Shown here piece after piece: positions 1 through 64,000 of a stretch of DNA of 64,000 bases. The notes under the pieces are model-generated. The model did not search any database. It was not told where the DNA came from and was given only the letters and a program-made list of their open reading frames with translations. This stretch comes from Methanomassiliicoccales archaeon. GTDB lineage: Archaea; Thermoplasmatota; Thermoplasmata; Methanomassiliicoccales; JACIVX01. The position numbers and the translations under genes are program-made. Position 1 is the stretch's first letter, and each line of letters opens with the position of its first letter. The stretch covers positions 1 to 64,000 of the forward strand of contig JARYLV010000004.1 of the NCBI GenBank assembly GCA_029907465.1. Reading direction: 5' to 3'.

Positions 1-238
1 GGGCAGTATTGGAGCGGGAAGAAATGTCGTCATGGAAATTTTCGAGGAGGAGTATCGAGAGGGGATGGACATGGAAGCCGCTATACTGCTCGGTCTCAAG
101 GCCCTGAAGAAAGCGACTGAAGAGGAAAAACTCAATCCAAAAGCAGTGGAGATCGGGATCGTCAGGCGCGGAGAGAAGTTCAGGCGTATGGAGGAGTCAG
201 AAGTCGAGGCATACGTTGAAAAGGCAAACGCATTGTAA
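1..238 (+). CDS. psmA: Proteasome alpha subunit, C-terminal fragment
   Basis: The gene enters from the left edge, so only about 78 C-terminal residues are present (reading frame from base 2). The segment begins [18 protein letters not shown], which matches the family signature (AIGxGRxxVxExFExEY) before the last long helices of archaeal 20S alpha subunits. Alpha subunits form the outer rings that gate the proteolytic chamber. The stop at 236-238 lies 11 nt before the SBDS start, as in the conserved archaeal psmA-SBDS-exosome operon. The true start lies outside the window. Confidence 0.93.
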
Positions 239-249
239 CCGGGGTGCAG

Positions 250-945
250 ATGGTCGACATTGAGGAAGCGATTATCGCTCGTCTCGAATCCCACGGCGAG
301 ACCTTCGAGATTCTCATCGATCCGAAAGTTGTCAACTTAATCAGGGAAGGGAAGGAGGTCGAACTAACCGACTACATGGTAATTGACGAGATCTTTCGCA
401 ATGCTAGAAAAGGTACGCATCCCTCGGAAGAGAAGATTAAGGAAGTCTTCGGAACGACCGATCCTGTTGAAGTTGCGAAGCAGATTATTCTCAAAGGCGA
501 AGTGCAGCTTACGACTCAGCAACGCAGGGAAATGCAAGAAAGCAAGCGGAAGAGAATTATTGCGGAGATCGCGAGAAATGCGATAAACCCGCAGACAGGA
601 GCACCCCATCCGCCTCAGAGAATCGAACTGGCAATGGAGGAGGCAAGAGTTCATATCGATCCGTTCAAGCCGGTTGAGGTGCAGGTGAAAGCAGTTCTTG
701 ATGCATTGCGGCCAATCATTCCAATTCGATTCGACAAAGTGAGGATTGCTGTCAGACTTTCTGGCGATGAATATGGTCGGTGTTATGAGGACATAACGCA
801 GATGGGAAAGATTACAAGGGAGGAGTGGCAACCGAATGGCAGCTGGATCGGTATTGTCGAGCTCCCTGCCGGAATGAGAGATGAGTTTTTAAATCGCCTC
901 AATGAAAAAACAAGGGGTAATGTTGAGACGAAGATCCTCAAGTGA
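250..945 (+). CDS. sdo1: Ribosome maturation protein SBDS (Sdo1 homologue)
   Basis: This 231-residue protein matches SBDS throughout. The N-terminal FYSH domain includes [16 protein letters not shown], the middle helical domain contains [17 protein letters not shown], and a C-terminal ferredoxin-like domain runs from about residue 160. In archaea and eukaryotes SBDS acts with EF-2-like GTPases in 60S/50S subunit maturation, and in archaea it sits next to the exosome genes. I chose the ATG at 250 because the GGGGTG at 241-246 is a good ribosome binding site for it. An in-frame GTG at 244 is the alternative. Confidence 0.95.
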
Positions 946-976
946 ATTGTTTAGGATTGAAAATTATCATGATAAA

Positions 977-1732
977 ATGAAAGCGAGACACGAGAATATG
1001 AAAGAAAGTGAAAGAGATTTCAATAAAGAAAAGGAGAGCTTGGCGAAGCCCATCAGGGAAATTGTCGTTCCTGGCGATTTGCTTGATTCCGGGAGGCTCA
1101 AGCCGGGTGATGGAACATACGTATCAGACGGAAAAATCTATGCCTCTCAGCTCGGGATTAAGAGTATCAAATCAAATTTTGTCAACGTCATTCCTTTGGG
1201 AGGCCCCTACATCCCGTCGCCTGGAGACACTGTTATAGGTAAGATTGTTGATATAGGCCCGTCGAATTGGCTTGTCGATATCAATTCTCCCTATCCTGCT
1301 CCCTTACACGTCACCGAGGTACCATGGAAGGTGGAATTTGGAGACACTGCACGGTATCTCAATGTCGGTGATACCATCCTCGCGAAGGTTTTGCTCGTCG
1401 ATGAGACCAAGAGGGTTCAGGTTACGATGAAAGAGCAAGGTTTGAGGAAATTGCAAGGTGGTCAAGTTATCGATATATCTCACAGCAAAGTGCCACGCGT
1501 TATCGGTAAGGGCGGCTCGATGATACAGATGATTAAGAGCCTTACAAATTGCAGGATTTTTGTAGGACAGAACGGGAGGATTTGGTTGGATGGGGATATT
1601 GAGAATATCGTTTATGCTATCCGAGCAATTAAGATGATTGAAGAAGGAGCTCAAACACTTCGTTTGACTGAAAGAGTAAAGGAGTATCTTGAGTCGATGG
1701 TACGCTCTGGCATGAACGGAAAGCAACAATGA
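977..1732 (+). CDS. rrp4: Exosome complex RNA-binding protein Rrp4
   Basis: Rrp4 is the S1/KH cap subunit of the archaeal RNA exosome and feeds RNA to the Rrp41/Rrp42 ring. With the ATG at 977 the protein has 251 residues. An N-terminal domain begins near IVVPGDLLDSG (about residues 30-40), an S1 domain follows around residues 83-150, and a KH domain carries the GKGG loop at 177-180. The start is uncertain: an ATG at 902 would overlap SBDS, an ATG at 998 is also possible, and none has a clear ribosome binding site. The gene lies between SBDS and rrp41, the standard archaeal order. Confidence 0.93.
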   Translation: MKARHENMKESERDFNKEKESLAKPIREIVVPGDLLDSGRLKPGDGTYVSDGKIYASQLGIKSIKSNFVNVIPLGGPYIPSPGDTVIGKIVDIGPSNWLVDINSPYPAPLHVTEVPWKVEFGDTARYLNVGDTILAKVLLVDETKRVQVTMKEQGLRKLQGGQVIDISHSKVPRVIGKGGSMIQMIKSLTNCRIFVGQNGRIWLDGDIENIVYAIRAIKMIEEGAQTLRLTERVKEYLESMVRSGMNGKQQ

Positions 1733-1753
1733 TGTGTCACTGATGGTGATTTT

Positions 1754-2518
1754 ATGGAGGCAATAAGGTTGATTGATGAAAACGGCTTGAGGGTTGACGG
1801 TAGGAAGGTAGATGAACTCAGGCCTATCAGGATAGAGGCAGGTGTTCTGAAAAGGGCCGACGGCTCTGCCTACGTGGAATGGGGAAAAAACAAGGTGATT
1901 GCGGCTGTTTATGGTCCACGGGAGTGTCATCCCAGGCATCTGCAAGATCCGTCGAAAGCACTTGTTCAATGCAGGTATAACATGATCGCATTTTCTGTGA
2001 TGGAACGAAAAAGGCCGGGACCAGACCGGAGATCTGTTGAGATCTCGAAGATTATTGCAGAAGCCCTTGAATACGTGATTTTCACAGAATACTTCCCGCG
2101 TACATCGATTGACATCTACATTGAGATTTTGCAGGCAAATGCTGGCACGCGGTGCGCGGGCCTTACAGCAGCCTCTGTGGCACTTGCTGACGCCGGCGTA
2201 CCGATGAAGGACTTAGTTCCTGCTGTTGCCGTCGGGAAGGTTGACAATCAGGTCGTTCTCGATCTGAGTAAGGAGGAAGATAATCACGGTCAGGCAGATC
2301 TCCCGATGGCGATCATTCCGAGGACTGGTGAGGTCTTGCTCATGCAGATGGACGGTCACATGACTATCGAAGAATTTAATAAGGCAATTGACTTGGGCTA
2401 TAAAGCCTGCGAGAAGATTTATCAACTGCAGAAGGACGCGTTGAGGCGAAGGTACGCAGTAGAAGAGATCGAGGCGTTTGAAGAAGGGCAGCACGCGCAA
2501 AGTACGATGGAGGAGTAA
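1754..2518 (+). CDS. rrp41: Exosome complex exonuclease Rrp41
   Basis: This 254-residue RNase PH-like protein is the catalytic phosphorolytic subunit of the exosome hexamer. The Arg pair R92-R93 (GPDRRS) matches the RNA/phosphate-binding arginines. D176 and D182 in [11 protein letters not shown] match the acidic residues of active Rrp41 proteins, so the subunit should be catalytic. The C-terminal tail (from about 225) is rich in Glu and Arg, as usual. The stop is followed after 2 nt by the Rrp42 start, so the two ring subunits are translated together. Confidence 0.96.
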
Positions 2519-2520
2519 AA

Positions 2521-3294
2521 ATGGCACGCTCAGTGATGTCAGAGATTAAAAAGGATCATATTCATAGGCTCCTTGCGCGAGGAAAGAGGGTTGACGGGCG
2601 AAACTGGGATGAATTCAGGGAGATCACGATTCAGACGAATTTCACCGAGACCGCGGAAGGTTCTGCCAGAGTCAGGTTAGGCAATACCGACGTGCTAGTC
2701 GGTGTAAAAATGGAAACGGGGATCCCCTTCCCCGATACACCAGACAAGGGGGTTCTTGCAACAAACGCGGAGCTCATTCCATTAGCTTCACCGACTTTCG
2801 AGCCAGGTCCCCCTGATGAGAATGCGATCGAACTTGCCCGTGTTGTTGATAGGGGCATACGCGAAAGCGAAATGATTGATCTCGACGCGCTATGCATTGT
2901 GCCGAACGAAGAGGTCTGGATTTGCTTTGTTGATATCTACGTATTGGATTACGATGGAAATCTTTTCGACGCTTCATTTCTGGGAGCGGTCGCTGCACTT
3001 AAGTCAACAGTTGTACCAGCTTCGCGATACGGGAAAGGGGAGGACTTCAAGCTGCCGATCAAGTGCCTTCCCATGTCCGTAACTGCCGTTCAAATAGAAA
3101 ATTCTATATTGGTTGACCCGACTCTCGATGAAGAAAAGGTCGCTGCCGCGCGTCTCACCGTGACGACGGATGAAAATGGCGACATCAGAGCCATGCAAAA
3201 GGGCCTGAAGGGATCACTCACAATCGATCAGATAAAAAAGATTATCGAGACCTCTCAGCGTCTCGGAAAGGAATTGAGAAAATTAGTTGGGTGA
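2521..3294 (+). CDS. rrp42: Exosome complex component Rrp42 (non-catalytic)
   Basis: A 257-residue RNase PH-fold protein that forms the hexameric exosome ring with Rrp41. It has the RNase PH core (GKRVDGRNWDEFREITI near residue 20, then VRLGNTDVLVGVKME) and the long form typical of Rrp42. The segment NTDVLVGVKMETGIPFPDTP and the absence of the Rrp41-type DNHGQADLP motif fit the inactive, structural subunit. The gene starts 2 nt after rrp41. Its stop overlaps possible starts of the L37Ae gene. Confidence 0.96.
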   Translation: MARSVMSEIKKDHIHRLLARGKRVDGRNWDEFREITIQTNFTETAEGSARVRLGNTDVLVGVKMETGIPFPDTPDKGVLATNAELIPLASPTFEPGPPDENAIELARVVDRGIRESEMIDLDALCIVPNEEVWICFVDIYVLDYDGNLFDASFLGAVAALKSTVVPASRYGKGEDFKLPIKCLPMSVTAVQIENSILVDPTLDEEKVAAARLTVTTDENGDIRAMQKGLKGSLTIDQIKKIIETSQRLGKELRKLVG

Positions 3295-3299
3295 TGAGA

Positions 3300-3575
3300 A
3301 TGTCCAGGGGTACTGAGAAGGTAGGAACAGCTGGAAGATTCGGTGCGAGGTACGGCGTGCGTGTCAGGAAGTTGATCAGAGATATCGAGAAACTTCAGAG
3401 GAATAAGTACGAATGCCCAAATTGCCATCATATCAGCGTAAGGAGATTGGCTTCAGGTATCTGGGTCTGTCGCCATTGTGAAATGAAATTTGCCGCCAGC
3501 GCTTATTCGCCGGTCACGAGAAAGATTGTATCTGAGGAAGCCATGCTTGAAGAGAGTACAAAAGGAGGTAGTTGA
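3300..3575 (+). CDS. rpl37ae: 50S ribosomal protein L37Ae (eL43)
   Basis: A small basic zinc-ribbon ribosomal protein. It starts SRGTEKVGTAGRFGARYG, the family N-terminus, and has two zinc knuckles, CPNC and CRHC, about 17 residues apart. GTG at 3291, ATG at 3294 and ATG at 3300 are all in frame. I prefer 3300 because the protein family begins at this Met and GGTGAT lies just upstream. The gene sits between the exosome and rpoP genes, as in many euryarchaea. Confidence 0.93.
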   Translation: MSRGTEKVGTAGRFGARYGVRVRKLIRDIEKLQRNKYECPNCHHISVRRLASGIWVCRHCEMKFAASAYSPVTRKIVSEEAMLEESTKGGS

Positions 3576-3576
3576 G

Positions 3577-3711
3577 ATGTACAAATGTGGGAAATGTAAC
3601 AAACCGATTCATTCTAACGTCAATACCGTGGGCATTCAGTGTGAGGCATGCGGTTCCAAGATCTTCTATAAAGAAAGGCCAAACGTGAAAAAAGTGATTA
3701 AGGCAAAATAG
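3577..3711 (+). CDS. rpoP: DNA-directed RNA polymerase subunit P
   Basis: A 44-residue zinc-binding subunit of archaeal RNA polymerase, equivalent to eukaryotic Rpb12. The motif CGKC near the N-terminus and CEACGSKI in the middle supply the four Cys ligands. The family-typical ending YKERPNVKKVIKAK is present. The strong ribosome binding site AAAGGAGGT at 3561-3569 fixes the start at 3577, one base after the L37Ae stop. The protein is very short but full length for the family. Confidence 0.95.
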   Translation: MYKCGKCNKPIHSNVNTVGIQCEACGSKIFYKERPNVKKVIKAK

Positions 3712-3724
3712 GATCGGAATCGAA

Positions 3725-3967
3725 ATGCACAAAGCCACACTGAGACTTTTTTCCCCGAAGGCGGATGTTGTTTACGGTGCCATTTCTCCGGAGATAGGAA
3801 GAGAAATACCGAGGACGAGGGTTCAATCGCGTTTCAATCGGAACGAACTCGTCCTTGAAATTCAGGCTACCGATCTTTCTGCCTTAAGAGCGGCCATCAA
3901 TTCCTATCTTAGATGGATGAAATTGGCAGAAGATGTTTCAACGACGATAGGTGAGTCATATGGATGA
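3725..3967 (+). CDS. pcc1: KEOPS complex subunit Pcc1
   Basis: An 80-residue protein with the Pcc1 pattern: a beta-hairpin start (HKATLRLFS), the central PEIGREIPRTRVQSRF, and the C-terminal helix LRAAINSYLRWMKLAEDV. Pcc1 is the dimerisation subunit of KEOPS, which makes the t6A modification of ANN-decoding tRNAs. The gene overlaps the prefoldin beta start by 8 nt. This rpoP-pcc1-pfdB order is a common archaeal arrangement. Confidence 0.9.
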   Translation: MHKATLRLFSPKADVVYGAISPEIGREIPRTRVQSRFNRNELVLEIQATDLSALRAAINSYLRWMKLAEDVSTTIGESYG

Positions 3968-4322
3968 ATTGAGTCCGAAACTTCAAAATCAAATCGCACA
4001 GTTCCAGCAGCTGCAGCAGCAGCTACAAGCGGTTCTCACTCAGAAATTTCAGATGGAGGCACAGTTGAGGGAAATTGAACGAACGCTAGAGGAACTTGGC
4101 AAAGTGACGGATGATGTCCCGATCTATAAGAGTGTTGGCTCATTGTTAATCAGGGCGAAAGATAAGGAAAGTGTTGTCAAGGAGATTCAGGAAGACAAGG
4201 AAACACTGGAGATCAGGGTCAAGACCCTCGATCGCCAAGAAAAAGCCCTTCGAGAACGTTATCAAACACTGCAGGACCAGATTTCCAGGGCCCTTGGTGC
4301 AAAACAAGAAACAGCTGGATGA
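3960..4322 (+). CDS. pfdB: Prefoldin beta subunit
   Basis: A 120-residue chaperone subunit made of two long coiled-coil helices (residues about 5-45 and 75-115, rich in Gln, Glu and Arg) joined by a beta-hairpin segment (DDVPIYKSVGSLLIRAKDK), which is the prefoldin beta signature. Prefoldin hands unfolded proteins to the thermosome. The ATG at 3960 has AGGTGA 5 nt upstream. An in-frame GTG at 3951 is less likely. This is the last gene of the operon and is followed by a T-rich terminator. Confidence 0.94.
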   Translation: MDELSPKLQNQIAQFQQLQQQLQAVLTQKFQMEAQLREIERTLEELGKVTDDVPIYKSVGSLLIRAKDKESVVKEIQEDKETLEIRVKTLDRQEKALRERYQTLQDQISRALGAKQETAG

Positions 4323-4339
4323 TCGATCGCTGGATCACT

Positions 4340-4358
4340 TAATTTTTTCTTTTTTATT
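4340..4358 (+). terminator. T-tract terminator after pfdB
   Basis: About 20 nt after the prefoldin stop the coding strand reads AATTTTTTCTTTTTTATT, two runs of six T separated by one C. Archaeal transcription often ends at such oligo-T tracts without a hairpin. It lies at the end of the proteasome/exosome operon, where termination is expected. No stem was seen upstream. Confidence 0.6.
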
Positions 4359-4445
4359 CATCAGTCAAGTGTTCTGTTTGAATGCAACAATCATTTAGTC
4401 AAAGCGAACAGAGGTGGAGGCTCTTATCTCTGAGGCCTTATTAGA

Positions 4446-5462
4446 TTGTCGACCTCGAAAGATGCATATATCCCATCGACACTCCTCGGATTTTGCATGC
4501 TAAACGCGATCGTGCAGAGACTCCAGATTGGAAAGAAATTGATTCTTCTCCATGGCAATGCAGATCCTGATGCTCTCGGCTGTGCTTTTGCGATCTGTCG
4601 GTGTTTTCCGGAGGCAACCATCATAGCACCAGGTGGGCTCGATCGGATATCAAAGATCATCGCGGAAAAATTGAATATCACGGTTTTCGAGACGATCGAT
4701 CTATCTGATTACGATACATTCGTTGTTGTCGATACCTCTTCTCCTGACCAGCTAGACATCTCGCTACCATCCCCGGAAAAGTGCATTGTGATCGACCATC
4801 ACGCGTTCTCAGACCGATGGTCAAATTGTCTTTATTACTGTGACGATTCTAAGAGAAGTTGCGCGGAAATCGTTTTCGAAATGCTCAAAACAGCGAGGAT
4901 CGAAATCACTCGAGATGTCGGTCTAGCGCTTTTATCGGGAATGTTGACGGATAGCGGGCACTTCGCATTCGCCACTCCATCTTTGCTCAGGGACTTCGCT
5001 GATATCATGGAGAAAGCAAACATCAATATGGACGAGGTTACAAGTTTCATCGACATTGAGCCCGATATATCCGAGAGAATTTCACAGCTCAAGGGCGCTC
5101 AACGCTTGAGGTTCGAGAGAACGAACGGTTATATTGTTGCGATCTCCCACGGTAGCGCCTTTGAGAGTTCAGTGTGCAAATCGCTGATTATGCTCGGCGC
5201 TGATGTGGCATTCGTTGGATCGCAAAGAAACGAGTCTTTTAGGGTCAGTGCGAGGGCGAGGCCAGAAATTGTTAGGAAGGGACTGCACCTGGGAAAAATG
5301 CTTGAGGACATTGGGACGGAGACTTCGAATGACGGAGGAGGGCATGGGGGTGCTGCTGGACTGATGGGGGTCGGTGATATAGAGGCAATTCTGAATATTT
5401 GCATGCAACGTGCTCTTGACTTTTTGAGAAGGCTTGAGCAGCCTACGCTCGCTAAACGGTAA
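4446..5462 (+). CDS. DHH-family phosphoesterase (RecJ-like/NrnA-like)
   Basis: A 338-residue protein with the DHH/DHHA1 architecture. Motif I is HGNADPDALG (36-45), D96 is in VVVDTSS, DHH is at 117-119, MLTDSGHFAFAT lies near 166-177, and the DHHA1 glycine motif GGGHGGAAG is at 297-305. These residues bind Mn2+ for cleavage of phosphodiesters. Substrates in the family include nanoRNA, cyclic dinucleotides, pAp and single-stranded DNA, and I cannot choose among them. The start is uncertain: TTG at 4446 was used, and ATG at 4497 would shorten it by 17 residues. It converges on tyrS with a 9-nt gap. Confidence 0.85.
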   Translation: MSTSKDAYIPSTLLGFCMLNAIVQRLQIGKKLILLHGNADPDALGCAFAICRCFPEATIIAPGGLDRISKIIAEKLNITVFETIDLSDYDTFVVVDTSSPDQLDISLPSPEKCIVIDHHAFSDRWSNCLYYCDDSKRSCAEIVFEMLKTARIEITRDVGLALLSGMLTDSGHFAFATPSLLRDFADIMEKANINMDEVTSFIDIEPDISERISQLKGAQRLRFERTNGYIVAISHGSAFESSVCKSLIMLGADVAFVGSQRNESFRVSARARPEIVRKGLHLGKMLEDIGTETSNDGGGHGGAAGLMGVGDIEAILNICMQRALDFLRRLEQPTLAKR

Positions 5463-5471
5463 AAACTCAAA

Positions 5472-6521
5472 TCAACGCATCTCGGCAATGATCTTGCGCA
5501 TTGCTTCGAGCTTATCAGGTTTCCTCTCAAAATATTCTCTCACAGGTCGCAGGATCTCGATGAGAGCTTCGCCCGCCCCGTTCTTCAGGTCCATTGGATG
5601 GATTTGTGAGGAGGCGTAGGCCTTTTCAAGATCATCGTAACTTGAGAAGCTAATAGGGCCGCCATACTTACTTGGTCGGTCGATCGTGACGTCCTTTTTC
5701 TGGTTAAAGATCACATATTTATAAAGAAGGAGAATCGGATTCCCTTCAACTTCAGGTGGGCAAAATGCCTTTCCGATTTTTCTTTTGATGTCTTCAGGAG
5801 GATCATGGATAAGAATGCCGCTGTCAGGATCACTTTTTGACATCTTCGACGCGATCGGATCCATCCTATTTCCACCGCGGAGGCCCGGCAGTAGTGGCGT
5901 ATGTAAGGCAATCGGCTTCTTCCACCCTAGTCTTTCAGCAGCCTCGCGTGCGAGCATGTGAGCCCGACGCTGATCCATACCCGCATAGGCAACGTCGACA
6001 TTGAGTTCAAAAATATCAGCTGCCTGCATTAGGGGGTACATCACCTTTGATGAATCCAGGTCAGCCTCCTCCTCCTGCCTGCCCATTATCGTCATGGCCC
6101 TTTTGATTCTTGTAAGCGTCGAGACCTTGCCGATTCTGATGACCTTCTCCCAATACGAGATATTTGACATAATCTCCGACGCCAGACGGAATTTGACTTT
6201 GTTCTTTTCAATGCCGAGCGCTTCAAAGCAGTCTTCCATGTATCGGGCACATATCCTTATTTTCTCAACGTCCCCCGTTAATTTATCGTTGATGAAAGCA
6301 TGCCAGTCTGCGAAAAAAATCGTAAATTTGAACCCTGCATTAATGAAATCAATGATCTTGTTTGCGCAGATCATCCATCCGATGTGCACAAGTCCAGATG
6401 GTTCGAATCCGATATATGCATGCGGGGATGTCTCTGTTTCAAGTAAATTCCTTAATTCTTCTTTCGTCACGACTTCCTCTGCATTCTTCGTCACGATTTC
6501 GTAGCGAGTTCCTGCGTCCAT
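5472..6521 (-). CDS. tyrS: Tyrosine--tRNA ligase (archaeal type)
   Basis: A class I synthetase of 349 residues. The HIGH-type motif HIGW is at residues 46-49 and the KMSKS loop is intact at 226-230 (ASKMSKSDPDSG). The compact length, lacking the C-terminal S4-like domain of bacterial TyrRS, and the tail NGAGEALIEILRPVREYFE are typical of archaeal and eukaryotic TyrRS. I used the ATG at 6521. An upstream TTG at 6530 is also in frame. A TATA-like ATTTATTAG on the minus strand (6567-6577) lies about 50 bp upstream. Confidence 0.95.
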   Translation of the reverse strand: MDAGTRYEIVTKNAEEVVTKEELRNLLETETSPHAYIGFEPSGLVHIGWMICANKIIDFINAGFKFTIFFADWHAFINDKLTGDVEKIRICARYMEDCFEALGIEKNKVKFRLASEIMSNISYWEKVIRIGKVSTLTRIKRAMTIMGRQEEEADLDSSKVMYPLMQAADIFELNVDVAYAGMDQRRAHMLAREAAERLGWKKPIALHTPLLPGLRGGNRMDPIASKMSKSDPDSGILIHDPPEDIKRKIGKAFCPPEVEGNPILLLYKYVIFNQKKDVTIDRPSKYGGPISFSSYDDLEKAYASSQIHPMDLKNGAGEALIEILRPVREYFERKPDKLEAMRKIIAEMR

Positions 6522-6752
6522 GTGGTTCAATGCGAGAAATCATTCATCCTAAAAAAACATTTGTGCTAATAAATTGTGATTAAGACCAGCTATTTTGATC
6601 GAAATAGGGTTGCAGGGGGTATTAAGAGGTTGGATTCATGCTGGCTTCTATTTAACAGATTTCATTGCACTTTCCGCAGAATATAAAATGTTTCAATCCT
6701 GGATACCCAAAAATTGAATTGTAAAATGAAATGGGGGATGTCGGGATGAGGA

Positions 6753-7037
6753 TTATCCACCCGCGGTTACTGGGAAGACTGAAATCACATCCCCGTCCTT
6801 GATCTCGGTCTGGAGGCCATTTATGTGTCTGATGTTCCGTCCGTTGACAAGGATATAAATAAGATCGGAAATCTGGGAGCCCTTAGGGTAAAGGATTTTT
6901 GAAATTTTGTCGCCGTATTTATCGACCAGCGCTCCCAAAAAGTCTTGCACTGTTGTCCCATTGGTTTCAATCCTGGCCTCAGTTGTTCCAATTGAAGACG
7001 CGATGTGTCCGAAAGTCTTGAAGATGACCTTGACCAT
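6753..7037 (-). CDS. MoaD/ThiS-like beta-grasp protein
   Basis: A 94-residue ubiquitin-like protein ending in VTAGG, the diglycine tail that is adenylated or thiocarboxylated in the MoaD/ThiS/SAMP family. The beta-grasp pattern is clear (VKVIFKTFGHI at the start, ILVNGRNIRHING, then GDVISVFPVTAGG). It may carry sulfur for molybdopterin, thiamine or tRNA thiolation, or act as a protein modifier. No MoaE or E1-like gene is nearby. It starts 26 nt after the stop of the upstream flavoprotein gene on the same strand, so the two are probably co-transcribed. Confidence 0.85.
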   Translation of the reverse strand: MVKVIFKTFGHIASSIGTTEARIETNGTTVQDFLGALVDKYGDKISKILYPKGSQISDLIYILVNGRNIRHINGLQTEIKDGDVISVFPVTAGG

Positions 7038-7063
7038 GTCTTCCCCTTTTTGTCCCCTATTGA

Positions 7064-8413
7064 TTATAGCTTTTTCGCCGCATCTTCAGCAGCGAGGTTG
7101 ACAACGTCCATGACCATCGACGTGGGCGGGCAATACGCGTTCTCGAAGGCCGCGACAAATTCCTCGACAGTCGTCCCCTTCACAATAGCAGCTGTCAGCC
7201 AGTTGACTCGTCCAGTAATCTCTTCTCCGCCAACCATCTGCGATCCAATTATCTTATGAGTATCCTTATCAACGAGGATCTTGACTGTGAGTTTCTTTCC
7301 ACCAGGGTAGTATCGAGCTCTCGTGAGACCAGTTGCCTTGCCTTCGACAACGTTGAGGCCATAATATTCCGCAAGTCCTTTCGACAGTCCCGTTCCACCT
7401 GCTTCCAGTTCGCCGATCTTGCTGATGAACGCGCTTAGTACCCCGGGATAAAAGGCATATCCTCCAGCTGCATTGATACCGGCCACACGTCCTTGTCTCA
7501 CCGCACTTGATCCTAACTGGCTCATCGTCGGCCCGGGTACAACAGCGCTTTCAACCATGATCACATCACCAGCAAGGTAAACATCCTTGACGAGCCTACC
7601 TTTCTTGTATGGTTGTAATGTTGGGCTGACCCTGACGGCGCCCAGTGGGCCGATATCGAGACCGAGCATGTTGGGGATCTCTAGATTGGCCCTAACGCCA
7701 GTCGCCATTATCACGAAGTCACATGGATACTCCTTATTCCCCGCGATAACCTTTTCGACCTTACCGTTACCTTTAATCCCGCCAATTGGCGTGTTGAGTA
7801 CAAACTTGATGCCCTGTTGCTCGCAATAGTCCTGAACGAGCTTTGCCATATCTGCGTCGAAAATTCTTGGAATCACCTGGGGGAACATTTCGATGACAGT
7901 CACGTCAAGCCCAGCATGTTTCAGGGCGATTGCCATTTCCAGGCCAATGACACCTGCGCCCGCGACGACGACCGATTTCGCGTTTTTCATCGCATTTTGA
8001 ATCGCTTTGCCATCCGCGATGTTTCTGACGGTGAAGACACCAGGCAAATTGATGCCCTCTACGGGTGGGATGAATACTGTTCCTCCTGTGGCGATAACTA
8101 GAGCATCAAAGGCGTGTTCCTTTCCGTCCGAAGTGGTGACTATTTTCTTCTCAAGATCGACGCCGGTCACCTTTGTCTTTGTGTGAACAATAATGTTTCT
8201 TTCCTTTTTGTAAAACTCCGGCGTATGCATCACAATCGACTCGAAGTCCTTGATTTTCCCTTCCAATACAAATGGAATCGCACAGGGAGAATAGGCGATG
8301 TATTCGTCCTCTGTAAAAACGCTAATTTCAGCATCCTTGTTGTTCTCCCTCGCGGTTGAAGCCGCGGTCATCCCCGCAGCGCCACTACCTATAACAATGA
8401 TCCTCCTACCCAT
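7064..8413 (-). CDS. FAD-dependent CoA-disulfide reductase/NADH oxidase-like protein
   Basis: A 449-residue member of the single-cysteine pyridine nucleotide-disulfide oxidoreductases. The FAD-binding GSGAAG is at residues 9-14, the redox-active Cys44 is in YSPCAIPF, the NAD(P)H-binding GAGVIG is at 152-157, the second FAD motif VYLAGDV is present, and a dimerisation domain ends in NAYCPPTSMVMDVV. Family members reduce CoA disulfide, persulfides/polysulfide or O2, and sequence alone does not separate these. The ATG at 8413 follows GAGGGTTGG and matches the conserved N-terminus. The ORF also allows a TTG at 8422. Confidence 0.88.
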   Translation of the reverse strand: MGRRIIVIGSGAAGMTAASTARENNKDAEISVFTEDEYIAYSPCAIPFVLEGKIKDFESIVMHTPEFYKKERNIIVHTKTKVTGVDLEKKIVTTSDGKEHAFDALVIATGGTVFIPPVEGINLPGVFTVRNIADGKAIQNAMKNAKSVVVAGAGVIGLEMAIALKHAGLDVTVIEMFPQVIPRIFDADMAKLVQDYCEQQGIKFVLNTPIGGIKGNGKVEKVIAGNKEYPCDFVIMATGVRANLEIPNMLGLDIGPLGAVRVSPTLQPYKKGRLVKDVYLAGDVIMVESAVVPGPTMSQLGSSAVRQGRVAGINAAGGYAFYPGVLSAFISKIGELEAGGTGLSKGLAEYYGLNVVEGKATGLTRARYYPGGKKLTVKILVDKDTHKIIGSQMVGGEEITGRVNWLTAAIVKGTTVEEFVAAFENAYCPPTSMVMDVVNLAAEDAAKKL

Positions 8414-8732
8414 TGAAACCAACCCTCTTGCGGGGAGATTACACCAATTCTATTAATACATTTCCAAAATCGACGTTGTATTTTTTTCGAAAAACTCAGG
8501 AAATTTTGCAATCAGAGAAGCGTTGCAAAAAGTTACCTTGTGTAATACTTAGCTTCAATGTCTTATTTTTGTTTTTTCGAAAGAACTCTCACCTGCAGTG
8601 ATCTTTTCTTCAATAAGCACTCTCATTCATAGCGTCTGTTCTCATTAGCGATATTTCATTACTAATTTGCATGTTCGAGTCTCTGTAGTTTGTTAAACAA
8701 ACTGATGGTATGAAAAGGCTTATTTTATCAAG
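8414..8732. other. AT-rich divergent intergenic region with a repeated palindromic motif
   Basis: This gap separates the minus-strand flavoprotein gene from the plus-strand radical SAM gene and should hold both promoters. TATTAATA at 8450-8457 is a minus-strand TATA candidate, and TTATTTTATC at about 8719-8728 is one for the plus strand. Two copies of a TTTTTTCGAAA-RAACTC-like motif (8482-8497 and 8572-8588) lie between them. No coding region was found. Confidence 0.5.
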
Positions 8733-9752
8733 GTGATATGGACAAATTCGGCAGAAGAAATGACGAAAAATCGATCTACAGCACCCGTTTCAGTTTGGAA
8801 GGAATGGGATGTACTAGATGGAAATAAAGTTCGAGCAATGGTGGTCATTTTCAGAACATCGGGTTGCTGGTGGGCAAAAAAAGAAGGATGCCTCATGTGC
8901 GGATACAACGCTGAGAGTGATCCACATATCGGATCAGCAGAAATTCACGAGCAGCTCAATGATGTTAAAGAAGCCTACTCAGGTGAGGAATTAGTGAAAA
9001 TATACACCTCGGGGAGCTTCCTAGATCCGCGGGAAATTCCGCGCGAGGCCAGAAGGGAAATTTTTGATGCGTTTCACAGGGCCAAAAGAATTCTAATTGA
9101 AACGAGACCCGAGTTCGTAATTGAGGATAATGTTTGTGACTTACCGCGGGAGAAATTGGAAATAGCGATGGGGCTCGAAAGTGCCTCAGATAGGACGTTA
9201 GCCAAATGCGTCAGAAAGGGGTTTTCCGTTAAAGACTATGAAAAGGCGGCGAAATTTCTAAACCACGCGGGAATCCCAATCCGCACTTACCTTCTCTTGA
9301 AACCTCCCTTTCTAACCGAGAAAGATGCGATTGAAGACTGTTTGAAGTCGATCTCATTCGCATCACGGTTTTCTGAGAGCATTTCGATCAACCCAGTCAA
9401 CGTTCAAAAGGGGACTGTGGTTGAGTTCTTGTGGAAAAAGGGTGATTATAGACCCCCGTGGTTGTGGTCGTTGGTTGAAGTCCTTAAGAGGGCCAAGGTA
9501 GAAAAGGAAACACGGGTTTTCTCATCACCAACTGGCGGCGGCTCAATGCGTGGCGCCCACAATTGTTTTAGGTGTGATGGTGAGGTGCTTAGAGCTTTAG
9601 AGCGCTACACATTCTCTCAAGATGAAAAGGAATTTGATGGTTTGAATTGCTCTTGCATGAATCGGTGGAAAGCGATCCTTGAAATACAGGAGTTCATGGG
9701 CACAAGCGTTGATATCGACAGATATATGAATGCGGATTGGGAATCAGAATGA
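8733..9752 (+). CDS. Radical SAM protein, probable RaSEA (archaeosine biosynthesis)
   Basis: A 339-residue radical SAM protein resembling the TIGR01210 family, now linked to archaeosine formation as RaSEA, the partner of ArcS. The cluster motif is RTSGCWWAKKEGCLMCGY with Cys45, Cys53 and Cys56 (C-x7-C-x2-C). KIYTSGSFLD and GLESASDRTLAKCVRKGF are typical for the family, and a C-terminal Cys-rich part (CFRCDG, CSC) follows. RaSEA converts the ArcS lysine adduct on G15 of the tRNA D-loop to archaeosine. ArcS and TGT are not in the window. GTG at 8733 was used. ATG at 8760 is as likely given the TATA position. Confidence 0.78.
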   Translation: MIWTNSAEEMTKNRSTAPVSVWKEWDVLDGNKVRAMVVIFRTSGCWWAKKEGCLMCGYNAESDPHIGSAEIHEQLNDVKEAYSGEELVKIYTSGSFLDPREIPREARREIFDAFHRAKRILIETRPEFVIEDNVCDLPREKLEIAMGLESASDRTLAKCVRKGFSVKDYEKAAKFLNHAGIPIRTYLLLKPPFLTEKDAIEDCLKSISFASRFSESISINPVNVQKGTVVEFLWKKGDYRPPWLWSLVEVLKRAKVEKETRVFSSPTGGGSMRGAHNCFRCDGEVLRALERYTFSQDEKEFDGLNCSCMNRWKAILEIQEFMGTSVDIDRYMNADWESE

Positions 9753-9842
9753 GGTTGTGCAACAGAGGAGAAACTGATCTCCATAGCGGATATCGGATTA
9801 ACACAAAATCATCCCAACAAACACGCAAAGAGAGGTGAGTGG

Positions 9843-10163
9843 TTGGAGTACGAATTGAAAAGGGGGAAATACAAAGATCTCGAAGGCGAGGGACTTAAGA
9901 ATATCATAGAGGAAGTGTTTGGCACAGTTACGAGAGAAGGCGACCTATATGTTACATCCTATGGCGCACTTAAAAGACTTGAAGCGAAACTCGTTGGAAA
10001 ATCAGCTCTTCATGTTAGTACAGAAAGCGATACGAGTGTCCCAGAAGAAGTCGGTGTTGAAACGATCAAGAGATTCAATCAATTTCTTGAAAGAGCCACG
10101 GGATACACCGCAAAAGAAAGGAGAAACAGACTTCAGAAGAAAGCGCGTGATGGAAAGCTCTGA
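9843..10163 (+). CDS. Small conserved archaeal protein, DUF5611-like
   Basis: A 106-residue protein starting at a TTG preceded by GAGGTGAG at 9832-9839. The sequence pattern (YELKRGKYKDLEGE at the start, TGYTAKERRNRL at the end) resembles the DUF5611 family of Thermoplasmata, whose member Ta0095 is recalled to have a TBP-like fold. That assignment is from memory of the family and is tentative. The function is unknown. It follows the RaSEA-like gene by 90 nt on the same strand. Confidence 0.65.
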   Translation: MEYELKRGKYKDLEGEGLKNIIEEVFGTVTREGDLYVTSYGALKRLEAKLVGKSALHVSTESDTSVPEEVGVETIKRFNQFLERATGYTAKERRNRLQKKARDGKL

Positions 10164-10485
10164 TAACGCTGATTCCTAGGATCGATCATTGTTATCGTCA
10201 TAACCAGCCAACGGGCATTTGACACTGAATATATGGTTACTGATGGGGGAAATTGCTGTTTGAGAACTTCTCAACAAACGATTGTAGATATTTTCTTATT
10301 TGTACTATCTCTTATTATTTGAACTAAGGTTTCCCGGCGGATACCATCTGCTGATTCCAACAATGTAATGCTTATTTGTCTCACGAAAATAATCTGGGAA
10401 GAAATCATAAGCTGGAATCGCAGAGATTCGCATGCGAGATATCGGTCATCGGAAGGGATTTGGCATTTGAGGAGAACCGCATAGC
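10164..10485. other. Intergenic stretch between DUF5611-like gene and L3 promoter
   Basis: No convincing gene was seen. A perfect inverted repeat TTGAGAAcTTCTCAA (10259-10273) resembles a protein-binding palindrome. The rest is AT-rich with no recognisable RNA gene. Confidence 0.4.
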
Positions 10486-10494
10486 TTAAATATA
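10486..10494 (+). promoter_or_regulatory. TATA box of the L3 ribosomal superoperon
   Basis: TTAAATATA at 10486-10494 is a good archaeal TATA element. With the usual 24-28 nt spacing, transcription would start near 10513-10518, exactly where the folded leader begins. This leaves an unusually long 5' leader of about 180 nt before the L3 start. Confidence 0.5.
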
Positions 10495-10512
10495 GATATC
10501 CTTATGCAAGAA

Positions 10513-10683
10513 ATCGCTGAATGCGATAAGGACGTTCGACCAGACACTTTGGGCAATGCAATGAGCATCCCTGATTCGCACCCTATGTCTATTCTGGGTG
10601 AAGAATATGGTGTCACGGTCGAAGGTGCGATAGTCGCGATCATGTAGAAAAGTGTAGCATAGAGAGTGGCTTCTCTCAATGCT
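10513..10683 (+). promoter_or_regulatory. Structured 5' leader RNA upstream of L3, candidate cis-regulator
   Basis: Several nested complementary segments are visible by eye. A small hairpin pairs ATCGC 10513-10517 with GCGAT 10523-10527. A closing helix pairs TTCGACC 10535-10541 with GGTCGAA 10617-10623 and continues after a small bulge as GACAC 10543-10547 with GTGTC 10610-10614. Inside it, hairpin GGG-CA-ATGC (10551-10559) pairs with GCAT-CCC (10565-10571), and CACCC 10579-10583 pairs with GGGTG 10596-10600, giving a three-way junction. Downstream, AGCAT-A-GAGAG (10656-10666) pairs with CTCTC-A-ATGCT (10673-10683). It ends 15 nt before the L3 start, so an autoregulatory ribosomal-protein leader is the likeliest role. 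This is inferred from pairing only. A 47-codon ORF (10504-10647) overlaps it. Confidence 0.55.
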
Positions 10684-10698
10684 GGAAGAGGGAGAATC

Positions 10699-11700
10699 AT
10701 GCCAAACAAAAGACGTCCTATTCGAGGTTCGAAGGCATTTTCGCCGAGAAAGAGAGCGAAGCGTCCAGTTCCAAGACTTGACTCCTGGCCGGAAATTAGC
10801 GACGGCCCTAAAATCCAGGGATTTGCGGGATATAAGGCCGGTATGACACACGCGCTCCTAGTGGATTATAGGCCGTCAAGTAACACCTCGGGTCAGGAGG
10901 TGCAGGTTCCTATCACTGTTATTGAGGTTCCCCCGATGAAAGTTGCAGCCGTTAGGATGTATGAGAACACTGCTTACGGAATGCGAACAGTGGGTGAGGT
11001 TTGGGCTTCAAATCTTGACCCCGACTTGAATCGGAGACTTCCAATTCCGAAAGACTATGATTCAAACAAGGCCTGGGAAAAGTACAATGCGGTCACGGTC
11101 GATGATGTGCGGATCTTGGCCTATACGCAGCCACGCCTCGTCAGCGGTGTTCCTAAGAAAGTTTGCGACCTAATGGAGATTCGCGTCGGTGGCGGAACAA
11201 TCCAGGAAAGACTTGAGTATGCAAAGTCCGTTTTAGGGAAGGAGATCAAGATCACTGATTTTGTAAAAGAGGGCGGAATGGTCGACGTTTCCGCGATTAC
11301 GAAGGGCAAGGGGTTCCAGGGCGCTGTCAAACGATGGGGGATCAAACTTCTATCGCACAAAAACAGTAAGCATCGGAGACTTGTTGGGACTTTAGGACCC
11401 AAGAGACCAGGGTACGTGAGGCCCACCGTCCCTCAGGCCGGACAGGTCGGCTACCACCAGAGGACGGAATTCAATAAGAGAGTTCTCAAAATCGGGGACA
11501 ATGGAACTGATATCACGCCCAAGGGTGGATTTCTACATTACGGAAAAGTTGCTAACACTTATATTCTTCTTCACGGCACGGTTCCTGGACCAGCAAAACG
11601 ACTTATCAGATTAAGGGACCCGATTCGGCCAACCGGTATTGAACTAAAAGAGCCTCCAACGCTCACTTACATATCGTTGGAATCAAAGCAGGGGGTGTGA
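10699..11700 (+). CDS. rpl3: 50S ribosomal protein L3 (uL3)
   Basis: A 333-residue archaeal L3, beginning PNKRRPIRGSKAFSPRKR, the conserved N-terminus that sets the start at ATG 10699. The core motif KGKGFQGAVKRWG and the basic stretch HRRLVGTLGPKRPGYVRPTVPQ, near the peptidyl-transferase centre, are intact. The ribosome binding region is GAAGAGGGAG. This is the first gene of the superoperon; S10 and EF-1alpha are not adjacent. Confidence 0.97.
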   Translation: MPNKRRPIRGSKAFSPRKRAKRPVPRLDSWPEISDGPKIQGFAGYKAGMTHALLVDYRPSSNTSGQEVQVPITVIEVPPMKVAAVRMYENTAYGMRTVGEVWASNLDPDLNRRLPIPKDYDSNKAWEKYNAVTVDDVRILAYTQPRLVSGVPKKVCDLMEIRVGGGTIQERLEYAKSVLGKEIKITDFVKEGGMVDVSAITKGKGFQGAVKRWGIKLLSHKNSKHRRLVGTLGPKRPGYVRPTVPQAGQVGYHQRTEFNKRVLKIGDNGTDITPKGGFLHYGKVANTYILLHGTVPGPAKRLIRLRDPIRPTGIELKEPPTLTYISLESKQGV

Positions 11701-11702
11701 CG

Positions 11703-12485
11703 ATGGTCAGTAATGAGAGGGTCAATGTTTATTCGTTGAAAGGAGAAATTGTAAAGACGATTGATCTTCCTCCGATTTTCAACACTGAGTTCAGGCCGGA
11801 TCTCATCAGGCGTGCCGTGTCGGCAATGGAGGCAAATAAGCGGCAGCCGTATGGTGCATCACCTGAAGCAGGAATGCGTCATGCAGTATCAACTTGGGGG
11901 AAGGGACGGGGTGTTGCCAGAGTTCAGAGATTGAGCCAGGGCGCAAGAGGCGCTCAATCGCCAGGCACCGTAGGTGGTCGGAGGGCTCACCCCCCATATG
12001 CGGAGCGGGATTGGTCGAAAAAGATCAACAGACGGGAAAAGTTATTGGCAAAATTATCGGCGCTCGCCGCTGTTGCCGATCCAGTCAAAGTTAGAAGACG
12101 TGGGCACAGGTTCGCTGATGGCGTGACTTTACCCATCGTGGTTGAAGATGACATTGAGAAAATATCAAAGACTGCAGAGGTTCTCGAGGTTCTCGAAAGC
12201 ATCGGCGTGGTTGAAGATGTCAGGCGGGCGATCAAGGGCACCAATATTAGGGCAGGTCGTGGCAAAATGCGAAATAGGAGGTATCGCATTCCACGCAGTT
12301 TGCTGATTGTCGTGTCTGATAAAGATGCGCCGTTGGTGCGAAGCGTTGAGAATCTTCCTGGCGTTGAAATCTCTGATGTTAGTAATCTCAACGTAAAAGT
12401 ACTTGCCCCAGGGGGCGATCCCGGTCGCCTCACCTTATTCTCAGAATCAGCGCTCATCAAATTGGGGGAGTGGTCGAATGGCTAG
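11703..12485 (+). CDS. rpl4: 50S ribosomal protein L4 (uL4, L1e family)
   Basis: A 260-residue archaeal L4 with the long basic loop that reaches into the exit tunnel (GKGRGVARVQRLSQGARGAQ, then GGRRAHPP) and the C-terminal NIRAGRGKMRNRRY. The ATG at 11703 is preferred over GTG at 11697, because the ribosome binding site GGGGGTG sits at 11691-11697. It overlaps the L23 start by 8 nt. Confidence 0.97.
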   Translation: MVSNERVNVYSLKGEIVKTIDLPPIFNTEFRPDLIRRAVSAMEANKRQPYGASPEAGMRHAVSTWGKGRGVARVQRLSQGARGAQSPGTVGGRRAHPPYAERDWSKKINRREKLLAKLSALAAVADPVKVRRRGHRFADGVTLPIVVEDDIEKISKTAEVLEVLESIGVVEDVRRAIKGTNIRAGRGKMRNRRYRIPRSLLIVVSDKDAPLVRSVENLPGVEISDVSNLNVKVLAPGGDPGRLTLFSESALIKLGEWSNG

Positions 12486-12756
12486 GGATGTTCTTCTTTA
12501 TCCATATGTTACTGAAAAATCGATGAATCATATGACTGGTACGCCGACTCAGGATTTCAAAGACGGGAATAAGATCGAATTCATCGTGCTGAGAAATGCA
12601 ACAAAGAAGGAGATCAAAGAGGCATTTGAGAAGCGATTTGAAGTCAAGGTCGAAAAAGTTTGGACGAGAATAAGCAAAGAAGGTAAGCACGCGGTTATTA
12701 AGCTTGCTGAAGGCTATTCTGCCGAAGATATTGGCATGAGAATTGGAGTGTTCTGA
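12478..12756 (+). CDS. rpl23: 50S ribosomal protein L23 (uL23)
   Basis: A 92-residue protein beginning MARDVLLYPYVTEKSMNHM, with the L23 signature LYPYVTEK and the C-terminal VEKVWTRISKEGKHAVIKL. L23 lines the exit tunnel and docks SRP and other nascent-chain factors. The ATG at 12478 lies inside the end of L4 with GGGGGAG upstream. Confidence 0.96.
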   Translation: MARDVLLYPYVTEKSMNHMTGTPTQDFKDGNKIEFIVLRNATKKEIKEAFEKRFEVKVEKVWTRISKEGKHAVIKLAEGYSAEDIGMRIGVF

Positions 12757-12767
12757 GGAGGGTATAA

Positions 12768-13469
12768 ATGGGAAAGAATCTTAGACAGCAACGACGAGGT
12801 CGTGGCGGGTCACAGTATCGGTCGCCTAGTCATCGGCATCGCGGTGATATTAAATTGCCTCCAATCAGCGAAGGGGTTGGCAGGATTATTGACCTCATTC
12901 ATGCACCTGGCAGAACGGGGCCACTCGCTGAGGTCGATGTCGAAGGGGAGGTCTTCAAAATGATCGCCTCAGAGGGTATGCAGATCGGCCAGGAGATTTA
13001 TATTGGAAATTCGGGTGCGATCGTACCCGGCAATATATTGCCATTGGCTAGCATTCCCGAAGGGACTCTTATATACAATATTGAGTCGAGGCCTGGGGAT
13101 GGTGGAAAGTTTGTGAGGAGTGCTGGAAATGCCGCGATGGTTGTGAGCAGGGGTGCCAAAGTCGTCGTCCAATTACCATCTGGCGCGATGAAGACCTTTG
13201 ATCCCAGGTGTCGTGCGACAATTGGGGTCGTTGCTGGCGGTGGCCACAAGGAAAAGCCATTTGGAAAGGCCGGCACGAAGTTCCATGCCTATAGGTCCAA
13301 AAGTAAAGCGTATTTCAAGGTTCGCGGCGTCGCTATGAACCCTGTTGATCACCCTCACGGCGGAGGTTCTCACCAACATGTTGGGAAGCCAAGTACCGTG
13401 GGTCGTAACGCTCCACCTGGTAGGAAGGTTGGTCGATTGTCGCCGAAGAGGAAAAAGGAGAGGAAGTGA
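12768..13469 (+). CDS. rpl2: 50S ribosomal protein L2 (uL2)
   Basis: A 233-residue archaeal L2. [20 protein letters not shown] at the N-terminus and the C-terminal [18 protein letters not shown], which contains the conserved His near the peptidyl-transferase centre, are intact. A GAGGAGGG ribosome binding site lies just upstream. The C-terminus is strongly basic. Confidence 0.97.
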
Positions 13470-13475
13470 GCGAAT

Positions 13476-13937
13476 ATGGTTGAAGAGAAGTTGACGGGAA
13501 CGAAAGCCTCTCGGAGGAAGGCAAGAAAGAAAAAGGGCGCAATCCAAGCGAGGCGCAAGCGTGAGTTCACTTATCGTGGATATACACTTGAAGAACTCCT
13601 TAAGATGTCCTTTGATGAGATTGTTTCAATCATGCCTGCGAGAGTCAGACGTACGCTTATAAGAGGATTTAACGAGGAGCAGAGGACGTTTATTGAAAAA
13701 TTGAAATCAGGCAAATATCCGGTGGTAAGGACGCACCGAAGAGATATTCCAATTCTGCCCGAATTTGTCGGCCGAAAAGTTGCGGTGCATAACGGAAAAG
13801 AATTCAAAGAAATAGAAATCAAGCCTGAGATGATCGGTCATTATCTGGGAGAGTTTGCGATGACCCGGAAGCCGGTAAAACACTCCGGACCTGGTGTGGG
13901 TGCGACGAGATCGTCAAAGTTCTTGCCACTTAAGTAG
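13476..13937 (+). CDS. rps19: 30S ribosomal protein S19 (uS19)
   Basis: A 153-residue protein, slightly longer than typical because of a basic N-terminal extension (GTKASRRKARKKKGAIQARR). The S19 core is clear: RTHRRDIPILPEFVGRKVAV, HYLGEFAMTRKPVKHSGPGVG. It follows L2 by 6 nt. Confidence 0.96.
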   Translation: MVEEKLTGTKASRRKARKKKGAIQARRKREFTYRGYTLEELLKMSFDEIVSIMPARVRRTLIRGFNEEQRTFIEKLKSGKYPVVRTHRRDIPILPEFVGRKVAVHNGKEFKEIEIKPEMIGHYLGEFAMTRKPVKHSGPGVGATRSSKFLPLK

Positions 13938-13945
13938 GTGATGAG

Positions 13946-14392
13946 ATGGTCGGGTACACTGCTGAAGCGGATCCAGATATTACATCGAGGGCGATCGGAA
14001 AGGAACTTCCTATCTCACCAAAGCACGCTAGGGAAATCTGCAATATCCTCAGAGGAAAAACAACAGAGGAGGCCTCACAAATCTTGCAGGAGATCATTGA
14101 CCTGAGGCGACCCGTTCCAATGAAGCGTTTCAAGAAGGGGGTTTCGCATAAACGAGGGGTAGGTCCTGGTCGTTACCCACGAAAAGCAGCAAAGGAGATC
14201 TTGAAGGTCCTTGAAGGGGCGAAGCATAATGCGGAGTACAAGGGGCTCGATCCTGAGAACATGCGAATTAAGGTAATCACCGCAAATCTCGGAAGAACCA
14301 TCAAGGGATATATACCAAGGGCGTACGGAAGGGCAACTCAATGGAATCAGCAGACAACAAATATTGAGATCATACTGGAGGAGATGAAGTAA
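13946..14392 (+). CDS. rpl22: 50S ribosomal protein L22 (uL22)
   Basis: A 148-residue archaeal L22, with SPKHAREICNILRGKTTEEA at the N-terminus and the tunnel-loop region YIPRAYGRATQWNQQTTNIE at the C-terminus. AGGTGA lies before the ATG. The stop is immediately followed by the S3 start. Confidence 0.96.
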   Translation: MVGYTAEADPDITSRAIGKELPISPKHAREICNILRGKTTEEASQILQEIIDLRRPVPMKRFKKGVSHKRGVGPGRYPRKAAKEILKVLEGAKHNAEYKGLDPENMRIKVITANLGRTIKGYIPRAYGRATQWNQQTTNIEIILEEMK

Positions 14393-15196
14393 ATGGCGAG
14401 CGAGAGGAAATTTGTGACTGAGAATATCCGTAGAGTTCTCCTAAAAGAATTCCTGATGAAAGAGGTTGACAGAGCGGGATTCGGCGGTGTCGAGGTGCAG
14501 AGAACCCCGATGGGAACCAGGGTGACACTAATAACTGAGCGGCCGGGTATGGTCATTGGTCGAAGGGGCGTAGCGATCAAGAATTTGACGAAGGCGATTG
14601 AGGAACGATTCAAGTTCGACAATCCGCAAATTGAGGTCCAGGAAGCAGAGAATCCGAATTTGAACGCTCAAATTATGGCAGAAAAACTTGCATTCGCTCT
14701 CGAACGTGGTTGGCATTTCCGGAGGGCAGGTCACTCGACTGTGAGGCGTATTATGGACGCAGGAGCGAGGGGATGCCAGGTCGTTATTTCTGGCAAATTG
14801 ACAGGCCAGAGACACAGAACGGAGAAGTTTAAGGAAGGCTACATCAAGTTTTGCGGTGAGCCGCGGTTGAAGTTTATGAAGACTGGCTTTGCTGTTGCTA
14901 AGCTCAAGCCAGGTGTCATTGGTGTTCGTGTGGAAATAATGGACCCTCAGGCAAAGTTGCCGGATGAGGTTGAGATCCTCCCGCCGGAAAAGGCCGTTGA
15001 GACCTTGCCAGAACTTGCTGACGTTCTTATTGCTCACGAGGAACAGAAAGAAGATGAAACGACCGTTGAAACTGATGAGTCCTTAGACAATGCTGGAACC
15101 GATGAAATCGAAGATGATAAGGATGATCAAAATGAGGACATTTCATTGTCAAATGATGAGATTGATGAAGATGATGAAAAATTGGAGGAGGTGTAG
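14393..15196 (+). CDS. rps3: 30S ribosomal protein S3 (uS3) with acidic C-terminal tail
   Basis: The first about 200 residues are a standard archaeal S3. The KH type-2 GMVIGRRGVAIKN loop near residue 50 and GARGCQVVISGKLTGQRHRT at the start of the second domain are intact, and S3 lines the mRNA entry tunnel. From about residue 213 to 267 the chain becomes a very acidic, low-complexity tail of Asp, Glu, Asn and Ser. Such tails occur in some archaeal S3 proteins and are probably disordered. No frameshift is evident, and L29 follows after 6 nt. Confidence 0.96.
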   Translation: MASERKFVTENIRRVLLKEFLMKEVDRAGFGGVEVQRTPMGTRVTLITERPGMVIGRRGVAIKNLTKAIEERFKFDNPQIEVQEAENPNLNAQIMAEKLAFALERGWHFRRAGHSTVRRIMDAGARGCQVVISGKLTGQRHRTEKFKEGYIKFCGEPRLKFMKTGFAVAKLKPGVIGVRVEIMDPQAKLPDEVEILPPEKAVETLPELADVLIAHEEQKEDETTVETDESLDNAGTDEIEDDKDDQNEDISLSNDEIDEDDEKLEEV

Positions 15197-15202
15197 AACC
15201 GG

Positions 15203-15403
15203 ATGGCACTTCTGAGAACTTCGGAAATACGCCAGATGAGCAAAGAAGAACGGCTTACAAAGCTCAAAGAATTGCAAGATGAGCTCATGCACGAAAGAGG
15301 TACGGCTGCGATGGGCGGAGCACCGGCAAATCCCGGTCGGATCCGAGCTCTCAGGAAGAACATTGCCCGGATTCTTACCGTCCAAAGGGAGGAAGAAACG
15401 TAA
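15203..15403 (+). CDS. rpl29: 50S ribosomal protein L29 (uL29)
   Basis: A 66-residue two-helix ribosomal protein. The segments [20 protein letters not shown] and [20 protein letters not shown] give the L29 helical hairpin with its conserved NPGRIR motif. The stop TAA shares its last A with the SUI1 start codon. Confidence 0.95.
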
Positions 15404-15702
15404 TGGCCGAGATATGCCCGGTTTGTGGACTACCAAAAGAATTGTGCATGTGTGAAGAAATCGCGAGAGAACAACAGACTGTCAAGATCAGCACTGATAG
15501 TAGAAGGTATGGGAAGACTGTGACAGTCATTGAAGGTATCGATGCGAACGATATCGATCTTGAGGATCTGGCCCGAAAATTGAAGACAAAATGTGCGGCT
15601 GGTGGCACTACAAAAGATGGAAAAATTGAGTTGCAAGGAGATCACAAGAAGAAAGTGAAAGAGGTCCTGGAAGAAATGGGGTTTAAGACAGAGGTTAGAT
15701 GA
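15403..15702 (+). CDS. sui1: Translation initiation factor aIF1 (SUI1 family)
   Basis: A 99-residue SUI1 protein, the archaeal eIF1 that monitors start codon selection on the 30S subunit. An N-terminal zinc knuckle ([15 protein letters not shown]) precedes the SUI1 fold with [39 protein letters not shown] and [10 protein letters not shown]. The insertion between L29 and the RNase P protein is the usual archaeal place for this gene. Confidence 0.95.
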
Positions 15703-15709
15703 TTCGGAC

Positions 15710-15973
15710 ATGAAAAAGAGGGATTTCATGAGAGGTGAATTCATCGGTCTAGAAGTTGAAGTCATTTCATCTAATCATCCAGGATATATTGGTTTGAAGG
15801 GGAAAATTGTTGATGAAACAAAGAACACGATCAGAATTGAGAAGAACGGCGTTGAGAAAATAATCCCAAAGGCTGGGAATGAGTTCATGTTCACTTTCAA
15901 TAATGAAAGAATTAGGGTTCGTGGCGATGAAATCCAATTCAGACCAGAAGATCGGATAAAGAAGATCAGGTGA
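15710..15973 (+). CDS. rnp1: Ribonuclease P protein component 1 (Rpp29/Pop4)
   Basis: An 87-residue Sm-like barrel protein. FIGLEVEVISSNHPGYIGLK and GKIVDETKNTIRIE are the core of archaeal Rpp29, which binds RNase P RNA with Rpp21 and supports tRNA 5' processing. It is encoded within the ribosomal cluster between SUI1 and S17, as in most euryarchaea. Start at ATG 15710. Confidence 0.94.
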   Translation: MKKRDFMRGEFIGLEVEVISSNHPGYIGLKGKIVDETKNTIRIEKNGVEKIIPKAGNEFMFTFNNERIRVRGDEIQFRPEDRIKKIR

Positions 15974-15977
15974 GCGT

Positions 15978-16307
15978 ATGGAAAACAAGGTAAGGGATAT
16001 CGGAGTCGATGTGAAGGTTCCAGAAATGAAATGCGATGATGTGCATTGCCCTTTCCATGGGAAGCTTTCCGTCAGAGGACAGATACTTGATGGTGTCGTA
16101 GTTTCAACAAAGATGGACAAGACCGCAGTGGTCGAAAGAAATTATTTGCGCTATATCAAGAAGTATGAAAGATACGAGAAGAGAACAAGTCGGATCTCTG
16201 CTCATTGTCCTCCGTGTTTGGGTGTGAAAGTTGGTGATAAAGTCAGAATCATGGAATGCAGGCCACTGAGCAAGACGGTTTCATTTGTGATTATTGAAAA
16301 GAGGTGA
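15978..16307 (+). CDS. rps17: 30S ribosomal protein S17 (uS17)
   Basis: A 109-residue archaeal S17 with an N-terminal extension including [17 protein letters not shown], then the OB-fold core [19 protein letters not shown] and [20 protein letters not shown]. The extra CxxxxC-like region is normal for archaeal S17 (S11 in eukaryotes). The stop overlaps the ribosome binding region of L14. Confidence 0.96.
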
Positions 16308-16312
16308 AAGAC

Positions 16313-16711
16313 TTGAAGGGCATTGCAGGCAGACAGACAAGGGGTATCCAGACAGGAAGCGAGTTGGATGTCATTGATAACACCGGTGCTAAAGTTGTGT
16401 CAGTGATAGCTGTCCCAGGATACCACGGTGTCAGCCGGAGATATCCGAGGGCGGGCATTGGCGATATTGTTATTGTATCTGTCAAGAAGGGAACACCAGA
16501 GATGAGACGACAAGTACTCCATGCTGTCGTCGTAAGACAGAGGCGTCCCTATAGGAGACCCGATGGGACAATGGTATCGTTTGAAGATAATGCGGCTGTC
16601 ATCACCACTGAGACAGGTGAGACAAAAGGAACGGATATTAAAGGGCCAGTGGCGAGAGAAGCGGCAGAGAGATGGCCGAGGATCGCTGCTGTGGCTTCGA
16701 TGATCGTTTGA
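16313..16711 (+). CDS. rpl14: 50S ribosomal protein L14 (uL14)
   Basis: A 132-residue L14. [20 protein letters not shown] near the start and [20 protein letters not shown] are the L14 signatures. I chose TTG 16313 because GAGGTGA at 16300-16306 is correctly spaced and the family N-terminus begins there. A GTG at 16304 would add three residues and overlap S17. Confidence 0.95.
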
Positions 16712-16722
16712 GGTGATATGGG

Positions 16723-17100
16723 ATGATCAAGAGCAGCAAGGCCAGGAAGCAGAGAAAGGCGATTTACAACGCACACAATGTCAAGAGGAGAAAGATGATT
16801 TCATCGCATCTCAGTGAATCATTGATGAAGGAATACAAGCGTAGATCACTCCCAGTGATCAAGGGAGACACCGTTCTCATAGTCCGTGGAGATGAGGAGA
16901 TCGTGGGAACGGAGGGAAAAGTTGTGCGCGTCGATACCAAAACAGGGAGGGTCATCATCGAGGGCGTCACGATAAATAAAGCCGATGGGTCGCAAGCGCC
17001 TCGGCCCATTCACGCATCAAATGTGGTTATCACCAAACTTGATCTCAGTGATCCGTGGCGAAAGAACAAACTCATTGGCGTTCAGGAGGGCTCCTCATGA
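16723..17100 (+). CDS. rpl24: 50S ribosomal protein L24 (uL24)
   Basis: A 125-residue archaeal L24 with the KOW segment VIKGDTVLIVRGDEEIVGTE and the start SSKARKQRKAIYNAHNVKRR. The tail APRPIHASNVVITKLDLSD is typical. The ATGA at the end overlaps the S4e start. Confidence 0.95.
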   Translation: MIKSSKARKQRKAIYNAHNVKRRKMISSHLSESLMKEYKRRSLPVIKGDTVLIVRGDEEIVGTEGKVVRVDTKTGRVIIEGVTINKADGSQAPRPIHASNVVITKLDLSDPWRKNKLIGVQEGSS

Positions 17101-17807
17101 GCAGGGACATGAAACGACTGACAGCACCACGAAGCTGGCCGGTGCCGAGGAAGATTTGGCACTGGATCACAAAGCCTTCGCCGGGTCCTCATCCAAAAGA
17201 AATGAGCATTCCGCTTCTGGTCATCGTTAGAGATATGTTGGGTCTTTCCGATACAGCGCATGAAGCGAGACTCATATTGGCAAATGGTGAAATTCTAGTG
17301 GATGGAAGGCCCGTTAGGAACCGAAAGTTCCCTGTTGGCCTCATGGATGTGATATCAATTCCACGTATCAGCCAACACTACAGGATGCTTCTGAACTCGA
17401 AGGGAAAATTCGAGCTAGTCAAAATTCGCGAGGGCAAGGAAAAATGGAAACTCTGTAGGATTGAGAACAAGGTGACCGCCAGAGGGGGAAAAACGCAACT
17501 TTGCCTCCATGACGGTCGCAACATTCTGGTTGAGAAAGATGACTACAAGACTGGTGATGTTTTGAAAGTCGAGGTTCCATCCCAAAAAATCCTCGATGTT
17601 TATAGGTTAGATAGAGGAAACCTCGCGTACATCATTGGTGGAAATCACGTGGGCGAAGTTGCAGTCATTGAGGATTATATAGAAACTCGTAGCCCGTCCC
17701 CGAATATCGTTAAGTTCAAGGACGGGACCTCAACGGTAAAAGATAACGTCTTCGTCATCGGCACGAAAGTTCCTGAAATAGACCTTCCGGAGGCGAGTGT
17801 GCTATGA
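17097..17807 (+). CDS. rps4e: 30S ribosomal protein S4e (eS4)
   Basis: A 236-residue S4e, a subunit found in archaea and eukaryotes but not in bacteria. The N-terminus reads SRDMKRLTAPRSWPVPRK, followed by an S4-like RNA-binding segment (DTAHEARLILANGEILVDG) and a KOW-like C-terminus. AGGAGG at 17084-17089 supports the ATG at 17097, which shares ATGA with the L24 stop. Confidence 0.96.
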   Translation: MSRDMKRLTAPRSWPVPRKIWHWITKPSPGPHPKEMSIPLLVIVRDMLGLSDTAHEARLILANGEILVDGRPVRNRKFPVGLMDVISIPRISQHYRMLLNSKGKFELVKIREGKEKWKLCRIENKVTARGGKTQLCLHDGRNILVEKDDYKTGDVLKVEVPSQKILDVYRLDRGNLAYIIGGNHVGEVAVIEDYIETRSPSPNIVKFKDGTSTVKDNVFVIGTKVPEIDLPEASVL

Positions 17808-18316
17808 GTGAAGTCATGAGGAAGCCTAGAATTGAGAAGGTCGTCGTCAACATCGGAGTCGGAGAGGCTGGAGAGCGGCTTGTGAAGGCTCAAAAAGTTC
17901 TTGAGATGCTGACTGGTCAAAAGCCAAAAGTCACGACTGCAAAGGTGACAAACAGGGATTTGGGCGTGAGAAAAGGTATGCCAATTGGGTGCAAGGTGAC
18001 ATTGAGAGGCGAAAAAGCTGAAGACTTCCTTAAGAGGGCGCTGTGGATCAGGGAAAACAAAATTGCCATTTATTCTTTTGATCCTGAGGGTAATTTCTCG
18101 TTTGGCATTTCCGACTACACTGACTTTGAAGGAATGAAATATGATCCCGAAATTGGAATTTTTGGGATGGACATTTGCGTCTCAGTCAAACGGCCAGGAT
18201 ACAGAGTATCAACGAGGCGTGTGATGCCCAGGAGGCTCCCTAAATCACATCGTTTGACAAGAGAAGAGGCATTGGAGCTATTGAAGGAGCGTTTCGGGGT
18301 GGAGGTGGTCTATTGA
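17804..18316 (+). CDS. rpl5: 50S ribosomal protein L5 (uL5)
   Basis: A 170-residue L5 that binds 5S rRNA and contacts the P-site t[43 protein letters not shown] and the C-terminal region [20 protein letters not shown] match archaeal L5. The start codon overlaps the S4e stop, and its own stop overlaps the S14 TTG start. Confidence 0.96.
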
Positions 18317-18459
18317 AACCAAAGAAGGAATTTGGCAGGAAGAAGGGATGCCTGCGATGTGGCAGGAAGCGTGGGATCATCCGCCGTTACGGTATGCATC
18401 TTTGCCGTCAATGTTTCCGCGAAATAGCGCCTCACATTGGATTTAAGAAATACTCATGA
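18313..18459 (+). CDS. rps14: 30S ribosomal protein S14, zinc-binding type (uS14)
   Basis: A 48-residue protein beginning at TTG 18313, inside the L5 stop region (tatTGA), with GGAGGTGG at 18301-18308 as ribosome binding site. It contains [12 protein letters not shown] and [19 protein letters not shown], with the four Cys ligands CxxC and CxxC of zinc-type S14. The length and the final KKYS match archaeal S14. It is easily missed because it is so short. Confidence 0.94.
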
Positions 18460-18471
18460 GGTGGTGAAGTT

Positions 18472-18861
18472 ATGCAGAATGATCCGCTTAATGATGCAAT
18501 GGCAACGATAAAGAATGCAGCACTCGTGGGCAAGCGGGAATGTGTGATTAGACCGTCCTCCAAGCTCATAGGCAGAGTGCTTAAGGTCATGCAAGAGTCA
18601 GGTTACATCAATCAATTTGAATTCATCGAAGATGGAAAGGCCGGAATATTCAGAGTGAAGTTGCACGGTAGAATCAATAATTGTGGCGTAATTAAGCCGA
18701 GATACTCGGTGAAAAAGAATGATCTGGAGAAATTCGAAGCGAGGTATCTACCTGCCCAAGACTTTGGCGTTCTCATTCTAACGACCACAAAGGGCGTTGT
18801 TAGTCATGTGAAAGCGAAAGAGTTGGGCATTGGAGGAAAACTCCTCGCTTTTGTCTACTGA
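18472..18861 (+). CDS. rps8: 30S ribosomal protein S8 (uS8)
   Basis: A 129-residue S8. [20 protein letters not shown] at the start, and the C-terminal [18 protein letters not shown] and GGKLLAFVY, are diagnostic. S8 organises the 16S rRNA central domain. GAGGTGGTGAAG lies upstream of the ATG. Confidence 0.96.
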
Positions 18862-18871
18862 GGATGAGGAT

Positions 18872-19423
18872 ATGGTAGTCACTGGTATAATCGAAGAAGT
18901 CGTCAGCATTCCTGGCGGGGTTACTGTTGAGCTCTCTGATGGAAATGTGACGGTCTCAGGTCCAAAAGGAAAGCTCAGTAGGAGATTAGCTCATCCGCGA
19001 GTTCAGATCATCAAATTAAACAGTGAGATCGTCGTACGTTGCGAGCTCCCGCGCAAAAAGGAGCGAGCTCTCGTCGGAACTTTTGCGGCACATATCAAGA
19101 ACATGATTGAAGGCGTGATGCATGGATTTGAATACAGGATGAAGATCGTGTATTCGCACTTTCCAATTAAGGCATATGTAAAAGGCGATAAGTTCGTCAT
19201 TGAGAATTTCCTCGGCGAGAGGACGCCCCGCAAAGCGAATATTCTTGGTGATACTAAGGTCGCGGTTAAAGGCAATGAAGTCATATTGACAGGAATCGAT
19301 ATCGAAGCAGTTTCCCAGACAGCTGCAAATATCGAACGGGCTACGATCATCAAAGGATATGATTCAAGGGTCTTTCAAGATGGCATTTACATAGTTGAAA
19401 AAGCAAGGAGGATAAGTCAATGA
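18872..19423 (+). CDS. rpl6: 50S ribosomal protein L6 (uL6)
   Basis: A 183-residue L6. Two related alpha/beta domains are present: the first starts IPGGVTVELSDGNVTVSGPK and the second includes HFPIKAYVKGDKFVIENFLG. The ATG at 18872 fits the family N-terminus; upstream in-frame starts overlap S8. The stop overlaps the ATG of L32e. Confidence 0.95.
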   Translation: MVVTGIIEEVVSIPGGVTVELSDGNVTVSGPKGKLSRRLAHPRVQIIKLNSEIVVRCELPRKKERALVGTFAAHIKNMIEGVMHGFEYRMKIVYSHFPIKAYVKGDKFVIENFLGERTPRKANILGDTKVAVKGNEVILTGIDIEAVSQTAANIERATIIKGYDSRVFQDGIYIVEKARRISQ

Positions 19424-20232
19424 GCAAGCACGGAGGAGAAATCAGGGAAATTTCAGAATTGCCATATTACAAAGATGAATACAAGGAAGAACTTGAAGCG
19501 ATGGGAATCAATACCCTCTCGGACCTCCTTGATGCATTATATGACGAGGCACGAAAGAAGGAGATCATTGACCGCCTAAAAGGCGTCGGTCCTAAGATCG
19601 CCGAGCATTGGATCGAGATCATTGAAGAACGAGGGATTATTGAGGAGTCAGTGCCTGAACCAAAGGAAGAGGAAGGGGTGCCAGAAAAAGCGTCCGTCGA
19701 GGAGGCAGGAGAAATAGGGGTCGAGAAGGATAAGGGTGCCCCGCAAGAGAGTGAGGCAGAAGAGGTCATCATAGAAGAAGAGGAAATTTCGGCTGGAGAA
19801 GCGGCGATTGTCGAAAAGGGTGGTTATCTTGTCAAGGCAAAACCCGTCCTCGACCCAACAATCGCAAAATTGCTCGCACTAAGGCGCAAGATCTCGGAGA
19901 GGAGGCCTACGTTCCTTAGGCAGGAATGGTTCAGGTATAAGAGACTCGGTGAGAAATGGAGAAAGCCCCGCGGACTTCATAGTAAAATGCGACGGCATTA
20001 TAAATATAGGTCTCCTGTCGTGTCAATTGGGTACCGCGGCCCGAAAAAAGTACGCGGATTACATCCATCTGGCTTTGAAGAAGTTATGGTTTACAACCCC
20101 TCACAGCTTGAGGGAATCGACCCAAAGCGACAGGCGGTAAGGATCGGTAGCACGGTTGGGTATAAGAAGCGAATGGAAATCGAAAGCAAGGCAGATCAGC
20201 TTGGAATCAGGATTCTCAATAGGACGGGATAA
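19420..20232 (+). CDS. rpl32e: 50S ribosomal protein L32e with N-terminal helix-hairpin-helix extension (eL32)
   Basis: At 270 residues this is about twice the usual L32e size. Residues about 15-70 (YKEELEAMGINTLSDLLDAL and DRLKGVGPKIAEHWIEIIEE) form a helix-hairpin-helix-like domain. Residues about 75-130 are a strongly acidic linker. The L32e core runs from about 140, with RRKISERRPTFLRQEWFRYK, GEKWRKPRG and KRMEIESKADQLGIRILNR. Similar extended L32e proteins are known in haloarchaea and Thermoplasmata. The extension probably makes extra rRNA or factor contacts. Confidence 0.94.
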   Translation: MSKHGGEIREISELPYYKDEYKEELEAMGINTLSDLLDALYDEARKKEIIDRLKGVGPKIAEHWIEIIEERGIIEESVPEPKEEEGVPEKASVEEAGEIGVEKDKGAPQESEAEEVIIEEEEISAGEAAIVEKGGYLVKAKPVLDPTIAKLLALRRKISERRPTFLRQEWFRYKRLGEKWRKPRGLHSKMRRHYKYRSPVVSIGYRGPKKVRGLHPSGFEEVMVYNPSQLEGIDPKRQAVRIGSTVGYKKRMEIESKADQLGIRILNRTG

Positions 20233-20233
20233 T

Positions 20234-20689
20234 ATGAACCTTAGAAATCAGAGACGGATTGCGGCAGAGATCCTCGGATGTGGTATCAACAGGGTCTGGA
20301 TTGATCCGAATCGGATTGAGGATATCGCTGACGCGATCACCCGCGCCGATATCCGAACTGCAATTGATTCTGGAGCAATCGTGGCTCTTCCGAAGAGAGG
20401 AATTTCACGAGCAAGAGCTAGGTATCGAGCTGCCCAAAAAGAAAAAGGAAGACGAAGAGGTCCAGGCAGTAGAAAGGGTGCCGCAGGTGCGAGAACGCCT
20501 GAAAAAAAGCATTGGATTCAGATCATCAGATCGATAAGGAGAACCCTCAGGGAGTTGAGGGATGAAGGCAAGATCAGCAAAGCTGTTTACAGGGAGTTCT
20601 ATATGAAGGCCAAAGGCGGAATGTTTAAGAGCAAGACTCATTTGATCACTCACCTCAAAATGGAAGGACATCTTAAGGAGGGCAACTGA
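20234..20689 (+). CDS. rpl19e: 50S ribosomal protein L19e (eL19)
   Basis: A 151-residue L19e. [20 protein letters not shown] at the N-terminus, RAGRxx-like basic stretches ([20 protein letters not shown]) and the C-terminal [19 protein letters not shown] are typical. The start ATG at 20234 follows the L32e stop by one nucleotide. The last A overlaps the L18 start. Confidence 0.95.
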
Positions 20690-21189
20690 TGGCTCACGGA
20701 CCCCGATACAAGGTACCATTCCGACGAAGGCGCGAAGGTAGAACAGACTATCGACAAAGGGCAAAATTGCTGAGAGCAGGCGTTCCGAGGGCCGTCGTCA
20801 GGATTTCGTTGAGGAATGCAAGCGTGCAGTTCATTGAATTCGATCCAGTTGGCGATCGAGTGACCGCGCAAGCCCACTCGAAGGAACTGATTAAGCTTGG
20901 CTGGAATCTCTCAACCGGAAATACGCCTGCAGCTTATTTGACAGGATACCTCGCTGCTTTGAGAGCAAAAAAGAAAGGCATTGATCGGGCGGTTCTAGAT
21001 ATCGGTTTGCGGGATCCGGCGAGGGGTGCCTCATGTTTTGCTGCGTTAAAAGGAATTCTCGATGCAGGTATTGAAGTTCCACATGGTGAAGAGGTTCTTC
21101 CTTCGGAGGAGAGAATCAAAGGTCAGCACATCGGAGAGGACGTCGAGAAACTCGTCGAAGATATAAAAAGGAAAATGGAGGTGGAGTAA
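20689..21189 (+). CDS. rpl18: 50S ribosomal protein L18 (uL18)
   Basis: A 166-residue archaeal L18 that binds 5S rRNA with L5. [20 protein letters not shown] at the start and [20 protein letters not shown] in the C-terminal half are diagnostic. The Lys/Glu-rich C-terminus is archaeal in length. Confidence 0.96.
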
Positions 21190-21891
21190 ATGGAATGGAC
21201 TCCGAAGACAAAACTAGGCAAGATGGTCAGGAACGGTGAGATTACATCGATGAGTGATGCGCTAGCGACGAAGCTCCCACTTCGTGAACCTGAGATTGTT
21301 GACGTCCTCCTTCCAGACCTTAAAGATGAGGTCATCGACGTCAATATGGTTCAGCGTATGACCGACTCGGGCAGAAGGGTGAAATTCGCGATTACCGTCG
21401 CAGTCGGTAACGGTGATGGTTTCGTGGGTGTTGGCAGGGCAAAGGGAAAAGAAGTCGGTCCTGCGATTCGTAAAGCAATTGACAATGCAAAACTGAATAT
21501 TATCGAGATAAAGAGAGGATGCGGATCTTGGGAGTGCGGTTGTGGCACGCCTCATTCCTTACCCTTCATGGTTGTCGGTAAGGCAGGGTCTGTCGAGGTA
21601 ACTTTCAAGCCCGCCCCGAGGGGCGTTTCGCTGGCGGTAGGAGATGTCGCAAAAATCATTCTGCAACTTGCCGGTATCAAGGACGCATGGGGATTTGCGC
21701 GTGGCCATACCAAGACGACTGTCAATTATGCCCTAGCGACATTCGATGCCTTAATGAAAACGTCCGTCCTGAGGATTACTGAGGAGCAAGAGAAACGCTT
21801 AAAGATCATGAGCGGCCGCGTTATGGTTCATTTTCCAGAGCATGATGCAAACGTGGATCAACAAAAAGAAATAACAGAGCAGGAGGGATGA
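21190..21891 (+). CDS. rps5: 30S ribosomal protein S5 (uS5)
   Basis: A 233-residue archaeal S5, with the dsRBD-like domain ([40 protein letters not shown]) and the S5 C-terminal domain ([20 protein letters not shown]). The [16 protein letters not shown] insertion is normal for archaeal S5. It starts directly after the L18 stop. Confidence 0.96.
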
Positions 21892-21892
21892 T

Positions 21893-22360
21893 GTGGTGGC
21901 CTACGCTGTGATCAGAGTACGTGGACACGCCGGTGTGAAAAAGGAAATTGAGGATACAATGCGGATGCTAAATCTTACTCGCCCTAATCACTGCGTTGTC
22001 GTGCCAGAGACAGATAGCATTAAGGGAATGCTGCAGAAAGCGAAGGACTACATCACATGGGGTGAAGTGAGTAGTGAAACTCTTGCGAGGATGATAAAAT
22101 TCAGGGGACGTCTCAAAGGGGACAAACCGATCGACGATCTCTATATCCAGAATCATTCGAAATTTACATCGATCATCTCTTTTGCGAAAAGTGTGGCTAA
22201 AGACGAGGTGAAATATTCAGACCTTATTGATGTAAAACCTGTCTTTAGGCTCAATCCCCCGCGAAAAGGATACGGTGGCAATAAGAGGTCATTCGCGAAC
22301 GGGGGTGCTCTTGGATACCGCGGAGAGAAGATCAACGAATTGATTGAGAGAATGCTCTAG
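21893..22360 (+). CDS. rpl30: 50S ribosomal protein L30 (uL30)
   Basis: A 155-residue archaeal L30 (the long eL7-like form). AYAVIRVRGHAGVKKEIEDT, RMLNLTRPNHCVVVPETDS and the C-terminal FRLNPPRKGYGGNKRSFANG fit well. Start codons GTG 21893 or GTG 21896 are adjacent, and AGGAGGGATGATG lies just upstream. Confidence 0.95.
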   Translation: MVAYAVIRVRGHAGVKKEIEDTMRMLNLTRPNHCVVVPETDSIKGMLQKAKDYITWGEVSSETLARMIKFRGRLKGDKPIDDLYIQNHSKFTSIISFAKSVAKDEVKYSDLIDVKPVFRLNPPRKGYGGNKRSFANGGALGYRGEKINELIERML

Positions 22361-22370
22361 GTGATGTTCA

Positions 22371-22796
22371 ATGCCAAGCAGAACAAAGAAATTCAGGGGA
22401 AGCCGCACGCACGGACGCGGCAAGAAGGCGGGGCGTGGTGCAGGCCTTCAGGGCGGTCGAGGCAATGCAGGCCTTCACAAACATAAAGTCATGTATATGT
22501 TGAAATACGACCCAGATCACTTCGGCCGGCATGGCTTCAAGAGGCCTCAGAGCGTTGTGGCAGCGAAAATTGCGATGAATGTCGGCGAGATCCAAGAGAA
22601 TATAAACAGGTTGATCGCGGATGGATTTGCTGAGAGAAAAGATGGGAGGGTCACGGTCAACTTGGCAAAAATGGGCGTTGATAAGCTCCTTGGTTCAGGG
22701 AAAATCATCGAGCCAATTGATGTTATCGTTGCCGATTGTTCTGAACTTGCACGGGAGAAGATTGAAGCCGCAGGCGGCTCTATAGTTCAACCGTAG
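22371..22796 (+). CDS. rpl15: 50S ribosomal protein L15 (uL15)
   Basis: A 141-residue archaeal L15. The glycine-rich basic N-terminus (RGSRTHGRGKKAGRGAGLQG) and the alpha/beta C-terminal domain ending AREKIEAAGGSIVQ match. It directly precedes secY, the conserved order. Confidence 0.95.
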   Translation: MPSRTKKFRGSRTHGRGKKAGRGAGLQGGRGNAGLHKHKVMYMLKYDPDHFGRHGFKRPQSVVAAKIAMNVGEIQENINRLIADGFAERKDGRVTVNLAKMGVDKLLGSGKIIEPIDVIVADCSELAREKIEAAGGSIVQP

Positions 22797-22808
22797 CGAT
22801 GCTCTGGG

Positions 22809-24395
22809 ATGAACATGGCTGAAGGGGAAAAGAGCAGGCTGTATAAGTTGAAACCCCTCACCGATAGATTGCCTGCTGTTGCTCGACCCGAAGGCCATGT
22901 CCATTTCAGAACGAAGATGATGTGGGTCATCATCATCCTTGTTTTTTACTTCATCATGACAAATGTCTATATCTATGGCCTAGATCAAGCTCAAACAATT
23001 GACCTGTTTGCCCAGTACAGAGCAATACTCGCTGGTGCGCAAGGTTCACTGATGCACCTTGGTATCGGACCAATTGTGACTGGCTCGATTATCATGCAGC
23101 TTTTTGTCGGAGCGAAGATCATTAAACTCGATCTCAAAAACGACGAGGACAAGGCGGTCTATCAAAGCACGCAGAAATTCCTCGTTTTGATCATGATCGT
23201 TGTTGAGGCAGTACCGCAGGTTTTCGGGTATCTTGTCCCTTCGGAGACATTTGTCCATAATCTGGAGGGGGTCTTTGGAAGTGATGGAGTACTGAGTGGT
23301 CTCAATTTCGCGAGGTTCGTCATCGTCCTTCAGCTTTTCATCGGATCTTATCTTGTCTTCCTTATGGATGAAGTCGTCTCGAAATGGGGAATTGGTAGTG
23401 GGGTCTCTCTTTTCATCGCTGCGGGCGTTGCGGAAGCGATCTTCACCGGTACAGTCAACTGGCAACCGGTAGACCCAAATCTGCCGATAAGTATCGATAA
23501 TCCGCCTGCGGGCACGATCCCAAAGACGATCTATATTCTCCAGAATACCTCAGCCGCGGGGCTCGCAGGCGGTGGATACGAAAGAATCCTCTTGCAGAAT
23601 CCTAATCCTATGGTTGCCCTGATCGGCACAATCGCGATATTCCTTTTTGTGGCTTATGTTGAATCGACGCGTATTGAACTTCCTCTTGCTCACGGAGCTG
23701 CACGAGGTGCGAGGGGCCGTTATCCGATCAAGCTTATCTACGCATCAAACATTCCAGTGATCCTTATGGCAGCCCTCCTTGCAAACGTCAGCATGTTTTC
23801 AATGCTCCTGTGGAACAACCCAACATTCAGAGATCTTCCTCTTATCGGAGGGCAGTGGTGGATAGGGTATTATGAACCTGGAAGTACGCATCCAGCGGGA
23901 GGACTTGCGTGGTATCTTTCGACGCCAAGGGGGCTTGGAGACTGGTTGCTGCCGATCTTGAGTCCTGATAGGTATGGACATTTGGCTGCAGGGCACGATA
24001 GCTTGCAAATAGCTCTGCACGTTGTCGTTTATCTTGGCGTAATGGTCATAGGCTCGATTATCTTCGCGAAGTTCTGGATCGAGACAACGAACATGGGGCC
24101 CGAGGCCGTTGCGAGACAAATTGAGTCATCTGGCCTGCAGATTCCAGGATTCAGAAGGGATCCAAGAGTGCTCCGGCGCGTGCTTGAAAGATATATTCCA
24201 GTGGTCACGATTATCAGCGGTGCGCTTGTCGGGGCACTGGCTGCAATCGCGGATCTCATTGGAACAGTTGGCAACGCAAGTGGTACCGGTGTCCTCCTCG
24301 CAGTAGGAATCTTGATACAGTTCTACGAAGCTATCGGCAGAGAGCAGATGATGGAGATGCACCCCGTATTGAGGCAGTTCTTCGGAGGTGAATAA
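22809..24395 (+). CDS. secY: Preprotein translocase subunit SecY (Sec61 alpha)
   Basis: A 528-residue polytopic membrane protein with about ten hydrophobic segments. GAQGSLMHLGIGPIVTGSII matches the plug/lateral gate region of archaeal SecY. WGIGSGVSLFIAAGVAEAIF and RGARGRYPIKLIYASNIPVI match TM5 and the cytosolic loop region that binds the ribosome. It is slightly longer than typical because of an enlarged external loop around residues 345-390. SecY forms the protein-conducting channel with SecE and Sec beta, which are elsewhere. Confidence 0.96.
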   Translation: MNMAEGEKSRLYKLKPLTDRLPAVARPEGHVHFRTKMMWVIIILVFYFIMTNVYIYGLDQAQTIDLFAQYRAILAGAQGSLMHLGIGPIVTGSIIMQLFVGAKIIKLDLKNDEDKAVYQSTQKFLVLIMIVVEAVPQVFGYLVPSETFVHNLEGVFGSDGVLSGLNFARFVIVLQLFIGSYLVFLMDEVVSKWGIGSGVSLFIAAGVAEAIFTGTVNWQPVDPNLPISIDNPPAGTIPKTIYILQNTSAAGLAGGGYERILLQNPNPMVALIGTIAIFLFVAYVESTRIELPLAHGAARGARGRYPIKLIYASNIPVILMAALLANVSMFSMLLWNNPTFRDLPLIGGQWWIGYYEPGSTHPAGGLAWYLSTPRGLGDWLLPILSPDRYGHLAAGHDSLQIALHVVVYLGVMVIGSIIFAKFWIETTNMGPEAVARQIESSGLQIPGFRRDPRVLRRVLERYIPVVTIISGALVGALAAIADLIGTVGNASGTGVLLAVGILIQFYEAIGREQMMEMHPVLRQFFGGE

Positions 24396-24397
24396 GG

Positions 24398-25045
24398 TTG
24401 CCAAATCCCCCCCGAGCTCAGAGTAGTATGCCGAGGATCACTACAATACTTGTCTTTGTATTAGCCCTCTTTATTCTATTCGATCCAAATCTAAGAAACG
24501 GTCTTGGACAGATTATTGGCTACGGGCTTGAGCCCGTTATCGGGTTTGGTGGTAGATATCCTGTTGTTACGCTCTTTCTTGCTGGCATAATTATGACTGG
24601 TCTTACAATTATCATAAGGCATTTCATGGTCGATTACGTCGAGCAGGTGAAGAGCCAGAAGATCGTCGCGGCTTTTAACAAGGAATTCAGACAAGCGCGT
24701 ATGGAGAACAATACATATAAGATCAAAAAACTCACAGAACAGCAGCCAAAAATACTTCAGAAATCAATGGAAGTCTCATCGTCCCAAATAAAACTCCTTC
24801 CAATTACGATGGCCGTTGTCGTTCCAATTTTTTCATGGTTGTCCGTCTTTATGGGCAATATTAACAGCGCCCATTTCGCAGTCCCGTGGTCTTCCAATGC
24901 AGACATGAATGCCGTTTATGTCTTGCCAGGCTGGATACTTTTGTATTCGCTCGTTAGCTTGCCATTCGGTCAGGTGCTTGCAAGAATACTCAGGTATTTC
25001 TCTTTCAGTAAGCGCCTGAAACAGATGAAGGCCGATGCAAAATGA
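24398..25045 (+). CDS. DUF106 membrane protein (EMC3/TMCO1/Oxa1-like insertase)
   Basis: A 215-residue membrane protein with three hydrophobic segments (about residues 13-28, 50-72, 135-155) plus a fourth near 175-195, and a cytosolic coiled coil (about 80-125; NKEFRQARMENNTYKIKKLT). This is the DUF106 family, distantly related to YidC/Oxa1, EMC3 and TMCO1 and thought to help membrane protein insertion. It sits directly after secY, as in most archaea. Start at TTG 24398; ATG 24428 is an alternative. Confidence 0.88.
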   Translation: MPNPPRAQSSMPRITTILVFVLALFILFDPNLRNGLGQIIGYGLEPVIGFGGRYPVVTLFLAGIIMTGLTIIIRHFMVDYVEQVKSQKIVAAFNKEFRQARMENNTYKIKKLTEQQPKILQKSMEVSSSQIKLLPITMAVVVPIFSWLSVFMGNINSAHFAVPWSSNADMNAVYVLPGWILLYSLVSLPFGQVLARILRYFSFSKRLKQMKADAK

Positions 25046-25590
25046 GAATCACGATCAGCGGCCCCCCAGGATCAGGTAAAACAACGGTATGCAAGCTCCT
25101 TTCAGAGAAGCTCGGAATGAAATACGTCGTTTCTGGTGCTCTCTTTAGAAATATGGCTGAAGAACAGGGTTTGACTCTTGAGGAATTTGGTAAACTGGCG
25201 GAAAAAGACCCCAAATTTGATCGAATGCTCGATGAACAAATGCTGCGGATCGCGCGGGAAAATGATAGTATTATTCTTGAGGGGCGACTGACCGGGTATC
25301 TTCTTAATAAAAATGGAATTGACGCTTTCAAAATTTACCTTGATGCAGAACTCGCTGAAAGATCGAAAAGGGCATCGGTGCGAGATGGAATTGACATCGA
25401 TACTGCGAGAGAAAAAATCGTCGAAAGGGAACGATGCGAGGCGATGAGGTATGAGAGGTATTACGGGTTTGATCCCGCAGATAGGAGCTTCTATGACCTT
25501 GTTATTGACACGACACGTCTCTCACCCGAAGAAGTGGTTTTGAAGATTGTTAAGGCGCTGGAGGCGAGAGGTTGGGCAGAATGCTCGTAA
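25042..25590 (+). CDS. cmk: Cytidylate kinase (archaeal type)
   Basis: A 182-residue P-loop kinase. It begins MRITISGPPGSGKTTVCKLL with Walker A GPPGSGKT and continues VSGALFRNMAEEQG and the CMP-site EGRLTGY. The family phosphorylates CMP/dCMP. It overlaps the DUF106 stop by 4 nt (ATGA). In other euryarchaea L34e and L14e flank this gene, and both are missing here. Confidence 0.92.
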   Translation: MRITISGPPGSGKTTVCKLLSEKLGMKYVVSGALFRNMAEEQGLTLEEFGKLAEKDPKFDRMLDEQMLRIARENDSIILEGRLTGYLLNKNGIDAFKIYLDAELAERSKRASVRDGIDIDTAREKIVERERCEAMRYERYYGFDPADRSFYDLVIDTTRLSPEEVVLKIVKALEARGWAECS

Positions 25591-26528
25591 GAGAAGAATC
25601 ATTCGTTAGCAAGAAATGGGGAAAGCCTCCATCGACCCGATCTGTGCAGGAACTCTTGGAAGCTGGTGTAATCAACCTTGATAAGCCGGCAGGGCCAACG
25701 TCTCATCAGGTCACTGCCTGGGTCAGAGATATTTTAGGGATTAAAAAGGTCGCTCATGGTGGTACCCTTGATCCCAATGTCAGTGGGGTACTCCCGATCG
25801 CTACGGGGAAGGCAATCCGAGCGATCGATCTGACACTGAAATCCGATAAGGAATACATTTGTTTGATGAGGTTGCATAGGGATAAACAGGAAGAAGATAT
25901 TCGAAAGATTCTTTTAGGTTTTGTAGGCGAGATCTTCCAGACCCCTCCGGTGCGATCTGCAGTAAAGAGGCAAATGCGGGTCAGAAGAATTCATGATATC
26001 AAAATCATAGAGATCAGAGGGAGAGAGGTCCTTTTTAGAGTTTCATGCGACGCTGGGACCTACATTAGGACGCTTTGTTACGACGTCGGCGAAGCCCTTG
26101 GAACAGGAGCGCATATGGAAGAGCTGAGACGCGTACGCTCGGGGAATATGAGGGAAGAAGACTCTTATAAACTTCAAGACGTCAAGGACGCCATCGTATT
26201 CTGGAAGGAGGAAAATGATGATTCACTACTAAAGAAAATTCTCATGCCATTTGAGAAGCTCCTTGAACCTCTTCCGAAGATTATTATCAAGGATAGCGCA
26301 GTCGATGCGATCTGTCACGGTGCAGACCTTGCAGTCGTTGGCATTGCGCGTCTCGATGCCGATATTGTGAAGGGAAGTACAGTCGCAATTATGACGGAAA
26401 AAGGTGAAGGTGTTGCTCTCGGGACTGCTGAGATGAGTGCAGAAAGGGCCGTCATCGCGAAAGAGGGCATTGCCGCTAAGACCACGCGAGTATTTATGAA
26501 ACCTGGCACATACCCAAAAATGTGGTAA
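25581..26528 (+). CDS. truB: tRNA/rRNA pseudouridine synthase Cbf5 (TruB family)
   Basis: A 315-residue pseudouridine synthase. The catalytic Asp is in GGTLDPNVSGVLPIATGKA (TLDP), GTYIRTLCYDVGEALGTGAH follows, and a C-terminal PUA domain runs from about 230 (IIIKDSAVDAICHGADLAV). Cbf5 works with Nop10, Gar1 and L7Ae in H/ACA RNPs and alone for U55 of tRNA. The ATG at 25581 overlaps cmk. Its stop touches the stop of the convergent nuclease gene. Confidence 0.95.
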   Translation: MLVREESFVSKKWGKPPSTRSVQELLEAGVINLDKPAGPTSHQVTAWVRDILGIKKVAHGGTLDPNVSGVLPIATGKAIRAIDLTLKSDKEYICLMRLHRDKQEEDIRKILLGFVGEIFQTPPVRSAVKRQMRVRRIHDIKIIEIRGREVLFRVSCDAGTYIRTLCYDVGEALGTGAHMEELRRVRSGNMREEDSYKLQDVKDAIVFWKEENDDSLLKKILMPFEKLLEPLPKIIIKDSAVDAICHGADLAVVGIARLDADIVKGSTVAIMTEKGEGVALGTAEMSAERAVIAKEGIAAKTTRVFMKPGTYPKMW

Positions 26529-27563
26529 TCACAAGAAATCATTCACAGTTGTCTGATTTCTGATTAATGGTCTCGAATCAATATCGAGAATCCTCTTGAT
26601 CGCTTTTGAAAATCTTCTCGATCTCCCGTGATGCGTTAAAACAATACAAGGGTTGCACCTGTTGATAAAATCGATTAGTTCTTCGAAGTCTGCATGATCT
26701 GATAGCGGGAACGCCTCATCGACCTTGATGCTTTTCCTGAACGCCTTGTCTACCGCCATTCCAGTAACAACTGCTGTCTTTAATTGATCAACCTGTCGAT
26801 GTCCCATAAAGGTCGAATCGAAATACCTCATAGGATAAATCTGGATTGATGGTCTTGAAGGTGGAACGTTTGATAGTCTTGAATAATGGACTGGTGTATC
26901 AAGTACAAAATGCGTCAAATCGCTAATTGTATTGTGGACATATATCTGTTGATCTGAAAGTATCGATATCAACTCTTGCGCCTTTCCAAGTGGTTGCGCA
27001 AAGAAGATGACTGAAAACCCGCGTCTGATCGAATCTTCAGTCCAATCTCTTATCTCGCCCACGACCTCTTCTGTTTTTGGAAAAATGAATCGCGGATCGC
27101 CGTATGTTGACTCCACGACCATCGCGTCTGTCTGAACCGGAGTAGCCCCATTGAGACCGAATCTCGTTCGAGTGTTGAAATCGCCTGTGTAGAGGATCCT
27201 ATGTTTGTTCTCAAGGAGGAACATCGAGGCACCAGGCACGTGACCTGAGTTGAGAATCCTGATTTGAGGGCAGGTAACTGGCATGATTTCCCTCCCCAAC
27301 CTCTTCTTCGCTATGTTAGCAGTTAAATGTGTGCATATTGCAGTTGGGCAGCGGATTTCTTTAGGCAAATGGTCGACGTGTGCATGTGAAATGCAATAAA
27401 TCCCAGATGGTCCTAGTCTCGTGGGATCAAAGTAATACTGCCCATCAGAATAGATTTCGATGCCATTCTTTATTTTGATATTAATCTCATTCACTTGATC
27501 ATCTAGGTGGCAATTATTCTTCGCATCTTGTATTTCTTTTTGTTCCAAATTTCGGAACACCAC
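26529..27563 (-). CDS. Beta-CASP metallo-beta-lactamase nuclease (mRNA 3'-end processing factor-like exonuclease)
   Basis: A 344-residue MBL protein. HAHVDH (residues 60-65), H108, D128 in YTGDFN and the C-terminal LSDHADF plus THH motifs form the two-zinc site. The segment STYGDPRFIFPK and the beta-CASP region (about 150-290) place it with archaeal and DNA-repair type nucleases annotated as exonuclease of the beta-lactamase fold (COG1236). RNA or DNA may be the substrate. No Met lies near the N-terminus, so the GTG at 27563 or a nearby TTG is used. It converges on truB with no gap. Confidence 0.82.
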   Translation of the reverse strand: MVFRNLEQKEIQDAKNNCHLDDQVNEINIKIKNGIEIYSDGQYYFDPTRLGPSGIYCISHAHVDHLPKEIRCPTAICTHLTANIAKKRLGREIMPVTCPQIRILNSGHVPGASMFLLENKHRILYTGDFNTRTRFGLNGATPVQTDAMVVESTYGDPRFIFPKTEEVVGEIRDWTEDSIRRGFSVIFFAQPLGKAQELISILSDQQIYVHNTISDLTHFVLDTPVHYSRLSNVPPSRPSIQIYPMRYFDSTFMGHRQVDQLKTAVVTGMAVDKAFRKSIKVDEAFPLSDHADFEELIDFINRCNPCIVLTHHGRSRRFSKAIKRILDIDSRPLIRNQTTVNDFL

Positions 27564-27690
27564 GGGAGATTGTCCGAATCATAGGAAACTAGGGTCTTGT
27601 TTATCACTGCTTGATCATGCTGAGTAATCAGTTCAATTCTCTTTAGATCCATTGCGTCTGTTCTTTAGGGTTCATATCATAGTATCTTTA

Positions 27691-27783
27691 TGTACAATAA
27701 AGTTATAAATATTACATTGATGTTCATCATCATCCATGAAGCAAAAGAGGGATTTTCTTTGGAAACAGAAGAAGGAAATCTAA
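27691..27783 (+). promoter_or_regulatory. trp operon promoter region with TGTACA box and short leader ORF
   Basis: TTATAAAT at 27703-27710 is a strong TATA candidate, and 26 nt downstream is ATG 27736. That ATG opens a 15-codon ORF ending TAA 27781-27783 (MKQKRDFLWKQKKEI, one Trp codon). TGTACA at 27691-27696 matches the TRP box bound by TrpY in Methanothermobacter. The trpE start at TTG 27815 has no ribosome binding site but follows a small CGGT/ACCG hairpin (27800-27814). The sites are visible in the sequence; regulation is inferred and only one TGTACA copy was seen. Confidence 0.4.
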
Positions 27784-27814
27784 GGAGCTTTCACAATTCC
27801 GGTCGAAAAAACCG

Positions 27815-29176
27815 TTGAAAGTGAGCATAGCGTTGCGCGAGGGGCCGATTGCAGACCCCGTATCGATTTTCTCATCTATGCGAGAAAAATTTCCGGGCGA
27901 ATGTTTTTTACTTGAATCCGTTGAGGGAACGAATAGAACCGCTCGGTATTCCTTCATCGGTGCTGATCCGTTGTCCGTCTTTAAGTCAAGAAGCCGTACG
28001 GTAGAGGTTGATGGCGAGATTCTTGATGTCGAGAACCCCTTCCTCGAATTAAGGGAATACTTCTATTCATTTGACTGCGGGGCTTCTGAACTCGCACCCT
28101 TCTCTGGCGGCATCGTGGGTTATCTTGGATATGAGATGGTGAGATTTCTAGAGACTGTCAATAACTTGGACAAAAAAATCGATAATTTACCAGAGAGCTA
28201 CTTTGTACTACCGAATCATCTCGTATGCATCGATCATCTCAACAATCGGACTTTTCTCATCACTCATGGAAATTTGCGCGATCTTCAGAAATCTCTCCAA
28301 GGAACCGATCATAAAAATAAGCCATCTATCCGCATCGGGGATCCTTCCATGAATATTGATAGGGATCATTACGAGCGTATCGTAGAACAGGCGAAGGAGT
28401 TCATTCTGGACGGCGACATATTTCAAGCTGTTCTCTCACGGAGATATGAGTTTTCTGTGGAGGGTGACCCTCTTGCGATGTATATCGCGTTGCGCCAGAT
28501 CAATCCGTCACCATATCTGTTCTTTCTTGATTTTAATGATGTCAAGCTTCTCGGCTCCTCGCCCGAAATGCTCGTGAGGTTGGAGGGAAGGAGACTTGTG
28601 ACAAGGCCACTGGCAGGCACGAGAAGAAGGGATAAAGATAAGGAGGAGGACGAGAAATTAAAAATCGAGATGCTCCTCGATGAGAAGGAGAGAGCAGAGC
28701 ATCTCATGCTCGTGGATCTTTCAAGGAATGATCTTGGAAGGGTTTCAAAGTTTGGTACAGTGAAAGTCACCGAGCTAATGGCCGTTGAGAAATATTCGCA
28801 CGTGCAACACATCGTTTCGAATGTTGAAGGGGAATTGCGCGATGATTGCGACGCCTTTGATGCGTTGCGCAGTTGTTTCCCCGCGGGTACGGTTTCTGGA
28901 GCACCAAAAATACGTGCTATGGAAATCATTTCGGAGCTAGAAAAGGATCCAAGGGGACCCTATGCGGGTGCTGTTGGCTATTTTGATTTTACAGGAAATA
29001 TGGATTTTGCCATAACGATCAGATCGATTACAGTTGCTGCTGGGAAAGCGAGGATTCAGGCGGGAGCAGGAATTGTTGCGGATTCCGTGCCAATGAATGA
29101 ATTCAATGAAACGGAGCATAAAATGAGGGCGATGCTCGAAGCCATTAAATCTATTTCTAAGGAGGGTTCCTGTTGA
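27815..29176 (+). CDS. trpE: Anthranilate synthase component I
   Basis: A 453-residue TrpE. The chorismate-binding core includes GDIFQAVLSRRYEF, SPYLFFLDFNDVKLLGSSPE, RPLAGTRRRDKDKEED, SRNDLGRVSKFGTV and FPAGTVSGAPKIRAMEII. It makes anthranilate from chorismate with ammonia from TrpG. The start is TTG 27815 (or GTG 27821). The stop overlaps the trpG TTG start, so the two components are coupled. Confidence 0.96.
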   Translation: MKVSIALREGPIADPVSIFSSMREKFPGECFLLESVEGTNRTARYSFIGADPLSVFKSRSRTVEVDGEILDVENPFLELREYFYSFDCGASELAPFSGGIVGYLGYEMVRFLETVNNLDKKIDNLPESYFVLPNHLVCIDHLNNRTFLITHGNLRDLQKSLQGTDHKNKPSIRIGDPSMNIDRDHYERIVEQAKEFILDGDIFQAVLSRRYEFSVEGDPLAMYIALRQINPSPYLFFLDFNDVKLLGSSPEMLVRLEGRRLVTRPLAGTRRRDKDKEEDEKLKIEMLLDEKERAEHLMLVDLSRNDLGRVSKFGTVKVTELMAVEKYSHVQHIVSNVEGELRDDCDAFDALRSCFPAGTVSGAPKIRAMEIISELEKDPRGPYAGAVGYFDFTGNMDFAITIRSITVAAGKARIQAGAGIVADSVPMNEFNETEHKMRAMLEAIKSISKEGSC

Positions 29177-29748
29177 CTGAGATTCTCATTATCGATAATT
29201 ATGATTCTTTTGTATATAACATAGCGCAGTATCTTGGTGAGCTCGGTGCAACCGTCCATGTGCTCAGAAACGACTCACCAGATCTTCAGCAGTTCTCCCG
29301 TAAGTGTGACGGATTCGTTATTTCTCCGGGTCCTGGACATCCCAAGGATGCAAAGGGAAGTCTGGACATCGCAGCTAACAATGGATTTGGTATGCCGATT
29401 CTTGGAGTCTGTTTAGGTCATCAGGTTATTGCCTATGTCCGCGGTGGAAATATTGTAAGAGCAGAGCGTACGGTACATGGAAAGATTGAGCGCGTTCTAC
29501 ACTTCTCTGATCCTATTTTTGATGGCGTGCCATCAGAATTCCTAGCCGTTCGATACCATTCGCTAATAGTTGAACGCGTTAGCCTCCCGCCTTCTTTGAA
29601 AATCCTTGCAGAAAGCGAGAAAAAGGAAATCATGGCCATTGGAGTCGAGAATCAGCCAGTCTATGGATTGCAGTTTCATCCAGAGTCTGTCTTGACTGCC
29701 CATGGAAAAAAGATCCTTTCAAACTTTCTGAGGATGTGTAGGAAATGA
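29173..29748 (+). CDS. trpG: Anthranilate synthase component II (glutamine amidotransferase)
   Basis: A 191-residue class I glutamine amidotransferase. The nucleophile Cys is in GVCLGHQVI, and the His-Glu pair is in QFHPESVLT. DNYDSFVYNIAQYLGELG at the N-terminus is the TrpG/PabA signature. Its stop shares ATGA with trpDC. Confidence 0.96.
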   Translation: MTEILIIDNYDSFVYNIAQYLGELGATVHVLRNDSPDLQQFSRKCDGFVISPGPGHPKDAKGSLDIAANNGFGMPILGVCLGHQVIAYVRGGNIVRAERTVHGKIERVLHFSDPIFDGVPSEFLAVRYHSLIVERVSLPPSLKILAESEKKEIMAIGVENQPVYGLQFHPESVLTAHGKKILSNFLRMCRK

Positions 29749-31718
29749 TTCGCGAAGCGATAAGACATGTTGTTGAGGGATATGATCTCACTTACACAGC
29801 GGCCCGAACGGTGATGCGTGAAATGATGCTCGGTGAAGCCACACCAAGCCAAATCGCTGCATTCCTAACAGCGATGAAGATGAAGGGAGTAAGAGAGCAT
29901 GAACTGCTCGGTTTTATCACAGAAATGCTCGATAAAGCCGTCCGTATTCCATCTCCGCCTGGCGCCATTGATATCTGCGGAACGGGAGGTGACAATTCTG
30001 GTACATTCAACGTGAGTACAGTTGCTTCCTTTGTTGTATCTGCAGCTGGCACGCCGGTCGCCAAGCACGGGAATCGCTCAGTATCTAGTAAATGTGGATC
30101 GGCAGACCTGCTTCGTGCAATGGGCATTCCTTTCGATCTCGATCCCCCTTACGTCGAAAAGTGTCTTACTGAGACTAATTTGGGGTTTCTCTTTGCCCCT
30201 ACCTTTCACATGTTGATGAAAGATGTCAACGCTACACGGAAAGAAATCGGAATTCCAACACTCTTTAATGTCCTTGGACCTCTGGCCAATCCTGCAAATC
30301 CGCCATATCGACTCATAGGAGTTTACAGGTCATCAATAGCGCAGACGGTGGCAAACATCCTCCTATCACTCGGGCTGCAGCATGCACTTGTTGTCCATGG
30401 AAATGGTCTAGACGAAATTACAAATACAGGCGAAACAACAGTGGTCGAGCTGAAAGAGAATAAGATTTACAGTTACAATATTTCACCAGTTGAGTTTGGA
30501 ATCGACCTAGCTGAGCCTGACGAAATTAGGGGTGGAGATCCATTCGATAATGCTAGGATCGCGTTATCTGTTTTGCGCGGAAAGCCCGGTCCTAAATTGG
30601 ATATAGTCCTGATCAATGCTGGCGCCGCTCTTTATGTAGCCAACATGGCCGAAAATATCGAGGAGGGTATCAAAATCGCTCGTGAAGCGATAAAAAGTGG
30701 CAAGGCATATTCGAAGCTCAAGGGTTTTCATTCAATCGTAAATAGGCTTGAAGCTGAACGCCAACGAACGATGAATACTACTGCACTCAGAAAAACTCTC
30801 TTGTGCCCCGAGTCACTCGTGCAGAGGTGCAAGGATCTGACTACGGAATTGACAAAAGAGATCATGATGTCGGAACAGGGTGCTAGGTTGCTAGGTGGAC
30901 TCGACGACAATCTTTTTAGATCGCCAGGTGCGCTGACTGTCATTATTCTGACAAAAATACTCCGCCTATTGTCCGAAGGAAAATTGAATGTGCATACACA
31001 GTCCCGCTTCCATCGACATGCATGCAAAAAATTGTCTGACGCAATTCTCAGTGCGGAAGGTCTCGCAATTCTAGGGGAGTATAAAAATCGCATCCCTTCG
31101 TCCAAGGATTTATACATCCCGCCAGAACCGTCCCTAATCGCTGAACTGTATGGGAGGTATGGACTTGAAGGTATGTCTGTCATCGTCGAAGAAGATTTCT
31201 TTCTCGGCAGTGCAAACCTTTTCTCATTTTTCCGAAATAAGATAGATATTCCGATGCTCTTTAAGGATTTCATCGTATCAGAGCAACAAATCAGGCTCGC
31301 AGCGGAACTCGGGGCTGATTCCATACTTATTATTTCGAAAGCCCTCAAATGTGACAGGATTGAAGCACTTGTTCAAGAATGCATCCGATTCGGTCTTGAA
31401 CCAATAGTTGAAGTCCACGACGTAGGGGATGTTGAGAAAATCCTCTCATGTTCGAATTATGACAACATTGACCTCATTGGCATTAATTCTAGAAATCTCC
31501 AGTCGTTGAAAACCGACTTATCTATATTGCCACAAGTGAAAAAGATGATCACTGGCGACAAGCTTCTAATTGCTGAAAGTGGGATAGCAAAGGCGGAGGA
31601 TCTCGAGGCGTTGAAAGGATTCGATGCTGCATTAATTGGTTCATCTTTTTTGACAGCTGAAAAACCTGCGGATAGTATCTCTGAGATCGTTGCCGCGGCA
31701 AGGAGGACGAAGAAATGA
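29745..31718 (+). CDS. trpDC: Anthranilate phosphoribosyltransferase / indole-3-glycerol-phosphate synthase fusion
   Basis: One 657-residue frame joins two pathway enzymes. Residues 1 to about 338 are TrpD, with CGTGGD at 78-83 and KHGNRSVSSKCGSAD at 107-121. Residues about 438-657 are TrpC, with EYKNR at K447, FKDF at K507, GINSRNL and AESGI. Both active-site sets look intact. Residues about 340-437 are a helical linker that matches neither enzyme (TELTKEIMMSEQGARLLG and similar). It sits where separate trpD and trpC genes would lie. TrpF follows by a 4-nt overlap. Confidence 0.92.
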   Translation: MIREAIRHVVEGYDLTYTAARTVMREMMLGEATPSQIAAFLTAMKMKGVREHELLGFITEMLDKAVRIPSPPGAIDICGTGGDNSGTFNVSTVASFVVSAAGTPVAKHGNRSVSSKCGSADLLRAMGIPFDLDPPYVEKCLTETNLGFLFAPTFHMLMKDVNATRKEIGIPTLFNVLGPLANPANPPYRLIGVYRSSIAQTVANILLSLGLQHALVVHGNGLDEITNTGETTVVELKENKIYSYNISPVEFGIDLAEPDEIRGGDPFDNARIALSVLRGKPGPKLDIVLINAGAALYVANMAENIEEGIKIAREAIKSGKAYSKLKGFHSIVNRLEAERQRTMNTTALRKTLLCPESLVQRCKDLTTELTKEIMMSEQGARLLGGLDDNLFRSPGALTVIILTKILRLLSEGKLNVHTQSRFHRHACKKLSDAILSAEGLAILGEYKNRIPSSKDLYIPPEPSLIAELYGRYGLEGMSVIVEEDFFLGSANLFSFFRNKIDIPMLFKDFIVSEQQIRLAAELGADSILIISKALKCDRIEALVQECIRFGLEPIVEVHDVGDVEKILSCSNYDNIDLIGINSRNLQSLKTDLSILPQVKKMITGDKLLIAESGIAKAEDLEALKGFDAALIGSSFLTAEKPADSISEIVAAARRTKK

Positions 31719-32302
31719 AGGTCAAGATCTGCGGCATCACGAATGCTGAAGACGCCTGGATGTGCGAATCATTCGATCCGGATGCCCTTGGTTTCGTTCA
31801 TTATCCTTCGAAGGTGCGGAGTCTGCCCCTTAAAAAAATCCGTGACATCACATCTACGATCGGACCTTTTACAAAAACAGTTCTTGTCTGCTCCCCCACG
31901 AGTGTTGATATGGCTGTGAAGATGGTGGAAGAGGCAGGCGTCGATGTCATTCAATTATATACTTTCAATAGATCCGAAATAGAGAGAATAAAAGCATGCG
32001 GGATTCCCGTAATTAGGGCAGTGAAACCACTGCAAAATGAGATCCAAGAGTTCTCCGACATCGCCGATGCGTTATTATTTGATGGACCTGTCCCTGGATC
32101 TGGACTATCTCATGATTACGGACGCATTCCTGTCGACAGTTGTCGCAGGGCAATCATAGCTGGCGGACTGAATCTTGACAATTTGCAACTCGTGAAATCT
32201 TTGAAACCGTATGGTGTCGATGTATCATCTGGCGTAGAGAGGAGTATCGGCAAGAAGGATCCACAATTAGTTTCAGAATTCATCAGGAGGTGTAGATCTT
32301 GA
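31715..32302 (+). CDS. trpF: Phosphoribosylanthranilate isomerase
   Basis: A 195-residue TIM-barrel protein. [13 protein letters not shown] contains the active-site Cys, and [14 protein letters not shown] and the C-terminal [17 protein letters not shown] are typical of TrpF. It converts phosphoribosylanthranilate to CdRP, the substrate of the TrpC domain made by the preceding gene. The start overlaps trpDC and the stop overlaps trpB by 4 nt each. Confidence 0.96.
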
Positions 32303-33477
32303 TCAATCACCGATACTTCGGGCGATTTGGCGGTATGTATGTACCAGAAATACTCGTGGGGGCACTAATGGACCTAGAAAGGGAATACAACAGATTAAAA
32401 AATGACAATACATTTAGAGAGGAACTTAACGATCTTCTTCACAATTATGCTGGAAGGCCTACTCCGCTGTACTTCGCAGAACGGCTTTCGAAGCGATGCG
32501 GAGACGCCAGGATATTTTTGAAACGTGAAGATCTCGCCCATACGGGGTCACATAAGATTAATAACGCGCTTGGCCAAGCACTTCTTGCGAAATGGATGGG
32601 TAAGGACAGGATTATTGCAGAGACAGGAGCAGGCCAGCATGGAGTAGCAACGGCTACGGCATGTGCGCTTTTGGGCATTAAATGTGAGATATATATGGGA
32701 GAGGCTGATGTCGAGAGGCAGAGGCTCAATTGCTTCAGAATGTCGCTACTTGGTGCTAAGGTCAATGTTGTGAAGTCAGGGTCGAGAACACTGAAAGATG
32801 CCATCAACGAGGCCATGAGGGATTTCGCTGCGACAAGTGATCATACACATTATCTGATAGGAAGCGTCGTTGGTCCACACCCATATCCAACGATCGTTCG
32901 TGATTTTCAAAGTGTAATAGGGGAGGAAGCAAAGGAGCAGATTCTTGATCTAGAAGGGGAAATGCCAGATGCGCTGGTCGCATGCGTTGGGGGTGGGAGT
33001 AATGCGCTCGGACTCTTTCATCCTTTTCTCCCATATAGTGAGGTTAGAATGTATGGGGTCGAAGCCGCCGGTCAAGGCATCGAAACGGGCAGGCATGCCG
33101 CAAGTTTGGTGGCTGGTAGAGAGGGCGTCCTGCATGGTGCTCGAACGATGATTTTGCAGAACGAAGAGGGGCAGATCTCTGAGACGCATTCCATTGCAGC
33201 GGGGTTGGATTATCCTGGCGTCGGGCCTGAGCATGCCTATCTCAAATCGATTGGTAGGGTGAATTACGTCGCGGTCCGCGATCAAGATGCTCTCACAGCA
33301 TTCCGGATTTTATCTGAAGCAGAGGGAATCATTCCTGCTCTAGAAAGCGCTCATGCAATCGCATTTGTGCTGCGTTCGACGAAGGAGCTTTTTAACGACG
33401 GAATCATTATTGTGAATCTTTCGGGCAGAGGAGATAAGGATGTAGCACAAGTTGCTGAGATGGAGGGGAAGTTGTGA
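32299..33477 (+). CDS. trpB: Tryptophan synthase beta chain
   Basis: A 392-residue TrpB of the TrpB1 class. The PLP lysine is in [17 protein letters not shown], with [10 protein letters not shown], the phosphate-binding GGGSNALG and LSGRGDKD also intact. It condenses indole with serine and works in complex with TrpA, encoded just after. Start TTG 32299. Confidence 0.97.
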
Positions 33478-34274
33478 GCAGAATCTCGGATACCTTCGCA
33501 TTTCTCAGGCGCAAGGGATTCGCTGCATACATTCCATATATATGTGCTGGCGACCCTTCGATCGACTTCTCAAGAAAATTGATTTACAATCTTGTTGAGG
33601 CCGGAGCAGATATTTTGGAAATTGGCATTCCCTTTTCTGACCCGATCGCCGATGGACCCCTCATACAGGGTGCAATGATGCGCTCTTTGTCAAATGGGTT
33701 TCAAATAAGGCATCTGTTCGAGTTGATTTCCGAAGTGAGGGCATACGAGAACGATAAGCCGATCATCATTATGAGTTATCTTAATCCGATCATCCAATTC
33801 GGGACCGAGCATTTCTGTGAACTTGCCTCGGAGGCGGGCGCTGACGGTCTACTCTTTGTTGACCTCCCTTTAGAGGAATCTAAAGAAATTGACGAAGTCG
33901 CCAGATCAAACGGTCTCGACATCATCAGGATTATTGCCCCGACATCCGACGACGAGCGTATCAACCGATTACTTCGGAACAGCTCGGGATTTGTTTATGT
34001 CGTTTCGGTAGCCGGTGTCACTGGTCCAAGGGAGAAATTGCCTGAGACTGTTTTCCCCTTCCTAAAGATGGTTAAAGACAGAAGCCATGTTCCAGTGGTC
34101 CTTGGATTTGGGATATCGGGACCCCATCAGGCGGCTCTTGCGGTCATGGCTGGAGCTGATGGCGTTGTCGAAGGATCAAATCTCATCAGGTTATACAATT
34201 CTGCGGGAGGGAATGACGCAAGCTTACCAATCATTGCGAATCATGTTCGTGAAATGAAAGTAGCGATCTCTTGA
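33474..34274 (+). CDS. trpA: Tryptophan synthase alpha chain
   Basis: A 266-residue TIM-barrel protein. The catalytic Glu is in [17 protein letters not shown] and the Asp in [26 protein letters not shown] and GFGISGPHQ complete the phosphate site. It is the last gene of the trp operon and uses a GTG start overlapping the trpB stop. It finishes 69 bp before a convergent permease gene. Confidence 0.97.
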
Positions 34275-34343
34275 AGAAATGTACAAGGACTCTAGTTCTC
34301 GCTTTCAATTGAGGTCTGTGTGACATCATGGGAGGTCTCTGAA

Positions 34344-35915
34344 TCATAACCCTGCAAAGAAGAGGGCAATAGGGAGAAGCAAGCAGCCAGTGAGTTGCAC
34401 CCTTTTGACGCCGACCAATGGTGGTATGAGTCCTAAACAAGTGGCAGTGACGAGTACAACGAGTCCGATGGGTCCTGTCATAAGGCAAATAAGCAATATC
34501 AACAAAAGGAGCACGGCAAGATTGATCTTTTCGATATTGACATTCTCGAGTTTCTTGCTGATCCCTTTTCCGAGGACGAATGTCAATGTAAACCCAACTA
34601 TCGAAGCGATAAAAATTGAGAATAGCAGGAGTGAAAAGACTGGGGAGATTTGGTTTAACGACGCATTGATCTCCTGAGGTCCTATAATTTCTCTCACTGC
34701 GAGCATTGCTCCACTCCTGCCCTTACCTATCGTTGTGAGGGCAACTAAATTGAAAACAGTTGCCGACGTTCCGAGAGCAGAAACCATTGTGATAAAATCC
34801 TTTGAAGAATCGATTGGATTGACTTTCTTTTTTGGTGTAAAAAAACTTGCAATGACCGCACCTGTTGTCGGAGTTACGCCTGGACACCATCCTACGATAG
34901 CGCCGACAATCGTACCTTTCAACACATTGCCGAGTTTAATGTTCACATGCGCACCCGATTCTTGTGGCGGGATTCTTGATCTGTTCAATGAAAGAATCAG
35001 GGATGGCACCCCGAAAAGACCCGATAGTAATGGAAACAGTAGGTTATCAAAAGTGCCAACGAAAAATGGATTCGAAGGCATATTTCCGTGCAGTACGATG
35101 AAACCAAGTATGCCAGAACCAAGAAAGACAGCGAGCGCAATCATTTTCCTATGAAACCTTCTCCTCTTGAACCTCCAGATCCCATTGATTGTGGCGTAAC
35201 CTTCAGGAACGCTCCCTTTGATGCGAAGTTTCCAACGACCATAAGCCGTCATTACAACATATGATTTCGGAAATCTTCGTTGAATTTGTCCAGAGATTCG
35301 CACTTTTTCACCTTCTGCTGGGAATGGTGGCAATAAAATTACTATTGGGGATGAAAATTCAATGCTACCTTCGCGCGCATCGATGATTGCAGTAATACGA
35401 TTATCTTCCTCTTCAGAAGCTATCAAGAGAATCATAATCGCTATTAGAATAAATGGAATGAAGGGCGCGAGGATGTCATAGAGTTTCAAAGGAGCTCCCA
35501 TTAATAACTGTAACGGAAAAGCGAGCACAATCGCGATAAGTGCGCCAATGAAACTTCCCTTCGCGGCGCACTCAACAGCTTCCATGCCCTTTCCGCTCAG
35601 CAGCAGTCTATGCCCAGGGAGGACAGAAAGAACTTCGGAATCTTCTGGAGCACCAAGGAAGACGGAAGGAATGAAATCGAGGAATGAATGAACGGTTGCT
35701 GCTGATATGATCATTGATGAGAAAAGGATTGATATTGTGATGGGGTCAAAATTATTCGTTGATTCGATCAGGGACGGAGTTATCGATGGGTACAGAGTGA
35801 TAAGGATGGCGCATAGCGTATTTATATGAACTCCTGGTGTGAGGCCGCTGATGCACCCTAGGCATGAGCCAGCAAGAGTAAAACAAAGGATCAGAAGAAG
35901 AATCTCTAGCTCCAC
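34344..35915 (-). CDS. TctA/DUF112-family permease with soluble insert
   Basis: A 523-residue polytopic membrane protein with the TctA-family repeats (GCISGLTPGVHINTL at 20-34, GWCPGVTPTTGAVIASFF in the second half). Characterised TctA proteins are the large membrane subunit of tripartite tricarboxylate transporters, but no TctB or TctC gene is adjacent. Residues about 168-255 form a hydrophilic insert (EGEKVRISGQI, YGRWKLRIKGSVPEGY) with beta-rich, OB-like character. The substrate is unknown. The nearest genes, the trp operon and an ABC exporter, give no direct clue. Confidence 0.75.
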   Translation of the reverse strand: MELEILLLILCFTLAGSCLGCISGLTPGVHINTLCAILITLYPSITPSLIESTNNFDPITISILFSSMIISAATVHSFLDFIPSVFLGAPEDSEVLSVLPGHRLLLSGKGMEAVECAAKGSFIGALIAIVLAFPLQLLMGAPLKLYDILAPFIPFILIAIMILLIASEEEDNRITAIIDAREGSIEFSSPIVILLPPFPAEGEKVRISGQIQRRFPKSYVVMTAYGRWKLRIKGSVPEGYATINGIWRFKRRRFHRKMIALAVFLGSGILGFIVLHGNMPSNPFFVGTFDNLLFPLLSGLFGVPSLILSLNRSRIPPQESGAHVNIKLGNVLKGTIVGAIVGWCPGVTPTTGAVIASFFTPKKKVNPIDSSKDFITMVSALGTSATVFNLVALTTIGKGRSGAMLAVREIIGPQEINASLNQISPVFSLLLFSIFIASIVGFTLTFVLGKGISKKLENVNIEKINLAVLLLLILLICLMTGPIGLVVLVTATCLGLIPPLVGVKRVQLTGCLLLPIALFFAGL

Positions 35916-35960
35916 ATAGCAAATGATTTTTCGTCGATTGTAATGGTGCTTGCATTACTC

Positions 35961-35970
35961 TTATATTATA
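35961..35970 (+). promoter_or_regulatory. TATA box for the ABC transporter operon
   Basis: TTATATTATA lies about 70 bp before the ABC ATPase ATG at 36035, inside the divergent gap that also serves the TctA-like gene. Confidence 0.4.
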
Positions 35971-36034
35971 TTCTGGACGATCCCCTCGTTGACTCCACAA
36001 CAGTTATTGGCTGCACTAACACAGATTAATTAAC

Positions 36035-36970
36035 ATGGTCTATCAATTACCCCGCAGCATGAAAATCGTCGTCAAAGCTGAAAATTTGACAAAAAGATAT
36101 GATTCATTCACCGCCGTGAATAGTATCAACTTCGAGATCAGAGAAGGTGAATGTTTTGGCTTTCTAGGCCCTAACGGAGCTGGCAAGACGACAGTAATGA
36201 AGATGATCTACTGTGCGTCTCCGATAACTTCTGGAAAACTGTTTGTATTGGGGTTGGATGTCGAGAAGAATCCAAGGGAAATAAAGGGTCTCATCGGGGT
36301 CGCCCCCCAAGAAAATAATCTTGACCCTGATTTTACAGTATTGAAAAATCTAACGGTCTACGCTCGCTATTTCGGGATCGAAAAAAGAATTGCTGAGAGA
36401 AAGGCGATGGAACTTCTGGAATTCATGCAATTGAAAGAAAAGGCTGACGTGGAGATACCTGAGCTTTCTGGGGGGATGAAAAGGCGGCTCATCATTGCGA
36501 GAGCTCTCATAAACGACCCTAAAATTCTCATTTTGGATGAACCAACAACGGGTCTTGATCCGCAGGCAAGGCACCTCATCTGGGATAAGATCAGGGAACT
36601 GAGGAAATCTGGTGTTACTGTTATCATGACGACGCACTATATGGATGAAGCCGAACGTTTATGCGACAGGCTTGTCATCATGGATCGGGGAAAGATCCTC
36701 GTGGAGGGCAACCCCCAGGAACTCATTGAGCAACACTCTGGTCAAAGCGTTCTTGAGATTGTCGATCCTGCGCCAGAAGTTGAGAGTTATCTCAGAGTTA
36801 GAGATCTTTTCACTGAAAAAGGCTCAGATCGAATCTATGTTTATACTGAGAATCCACAACAGCTTCTTAATGAAATCAACGGGAGGTTCTCATTGCAGCA
36901 TGCAGCAATTAGGAGGTCAACTCTAGAGGATGTTTTTTTGAAACTCACGGGCAGGGGGCTGAGAGATTGA
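36035..36970 (+). CDS. ABC transporter ATP-binding protein (ABC-2/drug-export type)
   Basis: A 311-residue ATPase. Walker A GPNGAGKTT is near residues 45-53, the signature LSGGMKRR near 145-152, Walker B ILILDEPTTGLDP, and the H-loop is in MTTHYMDEAERLC. The extra C-terminal domain (from about 225) is typical of DrrA/CcmA-like exporters. It overlaps its permease by 4 nt. The substrate is not predictable. An ATG at 36059 is an alternative start. Confidence 0.9.
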   Translation: MVYQLPRSMKIVVKAENLTKRYDSFTAVNSINFEIREGECFGFLGPNGAGKTTVMKMIYCASPITSGKLFVLGLDVEKNPREIKGLIGVAPQENNLDPDFTVLKNLTVYARYFGIEKRIAERKAMELLEFMQLKEKADVEIPELSGGMKRRLIIARALINDPKILILDEPTTGLDPQARHLIWDKIRELRKSGVTVIMTTHYMDEAERLCDRLVIMDRGKILVEGNPQELIEQHSGQSVLEIVDPAPEVESYLRVRDLFTEKGSDRIYVYTENPQQLLNEINGRFSLQHAAIRRSTLEDVFLKLTGRGLRD

Positions 36971-37752
36971 GTGTTCTGTCTAACATCAGTCGTCGGTCTC
37001 TAATGGTCTGGAGAAGAAACAAGGATGTCTTTTTCACAACGTGGAAGACAAATTTTCTGCCCCCCTTCTTTGAACCAATTCTCTATCTCGTAGCGATGGG
37101 ATTAGGCTTTGGGATCCTCATCGGAAAGGTCGAATACGAAGGATTTTTTGTTGAGTATGCGATGTTCCTTGCACCCGGTCTCGTTGCAATTTCCTCGATG
37201 TATTCTGCGTTTTTTGAATGCACATACGGCTCTTATGTACGCATGCATTACCAGAAGACTTTCGATGCGATCATCGCTACGCCATTGAGTATCGAAGATG
37301 TAATTGCTGGAGAAATGCTCTGGGGCGCGACAAAAAGTCTTTTGAACTCCACGATTGTGCTTGGGGTTGTTGCGGTCGCTGGACTTGCATGGTTTCCTGG
37401 TATGCTATTTGTCCCATTCATTGGTTTCTTATCTGGTCTTATGTTTGCATCGATCGCAATGATCTTCACTGCGCTCGTTCCGAATATCGATTCGTTCAAT
37501 TACCCTTTCTTTCTGCTAATCACGCCTATGTTCCTTTTTAGTGGCACTTTTTTCCCGCTTAAAGTGCTGCCAGAATGGGGCCAATGGATGGCCGAAATGC
37601 TCCCGCTGACACATTCAACGAGATTGATCCGGGATCTCAGCTACAATTTTTTCAGCTTGGCAGATGTGATAAGTTTGCTATATATAGTGTTATTAACGGC
37701 GATCACCTTTTTCGCAGCAATATTGCTGATGAGGAAGCGTTTAATCAAGTGA
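36967..37752 (+). CDS. ABC-2 type transporter permease
   Basis: A 261-residue membrane protein with six hydrophobic segments. The ABC-2 core (FLAPGLVAISSMYSAFFECT, TPLSIEDVIAGEMLWGATKS and GTFFPLKVLPEWGQWMAEML) resembles NodJ/DrrB-type exporters. It starts at TTG 36967, overlapping the ATPase gene. Its end overlaps the convergent hpt gene by 8 nt. Confidence 0.87.
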   Translation: MSVLSNISRRSLMVWRRNKDVFFTTWKTNFLPPFFEPILYLVAMGLGFGILIGKVEYEGFFVEYAMFLAPGLVAISSMYSAFFECTYGSYVRMHYQKTFDAIIATPLSIEDVIAGEMLWGATKSLLNSTIVLGVVAVAGLAWFPGMLFVPFIGFLSGLMFASIAMIFTALVPNIDSFNYPFFLLITPMFLFSGTFFPLKVLPEWGQWMAEMLPLTHSTRLIRDLSYNFFSLADVISLLYIVLLTAITFFAAILLMRKRLIK

Positions 37753-38314
37753 GGACAACGACGTGACCATTCCGAATTTCGACTCTCACGAGGGTCTTGA
37801 TCTTGATTCCCAACTCATTTTCAATCTTTGATTTTACGTTCCCTTTTTCAACCACGATAATAACGTCCTTGATGATCGCTCCGAGATCTTTGAGGGCCCT
37901 CAATATCGCTGAAAGGGTTCCACCAGTGCTTATTACATCGTCGACGAGGACGACCCTGTCTCCTCTTTTGACGCCGTTAATGTAGAGTTCCCTTTTGGAG
38001 TATCCCGTGCACTGAATTACGCTTACCTCATCCGGTAGTCCGTACTTCTTCTTCCTAATCACGTTGTACGGAATTCCAAGTCTCTGGGAAAGACCGACTG
38101 CAATTGGTATTCCCATCGCCTCTGGTGTGGTGATAAGATCGCAGTCGAACTCGCCGATCTGGACAATTGCATCGATCACTTCGTCCAGAACTACTGGATC
38201 CATGCTAGGGATGCCGTCGGTAATTGGACTGATGAAATAATCATAATCGCCCATGCGTACGACCGGAGAAGATTCTAGACTTCTTCGAAGTCGATCAAGC
38301 ATCACAGTATCCAT
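37745..38314 (-). CDS. hpt: Hypoxanthine/guanine phosphoribosyltransferase (archaeal Hpt)
   Basis: A 189-residue PRPP-dependent enzyme matching archaeal Hpt. The start LDRLRRSLESSPVVRMGDYD, EAMGIPIAVGLSQRLGIPYN and the PRPP loop VVLVDDVISTGGTLSA are all typical. It salvages purine bases. I chose ATG 38314 (or the ATG at 38302) because a TATA box at 38332-38340 would start transcription at about 38310. A longer frame runs to 38386 but would overlap the next gene and lacks similarity. Confidence 0.85.
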   Translation of the reverse strand: MDTVMLDRLRRSLESSPVVRMGDYDYFISPITDGIPSMDPVVLDEVIDAIVQIGEFDCDLITTPEAMGIPIAVGLSQRLGIPYNVIRKKKYGLPDEVSVIQCTGYSKRELYINGVKRGDRVVLVDDVISTGGTLSAILRALKDLGAIIKDVIIVVEKGNVKSKIENELGIKIKTLVRVEIRNGHVVVLT

Positions 38315-38331
38315 ATCCATGCCCACAAAGA

Positions 38332-38340
38332 TATAGATAA
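38332..38340 (-). promoter_or_regulatory. TATA box of hpt
   Basis: On the minus strand the sequence reads TTATCTATA, centred about 26 nt before the ATG cluster at 38302-38320. This suggests a leaderless or nearly leaderless hpt transcript. Confidence 0.45.
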
Positions 38341-38367
38341 TTGCACATGAATCCGCTATACGATTTT

Positions 38368-39030
38368 TCAGCCTATCTTGACCCAAATTCTTCCTTTTCT
38401 CTTGACCTTCCCCTCTGCTTCAAGGTCTTTAAGAGTCTCACGGACAAGATCTTCAGAGACTTGAATCTCGAATTGATCAAGAAAAGCAGCCTGTATCTCA
38501 TCTTCAGTCTTTCCATCCCCGAGAGTCTTTGGAAGCAGGGTCCGTAAGTCCTCGTGAAGGTTCCATGGAAATATGAACCAAGTCCATTGATCCTCAGGAA
38601 CCTTTACTGAGTAAAAATTTGGCTCAATTTTGGAACGCGTTATGTGTAAAAGGGTTGCGGTTTGGATCTCCTTCGGGTTCAGCTCCTCTACATGTCCGAT
38701 CGCAAGTTTCAAACTTTCCCCTGTATCAGTGATATCGTCAACAATGAGAACATTCTCATTATCGATGTTTGCATTGAGTTCTTGAGTGAGGAGGGCTTTT
38801 CCATTCTGGTTAGCTGTGATCCCCCAATGCTCTGTCTTAACAGCGTAGAGCTTCTTGACGTGGAGGTGATCGCAGAGGAGCCTTGCCGGGATCCAGCCAC
38901 CTCTTGTTAAGCCAACAATGACAGTCGGCTTCCAGTTGCAATCCCTAATCTGTCTCGATACGTCAAGAGTCCATTTTGAAATTTCTTCCCATGTTACGAT
39001 CTTACTCCTGAAGCGCTCAATTTCCGGCAT
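38368..39030 (-). CDS. Purine phosphoribosyltransferase with C-terminal winged-helix-like region
   Basis: A 220-residue PRTase related to COG2236. The motifs VGLTRGGWIPARLLCDHL, VLIVDDITDTGESLKLA (PRPP loop) and WTWFIFPW match that family. The C-terminal 50 residues (DQFEIQVSEDLVRETLKDLE) look like a winged helix. The family is annotated as xanthine/hypoxanthine PRTase, and the exact base is uncertain. It lies with hpt and adenine deaminase on the same strand, a purine-salvage cluster. Confidence 0.8.
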   Translation of the reverse strand: MPEIERFRSKIVTWEEISKWTLDVSRQIRDCNWKPTVIVGLTRGGWIPARLLCDHLHVKKLYAVKTEHWGITANQNGKALLTQELNANIDNENVLIVDDITDTGESLKLAIGHVEELNPKEIQTATLLHITRSKIEPNFYSVKVPEDQWTWFIFPWNLHEDLRTLLPKTLGDGKTEDEIQAAFLDQFEIQVSEDLVRETLKDLEAEGKVKRKGRIWVKIG

Positions 39031-39105
39031 CTTTTCACCGAATTACGGCTGGAAGGCAAGCGCATTAGGAACAAAAAAGCTTTTTGTCGGAATCATTTCT
39101 CAATG

Positions 39106-40740
39106 TCACTCGATAATCGGATCAACGAATTTAAACTGGGTGGAATCGAAGAGACCCCTATCACAGATCTTGAGTTCTGGGACGACGAGAAGGCTTTGGA
39201 AAGAAAGCGTCATGAATGGTGCCTCCAAATCGCACCCCATTGTTCTAACAAACCCTATAATTTCTGCCTCTTTCTTACAGACTGTGTCGCAGTCTTCAGC
39301 GCTCATGAGACCAGCAATAGGCAGCTCCAAAGTTACGGTTCTGGTACCATTCGTCGCACAGTAGCCCCCCACCTTTGATACATATTCGACGGCAGTAGCA
39401 ATCGAATTCGCATCGACACCAACAGCAATGATGTTGTGGGCATCATGGGCAACGCTAGAGGCGATCGCACCCCTTTTGAGTTTGAACCCCCTGATGAAAC
39501 CTAGGGCTGGTTTCTTTCGTTCATAACGGCACACGACAGAAACGTACAGGACGTCTTGCTCCAAATCCACCTGGACAACACCATTAGACACCTCGAGTTC
39601 TGCGACTTCGGAATAACTGATGTCTTGGTCAGGCACGACGCGAATCACCCTAGCCAAAACTTTCCGCTTGTCCCTATCAACACGGATTTCAAAATCAGCA
39701 TGAGAAATATGCTGTTCAACCATGTGATAATCGAGGTTCTCTGGTTCGACTTTGAACAGGGCTCTCCCTTTTTCTGCAACGAGCTTGCCGCCGATGTATA
39801 CTTGTAACACATTGAAATCCCTGAGATTATCAACGATTACAATATCCGCTAATTCGCCAACCGCTATTGATCCGAGTGGCAGCCCATAGTGTTTCGCGGG
39901 CCACAGAGTTACAGAGCGAACCGCGGTGATTGGGTCGATTCCAATGCGAACCGCTTTTCTTAATAAATCATCTATGTGCCCCTTCTTTAAATCCAATGCG
40001 TGCAAATCATCCGAGACAAAGAAAAACTCATGCTCTTTTGCAAATTCTGCCAGTGGTTCTAGGTCTTTCGAGGTAGAGCCTTCCCGCACCATAATCCTCA
40101 TTCCTTTGCGGTGCTTTTCCAGCGCTTCCTCCGAAGAAACACACTCATGATCCGTGGATATTCCTGCAAAAATATAACGGTCGAGGTCGTAGCCTGATAG
40201 ACCAGGCGCGTGTCCATCAATAGGCTTTCCAAGCAGTTTCGCCGTTTCGATTTTCTTCATCATATCTTCGCTTTCTGTGAGCACGGCTTGAACGTTCATT
40301 ACCTCGCCTAACGCCACGAACTCCGGGAGCATTAGCAATTCCCTTACTTCTTTCCAGGTCAAAATGGCGCCTGAGGTCTCCATTTCAGTGGCCGGGACGC
40401 ATGAGGGGACAGTGAAGTACATCCGCATTGGTGTTTTTTTCGAATCTTTCAGCATGAACTCAATCCCTCTCATGCCAAGAACGTTCGCTATTTCATGGGG
40501 GTCTGTGATGACACAAGTTGTGCCGTGGGGCACGGCAGCTTCCGAAAACCTAGATGGGCAAAGGAGTGACGATTCAATGTGAATATGAGAGTCGATGAAG
40601 CCTGGAAGAATGTATACATCAGGTGCGTGTGATCGTCTTTCTATGCCAGCGATTCTATCATCCTGGATTACCACCCTCCCAGGAATTATAACTCCGCCAG
40701 CAACATCGACAATTTGCCCCTCGATATTTTTGATTTTCAT
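39106..40740 (-). CDS. ade: Adenine deaminase
   Basis: A 544-residue amidohydrolase. The metal site is in GFIDSHIHIESSLL (H52, H54), and VPHGTTCVITDPHEIANVLG, GHAPGLSG and TDHECVSSEEALEKHRKGMR follow. The N-terminus (IEGQIVDVAGGVIIPGRVVI) and the tail with GAIASSVAHDAHNIIAVG match the Ade family. It deaminates adenine to hypoxanthine, which hpt can then use. It is the most upstream of the three purine genes. Confidence 0.94.
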   Translation of the reverse strand: MKIKNIEGQIVDVAGGVIIPGRVVIQDDRIAGIERRSHAPDVYILPGFIDSHIHIESSLLCPSRFSEAAVPHGTTCVITDPHEIANVLGMRGIEFMLKDSKKTPMRMYFTVPSCVPATEMETSGAILTWKEVRELLMLPEFVALGEVMNVQAVLTESEDMMKKIETAKLLGKPIDGHAPGLSGYDLDRYIFAGISTDHECVSSEEALEKHRKGMRIMVREGSTSKDLEPLAEFAKEHEFFFVSDDLHALDLKKGHIDDLLRKAVRIGIDPITAVRSVTLWPAKHYGLPLGSIAVGELADIVIVDNLRDFNVLQVYIGGKLVAEKGRALFKVEPENLDYHMVEQHISHADFEIRVDRDKRKVLARVIRVVPDQDISYSEVAELEVSNGVVQVDLEQDVLYVSVVCRYERKKPALGFIRGFKLKRGAIASSVAHDAHNIIAVGVDANSIATAVEYVSKVGGYCATNGTRTVTLELPIAGLMSAEDCDTVCKKEAEIIGFVRTMGCDLEAPFMTLSFQSLLVVPELKICDRGLFDSTQFKFVDPIIE

Positions 40741-40801
40741 GTTTATCCAATTTTACATCAGTCCCCAAAATATTTTTCCATTGATCCTACTTGCGATCAA
40801 T

Positions 40802-41059
40802 ATGGCGTTCCCGCGAGAGATTCTCAACGAACTCAAATGGCGAAAAGACAGGAATCTGGCTGAAGCTGAGATTCATTATTTACATAGGGGAGCACCGAAT
40901 AATATCAAGATTATTTCTGGATCTGAAATCAAAGAGCTCGGCCGATACTTCTTTTCTGTCGGTGATAGTGAGGTCCCATATCATCGGATTAGAAAAATCA
41001 TTTACCGGGGCGAAATCCTCTTTGATTCTAGTAGTCTTGGCAAGAAAGAAAAGAAATAG
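40802..41059 (+). CDS. DUF504 (UPF0248) family protein
   Basis: An 85-residue protein. REILNELKWRKDRNLAEAEI, YLHRGAPNNIKIISGSEI and VPYHRIRKIIYRGEILFD match the DUF504 family, small archaeal proteins of unknown function with suggested RNA-related roles. The ATG at 40802 is close to the TSS expected from the AT-rich upstream region. It is divergent from ade. Confidence 0.82.
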   Translation: MAFPREILNELKWRKDRNLAEAEIHYLHRGAPNNIKIISGSEIKELGRYFFSVGDSEVPYHRIRKIIYRGEILFDSSSLGKKEKK

Positions 41060-41077
41060 TGAGTTACGGGTAATCGA

Positions 41078-41680
41078 TCAGCGCGATTCTCCACAGTTTG
41101 GACAGGTTCGCATAAACGCGGGGTATTGGACGCCGCATTTCTTACATCTGACCATTTCTGGTTGTCTTGGTTTTTCTGGTGCGGCCGCCGGCGGCGGTGT
41201 TGCTTGCTCTGGTGGCGATGGGCGAGACGGAACTGTTGAAGGTTCTGAGGGTTGTGTTGTTTGAATTTGACTAGGGGGATACGGCTGATATTGAGGCTGG
41301 AACACCTCCTGCAACCGCACAAAGGCAATGATCAGAAAGATACCGGGGATAATACCAAAGATGATTCCCAGAACACCGTAAATTAGCATGTGATCGCTTG
41401 CCTCGCTGAATCGCCCTTGGTCAATGTGATCGAAGACCGTTGGTTTCATGATGTATAGGATGATGAAGCTCACAAGTGCAGTGACGAGAAGGTAAATCGT
41501 ACCCCCTCCACCTGCATGATCTAAGACCAGCATGAATAATGAAACAATCCCAAAAATCGCTGATACAATCATAACGACGAAGAAAAAGACCTGACCCCAG
41601 TATGCCAGTCTCCTAGCGTCAACCGCAGCTGCAGGAAGCCAAGGGGGACCTTTGCTACTCGCCAAAAATGAACTGTCCAT
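41078..41680 (-). CDS. Membrane protein with C-terminal zinc ribbon
   Basis: A 200-residue protein. Three hydrophobic helices (about 32-53, 62-80, 99-122) are followed by a Pro/Gln/Ser-rich linker (125-165) and a zinc ribbon CKKCGVQYP...CPNCGES at the C-terminus. I do not recognise a named family beyond this architecture, which is common among uncharacterised archaeal membrane proteins. The ATG at 41680 has AAAGGAGGC just upstream. Confidence 0.7.
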   Translation of the reverse strand: MDSSFLASSKGPPWLPAAAVDARRLAYWGQVFFFVVMIVSAIFGIVSLFMLVLDHAGGGGTIYLLVTALVSFIILYIMKPTVFDHIDQGRFSEASDHMLIYGVLGIIFGIIPGIFLIIAFVRLQEVFQPQYQPYPPSQIQTTQPSEPSTVPSRPSPPEQATPPPAAAPEKPRQPEMVRCKKCGVQYPAFMRTCPNCGESR

Positions 41681-41910
41681 TCACACTGCCTCCTTTTCCC
41701 ATATACGGGAATTTTGAATCATCTCAAATGAATCATCTTCTTCTGTATTTAATCATATTGCATCCGGAAGTCATGTTTTTGATCAACTCAGCATTAGTCC
41801 CTAAAGGAAATAATTGTCTCGGGAAATCTTTGTTTTTTCTTGCGACTATGACAGCTCTATAACTTCCATTCCATTTAGCCAGCGATCCAGGAATGCTGGT
41901 ACCGCGATAG

Positions 41911-41919
41911 TTTTAAATA
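41911..41919 (+). promoter_or_regulatory. TATA box of the TPD nuclease cassette
   Basis: TTTTAAATA, about 30-37 nt before the GTG 41948 start, is a standard archaeal TATA element and suggests a nearly leaderless transcript for the two-gene cassette. Confidence 0.5.
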
Positions 41920-41947
41920 CGATCTACCTTACTACGACGATAAAAGC

Positions 41948-42748
41948 GTGAAAATAATGAGATTAAGTGATTACAGGGAAATTTACCGGTCGTTGAATTT
42001 TCCTGAAGATATCAAGATCGTTGCTGCGGAAAAAGGATTGGATGAAGAGCTCTTGACGGTCATTTTTACCCAAAAAACGGTTAGGGAAACGACAAAGCGA
42101 TTCTACCTAGTTAAGCGCAACGCTGATAAACTGCTCAGAAGTTGGAAAGAGGGCAGGAGCATTTTATCGATCGCGAGAAAATGGCATTTTTCACCCATCT
42201 TAACAGGTTTAATCATTTTTCAGGCGAACGGCTTTTCGAAAAAACAGTACTGGAACCTGGTCAAGAATCCTGAATTGATCAATGATCGCAGAACGATGAA
42301 GGAAATAATGGATGTAGTTCGCTCGGACATTGTCTACTCCCCGTGGGCGACTGAGGTGCAGTACAAACGAGGAGAATGGGGTGAAAATCGTCTGAGGAGC
42401 TGGCTTGATTCCCAGGGAGTCAGTTACAAGACAGAAAAGGATCTCAGGGGGGAATTTCCAAAGACACCGGATTGTCTTTTGGAAAAACCAATTCAAGTCA
42501 ATGGGTGGAAGATCAATTGGATAGAATCGAAGGCGACATTCGGTGATACGCTTGAGGTTAAGAAGAACATCCGCAGGCAATTGAGTGCCTATACCGATCT
42601 TTTCGGAGAAGGACTCGTTGTTTATTGGTTTGGGTACATTGATGGGATCGAGTGTCCAGATGGAATCGCAATCGCAGACTCATCTCTTCTTTCGTGCAAT
42701 TGCGATAAATCGTCCGGGATTATTCCAAGAAATAGGGCAAGCATTTAG
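41948..42748 (+). CDS. TPD-family (CDIN1/C15orf41-like) PD-(D/E)XK nuclease
   Basis: A 266-residue protein. The C-terminal half carries the nuclease core: E146 in GEWGENRLRSWL, D175 in the family motif FPKTPDCLLEKP, and E193-x-K195 in WIESKATFGD. This is the TPD domain found in archaea and in human CDIN1, the partner of codanin-1 implicated in congenital dyserythropoietic anaemia. The N-terminus contains helix-turn-helix-like segments (around 33-48 and 68-90). The biochemical role in archaea is unknown. The start could also be ATG 41957. It is followed after 27 nt by a Cas4-like nuclease on the same strand. Confidence 0.82.
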   Translation: MKIMRLSDYREIYRSLNFPEDIKIVAAEKGLDEELLTVIFTQKTVRETTKRFYLVKRNADKLLRSWKEGRSILSIARKWHFSPILTGLIIFQANGFSKKQYWNLVKNPELINDRRTMKEIMDVVRSDIVYSPWATEVQYKRGEWGENRLRSWLDSQGVSYKTEKDLRGEFPKTPDCLLEKPIQVNGWKINWIESKATFGDTLEVKKNIRRQLSAYTDLFGEGLVVYWFGYIDGIECPDGIAIADSSLLSCNCDKSSGIIPRNRASI

Positions 42749-42775
42749 ATTCCCGTCCACGATATCTTCATCGAA

Positions 42776-43753
42776 ATGGCCTTTATTTCTGCAGGCGAAA
42801 TAGAGAAGTACGCTTACTGCCCGCTGAGTTGGTGGCTTAGCAGGAATTATGATGTGACAACACCTGCTCTCAAGGAAGGCCAAAAGGAGCACGAGTCTCT
42901 TTCCAAGAATCTCAGTGAAATCGTCGATCATGAATTGAAGGCTAATATCTGGGAACGGGCGATCACATGGTTTGCTATTACAGCAACGGTGCTCGCTATC
43001 ATTGGGGTCGTATTGAAGCCTGTGGAAAATCCAGAAGAATGGAGGAAAATACTCAGCGTGCTGTCGATACCCTGGATCATTGCTGGACTCATTGCACTCT
43101 ACAGTTCTGCTTCTGCCGGAGAAGAGAGGAACCGTGCCAAATACGAGCAGATAACAATTCTCACAGCGATCATTGCAATGATCACCGTGCTTAATGCTGT
43201 TACAATCCTTGGAATCGAACCACGCACTGCGTTGATCTATGAATTCTTGGCACTCCTCTGGTTGATCGCTGCTAATATCGCCCTTTACCTTTCATTGCGG
43301 GCAAGTCATATCGCCGCGAGCAAGAGAAAGGAGCAGCTGATCAGAGGCAAGATTGTTTATATTGGTGGCAAAGGTTCGAAATTATTCAAGTCCGAAAAAT
43401 ACGGTATTGTTGGGAAACCGGACTATGTGATAGAAGTCAATGGTGAGGCAGTCCCGGTAGAAGTCAAAACCGGACGAAAGCCTAGAGGCCCACTCTTTTC
43501 ACATATACTGAGAGTGGGAGCCTATTGTTTGCTTTTGGAAGAAGACGGGGAAAAAGTATCCCACGGCATCCTGAAATACGATGACGTTGAGTATGAGATT
43601 GAGTATGATGAAGAACTAAAGAAAATAATTCTTGCCAAGACTGAAGAAATGCGCAATCTCCTAAAGACAGGAGGCGTACACCGTAATCATCACAGGGTTG
43701 GCAAGTGCATATCATGTTCAAGAAGAGCCATATGTCCCGAGAAACTAGCCTGA
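42776..43753 (+). CDS. Cas4-like Fe-S PD-(D/E)XK nuclease interrupted by four transmembrane helices
   Basis: A 325-residue protein that reads as a Cas4/RecB-type nuclease split by a membrane domain. The N-terminus has Cys15 (YAYCPLSWWL) and GxxxH (G35, H39). Four hydrophobic helices follow at about 62-81, 94-112, 126-146 and 151-174. The nuclease core resumes with D216 (GIVGKPDYVIEV), E229-x-K231 (VPVEVKTGR) and Y250. A C-terminal Cys cluster C311-x2-C314-x5-C320 would complete a 4Fe-4S site with Cys15. Cas4 proteins normally lack membrane helices. No CRISPR array or cas1/cas2 is nearby. It ends flush with the convergent glmS. Confidence 0.8.
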   Translation: MAFISAGEIEKYAYCPLSWWLSRNYDVTTPALKEGQKEHESLSKNLSEIVDHELKANIWERAITWFAITATVLAIIGVVLKPVENPEEWRKILSVLSIPWIIAGLIALYSSASAGEERNRAKYEQITILTAIIAMITVLNAVTILGIEPRTALIYEFLALLWLIAANIALYLSLRASHIAASKRKEQLIRGKIVYIGGKGSKLFKSEKYGIVGKPDYVIEVNGEAVPVEVKTGRKPRGPLFSHILRVGAYCLLLEEDGEKVSHGILKYDDVEYEIEYDEELKKIILAKTEEMRNLLKTGGVHRNHHRVGKCISCSRRAICPEKLA

Positions 43754-45544
43754 TCATTCTACAGTCACACTTTTCGCGAGATTTCGTGGTTTGTCGATTG
43801 GACAACCTCTTTTTCTTGCTGTGTAGTAGGCCAAGAGCTGAAGAACAACCGTCAATGGAACCGGTGAAAACAGGGGGTCGACTTTAGGGATTCCTATGAA
43901 GCGATCAGCAATTGCCATTAATTCACGATCGTCCTCATATCCAATTGCGAGTATTGGGCTGTCTCTTGCGGCAACCTCAGAAATATTCGATATCATTTTC
44001 TCATATGTGTGATCCTTAATGCATGAAGCGACTACGGGCGTATCCCTATCAAGAAGCGCGAGAGGCCCGTGTTTGAGTTCACCAGCGGCATATCCCTCGG
44101 CATGAATGTATGAGATCTCCTTAAGCTTCAGTGCCCCCTCAAGCATTGTCGGATAGTTTATATTGCGACCGATGAAGAATACGTTTCTTGCGTTAACGAG
44201 AAGATCCGACGCCCCCTCAATAATTTCTTTATTATCCAGAACGGCACTGACCTGTCGGGGCATTAATCTCAATTGGTCTTTCATCGACCTTAGGAGTTCG
44301 TGTGAAATTGTCCTATGAACAAACCCTATCCTCATACCTACGAGGTACAGGGCAATGAGTTGTGTGATGTAAGACTTGGTCGCTGCCACACCAATCTCGG
44401 GACCTGCCTTTGTGTAAAAGACTTCATCGACCTCTCGTGTGATAGTGCTACCTACGACGTTTGTGATCGCAAATGTACGGCATCCCCTTTTTTTTGCTTC
44501 TCTTGCCGCAGCGAGCGTGTCAGCTGTCTCACCGCTCTGAGTGATAAGAATGACCAGTGGAGTTTCTCGTGTGCCGTGAGAATACCTGTATTCGGATGCG
44601 AGTTCGAGCGTAACGGGAATGTGGGCCAGGGACTCGATGATGTATTTTCCTACCATTGCGGCGTGATAGGATGAACCGCAGCCAACGATCTTCACAGAAT
44701 CGAAATTCGCATCCCGAAGGAATTCCCCCTCTTCGATGCCATCGAGCATTCCGAGGAGGGAATTGTGAATCGAGGCCGGTTGCTCAAAGATTTCTTTGAG
44801 CATATAATGTTCAAACCCTCCACGTTGGGCATCTTCAACTGTCCAGGTGATGAGACTGGGTGCTCTAGAGATCTCATTACCTGAGCAATCATACAGTCTC
44901 ACACCGGCTGGTGAGATGACTACGTATTCTCCATCCATTACGTGAATTACTTTATTGGTGTAGTTCAGAAGTGCTGTCACATCAGAGGCGATGAAATTCT
45001 CGCCAACACCGAGGCCAACGACCAATGGATTTTCTTTTCTCGCCGCTATGATCTCTTTTGATCCTTTCCCAATTACAGCAACGGCATAAGTTCCCTTGAC
45101 CCTCTTCAGCGCCTCTCTCACAGCTTTTTCCATGTTCCCATCGTAATACTTCTCTATTAAATGAACGAGGACTTCCGTGTCGGTCTCCGATGTGAAAACA
45201 TGCCCTTCCGCTTCGAGCTCGCGTCTCAATTCGCGATGATTTTCTATGATCCCGTTGTGCACAACAGCAAAATTACCCGAGCAATCGAGGAAAGGATGTG
45301 CGTTTTCCTTCGATGGTTTACCGCACGTTGCCCATCTCGTGTGGCCAATTCCCAGAGTCCCGCGAAGTTTACTCACACTCCTTTCTAACTGTGAAATATC
45401 CCCCTTGTCTTTCACGATCTGGATATCATTTTCTAGGATTGCCAATCCTGCAGAATCATAACCCCTATACTCGAGTCTTTTCAATGCATCGAACAGAATT
45501 TCGATAGCTTCTCTCGGGCCGGTATATCCAACAATACCGCACAT
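43754..45544 (-). CDS. glmS: Glutamine--fructose-6-phosphate aminotransferase (isomerising)
   Basis: A 596-residue enzyme. The N-terminal nucleophile domain begins CGIVGYTGPREAIEIL with catalytic Cys2, and the two SIS domains contain GCGSSYHAAMVGKYIIES, LITQSGETADTLAAAREAK and the C-terminal GCPIDKPRNLAKSVTVE. It makes glucosamine-6-phosphate for UDP-GlcNAc. The start ATG follows the stop of the preceding nucleotidyltransferase with no spacer, so they form one unit. Confidence 0.97.
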   Translation of the reverse strand: MCGIVGYTGPREAIEILFDALKRLEYRGYDSAGLAILENDIQIVKDKGDISQLERSVSKLRGTLGIGHTRWATCGKPSKENAHPFLDCSGNFAVVHNGIIENHRELRRELEAEGHVFTSETDTEVLVHLIEKYYDGNMEKAVREALKRVKGTYAVAVIGKGSKEIIAARKENPLVVGLGVGENFIASDVTALLNYTNKVIHVMDGEYVVISPAGVRLYDCSGNEISRAPSLITWTVEDAQRGGFEHYMLKEIFEQPASIHNSLLGMLDGIEEGEFLRDANFDSVKIVGCGSSYHAAMVGKYIIESLAHIPVTLELASEYRYSHGTRETPLVILITQSGETADTLAAAREAKKRGCRTFAITNVVGSTITREVDEVFYTKAGPEIGVAATKSYITQLIALYLVGMRIGFVHRTISHELLRSMKDQLRLMPRQVSAVLDNKEIIEGASDLLVNARNVFFIGRNINYPTMLEGALKLKEISYIHAEGYAAGELKHGPLALLDRDTPVVASCIKDHTYEKMISNISEVAARDSPILAIGYEDDRELMAIADRFIGIPKVDPLFSPVPLTVVLQLLAYYTARKRGCPIDKPRNLAKSVTVE

Positions 45545-46735
45545 TCAAACCACGACGCATCTGTTTTCCAGATTTCCCGAAACTCTTACACCGTCAGAAA
45601 TCCGACAGCCAGCACCTACGATCGTTCCAGGAACGATCGTGACGTGTGAGCCGATAGTCGTATCCTCCCCAATCAATGCCCCGATATTCTCCAATTTAAA
45701 GAATTCATCGTCAATCTTTGCAAATGCGTGACCGCATACGCAGCTCAGACTCGAGGCAATCCTCACACCCTCGTCGATTGCGGTGTGTGAAAGATGCGAA
45801 TGTGACCCAATACACACGTTATTCATGATCACCGAGTTTGAAACGTAAGTGTATGCGTCAATATGGACGTTATTCCCTATACTGGTCGTTGGAAAAATAC
45901 TCACATTTGGCCCTATGTCGCAACCCTCCCCGATGAGAACGGGCCCGTTGATATATGTACCAGATCTGACTCTCGTTCCCGCTCCGATCACGACTGGACC
46001 TCTGATCATTACATTGTCCTCAATAATGCCTGAAATCGCCTGCCCTTCGAACGAAAGTGCCACCGCATTGACCCTGATAATGTCCCACGGGTACACCACA
46101 TCGATCCATTTCCCACGCGTCTTTACCGCGTATATATCAAGTCTTCCGAGCATTTTTTGCATAGCGTTCGTAATGCCGAGCGCGCCAGAACTCACTTCTG
46201 TTTCAATTACTTCAAGAATCTCATCATTGAATAGGTACACCCCAGTACTGATGATATTACCGACAGTGCTTTCGGGTTTCTCGACGATGGACACGATCTT
46301 ATTCCCTTCCAATTGCACGACGCCGTATTTTGAAGGAATATCGCTCTCGGTTACGAGGATAGAAGGTATCCTACCGTTACGCAAGAGGTCAGAAACAGTC
46401 TCTGCGTCGATCAGATTATCTCCTGCAAGAACGATGAAACTCTCATCTAGCAAGTGTCTAGCAGATAAAAGGGCGTGTGCTGTTCCTATCTGCTTCTCTT
46501 GGAATGCATATGAAATTTTCGCATTAAATCTCGCCCCGTCCTGAAAATAGGACATGATCTTTTCCTTCTTATAACCGACAACCATGATGATGTCCTTGAT
46601 ATCATTTGATACCAGGGCATCGACGACATATTCAAGAATCGGCTTATTGCCGATCTGCAGCATAGGCTTTGGGCGTGAATAGGTGAACGGCCGGAGCCTC
46701 ATCCCCTCCCCTGCTGCCAAAATAACTGCTTTCAA
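45545..46735 (-). CDS. Bifunctional sugar-1-phosphate nucleotidylyltransferase/acetyltransferase (GlmU-like)
   Basis: A 396-residue protein. The Rossmann nucleotidyltransferase domain (KAVILAAGEGMRLRPFTYSR, FIVLAGDNL) spans about 1-230. A left-handed beta-helix of hexapeptide repeats fills the rest, with the IGSHVTIVPGTIVGAGCRIS pattern. Archaeal members make UDP-GlcNAc from glucosamine-1-phosphate, which fits the adjoining glmS. GGAGGA precedes the TTG at 46735 by about 9 nt, and the family N-terminus begins there. An ATG at 46759 would add eight residues. Confidence 0.85.
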   Translation of the reverse strand: MKAVILAAGEGMRLRPFTYSRPKPMLQIGNKPILEYVVDALVSNDIKDIIMVVGYKKEKIMSYFQDGARFNAKISYAFQEKQIGTAHALLSARHLLDESFIVLAGDNLIDAETVSDLLRNGRIPSILVTESDIPSKYGVVQLEGNKIVSIVEKPESTVGNIISTGVYLFNDEILEVIETEVSSGALGITNAMQKMLGRLDIYAVKTRGKWIDVVYPWDIIRVNAVALSFEGQAISGIIEDNVMIRGPVVIGAGTRVRSGTYINGPVLIGEGCDIGPNVSIFPTTSIGNNVHIDAYTYVSNSVIMNNVCIGSHSHLSHTAIDEGVRIASSLSCVCGHAFAKIDDEFFKLENIGALIGEDTTIGSHVTIVPGTIVGAGCRISDGVRVSGNLENRCVVV

Positions 46736-46844
46736 GCGTGTATCCTCCTCTGCTTGCATTTCAGTTTTGCATCTTTATAATTTTTGTATAAGAAATGATT
46801 TTTGAAAATATGATAGTATCATTTGCGAGAATCTATCGAAAAGA

Positions 46845-46852
46845 TTTATGCA
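46845..46852 (+). promoter_or_regulatory. TATA-like element for the KaiC-like pair
   Basis: TTTATGCA sits about 26 nt before the ATG at 46875, which suggests a leaderless message for the first KaiC-like gene. Confidence 0.4.
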
Positions 46853-46874
46853 TTCTTTTTCAAATTAATCACCG

Positions 46875-48383
46875 ATGGCATGCCGCACTGGAGAATTTAC
46901 GGGAATTGAGAAGACGGAAAATCCAGGAGCGAGACTCCCGCCTGAAATACTTTCTTTCTTTATGAAAGAAGGCGGTCATTCACTGATTCTCAGAGGGAAT
47001 GCTGGTACAGGAAAGACAACATTTGCTCTTCAGACAATAGAGGAACTGAGTGCCGTTGAGAAGAGTTATTACCTCTCAACGCGCGTCTCCGACAATTCCC
47101 TTTTTACGCAATTCCCTTGGTTAAAGGAGAAATTTCAAAGGGGAGAAACCTCCCGGCTCACAATTGCATCAAATGCAACGATAGAAGAAAAGGATCAAAA
47201 GGACAGACAATCTGGATTAGTTGAATTGAAAGGAATTAAGGGTCTCAGTGGAAAGGAAACAAAAATCTCATTAACAATTGGCAAGGACCTCAGCGAACTT
47301 GAAGCGATCTACAGGGTCGTTGAGTCTGATGAGAATTCAAAGCATCTGATCGTCATCGACAGCATCGACGCATTGGCACAGAAATATGGCGAAACATGCG
47401 CGCGCATCATGTTGACAATCCAGGGTGATCTCGTCGAGGGATATGGCACGAACGTCCTGTTTGTCCTGGAAAGTGCTGACCCACAACTCGATTACCTTGG
47501 TGATGGTGTTGTCTTACTAAGATCCCTAGAATACCAAAATAGACGGCTAAGAGAAATCGAAATAATGAAGTTAAGAGGATGTGAGATCCAGCAGATGCGA
47601 TATCTTTTCACTCTCAGCGGCGGAAGGATTCAGAGCTTCGGCAGAACTGAGGACATTGATGTCTCTCTATGGAAAGGCTGGTCGCCAATTCCAGATGCTG
47701 GGGAGCGAGTATCATGTGGCATAGGTGATATTGATCGCATGCTAGGTGGAGGACTAGAAAGAGGTTCGATCGTTCTTTTGGAACTCGGGCGCGCGATTCC
47801 GACAAGCGTCAGTACCGCGATTGAAAACTCGATGGTCGCAAACTTCGTCGCACAGGGAAGAGGAGTCATCTGGGTTCCCATGAGAAAGGCGAGCGCTGAG
47901 AGTCTGAGGAATCGCATGGTCGGTATCGTTGGTGAAGGGGATTTTGAAAAGAACGTAAGGATTCCAGAAAAGGCGACTCAGATCGGAACGGCAGCAAAGT
48001 ATGTCCTGCCCGTTGAAGGCTCAACAGCCTACGATGATTTCAGCTGGCAGAATCTAGCCTTCGCGCTACAGGCTTCATCCCCGCCGTACCTTACATTAAT
48101 GGGATTCGATACGATGGAATCCATCTACGGAACCAAAGTAATGGATCAGCTTGCTGATTTTCTCGCCTCGGTCAGAAGGAGTAAAGGGATTTTTGTTGGC
48201 ATTGCCCCCCCTTCCGCAGAGTCCACGCAGCGAATCGCCGATCTCGCAACTATTCACCTCAAGATCGATAGGGTTGGGGGGACAGTCATTCTGTATGGAG
48301 AAAAACCGTTTACAGGGTGCAACGCTTTTACCTTTGTTGAGAAAGAAATTGGCGGTCATATCTCATTGATTCCGATTCTATGA
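46875..48383 (+). CDS. KaiC/GvpD-like RecA-superfamily ATPase, second P-loop degenerate
   Basis: A 502-residue protein with two RecA-like halves. The first has an intact Walker A GNAGTGKTT (41-49) and a Walker B HLIVIDSIDAL (D162). The second begins GIGDIDRMLGGGLERGSIVL (282-301), but the expected P-loop reads LELGRAIPTSVS, without GKT. This resembles the KaiC/GvpD-type family of archaea, used in signalling or regulation. The presence of one dead P-loop suggests an asymmetric or regulatory role. The last bases overlap the next gene by 4 nt. Confidence 0.75.
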   Translation: MACRTGEFTGIEKTENPGARLPPEILSFFMKEGGHSLILRGNAGTGKTTFALQTIEELSAVEKSYYLSTRVSDNSLFTQFPWLKEKFQRGETSRLTIASNATIEEKDQKDRQSGLVELKGIKGLSGKETKISLTIGKDLSELEAIYRVVESDENSKHLIVIDSIDALAQKYGETCARIMLTIQGDLVEGYGTNVLFVLESADPQLDYLGDGVVLLRSLEYQNRRLREIEIMKLRGCEIQQMRYLFTLSGGRIQSFGRTEDIDVSLWKGWSPIPDAGERVSCGIGDIDRMLGGGLERGSIVLLELGRAIPTSVSTAIENSMVANFVAQGRGVIWVPMRKASAESLRNRMVGIVGEGDFEKNVRIPEKATQIGTAAKYVLPVEGSTAYDDFSWQNLAFALQASSPPYLTLMGFDTMESIYGTKVMDQLADFLASVRRSKGIFVGIAPPSAESTQRIADLATIHLKIDRVGGTVILYGEKPFTGCNAFTFVEKEIGGHISLIPIL

Positions 48384-49081
48384 GTGAGGTGGTTATGTTA
48401 AAAATCGCGCTCCCAGAAAGGTCCTCCATTCTCGTCATCGGAAGCCCAGGAATTGGACTTCTTGAGTTCAATATCGGGCTTGCTAAGAGCTACATTGAAA
48501 GAGGCGATACTGTCGTTTTCGTGACAATTGATGTTCTCCCAGCTGATGTTGTCGCTCTCTTGGAAGCCTTCGACGTTCCCGTTGACGACCTTCTGGGGAA
48601 TAAGATCTTCATCATTGATTATCATTCAAGTCTCTTGGGGTCATATGATGAGGATTCATCTTCCACAAGAAATTACGTGCGGAAGGTCTCGGACATCGAA
48701 GGGATCATGTTCAATCTGACAGCGATAGCGAATGAATACGGTCGGCCAATGAGAATCTTCCTACACTCACTTTCAACTCTCTTTCTATACAACCAGACAA
48801 ATGTCGTGTTGAAATTCTTTCAGATCTCCTCATCCAAGATTCGATCCGAGCTCGGCATGGCCATATCTACTGTGCATGACGGGGTGCACGAAGATAGGAC
48901 GATTAATCATCTCATGGCAATGGCCGACGGCGTAATCGAACTTAAGTTCGATGAGAATCTTAATCGAAGATTGAGGATTAGACATATGAGGGGGTCTCCA
49001 AGCCCGACTGAATGGATCCCATTCGAAATCAAGCAGGCCCGACGAGAATCGAAGATGACTTTGCTTGAGTTCTTAGATTAA
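48380..49081 (+). CDS. KaiC-like protein with lost Walker A lysine
   Basis: A 233-residue single KaiC-type domain. The P-loop position reads IGSPGIGLLEF (residues 20-30), lacking the GKT of active ATPases, while the Walker B-like VVFVTIDVLP and the later domain pattern (DYHSSLLGSYDED, MADGVIELKFDENLNRRLRI) are recognisable. It probably pairs with the preceding protein, as the genes overlap. It should not hydrolyse ATP by the usual mechanism. Start at ATG 48380, with GTGAGG upstream. Confidence 0.7.
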   Translation: MSEVVMLKIALPERSSILVIGSPGIGLLEFNIGLAKSYIERGDTVVFVTIDVLPADVVALLEAFDVPVDDLLGNKIFIIDYHSSLLGSYDEDSSSTRNYVRKVSDIEGIMFNLTAIANEYGRPMRIFLHSLSTLFLYNQTNVVLKFFQISSSKIRSELGMAISTVHDGVHEDRTINHLMAMADGVIELKFDENLNRRLRIRHMRGSPSPTEWIPFEIKQARRESKMTLLEFLD

Positions 49082-49089
49082 ATCTCTAC

Positions 49090-49305
49090 TCATTCCTCTT
49101 CAAACTCATCATCGAGGAGGACACCGTATATTTGACTATGAAGTGCGCTTCGCGCCTCCTCTGTCGACCTGACGTAGAATTCGCATTCGGATTTTGGCCT
49201 TAATATCTTGTCTTTCTTGATGCAGTAAACGAGTTCATTATTGACACCTAGTTCCGGTCTCTCTTCAATGTAAAGGCACGAAAAGCAAAGGGCATCCTTG
49301 TTCAT
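49090..49305 (-). CDS. Small Cys-rich protein of unknown function
   Basis: A 71-residue acidic protein with C7-x2-C10, C28 and C41, which could bind zinc. No named family is recognised. It follows glpC by 47 nt on the same strand and could be the tail of the glp operon or separately transcribed. GAGG precedes the ATG at 49305. Confidence 0.55.
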   Translation of the reverse strand: MNKDALCFSCLYIEERPELGVNNELVYCIKKDKILRPKSECEFYVRSTEEARSALHSQIYGVLLDDEFEEE

Positions 49306-49352
49306 GTTCTTGCCTCAATTGAATGGTATACTAGTTATTTTCTACTTTGCGG

Positions 49353-50405
49353 TTATGCCCCCCGCTCAGTATACATATTTATGAACGTTATGAACTCTTC
49401 AACTCTTCCGATATTCGCTCTTCGCAGATTCAGTACGCAAAACGGGCATGGTGCTAGCAGCAGATCGGCGCTAGAACGGATCGCATCTCTCATTTTATTC
49501 GTGGCCAATTTCAGCGCGAGATCGGGAAAGCCAGCCACAACTCCTCCGCCACCGCCACAGCACCTATCCTGATCTTCGAGCTCGACGATCTTGATCCCAG
49601 GAACTGATTGGAGCAGATCGTAGGCCTGATCGATGATCTGGGGGCCAATTGTCCGCTTGATGTGGCAGGGGTGATGGAGTGCCACTCTTATGTTATTCTC
49701 CGGCGCTTTAAACTTAAGACGATGCTTTCTTGCCGCCTCCCAAAGTACTTCGATTGTGTGAAGAGGGTCTTTGTCATAATACCGAAGGAATTGTGTTGTA
49801 CAGCCAGGACACGACGTAATGATCTCTTCAAAGACACCGAATCTTGCCAGATTCGCTTCTCTTAGCCTTTCTAATCGATTTGAATCCCCGATTTTTTCAA
49901 GCGGAGCCCCGCAGCAGACCCAGTCGCCAGGAATTCTGAAATTCACACTGGTTTTTTCGAGGATTTCCACGCTTGCATCAAGGATTGATGTCACTCGCAT
50001 CTCGCTGATGCAGCCCGGAAAATAGAGGGTCTTTGCCTCCCTCCTCATATTCATTCTTTTTTTTCTTGATATGGGTTGGATAGATCTGCCAAAGCTGTCG
50101 ATGTTTTCTATGATTCTCCGATGTCCCTCAATAAGGTCTCTCTCATCAAACATGATTTCGCGCAGTTTGAGGATAGAATCGGGGAGCGGTAGAGACGAGG
50201 GACAAACCTCCTCGCATTTCCAACAGGTTGTGCATTTGAAAATCTCTTGCGGGGAACTTATTTTCCCGGCGAAGAACCTGGGAAGGTCAACGGCGAAATT
50301 CCTTGGTCCGGCAAATCTAGATATGCCCTCGATTGAAACAACTGGACAAACCATGTTGCAAGCGCTACATTTAATGCAATCGCCTGTTCTTACTGTGACA
50401 CTCAT
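49353..50405 (-). CDS. glpC: Anaerobic glycerol-3-phosphate dehydrogenase subunit C (GlpC-like)
   Basis: A 350-residue electron-transfer protein. Two 4Fe-4S motifs are near the start (C10, C13, C16, C20 in DCIKCSACNMVCP; C58, C61, C64, C68 in KCTTCWKCEEVCP). Two CCG domains follow, with VCCGAPLEK and RCCGGGGG-type cysteines, as in GlpC and HdrD. It would carry electrons from GlpAB to the membrane quinone pool or another acceptor. It overlaps glpB by one base, so it is read as the last subunit of the complex. Confidence 0.85.
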   Translation of the reverse strand: MSVTVRTGDCIKCSACNMVCPVVSIEGISRFAGPRNFAVDLPRFFAGKISSPQEIFKCTTCWKCEEVCPSSLPLPDSILKLREIMFDERDLIEGHRRIIENIDSFGRSIQPISRKKRMNMRREAKTLYFPGCISEMRVTSILDASVEILEKTSVNFRIPGDWVCCGAPLEKIGDSNRLERLREANLARFGVFEEIITSCPGCTTQFLRYYDKDPLHTIEVLWEAARKHRLKFKAPENNIRVALHHPCHIKRTIGPQIIDQAYDLLQSVPGIKIVELEDQDRCCGGGGGVVAGFPDLALKLATNKMRDAIRSSADLLLAPCPFCVLNLRRANIGRVEEFITFINMYTERGA

Positions 50406-51688
50406 TAGTTCAGCACCTCCATTGCACTCTTAGCCGAAAGCCAAGCGGTGAGAAGGATACCTCCCAAGCCAAGACCTGCAGGAAAAGAACATCCTTCGAG
50501 CACTGAACCAGCTCCTAATACATTTTCAAGACGACCCCCATTTTTTAAATAAAGATGCATCAATGAATCAGTTTTCAAACCGTACTGAGCAATCGTTTGA
50601 ACTAAGGATTGAGACGCGCGTCCGGTGTTAATTCGATATGAGTTCGGCATTTTTTCAACTTGAAAAATACCGAAAGGATCGGCGATCGCCTTTCCTTTCG
50701 CGATTAGTCCTCCTCCGAGCAATCCCCCAGTGCAGACCATAATGCAGTTGAACCTGACTTTGGTTTCTATGAATCTGCTTTTCAGGATCGCTGATTCTGC
50801 CCTCCGACCTGCTATATGTAAGTTTGAGACCTTCAATCCTTCGGATATTAGGCATCCTTCCTTACGAGCAATAACTCTAAGTGCTTCGTGAAGACGTGAT
50901 CCTGGTATCGATAGCGGTGTTACGACCTCGAAAATCTCTCTCCCCGTCTCTTTCTCGAGTTGCATCATTCTCAATTGATATCCAGGGAGGGGAAAAATTG
51001 GCGGAATCCCAATCATGTCGCAATCGATATTTTTTATCGCCTCTGCAAGTTGTTCTCCAAAAGTATTATCACATGCAAGGTGTGCGACCTCAGAAGCATG
51101 GATTTCATATTGGTTTTGGAATGTCGAAATGTCGGTCCAGTATGCGGATACATTGCTCACATCCATTGTTTTGGACATGACAATCGCTGCCAAATCAGGA
51201 TCAAAGTCCTTATATCCGAGAAGGCCGAGAAGCGCTACATCTCTTTCTGACATTCTTTCAAGGTTCCCCTTTGAGGCAAAGAGTTGCGCAAATGTACATG
51301 AATAAGGAAAGCCAGCGTTCGTCAACAGAACTTGTTTCTTACCGATCGATCCATCAAAAGCTAGTCCGCAAGAATTCAATCGCGGAAGAAGAAAAGAGGT
51401 CATCTCAAGCATCTCAGCGTTTATTGAGTCGACATCCAGGTGATCATTGGCTACATGTGACAACAGCTCCTCTGAGATCGTTGTCTCCGTGAACCTGTGT
51501 TCACCGATGTTTCCGTCGAGGTCCCTCAGAAAAATAATGTTTCCAGTTGAAAGTGAGGTTGATGTCGCGCCCTCTCCCACGATCATCACACGCTTTCCAA
51601 GCGAGGAGAGAATAGCGCCTGAGAAAAGTCCAGCAGCACCGTGGCCGACAATCAGGACATCTGTTTCAGCTTCCAAAGTCTTCCTCAT
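50405..51688 (-). CDS. glpB: Anaerobic glycerol-3-phosphate dehydrogenase subunit B (GlpB-like)
   Basis: A 427-residue FAD protein. The nucleotide-binding VLIVGHGAAGLFSG is at the N-terminus, and the tail GAGSVLEGCSFPAGLGLGGI matches GlpB. The start (ATG 51688) overlaps glpA by 23 nt. In bacteria and haloarchaea GlpA and GlpB form the soluble dehydrogenase and GlpC anchors it. Confidence 0.85.
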   Translation of the reverse strand: MRKTLEAETDVLIVGHGAAGLFSGAILSSLGKRVMIVGEGATSTSLSTGNIIFLRDLDGNIGEHRFTETTISEELLSHVANDHLDVDSINAEMLEMTSFLLPRLNSCGLAFDGSIGKKQVLLTNAGFPYSCTFAQLFASKGNLERMSERDVALLGLLGYKDFDPDLAAIVMSKTMDVSNVSAYWTDISTFQNQYEIHASEVAHLACDNTFGEQLAEAIKNIDCDMIGIPPIFPLPGYQLRMMQLEKETGREIFEVVTPLSIPGSRLHEALRVIARKEGCLISEGLKVSNLHIAGRRAESAILKSRFIETKVRFNCIMVCTGGLLGGGLIAKGKAIADPFGIFQVEKMPNSYRINTGRASQSLVQTIAQYGLKTDSLMHLYLKNGGRLENVLGAGSVLEGCSFPAGLGLGGILLTAWLSAKSAMEVLN

Positions 51689-53270
51689 GATCTTCCCCCG
51701 AATATGCGTTGAGGTGGTACACCCCGTTGAATAGATGGTCCTTGAAGAACTCTTCCTTGAGTTGGCCTCTGAACAAGACGGGCTCGATGCCCTTTTCCCT
51801 TTCCTTGATAAAACGAGCTACCAGTTCTATCGGATCCCTATTGGGCTCATCAATCATAGAGGACAACAATCCAAAAATGCAGAGCCCCCCCTGGCAATAG
51901 CCCATACCAGCCCTCGTGCGCCTCATCAAATCCGAGAGCTCCTTCACGTCTTGGTGATGGGACCAATAGACCAATTCTCCGCGTAGTACCTGTTCGCAGG
52001 AGCAAACGACCTCCATACCTCTTAACTCCCCGGTGCACCTCCGAATGATTTCATTGGAGAGTAATTGTGTTTTTCTCCCGATTAGACTGGAAAACGAGGG
52101 TGCGATCGTTGGATCATTCTTTCTCTCAACTGTGGGGGAAAGTGGATCGATCGCTGTTCTACATGATCCTGATATTCCAAGCTTTGCGGCGACTATATCA
52201 GATACTTTTTCTGCCATGAGCCTGTATGTGGTCAGTTTCCCCCCGATCACACTAATGAAGTTTTCAATCCCTTGTTCGGAATGATCGATAACTTGAAAGT
52301 TTCTGCTGATCTCCCTTCCGCTTGACTGATCACCCCCGCACAACGGTCTGATCCCCGCGTACGCCCTCACGGCCCTAGACTTCAGGATGTCGGGGACCAT
52401 CCTCGCTGCCTCGCAGATCAGAAAATCAACTTCCTCCTCAGTCGCCTTATTCTCAAAAGGGGAGTCAACATGAACGGAGGTAGTGCCAATAATCGACGAA
52501 GAACAACTCGGCACAACGATATCTCCGTTCGAAGGTCTTCTCAATCTGTTGATCAAACCGTTGGTCAATCTCCCGTTGATGACGACCATCGAACCTTTGT
52601 CAAGTGTCATGCGGATACTGAGATTCGCGAGCGAAGCGATCTCATTTGCCCAGGCACCAGACGCGTTGACGACGATCTCAGGTTTGTATGTCTCAATACT
52701 CTTATTCCTGAGGTTTTCCACAATCACTTTGTCTATGGACTCGCCCGCGATCTCGAATCTTTTGACACAATGGTAGTTAAGTGCGATGCCATTGGCCTTT
52801 CTTGCAGATTCAATATTTCCGAGGGTTAGCAGAAATGGGTCCACCGATGCATCAGGAACTTCGAACGCACTTAGGATTTCCTTGGAAAGCATCGGCTCCC
52901 TATTCAAGGCTTCTCGGATCGTTATCTCCTTTGCCGCCACACCAGTTTTTTTGCATGACGATAGGAATTGATCTGCATAATCTGTATCATCATTTTTCAG
53001 ACCAACAAACAATCCGCCAGTATCTTCAATACAGAAGCCAGCAATTCTCTTCAAAATAGCATTCTCTGCGGCACACTCAGCGGCAGATCTGGGATCATTC
53101 ACCGCGTATCTCGCTCCACTGTGAAGCATGCCATGGCAGCGACCTGTTGCACCATTTGAGAAATCAGAGCTTTCGACGAGAACAACTTCTGCACCACGGC
53201 ACGCCAGATCTCTCGCGATCCCAGCACCCGTAATTCCTCCGCCAATGATAAGAACTTCTGTCCGCTGCAA
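51666..53270 (-). CDS. glpA: Anaerobic glycerol-3-phosphate dehydrogenase subunit A (GlpA)
   Basis: A 534-residue FAD enzyme. It begins with the Rossmann FAD site EVLIIGGGITGAGIARDLAC. SDFSNGATGRCHGMLHSGAR is the catalytic region, and the C-terminus carries a BFD-like 2Fe-2S site CSCEQV...CQGGLC. It oxidises glycerol-3-phosphate to dihydroxyacetone phosphate. The TTG at 53270 follows GGGGTG and gives the expected N-terminus. An upstream frame of about 90 residues within glpK looks like non-coding shadow and was excluded. Confidence 0.9.
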   Translation of the reverse strand: MQRTEVLIIGGGITGAGIARDLACRGAEVVLVESSDFSNGATGRCHGMLHSGARYAVNDPRSAAECAAENAILKRIAGFCIEDTGGLFVGLKNDDTDYADQFLSSCKKTGVAAKEITIREALNREPMLSKEILSAFEVPDASVDPFLLTLGNIESARKANGIALNYHCVKRFEIAGESIDKVIVENLRNKSIETYKPEIVVNASGAWANEIASLANLSIRMTLDKGSMVVINGRLTNGLINRLRRPSNGDIVVPSCSSSIIGTTSVHVDSPFENKATEEEVDFLICEAARMVPDILKSRAVRAYAGIRPLCGGDQSSGREISRNFQVIDHSEQGIENFISVIGGKLTTYRLMAEKVSDIVAAKLGISGSCRTAIDPLSPTVERKNDPTIAPSFSSLIGRKTQLLSNEIIRRCTGELRGMEVVCSCEQVLRGELVYWSHHQDVKELSDLMRRTRAGMGYCQGGLCIFGLLSSMIDEPNRDPIELVARFIKEREKGIEPVLFRGQLKEEFFKDHLFNGVYHLNAYSGEDHEEDFGS

Positions 53271-53290
53271 TAGAACACCCCAGTGGTCCC

Positions 53291-54790
53291 TTATCTTCCG
53301 GCCCAATTCATTGCCCTCTGGACAGCCCTCTTCCAATTTGCGTATCCTTCCTCTCTCTTTTCTTTGTTCATCATCGGGACGAATGTTCTGTCTATTATCC
53401 AATTGTTCCTCAATTCCTCGAGATCTTTCCAAAAACCAATCGCAAGACCTGCCGCATAAGCAGCTCCGAGAGCCGTCGTTTCCTGCACCGTAGGCCTGAG
53501 GACCTGGACGCCAAGAATGTCCGCTTGGAGCTGACATAAGAAATTGTTTTTCACAGCGCCCCCATCTACCCTCAGTGTCTTCAGGGGGATGCCGGACTCT
53601 GCGTTCATGGTCTCAAGCACATCTCTCGTCTGATAGCATATTGATTCCAGTGTTGCACGAACGATGTGTTCCCGTCTTGTACCTCCCGTAATCCCTATGA
53701 TCATACCCCTCGCATATGGGTCCCAATACGGTGCGCCAAGACCAACAAACGCTGGTACGAAATACACGCCTCCAGAGTCTTGGACACATTGTGCCATTCT
53801 CTCAGTATCCGAAGCTCTCTCGATGATCTTTAGACCATCTCTTAACCATTGGATCGCAGCGCCAGTTATGAAGATTGAACCTTCTAGTGCGTATTGAACA
53901 GGTTTATCTGCCAACTTGAAAGCGATCGTTGTTAGTAGTCCGCTCTTCGATTGCGTTATCTTTGCACCGATATTCATCAGCATGAAACAACCAGTACCGT
54001 AAGTGTTCTTCGTCTCACCAGCATCAAAGCAAGTTTGGCCGAATAGTGCGGCCTGTTGGTCTCCGAGATCTCCGCAAACTGGGATACTCGCGCCCATGAA
54101 TTCCGATGGTGACGTCATTCCGTAGATTTGACGATCACTTGATGGCCTTACCTCTGGAAGAATGGATTCGGGGATACCCAATAATTCAAGAATCTCGGTG
54201 TCCCACCGGCACTTCGATATATTAAAAAGCATCGTCCGAGACGCATTAGAATAATCTGTTATATGCTTACCAGTCAGCTTCCATATGAGCCAAGTATCGA
54301 TGTTTCCGAAAAGAATCTCGCCCCTTTTTGCCTTTTCCGCAACTCCATTCACATTATCCATTAACCACTTGATTTTTGTCCCAGAAAAATATGAATCGAC
54401 GACTAGCCCAGTCTTCTCACGGATCATCTCTGAGTATCCGTCCTTTGTGAGCCGATCGCACATCTCTGCTGTCCTGCGGCATTGCCAGACAATTGCATTA
54501 TAAACTGGTTGACCTGTCTTGCGATCCCAAAGGATAGTCGTTTCCCTCTGATTGGTGACACCAATTGCTGCCACATCCCTTGCATCAATCTTATTCCTCT
54601 CAAATACATCTTTGATTACCTTCTTTGTTTTCTGCCATATTTCTATGGGGTTGTGCTCGACCCATCCTGGTCTCGGGAAAATTTGTGTATGCTCTTCATA
54701 CGCGGAGGCGACGAGATTGCCCGAATGATCGAATAATGCGAATCGGGTTCCCGTTGTTCCTTGATCAATAGCTCCGACAAACTTGGACAT
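53291..54790 (-). CDS. glpK: Glycerol kinase
   Basis: A 499-residue FGGY kinase. [20 protein letters not shown] at the start, [32 protein letters not shown] and [20 protein letters not shown] are typical of GlpK. It phosphorylates glycerol to glycerol-3-phosphate, the substrate of GlpABC encoded downstream. The ATG at 54790 is the family start. An upstream in-frame ATG lies at 54817. Confidence 0.95.
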
Positions 54791-54812
54791 GAAATCATCC
54801 TTTGTTTGTCGT

Positions 54813-54825
54813 ATCACTGTGATAA
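54813..54825. promoter_or_regulatory. Palindromic candidate operator of glpKABC
   Basis: TATCACtGTGATA is a perfect 13-bp inverted repeat located 22 bp before the glpK ATG and next to an AAATATG TATA-like stretch. A dimeric repressor could bind here to switch the operon, as seen with glycerol-responsive regulators elsewhere. The regulator is unknown. Confidence 0.45.
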
Positions 54826-54916
54826 CATATTTTCGTTTTGTTCATCGTCAATGTATCTTCTTAGAATGTGACTGGCTGTTGTAAACGAACGGTGCGCGTG
54901 CGAGAGCAATAAGAAG

Positions 54917-54991
54917 TAGCGGGGGGTCGATTTGAACGACCGATCTCCGGGTTATGAGCCCGACGGGATGTCCTGGCTACCCCACCCCGCT
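54917..54991 (-). tRNA. Initiator tRNA-Met (CAT anticodon)
   Basis: The minus strand folds as a complete cloverleaf. The acceptor AGCGGGG pairs with CCCCGCT, the D-arm carries GGGTAGCCAGGACATCCC, and the anticodon stem TCGGG pairs with CCCGG around CTCATAA. The T-arm GGTCG TTCAAAT CGACC completes it. The A1-U72 pair and three G-C pairs in the anticodon stem identify the initiator form. The discriminator base A is encoded and the 3' CCA is not. No intron is present. Confidence 0.95.
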
Positions 54992-55022
54992 TTAGGTAGG
55001 ACTCTTAAACACCGGACACTTA

Positions 55023-55031
55023 GATAAAAGT
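55023..55031 (-). promoter_or_regulatory. TATA-like box upstream of tRNA-Met
   Basis: Read on the minus strand this is ACTTTTATC, centred about 36 nt before the mature 5' end. With a 26-nt spacing, transcription would begin about 10 nt upstream of the tRNA. Confidence 0.35.
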
Positions 55032-55051
55032 TTTGGGTGCGAGTTTCGTGA

Positions 55052-55384
55052 TCAAAAGAGTTTTCGAAGGTGCATCAGATCTTCGAGCGATCCCTTGATG
55101 CGGATTTTCCGTAGGGCATATGCCTTCATCGGTTTGATTCTTCCGCTGAGAATACCACTGAATGTCTCTGGGTCGGAAAAAACCGTTATATCGGGATCTG
55201 CGATCTCGCCGTCATTTACTGATGAAATCCTGTTTTCTTCAAGCGAAAAATTGTATTTTTCCGAACCGAGATCGATCAGAACTTTCTTCCTGATCCCGAT
55301 TAATTCTTTTTGCAATTGCGCGTCACTGCTGACCTTCTTGTTGAATTTGTTGATCGAGTCATTCAACAGTTCCTTCAATGTCAT
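55052..55384 (-). CDS. SCP2 sterol-binding domain protein
   Basis: A 110-residue SCP2-like fold (LKELLNDSINKFNKKV, DPDITVFSDPETFSGILSGR, IRIKGSLEDLMHLRKLF). The family binds lipids or acyl-CoA-like ligands. The start ATG lies inside the end of rnhB, so the two genes overlap by about 26 nt. ATG 55390 is also possible. Confidence 0.8.
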   Translation of the reverse strand: MTLKELLNDSINKFNKKVSSDAQLQKELIGIRKKVLIDLGSEKYNFSLEENRISSVNDGEIADPDITVFSDPETFSGILSGRIKPMKAYALRKIRIKGSLEDLMHLRKLF

Positions 55385-56033
55385 CTTCATCCATCCATTC
55401 ATCGATCTTTGAATTCTTGACCACAGCAAAGGCTCTTTTTGCTGTAGCCCATGAACGTCTTGTGTAAGGCGGCAATTCTCCGTTTGTATTTATCCATTCA
55501 TTAAGGAAAGCTCTAGTAATGGGATCGGAGGGATAACCGCTACCAATTGGTTGATTCAATTCAGCCTCAATTTTCTTTATTATGGTATCTCTCATCGTCT
55601 TTGCAATGATCGAGGCAGCCGAGACAACTGGATAAATTTCATCGGCTTTATGTTCACATACTAATTCGGCTCCGCACATCAATCGGCTCAGGATAAGCAT
55701 TTTGAAACGTTCCAGGTCCGTGTCGGCGGCATCTATATATGCACGCTGTGGCCGCAATCTGTTAATGATCTCTGAAAATTTTTCTGCTTCGAGTTCGTTG
55801 AGGCAATGTACTTCGACGGCACGATCAATTTCATCAACATCGATCACTATTGCTTCTACACGTGCCATTCTTCTTATGGCAATGGCGAGCTCTGATCGTC
55901 TTGAGGGGCTCAACTTCTTTGAATCCTTCACATTCAGACATCGCAGTGAAGAATCATCATTAACCGCAACTGCTGCAACAACCATCGGCCCGAGAATCGG
56001 CCCCCTGCCCGCTTCATCGATGCCGCAGATCAT
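55359..56033 (-). CDS. rnhB: Ribonuclease HII
   Basis: A 224-residue RNase HII. CGIDEAGRGPILGPMVVAAV holds the first catalytic Asp-Glu pair, and the ISAxxxAK-like motif SAASIIAKTMRDTIIKKIE and GSGYPSDPITRAFLNEW are present. ATG 56033 is chosen because a TATA box (56057-56063, minus strand) is centred 26 nt upstream, indicating a leaderless mRNA. An ATG at 56045 is the longer option. Confidence 0.92.
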   Translation of the reverse strand: MICGIDEAGRGPILGPMVVAAVAVNDDSSLRCLNVKDSKKLSPSRRSELAIAIRRMARVEAIVIDVDEIDRAVEVHCLNELEAEKFSEIINRLRPQRAYIDAADTDLERFKMLILSRLMCGAELVCEHKADEIYPVVSAASIIAKTMRDTIIKKIEAELNQPIGSGYPSDPITRAFLNEWINTNGELPPYTRRSWATAKRAFAVVKNSKIDEWMDEDDIEGTVE

Positions 56034-56444
56034 TGTATCGTCCATAAGATAGCCAGTATAAATTCATGTCGCAACTCGGGCAATCTCATCAGTAAAAGCA
56101 AGAAACCCTGGTTCAAATTGAGCCCAGCGTCGGCTGTTTCTTTATTAAGGTGTTAATTTTATTTGGTGAATTGAGAAGAATGGGACCACGTTTTCAAAGT
56201 AAAATTTTATGACTGGTGTTCCTTTAAGGATCAATGACTGTATATCGGTTAGTTCAGGCCTGACGAGAAGTAATGGCATATCTCACACTACTCGATCTAA
56301 TTGTTTCATACTCCTTTCTGAATCAGGAGCATGGAATCCGCTGGGTGTCAAAAACAATTTTTTGAGAATTCTACCAAATTATTGGTTAAACGCTCATTTT
56401 TTTAAAAGGTCTCCCTATCGAGTATCGGTGATCTTATCGCCAGA
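56034..56444. other. Intergenic region between rnhB and mptA
   Basis: Divergent promoters lie at each end: TATAAAT (56057-56063) for rnhB and TTTTTAAAAGG (about 56398-56408) for mptA. An ORF at 56209-56487 reads across the mptA start and has no recognisable features, so it is not called. Nothing else was seen. Confidence 0.45.
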
Positions 56445-57329
56445 ATGGACTGTCAAAGCATCCGAATCCCGAATGGGTTCAAGTTGACAAGGGTAGGCGT
56501 CACAGGTGTAAAAAAGCCTGTAACCGTGAAAAGGGGGAGCAAGACGGTAACCCTTACATGCAATTTTGATATCTTTGTCGATTTACCATCAAGCCAGAAA
56601 GGGTCACATTTGTCGAGAAATCTCGAAGTCGTTTCAGAAATAGTTGATCAAACGATCAGAGAGCCAGTCTCCGGCCTAGAGGTATTGAGCGCGCAGATCT
56701 GTAAATTATTACTCGAGCGTCATGAATACGCATCGTTTTCGGAAGTCCATGTAACAGCAGATTATTTTCTTGAAAGGAAAACACCCAGTGGAAAGAGAAC
56801 TCTAGAGTCATATGAGCTCATTGCAAAGGCGGTGAGCAAGCGAGGCAACGGGGTTAAGAAGATGATCGGTGCCAAAGTCACAGGGATGACTGCTTGTCCG
56901 TGTGCAATGGAAACAATTCGCGATGAGCTACTTGGAGGAGAAAGTGCTGGTTGTATAGGAGTCCCAACAATCACGCATAATCAGCGAAATGTCACAACGG
57001 TCATGATTGAAGTTCCTGAAGAATATGATGTTGAAGCTGACGATCTGATAGATATCGTTGAAAGGTCTTTCAGCAGTCCTACCTATGAGATCCTTAAGCG
57101 ATCAGACGAAGCAAAAATCGTTCTGATGGCACATAGCAATCCGAAATTCGTTGAAGACGTGGTGAGAGAGATACTGTCACAGATCCTGGAATGCTATGGG
57201 CATCTTCCAGACGATGTCATGGTGACGGTGAGGAGCGAGAGTGAGGAATCAATTCATAAACACAATGCTTTCGCTGAGAGGATAACCACAATGAGGGAAC
57301 TGAGAAGCGATCAGGTTGGGTGCTGTTGA
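56445..57329 (+). CDS. mptA: GTP cyclohydrolase MptA (FolE2/IB-type)
   Basis: A 294-residue enzyme starting the methanopterin/folate-like pterin pathway in archaea. RVGVTGVKKPVTVKRGSK, KVTGMTACPCAMETIRDELL (the metal-binding Cys region), PTITHNQRN and the tail SIHKHNAFAERITTMRE match archaeal MptA. The ATG at 56445 follows the TATA element by about 40 nt. Its end overlaps the phosphatase start. Confidence 0.92.
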   Translation: MDCQSIRIPNGFKLTRVGVTGVKKPVTVKRGSKTVTLTCNFDIFVDLPSSQKGSHLSRNLEVVSEIVDQTIREPVSGLEVLSAQICKLLLERHEYASFSEVHVTADYFLERKTPSGKRTLESYELIAKAVSKRGNGVKKMIGAKVTGMTACPCAMETIRDELLGGESAGCIGVPTITHNQRNVTTVMIEVPEEYDVEADDLIDIVERSFSSPTYEILKRSDEAKIVLMAHSNPKFVEDVVREILSQILECYGHLPDDVMVTVRSESEESIHKHNAFAERITTMRELRSDQVGCC

Positions 57330-58023
57330 ACTCAATGTGGAGGGAGGCATTATCTCTATCAAAGGGATAGTCGTCGATGTGGACGGTACATTGACTGATT
57401 CAAGGAGGAGAATTCAAATCCATGGGATAGAAGCCTTGCGCCGTGTGCAGGAAAAAGGTCTGACAGTGATGATCGCGAGCGGCAACGTTTTGCCAGTGGC
57501 ATACGGCCTGGCGCTCTTTATCGGTATTGAGGGACCGGTCATTGCTGAGAACGGTGGGATTATTTCATTCCGGGAAAAAGTATACAAGATCAATTCAATT
57601 GAGCAACCTTTGAGGGCTTATGAATATTTGAAAGGCAAAGTTCCAGTCGAACGCCTTTTTACGGATAAATGGAGGGAAACAGAGGTTGCCTTGAAAAGAT
57701 CTGCGAACCTCGAAGAGGTGAGGAACGTACTGAAGGATTGGAATGTGACAATCGAAGCCACGGGATTTGCTATTCATATAATGGAACCTGGACATAGTAA
57801 GATGAATGGTGTTCGAAAGGCTGCAGAAATAATTGGAATCGATACACAGGAGATCGCCGCATTCGGCGATTCTGATAATGATGTATCAATGATCGAGAAC
57901 TGCGGTATTGGAATCGCCGTCTCGAATGCTTCTGAAGCGGCCAAACGTGCTGCTGATTATGTGTGCAGGCAGCCGCACGCAGATGGTGTTATAGAGGGTC
58001 TTCAGTGGTTAGGGGTTTTGTAA
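57316..58023 (+). CDS. HAD-superfamily phosphatase (archaeal phosphoglycolate phosphatase-like)
   Basis: A 235-residue HAD protein. Motif I DVDGTLTDSRRRI, motif II IASGN, motif III K163-like in GHSKMNG and motif IV GDSDNDVSMIENCGIGIA are present. It resembles archaeal phosphoglycolate phosphatase (PGP/Cof-like type). The TTG at 57316 overlaps mptA by 14 nt. The real start might be slightly downstream. Confidence 0.84.
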   Translation: MGAVELNVEGGIISIKGIVVDVDGTLTDSRRRIQIHGIEALRRVQEKGLTVMIASGNVLPVAYGLALFIGIEGPVIAENGGIISFREKVYKINSIEQPLRAYEYLKGKVPVERLFTDKWRETEVALKRSANLEEVRNVLKDWNVTIEATGFAIHIMEPGHSKMNGVRKAAEIIGIDTQEIAAFGDSDNDVSMIENCGIGIAVSNASEAAKRAADYVCRQPHADGVIEGLQWLGVL

Positions 58024-58092
58024 AATGTCGCAGTTGCCGCAGAGAGAACAACCGACATCGTTTTTAAGAAGGAAAAAAGTATCAAATTATTG

Positions 58093-58266
58093 ATGTCTGT
58101 GCTGGGGCAATGTAGCTTCTGTGGCAAGTTTGCACAGCATACATGCGCGATCTGCGGTCAATTGGTCTGCTCAGAGCATTTTCATCCTCGAGAATATGTG
58201 TGTGAACGATGCTACAGGAGGGCGATTCACAAGATTGAAAAAGGAAATGAGAAGCAATTGTTATAG
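58093..58266 (+). CDS. Small HIT/AN1-like zinc-finger protein
   Basis: A 57-residue protein with C7, C10, C18, C21, C26, H29 and C37, C40, an eight-ligand cross-brace pattern like HIT or AN1 zinc fingers. The start ATG follows a TATCAAATTATTG stretch, and the tail is lysine-rich. It is short and easily missed. Function unknown; nucleic-acid or protein binding is possible. Confidence 0.75.
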   Translation: MSVLGQCSFCGKFAQHTCAICGQLVCSEHFHPREYVCERCYRRAIHKIEKGNEKQLL

Positions 58267-58309
58267 CTTGGCAGTTCTCATTTCTACTAGCTAATTTTAT
58301 TATTTCCAA

Positions 58310-58831
58310 TCAGGCTAATAGCTTCTTTGCTTTTTCCTCGTCAAGGTTGATTGATTTTAGGAGGTATTTCAGCGCTTTTTTTAGAATGATCTCCATCGTC
58401 TTGTCATCCATAAATTTCTCATAAACTTCTGGCGCTTTTCGATAGTATTCAACTGCAAATTCGGAGTAATAGTATGGTGCGTTGTCAGGATCGATTTCCG
58501 CTGCCTTATTGTATGCCGACTCAGCCTCGTTCAACTTTCCGACATCGAGACAGAATGAGCCCATTGAGGCATGAAAGTAGGCATTCTGCGGGTCGAGTTC
58601 GATCGCCTTCTTGTAGGACTCGAGTATTTCCTCTACGCTCATTTTGGAAACACACAGTCCTGCTTCAGCTTTGCCAAAATAGGCTTCGGCATTTCTTGGA
58701 TCAAGCTTAATGGCTTTTTCAAATTTCGACAGCGCCTGTGCGTAATCGCCCTCACTGAGCAATTGGAAACCTTGTCTTGCGAGTTTTTCAGCTTCGTCCA
58801 TGGATGCACCATCCGGAGTAAGCCTCGACAT
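58310..58831 (-). CDS. Tetratricopeptide repeat protein
   Basis: A TPR protein with at least three repeats (GDYAQALSKFEKAIKLDPRN, ESYKKAIELDPQNAYFHASM and NEAESAYNKAAEIDPDNAPY). The ATG at 58831 gives 173 residues. The frame extends upstream to 58990, but that segment lacks repeats and reaches the divergent gat promoter. TPR proteins mediate protein-protein contacts; the partner is unknown. Confidence 0.8.
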   Translation of the reverse strand: MSRLTPDGASMDEAEKLARQGFQLLSEGDYAQALSKFEKAIKLDPRNAEAYFGKAEAGLCVSKMSVEEILESYKKAIELDPQNAYFHASMGSFCLDVGKLNEAESAYNKAAEIDPDNAPYYYSEFAVEYYRKAPEVYEKFMDDKTMEIILKKALKYLLKSINLDEEKAKKLLA

Positions 58832-58962
58832 AAAGATAAACATTTTCCTACAATTTCTTTCGTTTTCGATGAGCACCGCGGGCATAATGATATTACTTAT
58901 TTTCTTGATAACCTCTATGCATGTTCTTTGTGTATAGGCACTTGCGAGGCATGAGATAACCG

Positions 58963-59063
58963 TTATATACGCTCTGTTAATAACAGACATGCTTGAATCT
59001 TTGATGATGGATCTATACCGGACTGTTGAAAAACATCCTAAGGGAGCGATGAGTCATGGATAA
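58963..59063 (+). promoter_or_regulatory. gatCAB promoter and 24-codon upstream ORF
   Basis: TTATATAC at 58963-58970 is centred about 24-26 nt before ATG 58989. That ATG opens a 24-residue ORF (MLESLMMDLYRTVEKHPKGA...) ending TAA 59061-59063, inside the first codons of gatC. The arrangement suggests a leaderless upstream ORF translationally coupled to gatC. The role is inferred. Confidence 0.45.
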
Positions 59064-59328
59064 ACAGCAGGTTAATGAGATCGCTAGGATTGCGAGACTC
59101 ATACTGAGCAAAGAGGAAATCGAAGAATTCTCGTCCGACCTAGAGGATATTCTCAATTATTTTTCCGTCCTGGATGAGGCGCCAACCCGAGACGATTTCA
59201 TGCTAAACCCCGTTTTGATAGAGAATATCATGCGGGATGATGAACAATATCAGGTAATCGATCCAGAGGTTTTGAGACGATCGATGAGGGTCTTCGAGGG
59301 ATATGTGAGGGGGCCTCGATTGTCTTGA
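59056..59328 (+). CDS. gatC: Asp/Glu-tRNA amidotransferase subunit C
   Basis: A 90-residue GatC. The N-terminal NEIARIARLILSKEEIEEFS and ILNYFSVLDEAPTRDD and the later helix that wraps GatA and GatB are recognisable. GGGAGCGATG lies upstream of the ATG. The stop overlaps the gatA TTG start. Confidence 0.9.
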   Translation: MDKQQVNEIARIARLILSKEEIEEFSSDLEDILNYFSVLDEAPTRDDFMLNPVLIENIMRDDEQYQVIDPEVLRRSMRVFEGYVRGPRLS

Positions 59329-60665
59329 TCGACGGATTAAGTGTCGAGTATCTAATTCATTTAAACGAGAAATATAGAATCTTCTCTCAACTGATCAACG
59401 AAGAAGAATTTTTGAGGATCAAGGGGCGGTGCCATTTTCATTTCTCTGCTAAGGACAATCTCTGCACAACCGATTTCCAATCACGAGCGGGCTCACGGAT
59501 TCTCGACGGGTATAAACCCCCATTCGATGCTACGGCTGTTCGGAAACTTAGAGAATCTGGCGGGCTGCTCATCGGCAAAACGAATATGGATGAATTCGGA
59601 TTCGGCACATTCTGTACAAACTCTGCTTATGGGGTGCCGAGAAATCCCTTCGATACTGAAAGAAGCTGCGGGGGATCAAGCGGAGGTGCCGCGGCTGCAG
59701 TCGCATTGCTCGACGGCCATGTCGCACTCGCTGTATCAACAGGCGGCTCGATTTCATGCCCCGCCTCATTCTGCGGTGTAATCGGAATGACACCAACTTA
59801 CGGGCGGGTTTCGCGTCATGGTCTTATCGACTACAGTAATTCGCTGGACAAGATCGGATTGATGTGTCGTTCAGCGTCTGATGTTCGAAAATATCTTCCC
59901 ATAATCTCCGGAATAGATCCTTTAGATCCTACCTCTTGTGCTCAGCCGCCATTGGATTTATCCTCATCAGAGATCAGGAAAATTTGCATTCCGAGGGAAG
60001 CGATGCAAGGTATCAGTGATGAAGTAGAAGTCGCTTTCAGGAAAGCCATCGAAGTCATAGAGGATGGTTTGAACATTGTGGTCGAAGAGGTAAACATGCC
60101 CTCTCTTAGGTTTGCTCTGCCAGCGTACTATGTCCTTGCCACATCCGAAGCATCGACGAATCTCGCCAGATATTCTGGAATGAGATTTGGGATTGTAAAG
60201 GAGGACGTGAGCACGCATTTCAACACTTTCTTTTCAGAGGTCCGGTCAGTGTTCTTCGGTAAAGAGGCTAAGAGAAGGATTTTACTTGGAACTTACTGCC
60301 GAAGAATTGGCTTCAGAGATCGGTATTACTTGAAAGCGCTCTCAGTCAGACAGATTGTGAAGGAAGAGTATCTCAGAGTATTTCAGGATTTTGACCTCGT
60401 CGTCATGCCAACGATGCCTTTTATCGCCCCTCGATTCAGCGACATTCAGAAGATGAAGCCTTTGGATATGTACAAAGCCGATTTTCTCACGGTTCCACCA
60501 AACCTTGTCGGGTTGCCACACATTTCACTTCCATGCGGATATTATCATGGGATGCCCATCGGATTTCAACTTGTTGCACCGCACTGGGAAGAAAATCGTC
60601 TCCTGCACTTTGCGGAGCGCTGGGAAAGTGTTTTCCAATATCAATTTCCAGAGGTGAAGCTTTGA
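59325..60665 (+). CDS. gatA: Asp/Glu-tRNA amidotransferase subunit A
   Basis: A 446-residue amidase. The catalytic Lys is K43 in SAKDNL. GGSSGGAA (about 116-123) holds the cis-Ser and GGSISCPASFCG (S142) the nucleophile Ser. It releases ammonia from glutamine. In archaea GatCAB converts Asp-tRNA(Asn) to Asn-tRNA(Asn), while GatDE makes Gln-tRNA. The start is TTG 59325. Confidence 0.92.
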   Translation: MIDGLSVEYLIHLNEKYRIFSQLINEEEFLRIKGRCHFHFSAKDNLCTTDFQSRAGSRILDGYKPPFDATAVRKLRESGGLLIGKTNMDEFGFGTFCTNSAYGVPRNPFDTERSCGGSSGGAAAAVALLDGHVALAVSTGGSISCPASFCGVIGMTPTYGRVSRHGLIDYSNSLDKIGLMCRSASDVRKYLPIISGIDPLDPTSCAQPPLDLSSSEIRKICIPREAMQGISDEVEVAFRKAIEVIEDGLNIVVEEVNMPSLRFALPAYYVLATSEASTNLARYSGMRFGIVKEDVSTHFNTFFSEVRSVFFGKEAKRRILLGTYCRRIGFRDRYYLKALSVRQIVKEEYLRVFQDFDLVVMPTMPFIAPRFSDIQKMKPLDMYKADFLTVPPNLVGLPHISLPCGYYHGMPIGFQLVAPHWEENRLLHFAERWESVFQYQFPEVKL

Positions 60666-62020
60666 AAATCGGATTGGAAATTCATCTTCAACTCCCAACG
60701 ACTTCGAAACTATTTTGCTCCTGTCCCACGTCTGCTTCTGAACCTAACGAAGCGATTTGTCCAACATGTCTAGGATTTCCTGGCTCTAGACCACGGCTTA
60801 ACAGGAAAGCGCTAGAGATGGGACTCATGATCGCCAAGAGGCTCAGATGTCAGGTTCCTGAGATCACTTGGTTTTCAAGAAAAACATATTTTTACCCGGA
60901 TCTTCCAAAAAATTTTCAGATCACTCAATATGAATCACCAATCGGCTACAATGGAGAATTCCTTTTCGATGGCAAATCTATTCGTATTTTGAGGGTCCAT
61001 CTCGAGGAAGATCCAGGAAAGATCAAGAGGGTAGGGAAACCTGGTGAGGAAGTTTCCCTGATTGATTACAACCGCAGTGGAATACCGCTTGTTGAAATTG
61101 TTACTGCTCCGGACCTTTCCACACCAAGAGAAGCAAGAGATTTCACCTCTGCCCTCCTGACAGAACTACGGCATCTCGTGGGCATCTCGGACAAGGATGA
61201 GCAAACGGTCAGGGTCGATGCGAACATTTCGATTGCTGAGGAGAGGGTCGAGGTGAAGAACATTCTTGGACTGAGAAATCTGGAAAAAGCACTTGAGTTT
61301 GAATTTATCCGACAGTCAAAGATGCTGAAGGCAGGGAAGAAGATTTCCAGAGAGACGAGGCGTTACGATGAAGAACGGAAAGTAACGCTCCCAGCAAGAG
61401 AAAAGGAATTCGAGGAAGATTATGGATACATTCTTGAGCCTGACCTTGGGGTGTATAATGCTAAGGAGATAGCTGAATCAATAGCAATTCCAGAGACGCC
61501 GCTCATGCGGGTTGAACGGCTATCAAGGGAATATGGTATTGGCCTGGCCGAAGCAAAAAAGATTGTCTTCACCTCTTACGCATTTGCCGATCTTTTTGAA
61601 GACATTTCGTCGAAATTTCCGACAAACAAGGTTCCGATGTGGATTCTCGATCAACTCGCTGCAAATTGGTCGGCACTTGAAAAAAGGATGACTGAGGATC
61701 TGCGTACCTCGCTTTTGAAGACCATCGGATCGATCCTCAGCGGATCGATATCTGAAAGCGAAGGAAGGAAAATGCTTGTTTCCATAATCAAAGGGGAAGA
61801 GTTCGTTGGAACCTCACAGGAGATCGACACCAGAGAATTGAATGAGCTCATTTGTTCTATTCTCAATGAACATCCTGAAATTGTCTCTGATTACAAGACA
61901 AACAAACGAGCAGCGAACTTCGTCATCGGTCAGGTGATGAAAGCTCTTAAAGGTCGATGTTCCTCCGATGAAGTCGCCAGATTAGTCAAGAACGAACTCG
62001 AAAGAAGAATCTGTCGATGA
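60662..62020 (+). CDS. gatB: Asp/Glu-tRNA amidotransferase subunit B
   Basis: A 452-residue GatB. KIGLEIHLQLPTTSKLFCSC and CPTCLGFPGSRPRLNRKALE are the start of the family. SLIDYNRSGIPLVEIVTAPD and the C-terminal YqeY-like tail (ANFVIGQVMKALKGRC) follow. GatB phosphorylates Asp-tRNA and delivers it to GatA. The TTG at 60662 overlaps the gatA stop and has AGGTG upstream. It ends 4 nt from the convergent aspS. Confidence 0.93.
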   Translation: MKIGLEIHLQLPTTSKLFCSCPTSASEPNEAICPTCLGFPGSRPRLNRKALEMGLMIAKRLRCQVPEITWFSRKTYFYPDLPKNFQITQYESPIGYNGEFLFDGKSIRILRVHLEEDPGKIKRVGKPGEEVSLIDYNRSGIPLVEIVTAPDLSTPREARDFTSALLTELRHLVGISDKDEQTVRVDANISIAEERVEVKNILGLRNLEKALEFEFIRQSKMLKAGKKISRETRRYDEERKVTLPAREKEFEEDYGYILEPDLGVYNAKEIAESIAIPETPLMRVERLSREYGIGLAEAKKIVFTSYAFADLFEDISSKFPTNKVPMWILDQLAANWSALEKRMTEDLRTSLLKTIGSILSGSISESEGRKMLVSIIKGEEFVGTSQEIDTRELNELICSILNEHPEIVSDYKTNKRAANFVIGQVMKALKGRCSSDEVARLVKNELERRICR

Positions 62021-62024
62021 CACA

Positions 62025-63866
62025 TCATTGATGGGCTTCTTTTTTCGTTTCTTCTTCCGAGGAAAGCGAAAGTAGTTCCAGTTCGGCGAGTTTTGATTCT
62101 TCGATCGGAGCTGGTGAGTCGTCGAGTGGTGACTGGAATCGTTTGTTTTTCGGAAAGGCGATGACCTCTCTGATGGTCTCAGCACCGACCAAAATTGAAA
62201 CGAGTCTATCGAGGCCGAGTGCAATTCCTCCATGAGGTGGAGCTCCGTAGCTCAGCGCTTCAAGGAAAAACCCGAATTTCCTTTCAATTTCATCGTCGGT
62301 CATTCCCAGTAATCTGAAAATCTTCTTCTGCAATTCTGGATCATGAACTCTGATTGAACCGCTTCCAATTTCACATCCATCGAGTACGATGTCATATGAA
62401 AGCCCTTTTAGCTCATCAACATCGCTGTTCTCTTCGATATGTCCATCAACTGGCATAACAAACGGATGGTGGAAGGGCTCTAGACTTCCCGTAAGAGGAT
62501 CTCTGATGAACAATGGACAATCGACAACCCATAAAAATTGATGGCTCTTACCATCTAAAAGTCCCAGATCTCTTGCGAGTTTCAATCTCAATGAGCCTGC
62601 GTATTTCCTTGCTTGCATTTTATGACCTGCAACAAATAGAAGGAGGTCTCCCACGCCAGCATCCATTGCCCGGGTCAATTCTTTTCGGATCTCGACCGGG
62701 AAATATTTGACGATGTTAGAGCTCAGCCCCTCGGGCGTGACTCTCATCCAAGTCAAGCCACCTATGCCCTCCTGCTTGGCCCACTCGATGAGTCTATCGA
62801 CTTCCTTTCTCCCGATCTGAGTGGTTTCTGCTGGTGAAGATGATACAAGAGACGATCGAACGTTGATGCCCAAAACAATTCCACCCTTTCGGATGATTTT
62901 ATTAAAGACATCATAAGAGGATCCAGAAACAATCTCAGTAACATCAGAAATCTCGAGTCCGAATCTAATATCAGGCGCATCAGTCCCAAATTTCTCAATC
63001 GCGTCTTTGTATTTCACTCTAGGAAAAGGGATTTCCAGTTGTAATCCGTAGATCGACTTCCATATATGTGCAAGCAACCTCTCTACGACATCTTGCACAT
63101 CTTTTTCCTCTACAAAGGACATCTCAAGATCGATCTGGGTAAATTCGGGCTGTCGATCAGCACGCGAATCTTCGTCGCGGAAACACCTCGCTATCTGGTA
63201 ATACTTATCGACGCTACCGATCATTAGCATTTGTTTGTAGAGCTGGGGACTTTGTGGTAGTGCATAGAACCTCCCTGGCATTGTTCTTGACGGCACGATA
63301 AAGTCCCTGGCCCCTTCTGGTGTGCTTCGCGTGAGAATGGGTGTTTCGACTTCGATAAATCCCTCTGAATCGAAAAACTGACGTGCGGCGGAAACTACTC
63401 GGTGCCTGAATCTGAGGTTCCCAATCATTTCTGCTCTTCTGAGATCGAGATATCTGAATTTCAATCGTAAGTCTTCATTCGGAAGGAATGATTTTTTCTG
63501 GTCTGCTATTTCGAATGGAATGGACTTCGATCTGTTGAGAACAGTGAGCTCTTCTATGAGGATTTCGACCATCCCGGTTGGATTTCGGGGGTCCTCGGTT
63601 CCTCGGACTCTCTCCCTCACAATGCCGGTCACAGCAATGACGGATTCTCTGCTCAGTGAATCGATCTCCATTGAAAGCTTTTTGACATCAACATCAGAAG
63701 GCATTGCTTCAGGGTCGAGCACTATTTGAGTGACACCATATGAATCGGCCAGATCAATGAATTTGATGCCACCATGATCCCGTGAAAATCTCACCCAACC
63801 TGCTAATTTGACGCGCTTTCCAATGTCTTCTGGTCGAATTGCACCGCAGTTGTGTGTCCGGATCAT
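62025..63866 (-). CDS. aspS: Aspartate--tRNA ligase, bacterial type with GAD domain
   Basis: A 613-residue class II synthetase. The N-terminal OB-fold (GKRVKLAGWVRFSRDHGG) binds the anticodon. Motif 2 RCFRDEDSRADRQPEFTQID and motif 3 GLDRLVSILVGAETIRE are intact. A large insertion between motifs 2 and 3 (about residues 290-430) is the GAD domain, which marks the bacterial type; typical archaeal AspRS is about 430 residues. H31 in SRDHGG is the residue linked to relaxed Asp/Asn tRNA recognition in bacteria. It converges on gatB with a 4-nt gap. Confidence 0.93.
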   Translation of the reverse strand: MIRTHNCGAIRPEDIGKRVKLAGWVRFSRDHGGIKFIDLADSYGVTQIVLDPEAMPSDVDVKKLSMEIDSLSRESVIAVTGIVRERVRGTEDPRNPTGMVEILIEELTVLNRSKSIPFEIADQKKSFLPNEDLRLKFRYLDLRRAEMIGNLRFRHRVVSAARQFFDSEGFIEVETPILTRSTPEGARDFIVPSRTMPGRFYALPQSPQLYKQMLMIGSVDKYYQIARCFRDEDSRADRQPEFTQIDLEMSFVEEKDVQDVVERLLAHIWKSIYGLQLEIPFPRVKYKDAIEKFGTDAPDIRFGLEISDVTEIVSGSSYDVFNKIIRKGGIVLGINVRSSLVSSSPAETTQIGRKEVDRLIEWAKQEGIGGLTWMRVTPEGLSSNIVKYFPVEIRKELTRAMDAGVGDLLLFVAGHKMQARKYAGSLRLKLARDLGLLDGKSHQFLWVVDCPLFIRDPLTGSLEPFHHPFVMPVDGHIEENSDVDELKGLSYDIVLDGCEIGSGSIRVHDPELQKKIFRLLGMTDDEIERKFGFFLEALSYGAPPHGGIALGLDRLVSILVGAETIREVIAFPKNKRFQSPLDDSPAPIEESKLAELELLSLSSEEETKKEAHQ

Positions 63867-64000
63867 TGAAAATTCCTCTAGCTCATTGAACGGGCAAAGG
63901 CCATTAATGAGAGACCCATATTAAACATTTTGCCCTGTGGACTCCTGAAATGGACCAAATTTTTCATATATCGAATAAAATTCCAATAAATTGTCAGAAA

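Follow-up and report, generated by a model that had tools for sequence, protein, structure and literature searches.

The gene for ribosomal protein L3 opens an L3-L4-L23-L2 operon in this archaeon of the Methanomassiliicoccales and is separated from the gene before it by a gap of about 535 nt, raising the question of what this gap holds and whether it bears on the expression of the operon. We analyzed it in the window (the whole stretch of DNA under study, 64,000 nt, on contig C4 of a 1.72 Mb source genome in 44 contigs) and by comparison with related genomes. L3 has a DUF5611 and a radical SAM gene as its upstream neighbors and is followed by L4, L23 and L2 in this order. The product of the gene directly preceding L3 (9843-10163) is a DUF5611 protein of unknown function. 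Within the gap, a TATA-like element is found 49-57 nt 5' of a CCAGAC motif in 56 of the 57 order members scored, and the usual archaeal spacing would place the transcript start at about 10510-10518. A start downstream of 10656, which would have spoken against the reading in the earlier note on this DNA, is therefore unlikely. The features of the leader are collected in Table 1.

Table 1. Coordinates of the L3 leader and adjoining features in the window
Feature	Position	Strand	Basis or remark
TATA-like promoter element CTTAAATATA	10485-10494	+	Sequence; spacing to CCAGAC in order members
Possible outer helix P0, 5' strand GCUGAAUGC	10516-10524	+	Candidate partner GUGUAGC 10652-10658; pairing weak in the window's genome
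Conserved core RNA, R1/R2 match	10530-10626	+	R1 E 1.1e-17; R2 E 2.5e-14
GGACGU	10530-10535	+	Just 5' of P1; complementary to ACGUCC 10713-10718
P1, 5' strand UUCGACC	10535-10541	+	Pairs with 10617-10623; covariation significant at 4/7 pairs
Unpaired A of the 1x2 internal loop	10542	+	Opposite A10615-C10616; invariant in the 46-sequence order alignment
P2, 5' strand GACACU	10543-10548	+	Pairs with 10609-10614
P3 hairpin GGG-CAA-UGC-AAUGA-GCA-U-CCC	10551-10571	+	Conserved CAA / W internal loop
P4 hairpin	10574-10606	+	Sequence and length variable
P2, 3' strand GGUGUC	10609-10614	+	Covariation, with and without structure-aware alignment
P1, 3' strand GGUCGAA	10617-10623	+	Alignment, covariation, ensemble fold
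Possible P0, 3' strand GUGUAGC	10652-10658	+	Complementarity; tentative
P5 hairpin adjoining the Shine-Dalgarno sequence	10656-10683	+	Inner GAGAG/CUCUC 10662-10666/10673-10677; outer AGCAU/AUGCU
Shine-Dalgarno-like GAGGGAG	10688-10694	+	Sequence; inference
L3 (ribosomal protein)	10699-11700	+	First gene of the L3-L4-L23-L2 operon; PF00297 E 1.2e-89
ACGUCC in L3 codons Arg5-Arg6-Pro7	10713-10718	+	Conserved synonymous sites

A conserved three-way junction upstream of L3

All pairings named in the earlier note are present in the sequence at the coordinates it gives, and the leader folds well as a whole. The segment 10513-10698 reaches -63.7 kcal/mol (z -2.9) and is more stable than 199 of 200 dinucleotide shuffles, while for 10486-10699 z is -3.2 and none of the 200 shuffles folds better. 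Ensemble pair probabilities, computed with 40 nt of L3 included, are 0.99-1.0 at the inner pairs of the closing helix (10537-10541/10617-10621 and 10543-10547/10610-10614) and 0.2-0.63 at its outer two pairs. An Rfam search of the window's leader matched no family. For comparative work we used two covariance models, R1, built on sequences of the window's order, and a refined version, R2; the core RNA is the sole match to either in the window's genome.

Within the order, L3 was located in 58 of 61 genomes, and the core RNA stands ahead of it in all 58. The DNA 5' of L3 is recognizably related across six families, with the core consensus CGACC-A-GACGC-NNN-GGG-CAA-UGC-NNNN-GCA-W-CCC-(P4 hairpin)-GCGUC-AC-GGUCG. 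When 46 distinct order sequences were aligned with MAFFT (A1), 14 pairs showed changes in both partners. Covariation scored 0.226 on this alignment; shuffles gave 0.124, and no slid structure exceeded 0.119.

The same core reaches far beyond the order. At E <= 1, R1 matched 176 of 293 Thermoplasmatota genomes, and at E <= 0.5, R2 matched 224 of 293, in both cases nearly always in single copy. An L3 reading frame lies directly 3' of 59 of the 60 divergent hits fetched, and the remaining hit is at a contig end. One genome (G271) has two copies of the element, on contigs C20 (L156) and C89 (L155), with L3 in view beside one of them.

Order sequences and divergent hits were combined in an alignment of 100 sequences fitted to the covariance model (A2), in which 91.9% of paired cells are able to pair and the covariation score is 0.526, compared with 0.154 for shuffled and at most 0.106 for slid structures. 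Significance was assessed with a purpose-written test modelled on R-scape, and distinct from it, which uses an APC-corrected G statistic and a null in which parsimony substitutions are redistributed along a FastTree tree. At E < 0.05, 15 of the 26 pairs were significant, and no pair off the structure was. Because A2 had been fitted to the model, we reran the test on a structure-blind MAFFT alignment; five pairs, in P1, P2 and P3, were significant, again with none outside the structure. The stems thus persist and covary in relatives, which was the check that the earlier note had proposed.

Individual helices differ in how they vary. Across families, pair 1 of P2 is G-C, U-A or A-U and pair 4 is G-C, A-U or U-A, and both also covary significantly under structure-blind alignment. 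P3 keeps an invariant GG/CC, its UGC/GCA being exchanged for UGU/ACA or UUC/GAA, and model pair 29-36 within it is significant with and without structure-aware alignment. The P4 segment forms a hairpin in all 46 order sequences despite wide sequence variation; all eight of its model pairs are significant, solely with structure-aware alignment, as the segment is not alignable structure-blind. The closing helix, together with both hairpins inside it and the 1x2 loop (A10542 / A10615 C10616), is kept through the phylum, A10542 being retained in the phylum alignment as well. What the earlier note had drawn as a closing helix (10535-10541/10617-10623 and 10543-10547/10610-10614) around two hairpins is accordingly a phylum-wide conserved, covarying RNA, and the note's reading of the leader as a fold built on a three-way junction and associated with the L3 operon is supported.

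The element mostly lies 20-110 nt before L3. Within families the spacing varies little: the L3 AUG lies 83-92 nt from the 3' internal loop in nearly all members of families f1, f3, f4 and f6, 26-33 nt from it in f8 (Aciduliprofundum-like) and 20-27 nt from it in f9, where P1 leads almost directly into a Shine-Dalgarno sequence, GGUGAU. Judged by sequence, the element combines two of the features that mark the r-leader class, a covarying conserved structure and a constant 5' UTR position before ribosomal-protein genes. Among the 293 genomes, family f7 and some other Thermoplasmatota gave no R2 match, so that the element appears dispensable in some lineages; two Thermoplasmata loci (L208, L210) reached E 2 at best even in an unfiltered search. 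Lineages with no detectable leader before L3 (L208, L210, f7) suggest loss or replacement. Searches of 80 named archaeal L3 loci, gathered by a protein-motif pattern, with R1 and R2 under default filters gave matches in Thermoplasmatota only, a named Methanomethylophilaceae locus (L252) being among the strongest. Under these filters the element was also not found in 36 whole genomes beyond this phylum, a single match at E 0.92 lying in an unrelated place.

Flanking parts of the leader

Outside the core, conservation is more local. The 5' hairpin (10513-10527) and the 3' stem (10656-10683) described in the earlier note are both present, with ensemble probabilities of about 0.7 and 0.97, respectively, but the 5' hairpin and the outer part of the 3' stem are local to close relatives. 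In this stem, P5, the inner GAGAG/CUCUC is widely kept in the order, whereas AGCAU/AUGCU is confined to close relatives; family f2 has another hairpin in its place, GCGAGG...CCUCGC. The switch suggested by pairing of ATCGC (10513-10517) with GCGAT (10627-10631) was rejected, as this pairing has an ensemble probability of 0.00; it is also not conserved.

Two further pairings are suggestive only. In most order members outside f2, GCUNAACGC, near the expected 5' end, is complementary to GCGUUAGC, before P5, which would form an outer helix, P0. When partners were swapped between species the exchanged duplexes were equally stable, so this test gave no covariation signal for P0, and the helix is tentative. 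The other pairing would join GGACGU, just 5' of P1, to ACGUCC within L3, with a pair probability of 0.74-0.95 in the window and 0-0.99 among relatives, some of which alone give it a high value. Arg6 of L3 is CGU in 38 of 38 order members outside f2; CGU accounts for 5.9% of the remaining Arg codons in these genes. Family f2 retains CGU/CGC, with a preference for CGU, although it is devoid of the GGACGU partner and, given also the spread of fold probabilities (0-0.99), pairing between leader and L3 codons is only one possible cause of this codon choice. The synonymous sites of GACGUCC in L3 codons 5-7 (10711-10719) are near-invariant across the order, f2 included.

A 47-codon open reading frame overlapping the leader, for which the earlier note had considered conservation at the codon level, was rejected as a coding gene: it shows no such conservation, stops and frame changes break it in most relatives, and it has no Pfam match.

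RF03135 and the possible ancestry of the element

An 'L4' leader upstream of rplC-rplD-rplW-rplB in Archaeoglobi has been reported and rated borderline (Eckert and Weinberg 2020, PMC7247131); its Rfam entry is RF03135. The statement in the earlier note that no leader of an L3-first operon had been described is thus corrected by RF03135, which shares the architecture found here. Both RNAs are associated with the L3-L4-L23-L2 operon and lie upstream of it, both have the helix order P1, 1x2-type loop, P2 and three-way junction, and in both P3 begins with GGG and P4 is variable. RF03135, however, lies in frame inside a PF02598 methyltransferase gene, several hundred nucleotides before L3, whereas the Thermoplasmatota element is a non-coding 5' UTR. 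At its gathering score, the RF03135 model matched neither the window nor any of 40 Thermoplasmatota relatives tested.

RF03135 matched Archaeoglobi, Halobacteria (10/10), Methanosaeta/Methanothrix (3/3) and two further Halobacteriota-type MAGs, and in every Archaeoglobi or Halobacteria copy read it was in frame within the PF02598 RNA-methyltransferase gene; examples from Archaeoglobi/Halobacteria loci are L231:2243-2330, L246:3712-3802 and L248:6429-6513. With ten of ten Halobacteria and three of three Methanotrichaceae, the family is far wider than its name implies. Its Halobacterial form has a P3 (GGG-UCAA-UUGC...GCAA-CA-CCC) close to that of Thermoplasmatota (GGG-CAA-UGC/GCA-W-CCC). Several synonymous choices within it are invariant in Halobacteria: one Asn codon is AAU in 10 of 10, a codon used for 12 of the 38 other Asn residues of these genes, and the final Arg is always AGG. 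These invariant choices support selection acting on the RNA.

The relation to the Archaeoglobi is visible in unfiltered searches only. In a run of R2 with filters off over 25 Archaeoglobi loci (75 kb), the 13 top-scoring matches (11.7-20.5 bits) all fell on RF03135, in register. In-register matches of 8.6-20.5 bits were found at RF03135 in 18 of the 25 loci, corresponding to 18 of 23 among the matches listed. These matches are individually weak (best E 0.011), and the evidence is their agreement of place and register. At the RF03135 site of three named Archaeoglobi loci, R2 scored 19.2, 11.6 and 2.6 bits. None of the Halobacterial copies of RF03135 was detected with R2.

Common descent of the two RNAs would be the simplest reading, the alternative being convergence on the same protein-binding shape. 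Our judgement is evenly divided on a fuller scenario, in which a regulatory RNA of the L3 operon predates the split of Thermoplasmatota and Halobacteriota, lies inside the PF02598 coding sequence in Halobacteria, Archaeoglobi and Methanotrichaceae, and stands alone as a 5' UTR in Thermoplasmatota, perhaps extending into the first L3 codons. If so, identical nucleotides encode both protein and RNA in the former three groups, and in Thermoplasmatota the upstream PF02598 gene has gone from the site and the RNA survives.

Proposed function of the leader and comparison with known systems

We consider it likely that the leader is an ancient cis-acting, protein-binding mRNA element, an autoregulatory r-leader of the L3-L4-L23-L2 operon acting on translation initiation; both the regulation and the ligand are what we infer from the comparisons above. 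This is the simplest reading because the element is single-copy, has invariant unpaired nucleotides and accompanies one ribosomal-protein operon across the phylum. The L3 operon itself probably encodes the ligand; L4 would be the favorite, by analogy with bacterial S10-operon control and the assignment of RF03135, with L3, L23 and L2 also candidates. Operon protein in excess over rRNA would bind the P1/P2 loop and the P3 region and stabilize the element, and 30S loading would be blocked. In Thermoplasma-type families the Shine-Dalgarno sequence nearly follows P1 and the core loop is 20-27 nt from the AUG, which is why direct occlusion is possible there, and a block of initiation is structurally plausible wherever P1 abuts the Shine-Dalgarno sequence. 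For the window's order, the repression step is speculative: the signal might be transmitted through the longer linker and hairpin P5, perhaps with pairing of GGACGU to L3 codons 5-7. The element appears to represent, in Thermoplasmatota, an older archaeal RNA that in Halobacteriota takes the form of RF03135.

Other explanations account for part of these data. A structured 5' UTR could act without any ligand or protein response, shielding an abundant mRNA from decay or aiding 30S recruitment, and this would agree with the location at the 5' end and with the outcome of our searches for an rRNA mimic: word and motif searches gave nothing convincing, and R2 reached at best E 0.5 on four 23S loci, although a purely three-dimensional mimic would escape such a search. 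We regard this reading as rather unlikely, since the unpaired A / AC loop and the P3 CAA are invariant phylum-wide in the manner of a binding site, the L3 operon is the sole carrier of the element, and the RF03135 form lies within a coding sequence and not at a 5' end. Invariant loop nucleotides within a complex three-way junction are also reminiscent of an aptamer, and the element could bind a small molecule, like a riboswitch, or another factor such as the general RNA-binding protein L7Ae. Riboswitches usually control several genes, whereas this element is single-copy and always found with L3, and it matches no Rfam riboswitch. For L7Ae, the conserved loops in the alignment (A / AC and CAA / W) do not on inspection fit a kink-turn, that is, a 3-nt bulge followed by tandem sheared G-A pairs, and this motif was rejected. 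A ligand of either sort thus seems distinctly improbable.

The link to PF02598 raises a different possibility, namely that the RNA is a functionless relic of that coding region, retained after the gene was lost. A frame in the window reads VRPD...GVTVEG, near the VGPDG...RVTVRV of PF02598, and the Archaeoglobi element occupies exactly that place in the gene. The frame is, however, broken in most relatives, and the base pairs are conserved and covary; it is therefore the RNA that is kept now. As an account of present function we hold the relic to be very unlikely, and as an account of origin it is open. Finally, the TATA-like element and the compact fold would also suit a free-standing small RNA transcribed from its own promoter beside L3, but the distance to the L3 start is short and constrained and P1 abuts the Shine-Dalgarno sequence in some families, leaving this reading scarcely credible.

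An autoregulatory r-leader would probably let the cell match its ribosomal-protein output to need. Archaeal r-protein leaders have rarely been described; the one known for the L3 operon, RF03135, carries a borderline rating and lies within coding sequence, which makes its covariation difficult to interpret. That a non-coding relative with strong covariation is kept through most of another phylum, Thermoplasmatota, shows that selection acts on the RNA itself. The element is compact, at about 95 nt, and feedback control of a major archaeal r-protein operon could be tested on it; it may also be a case of one regulatory RNA found both within and outside coding sequence.

A search of the open-access literature, with most subscription journals outside its reach, returned no paper describing a Thermoplasmatota L3 leader. 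Structured archaeal leaders of S15 and eL15 have been found by comparative genomics (PMC7247131). These precede other operons, have other structures and resemble rRNA, whereas the L3 leader does not detectably do so. The L1 operon of Methanococcus vannielii is similar to the L3 operon in its r-protein feedback, as proposed here. In M. vannielii, this archaeal feedback acts on translation, L1 binding a site near the L1 start that mimics rRNA; no mimic was found in the L3 leader. In the Escherichia coli S10 operon, feedback by an operon-encoded protein works through the L4 leader. This leader has another fold and belongs to another domain of life, and the archaeal element has no Rfam match; yet, like the element described here, it precedes an operon encoding L3, L4, L23 and L2.
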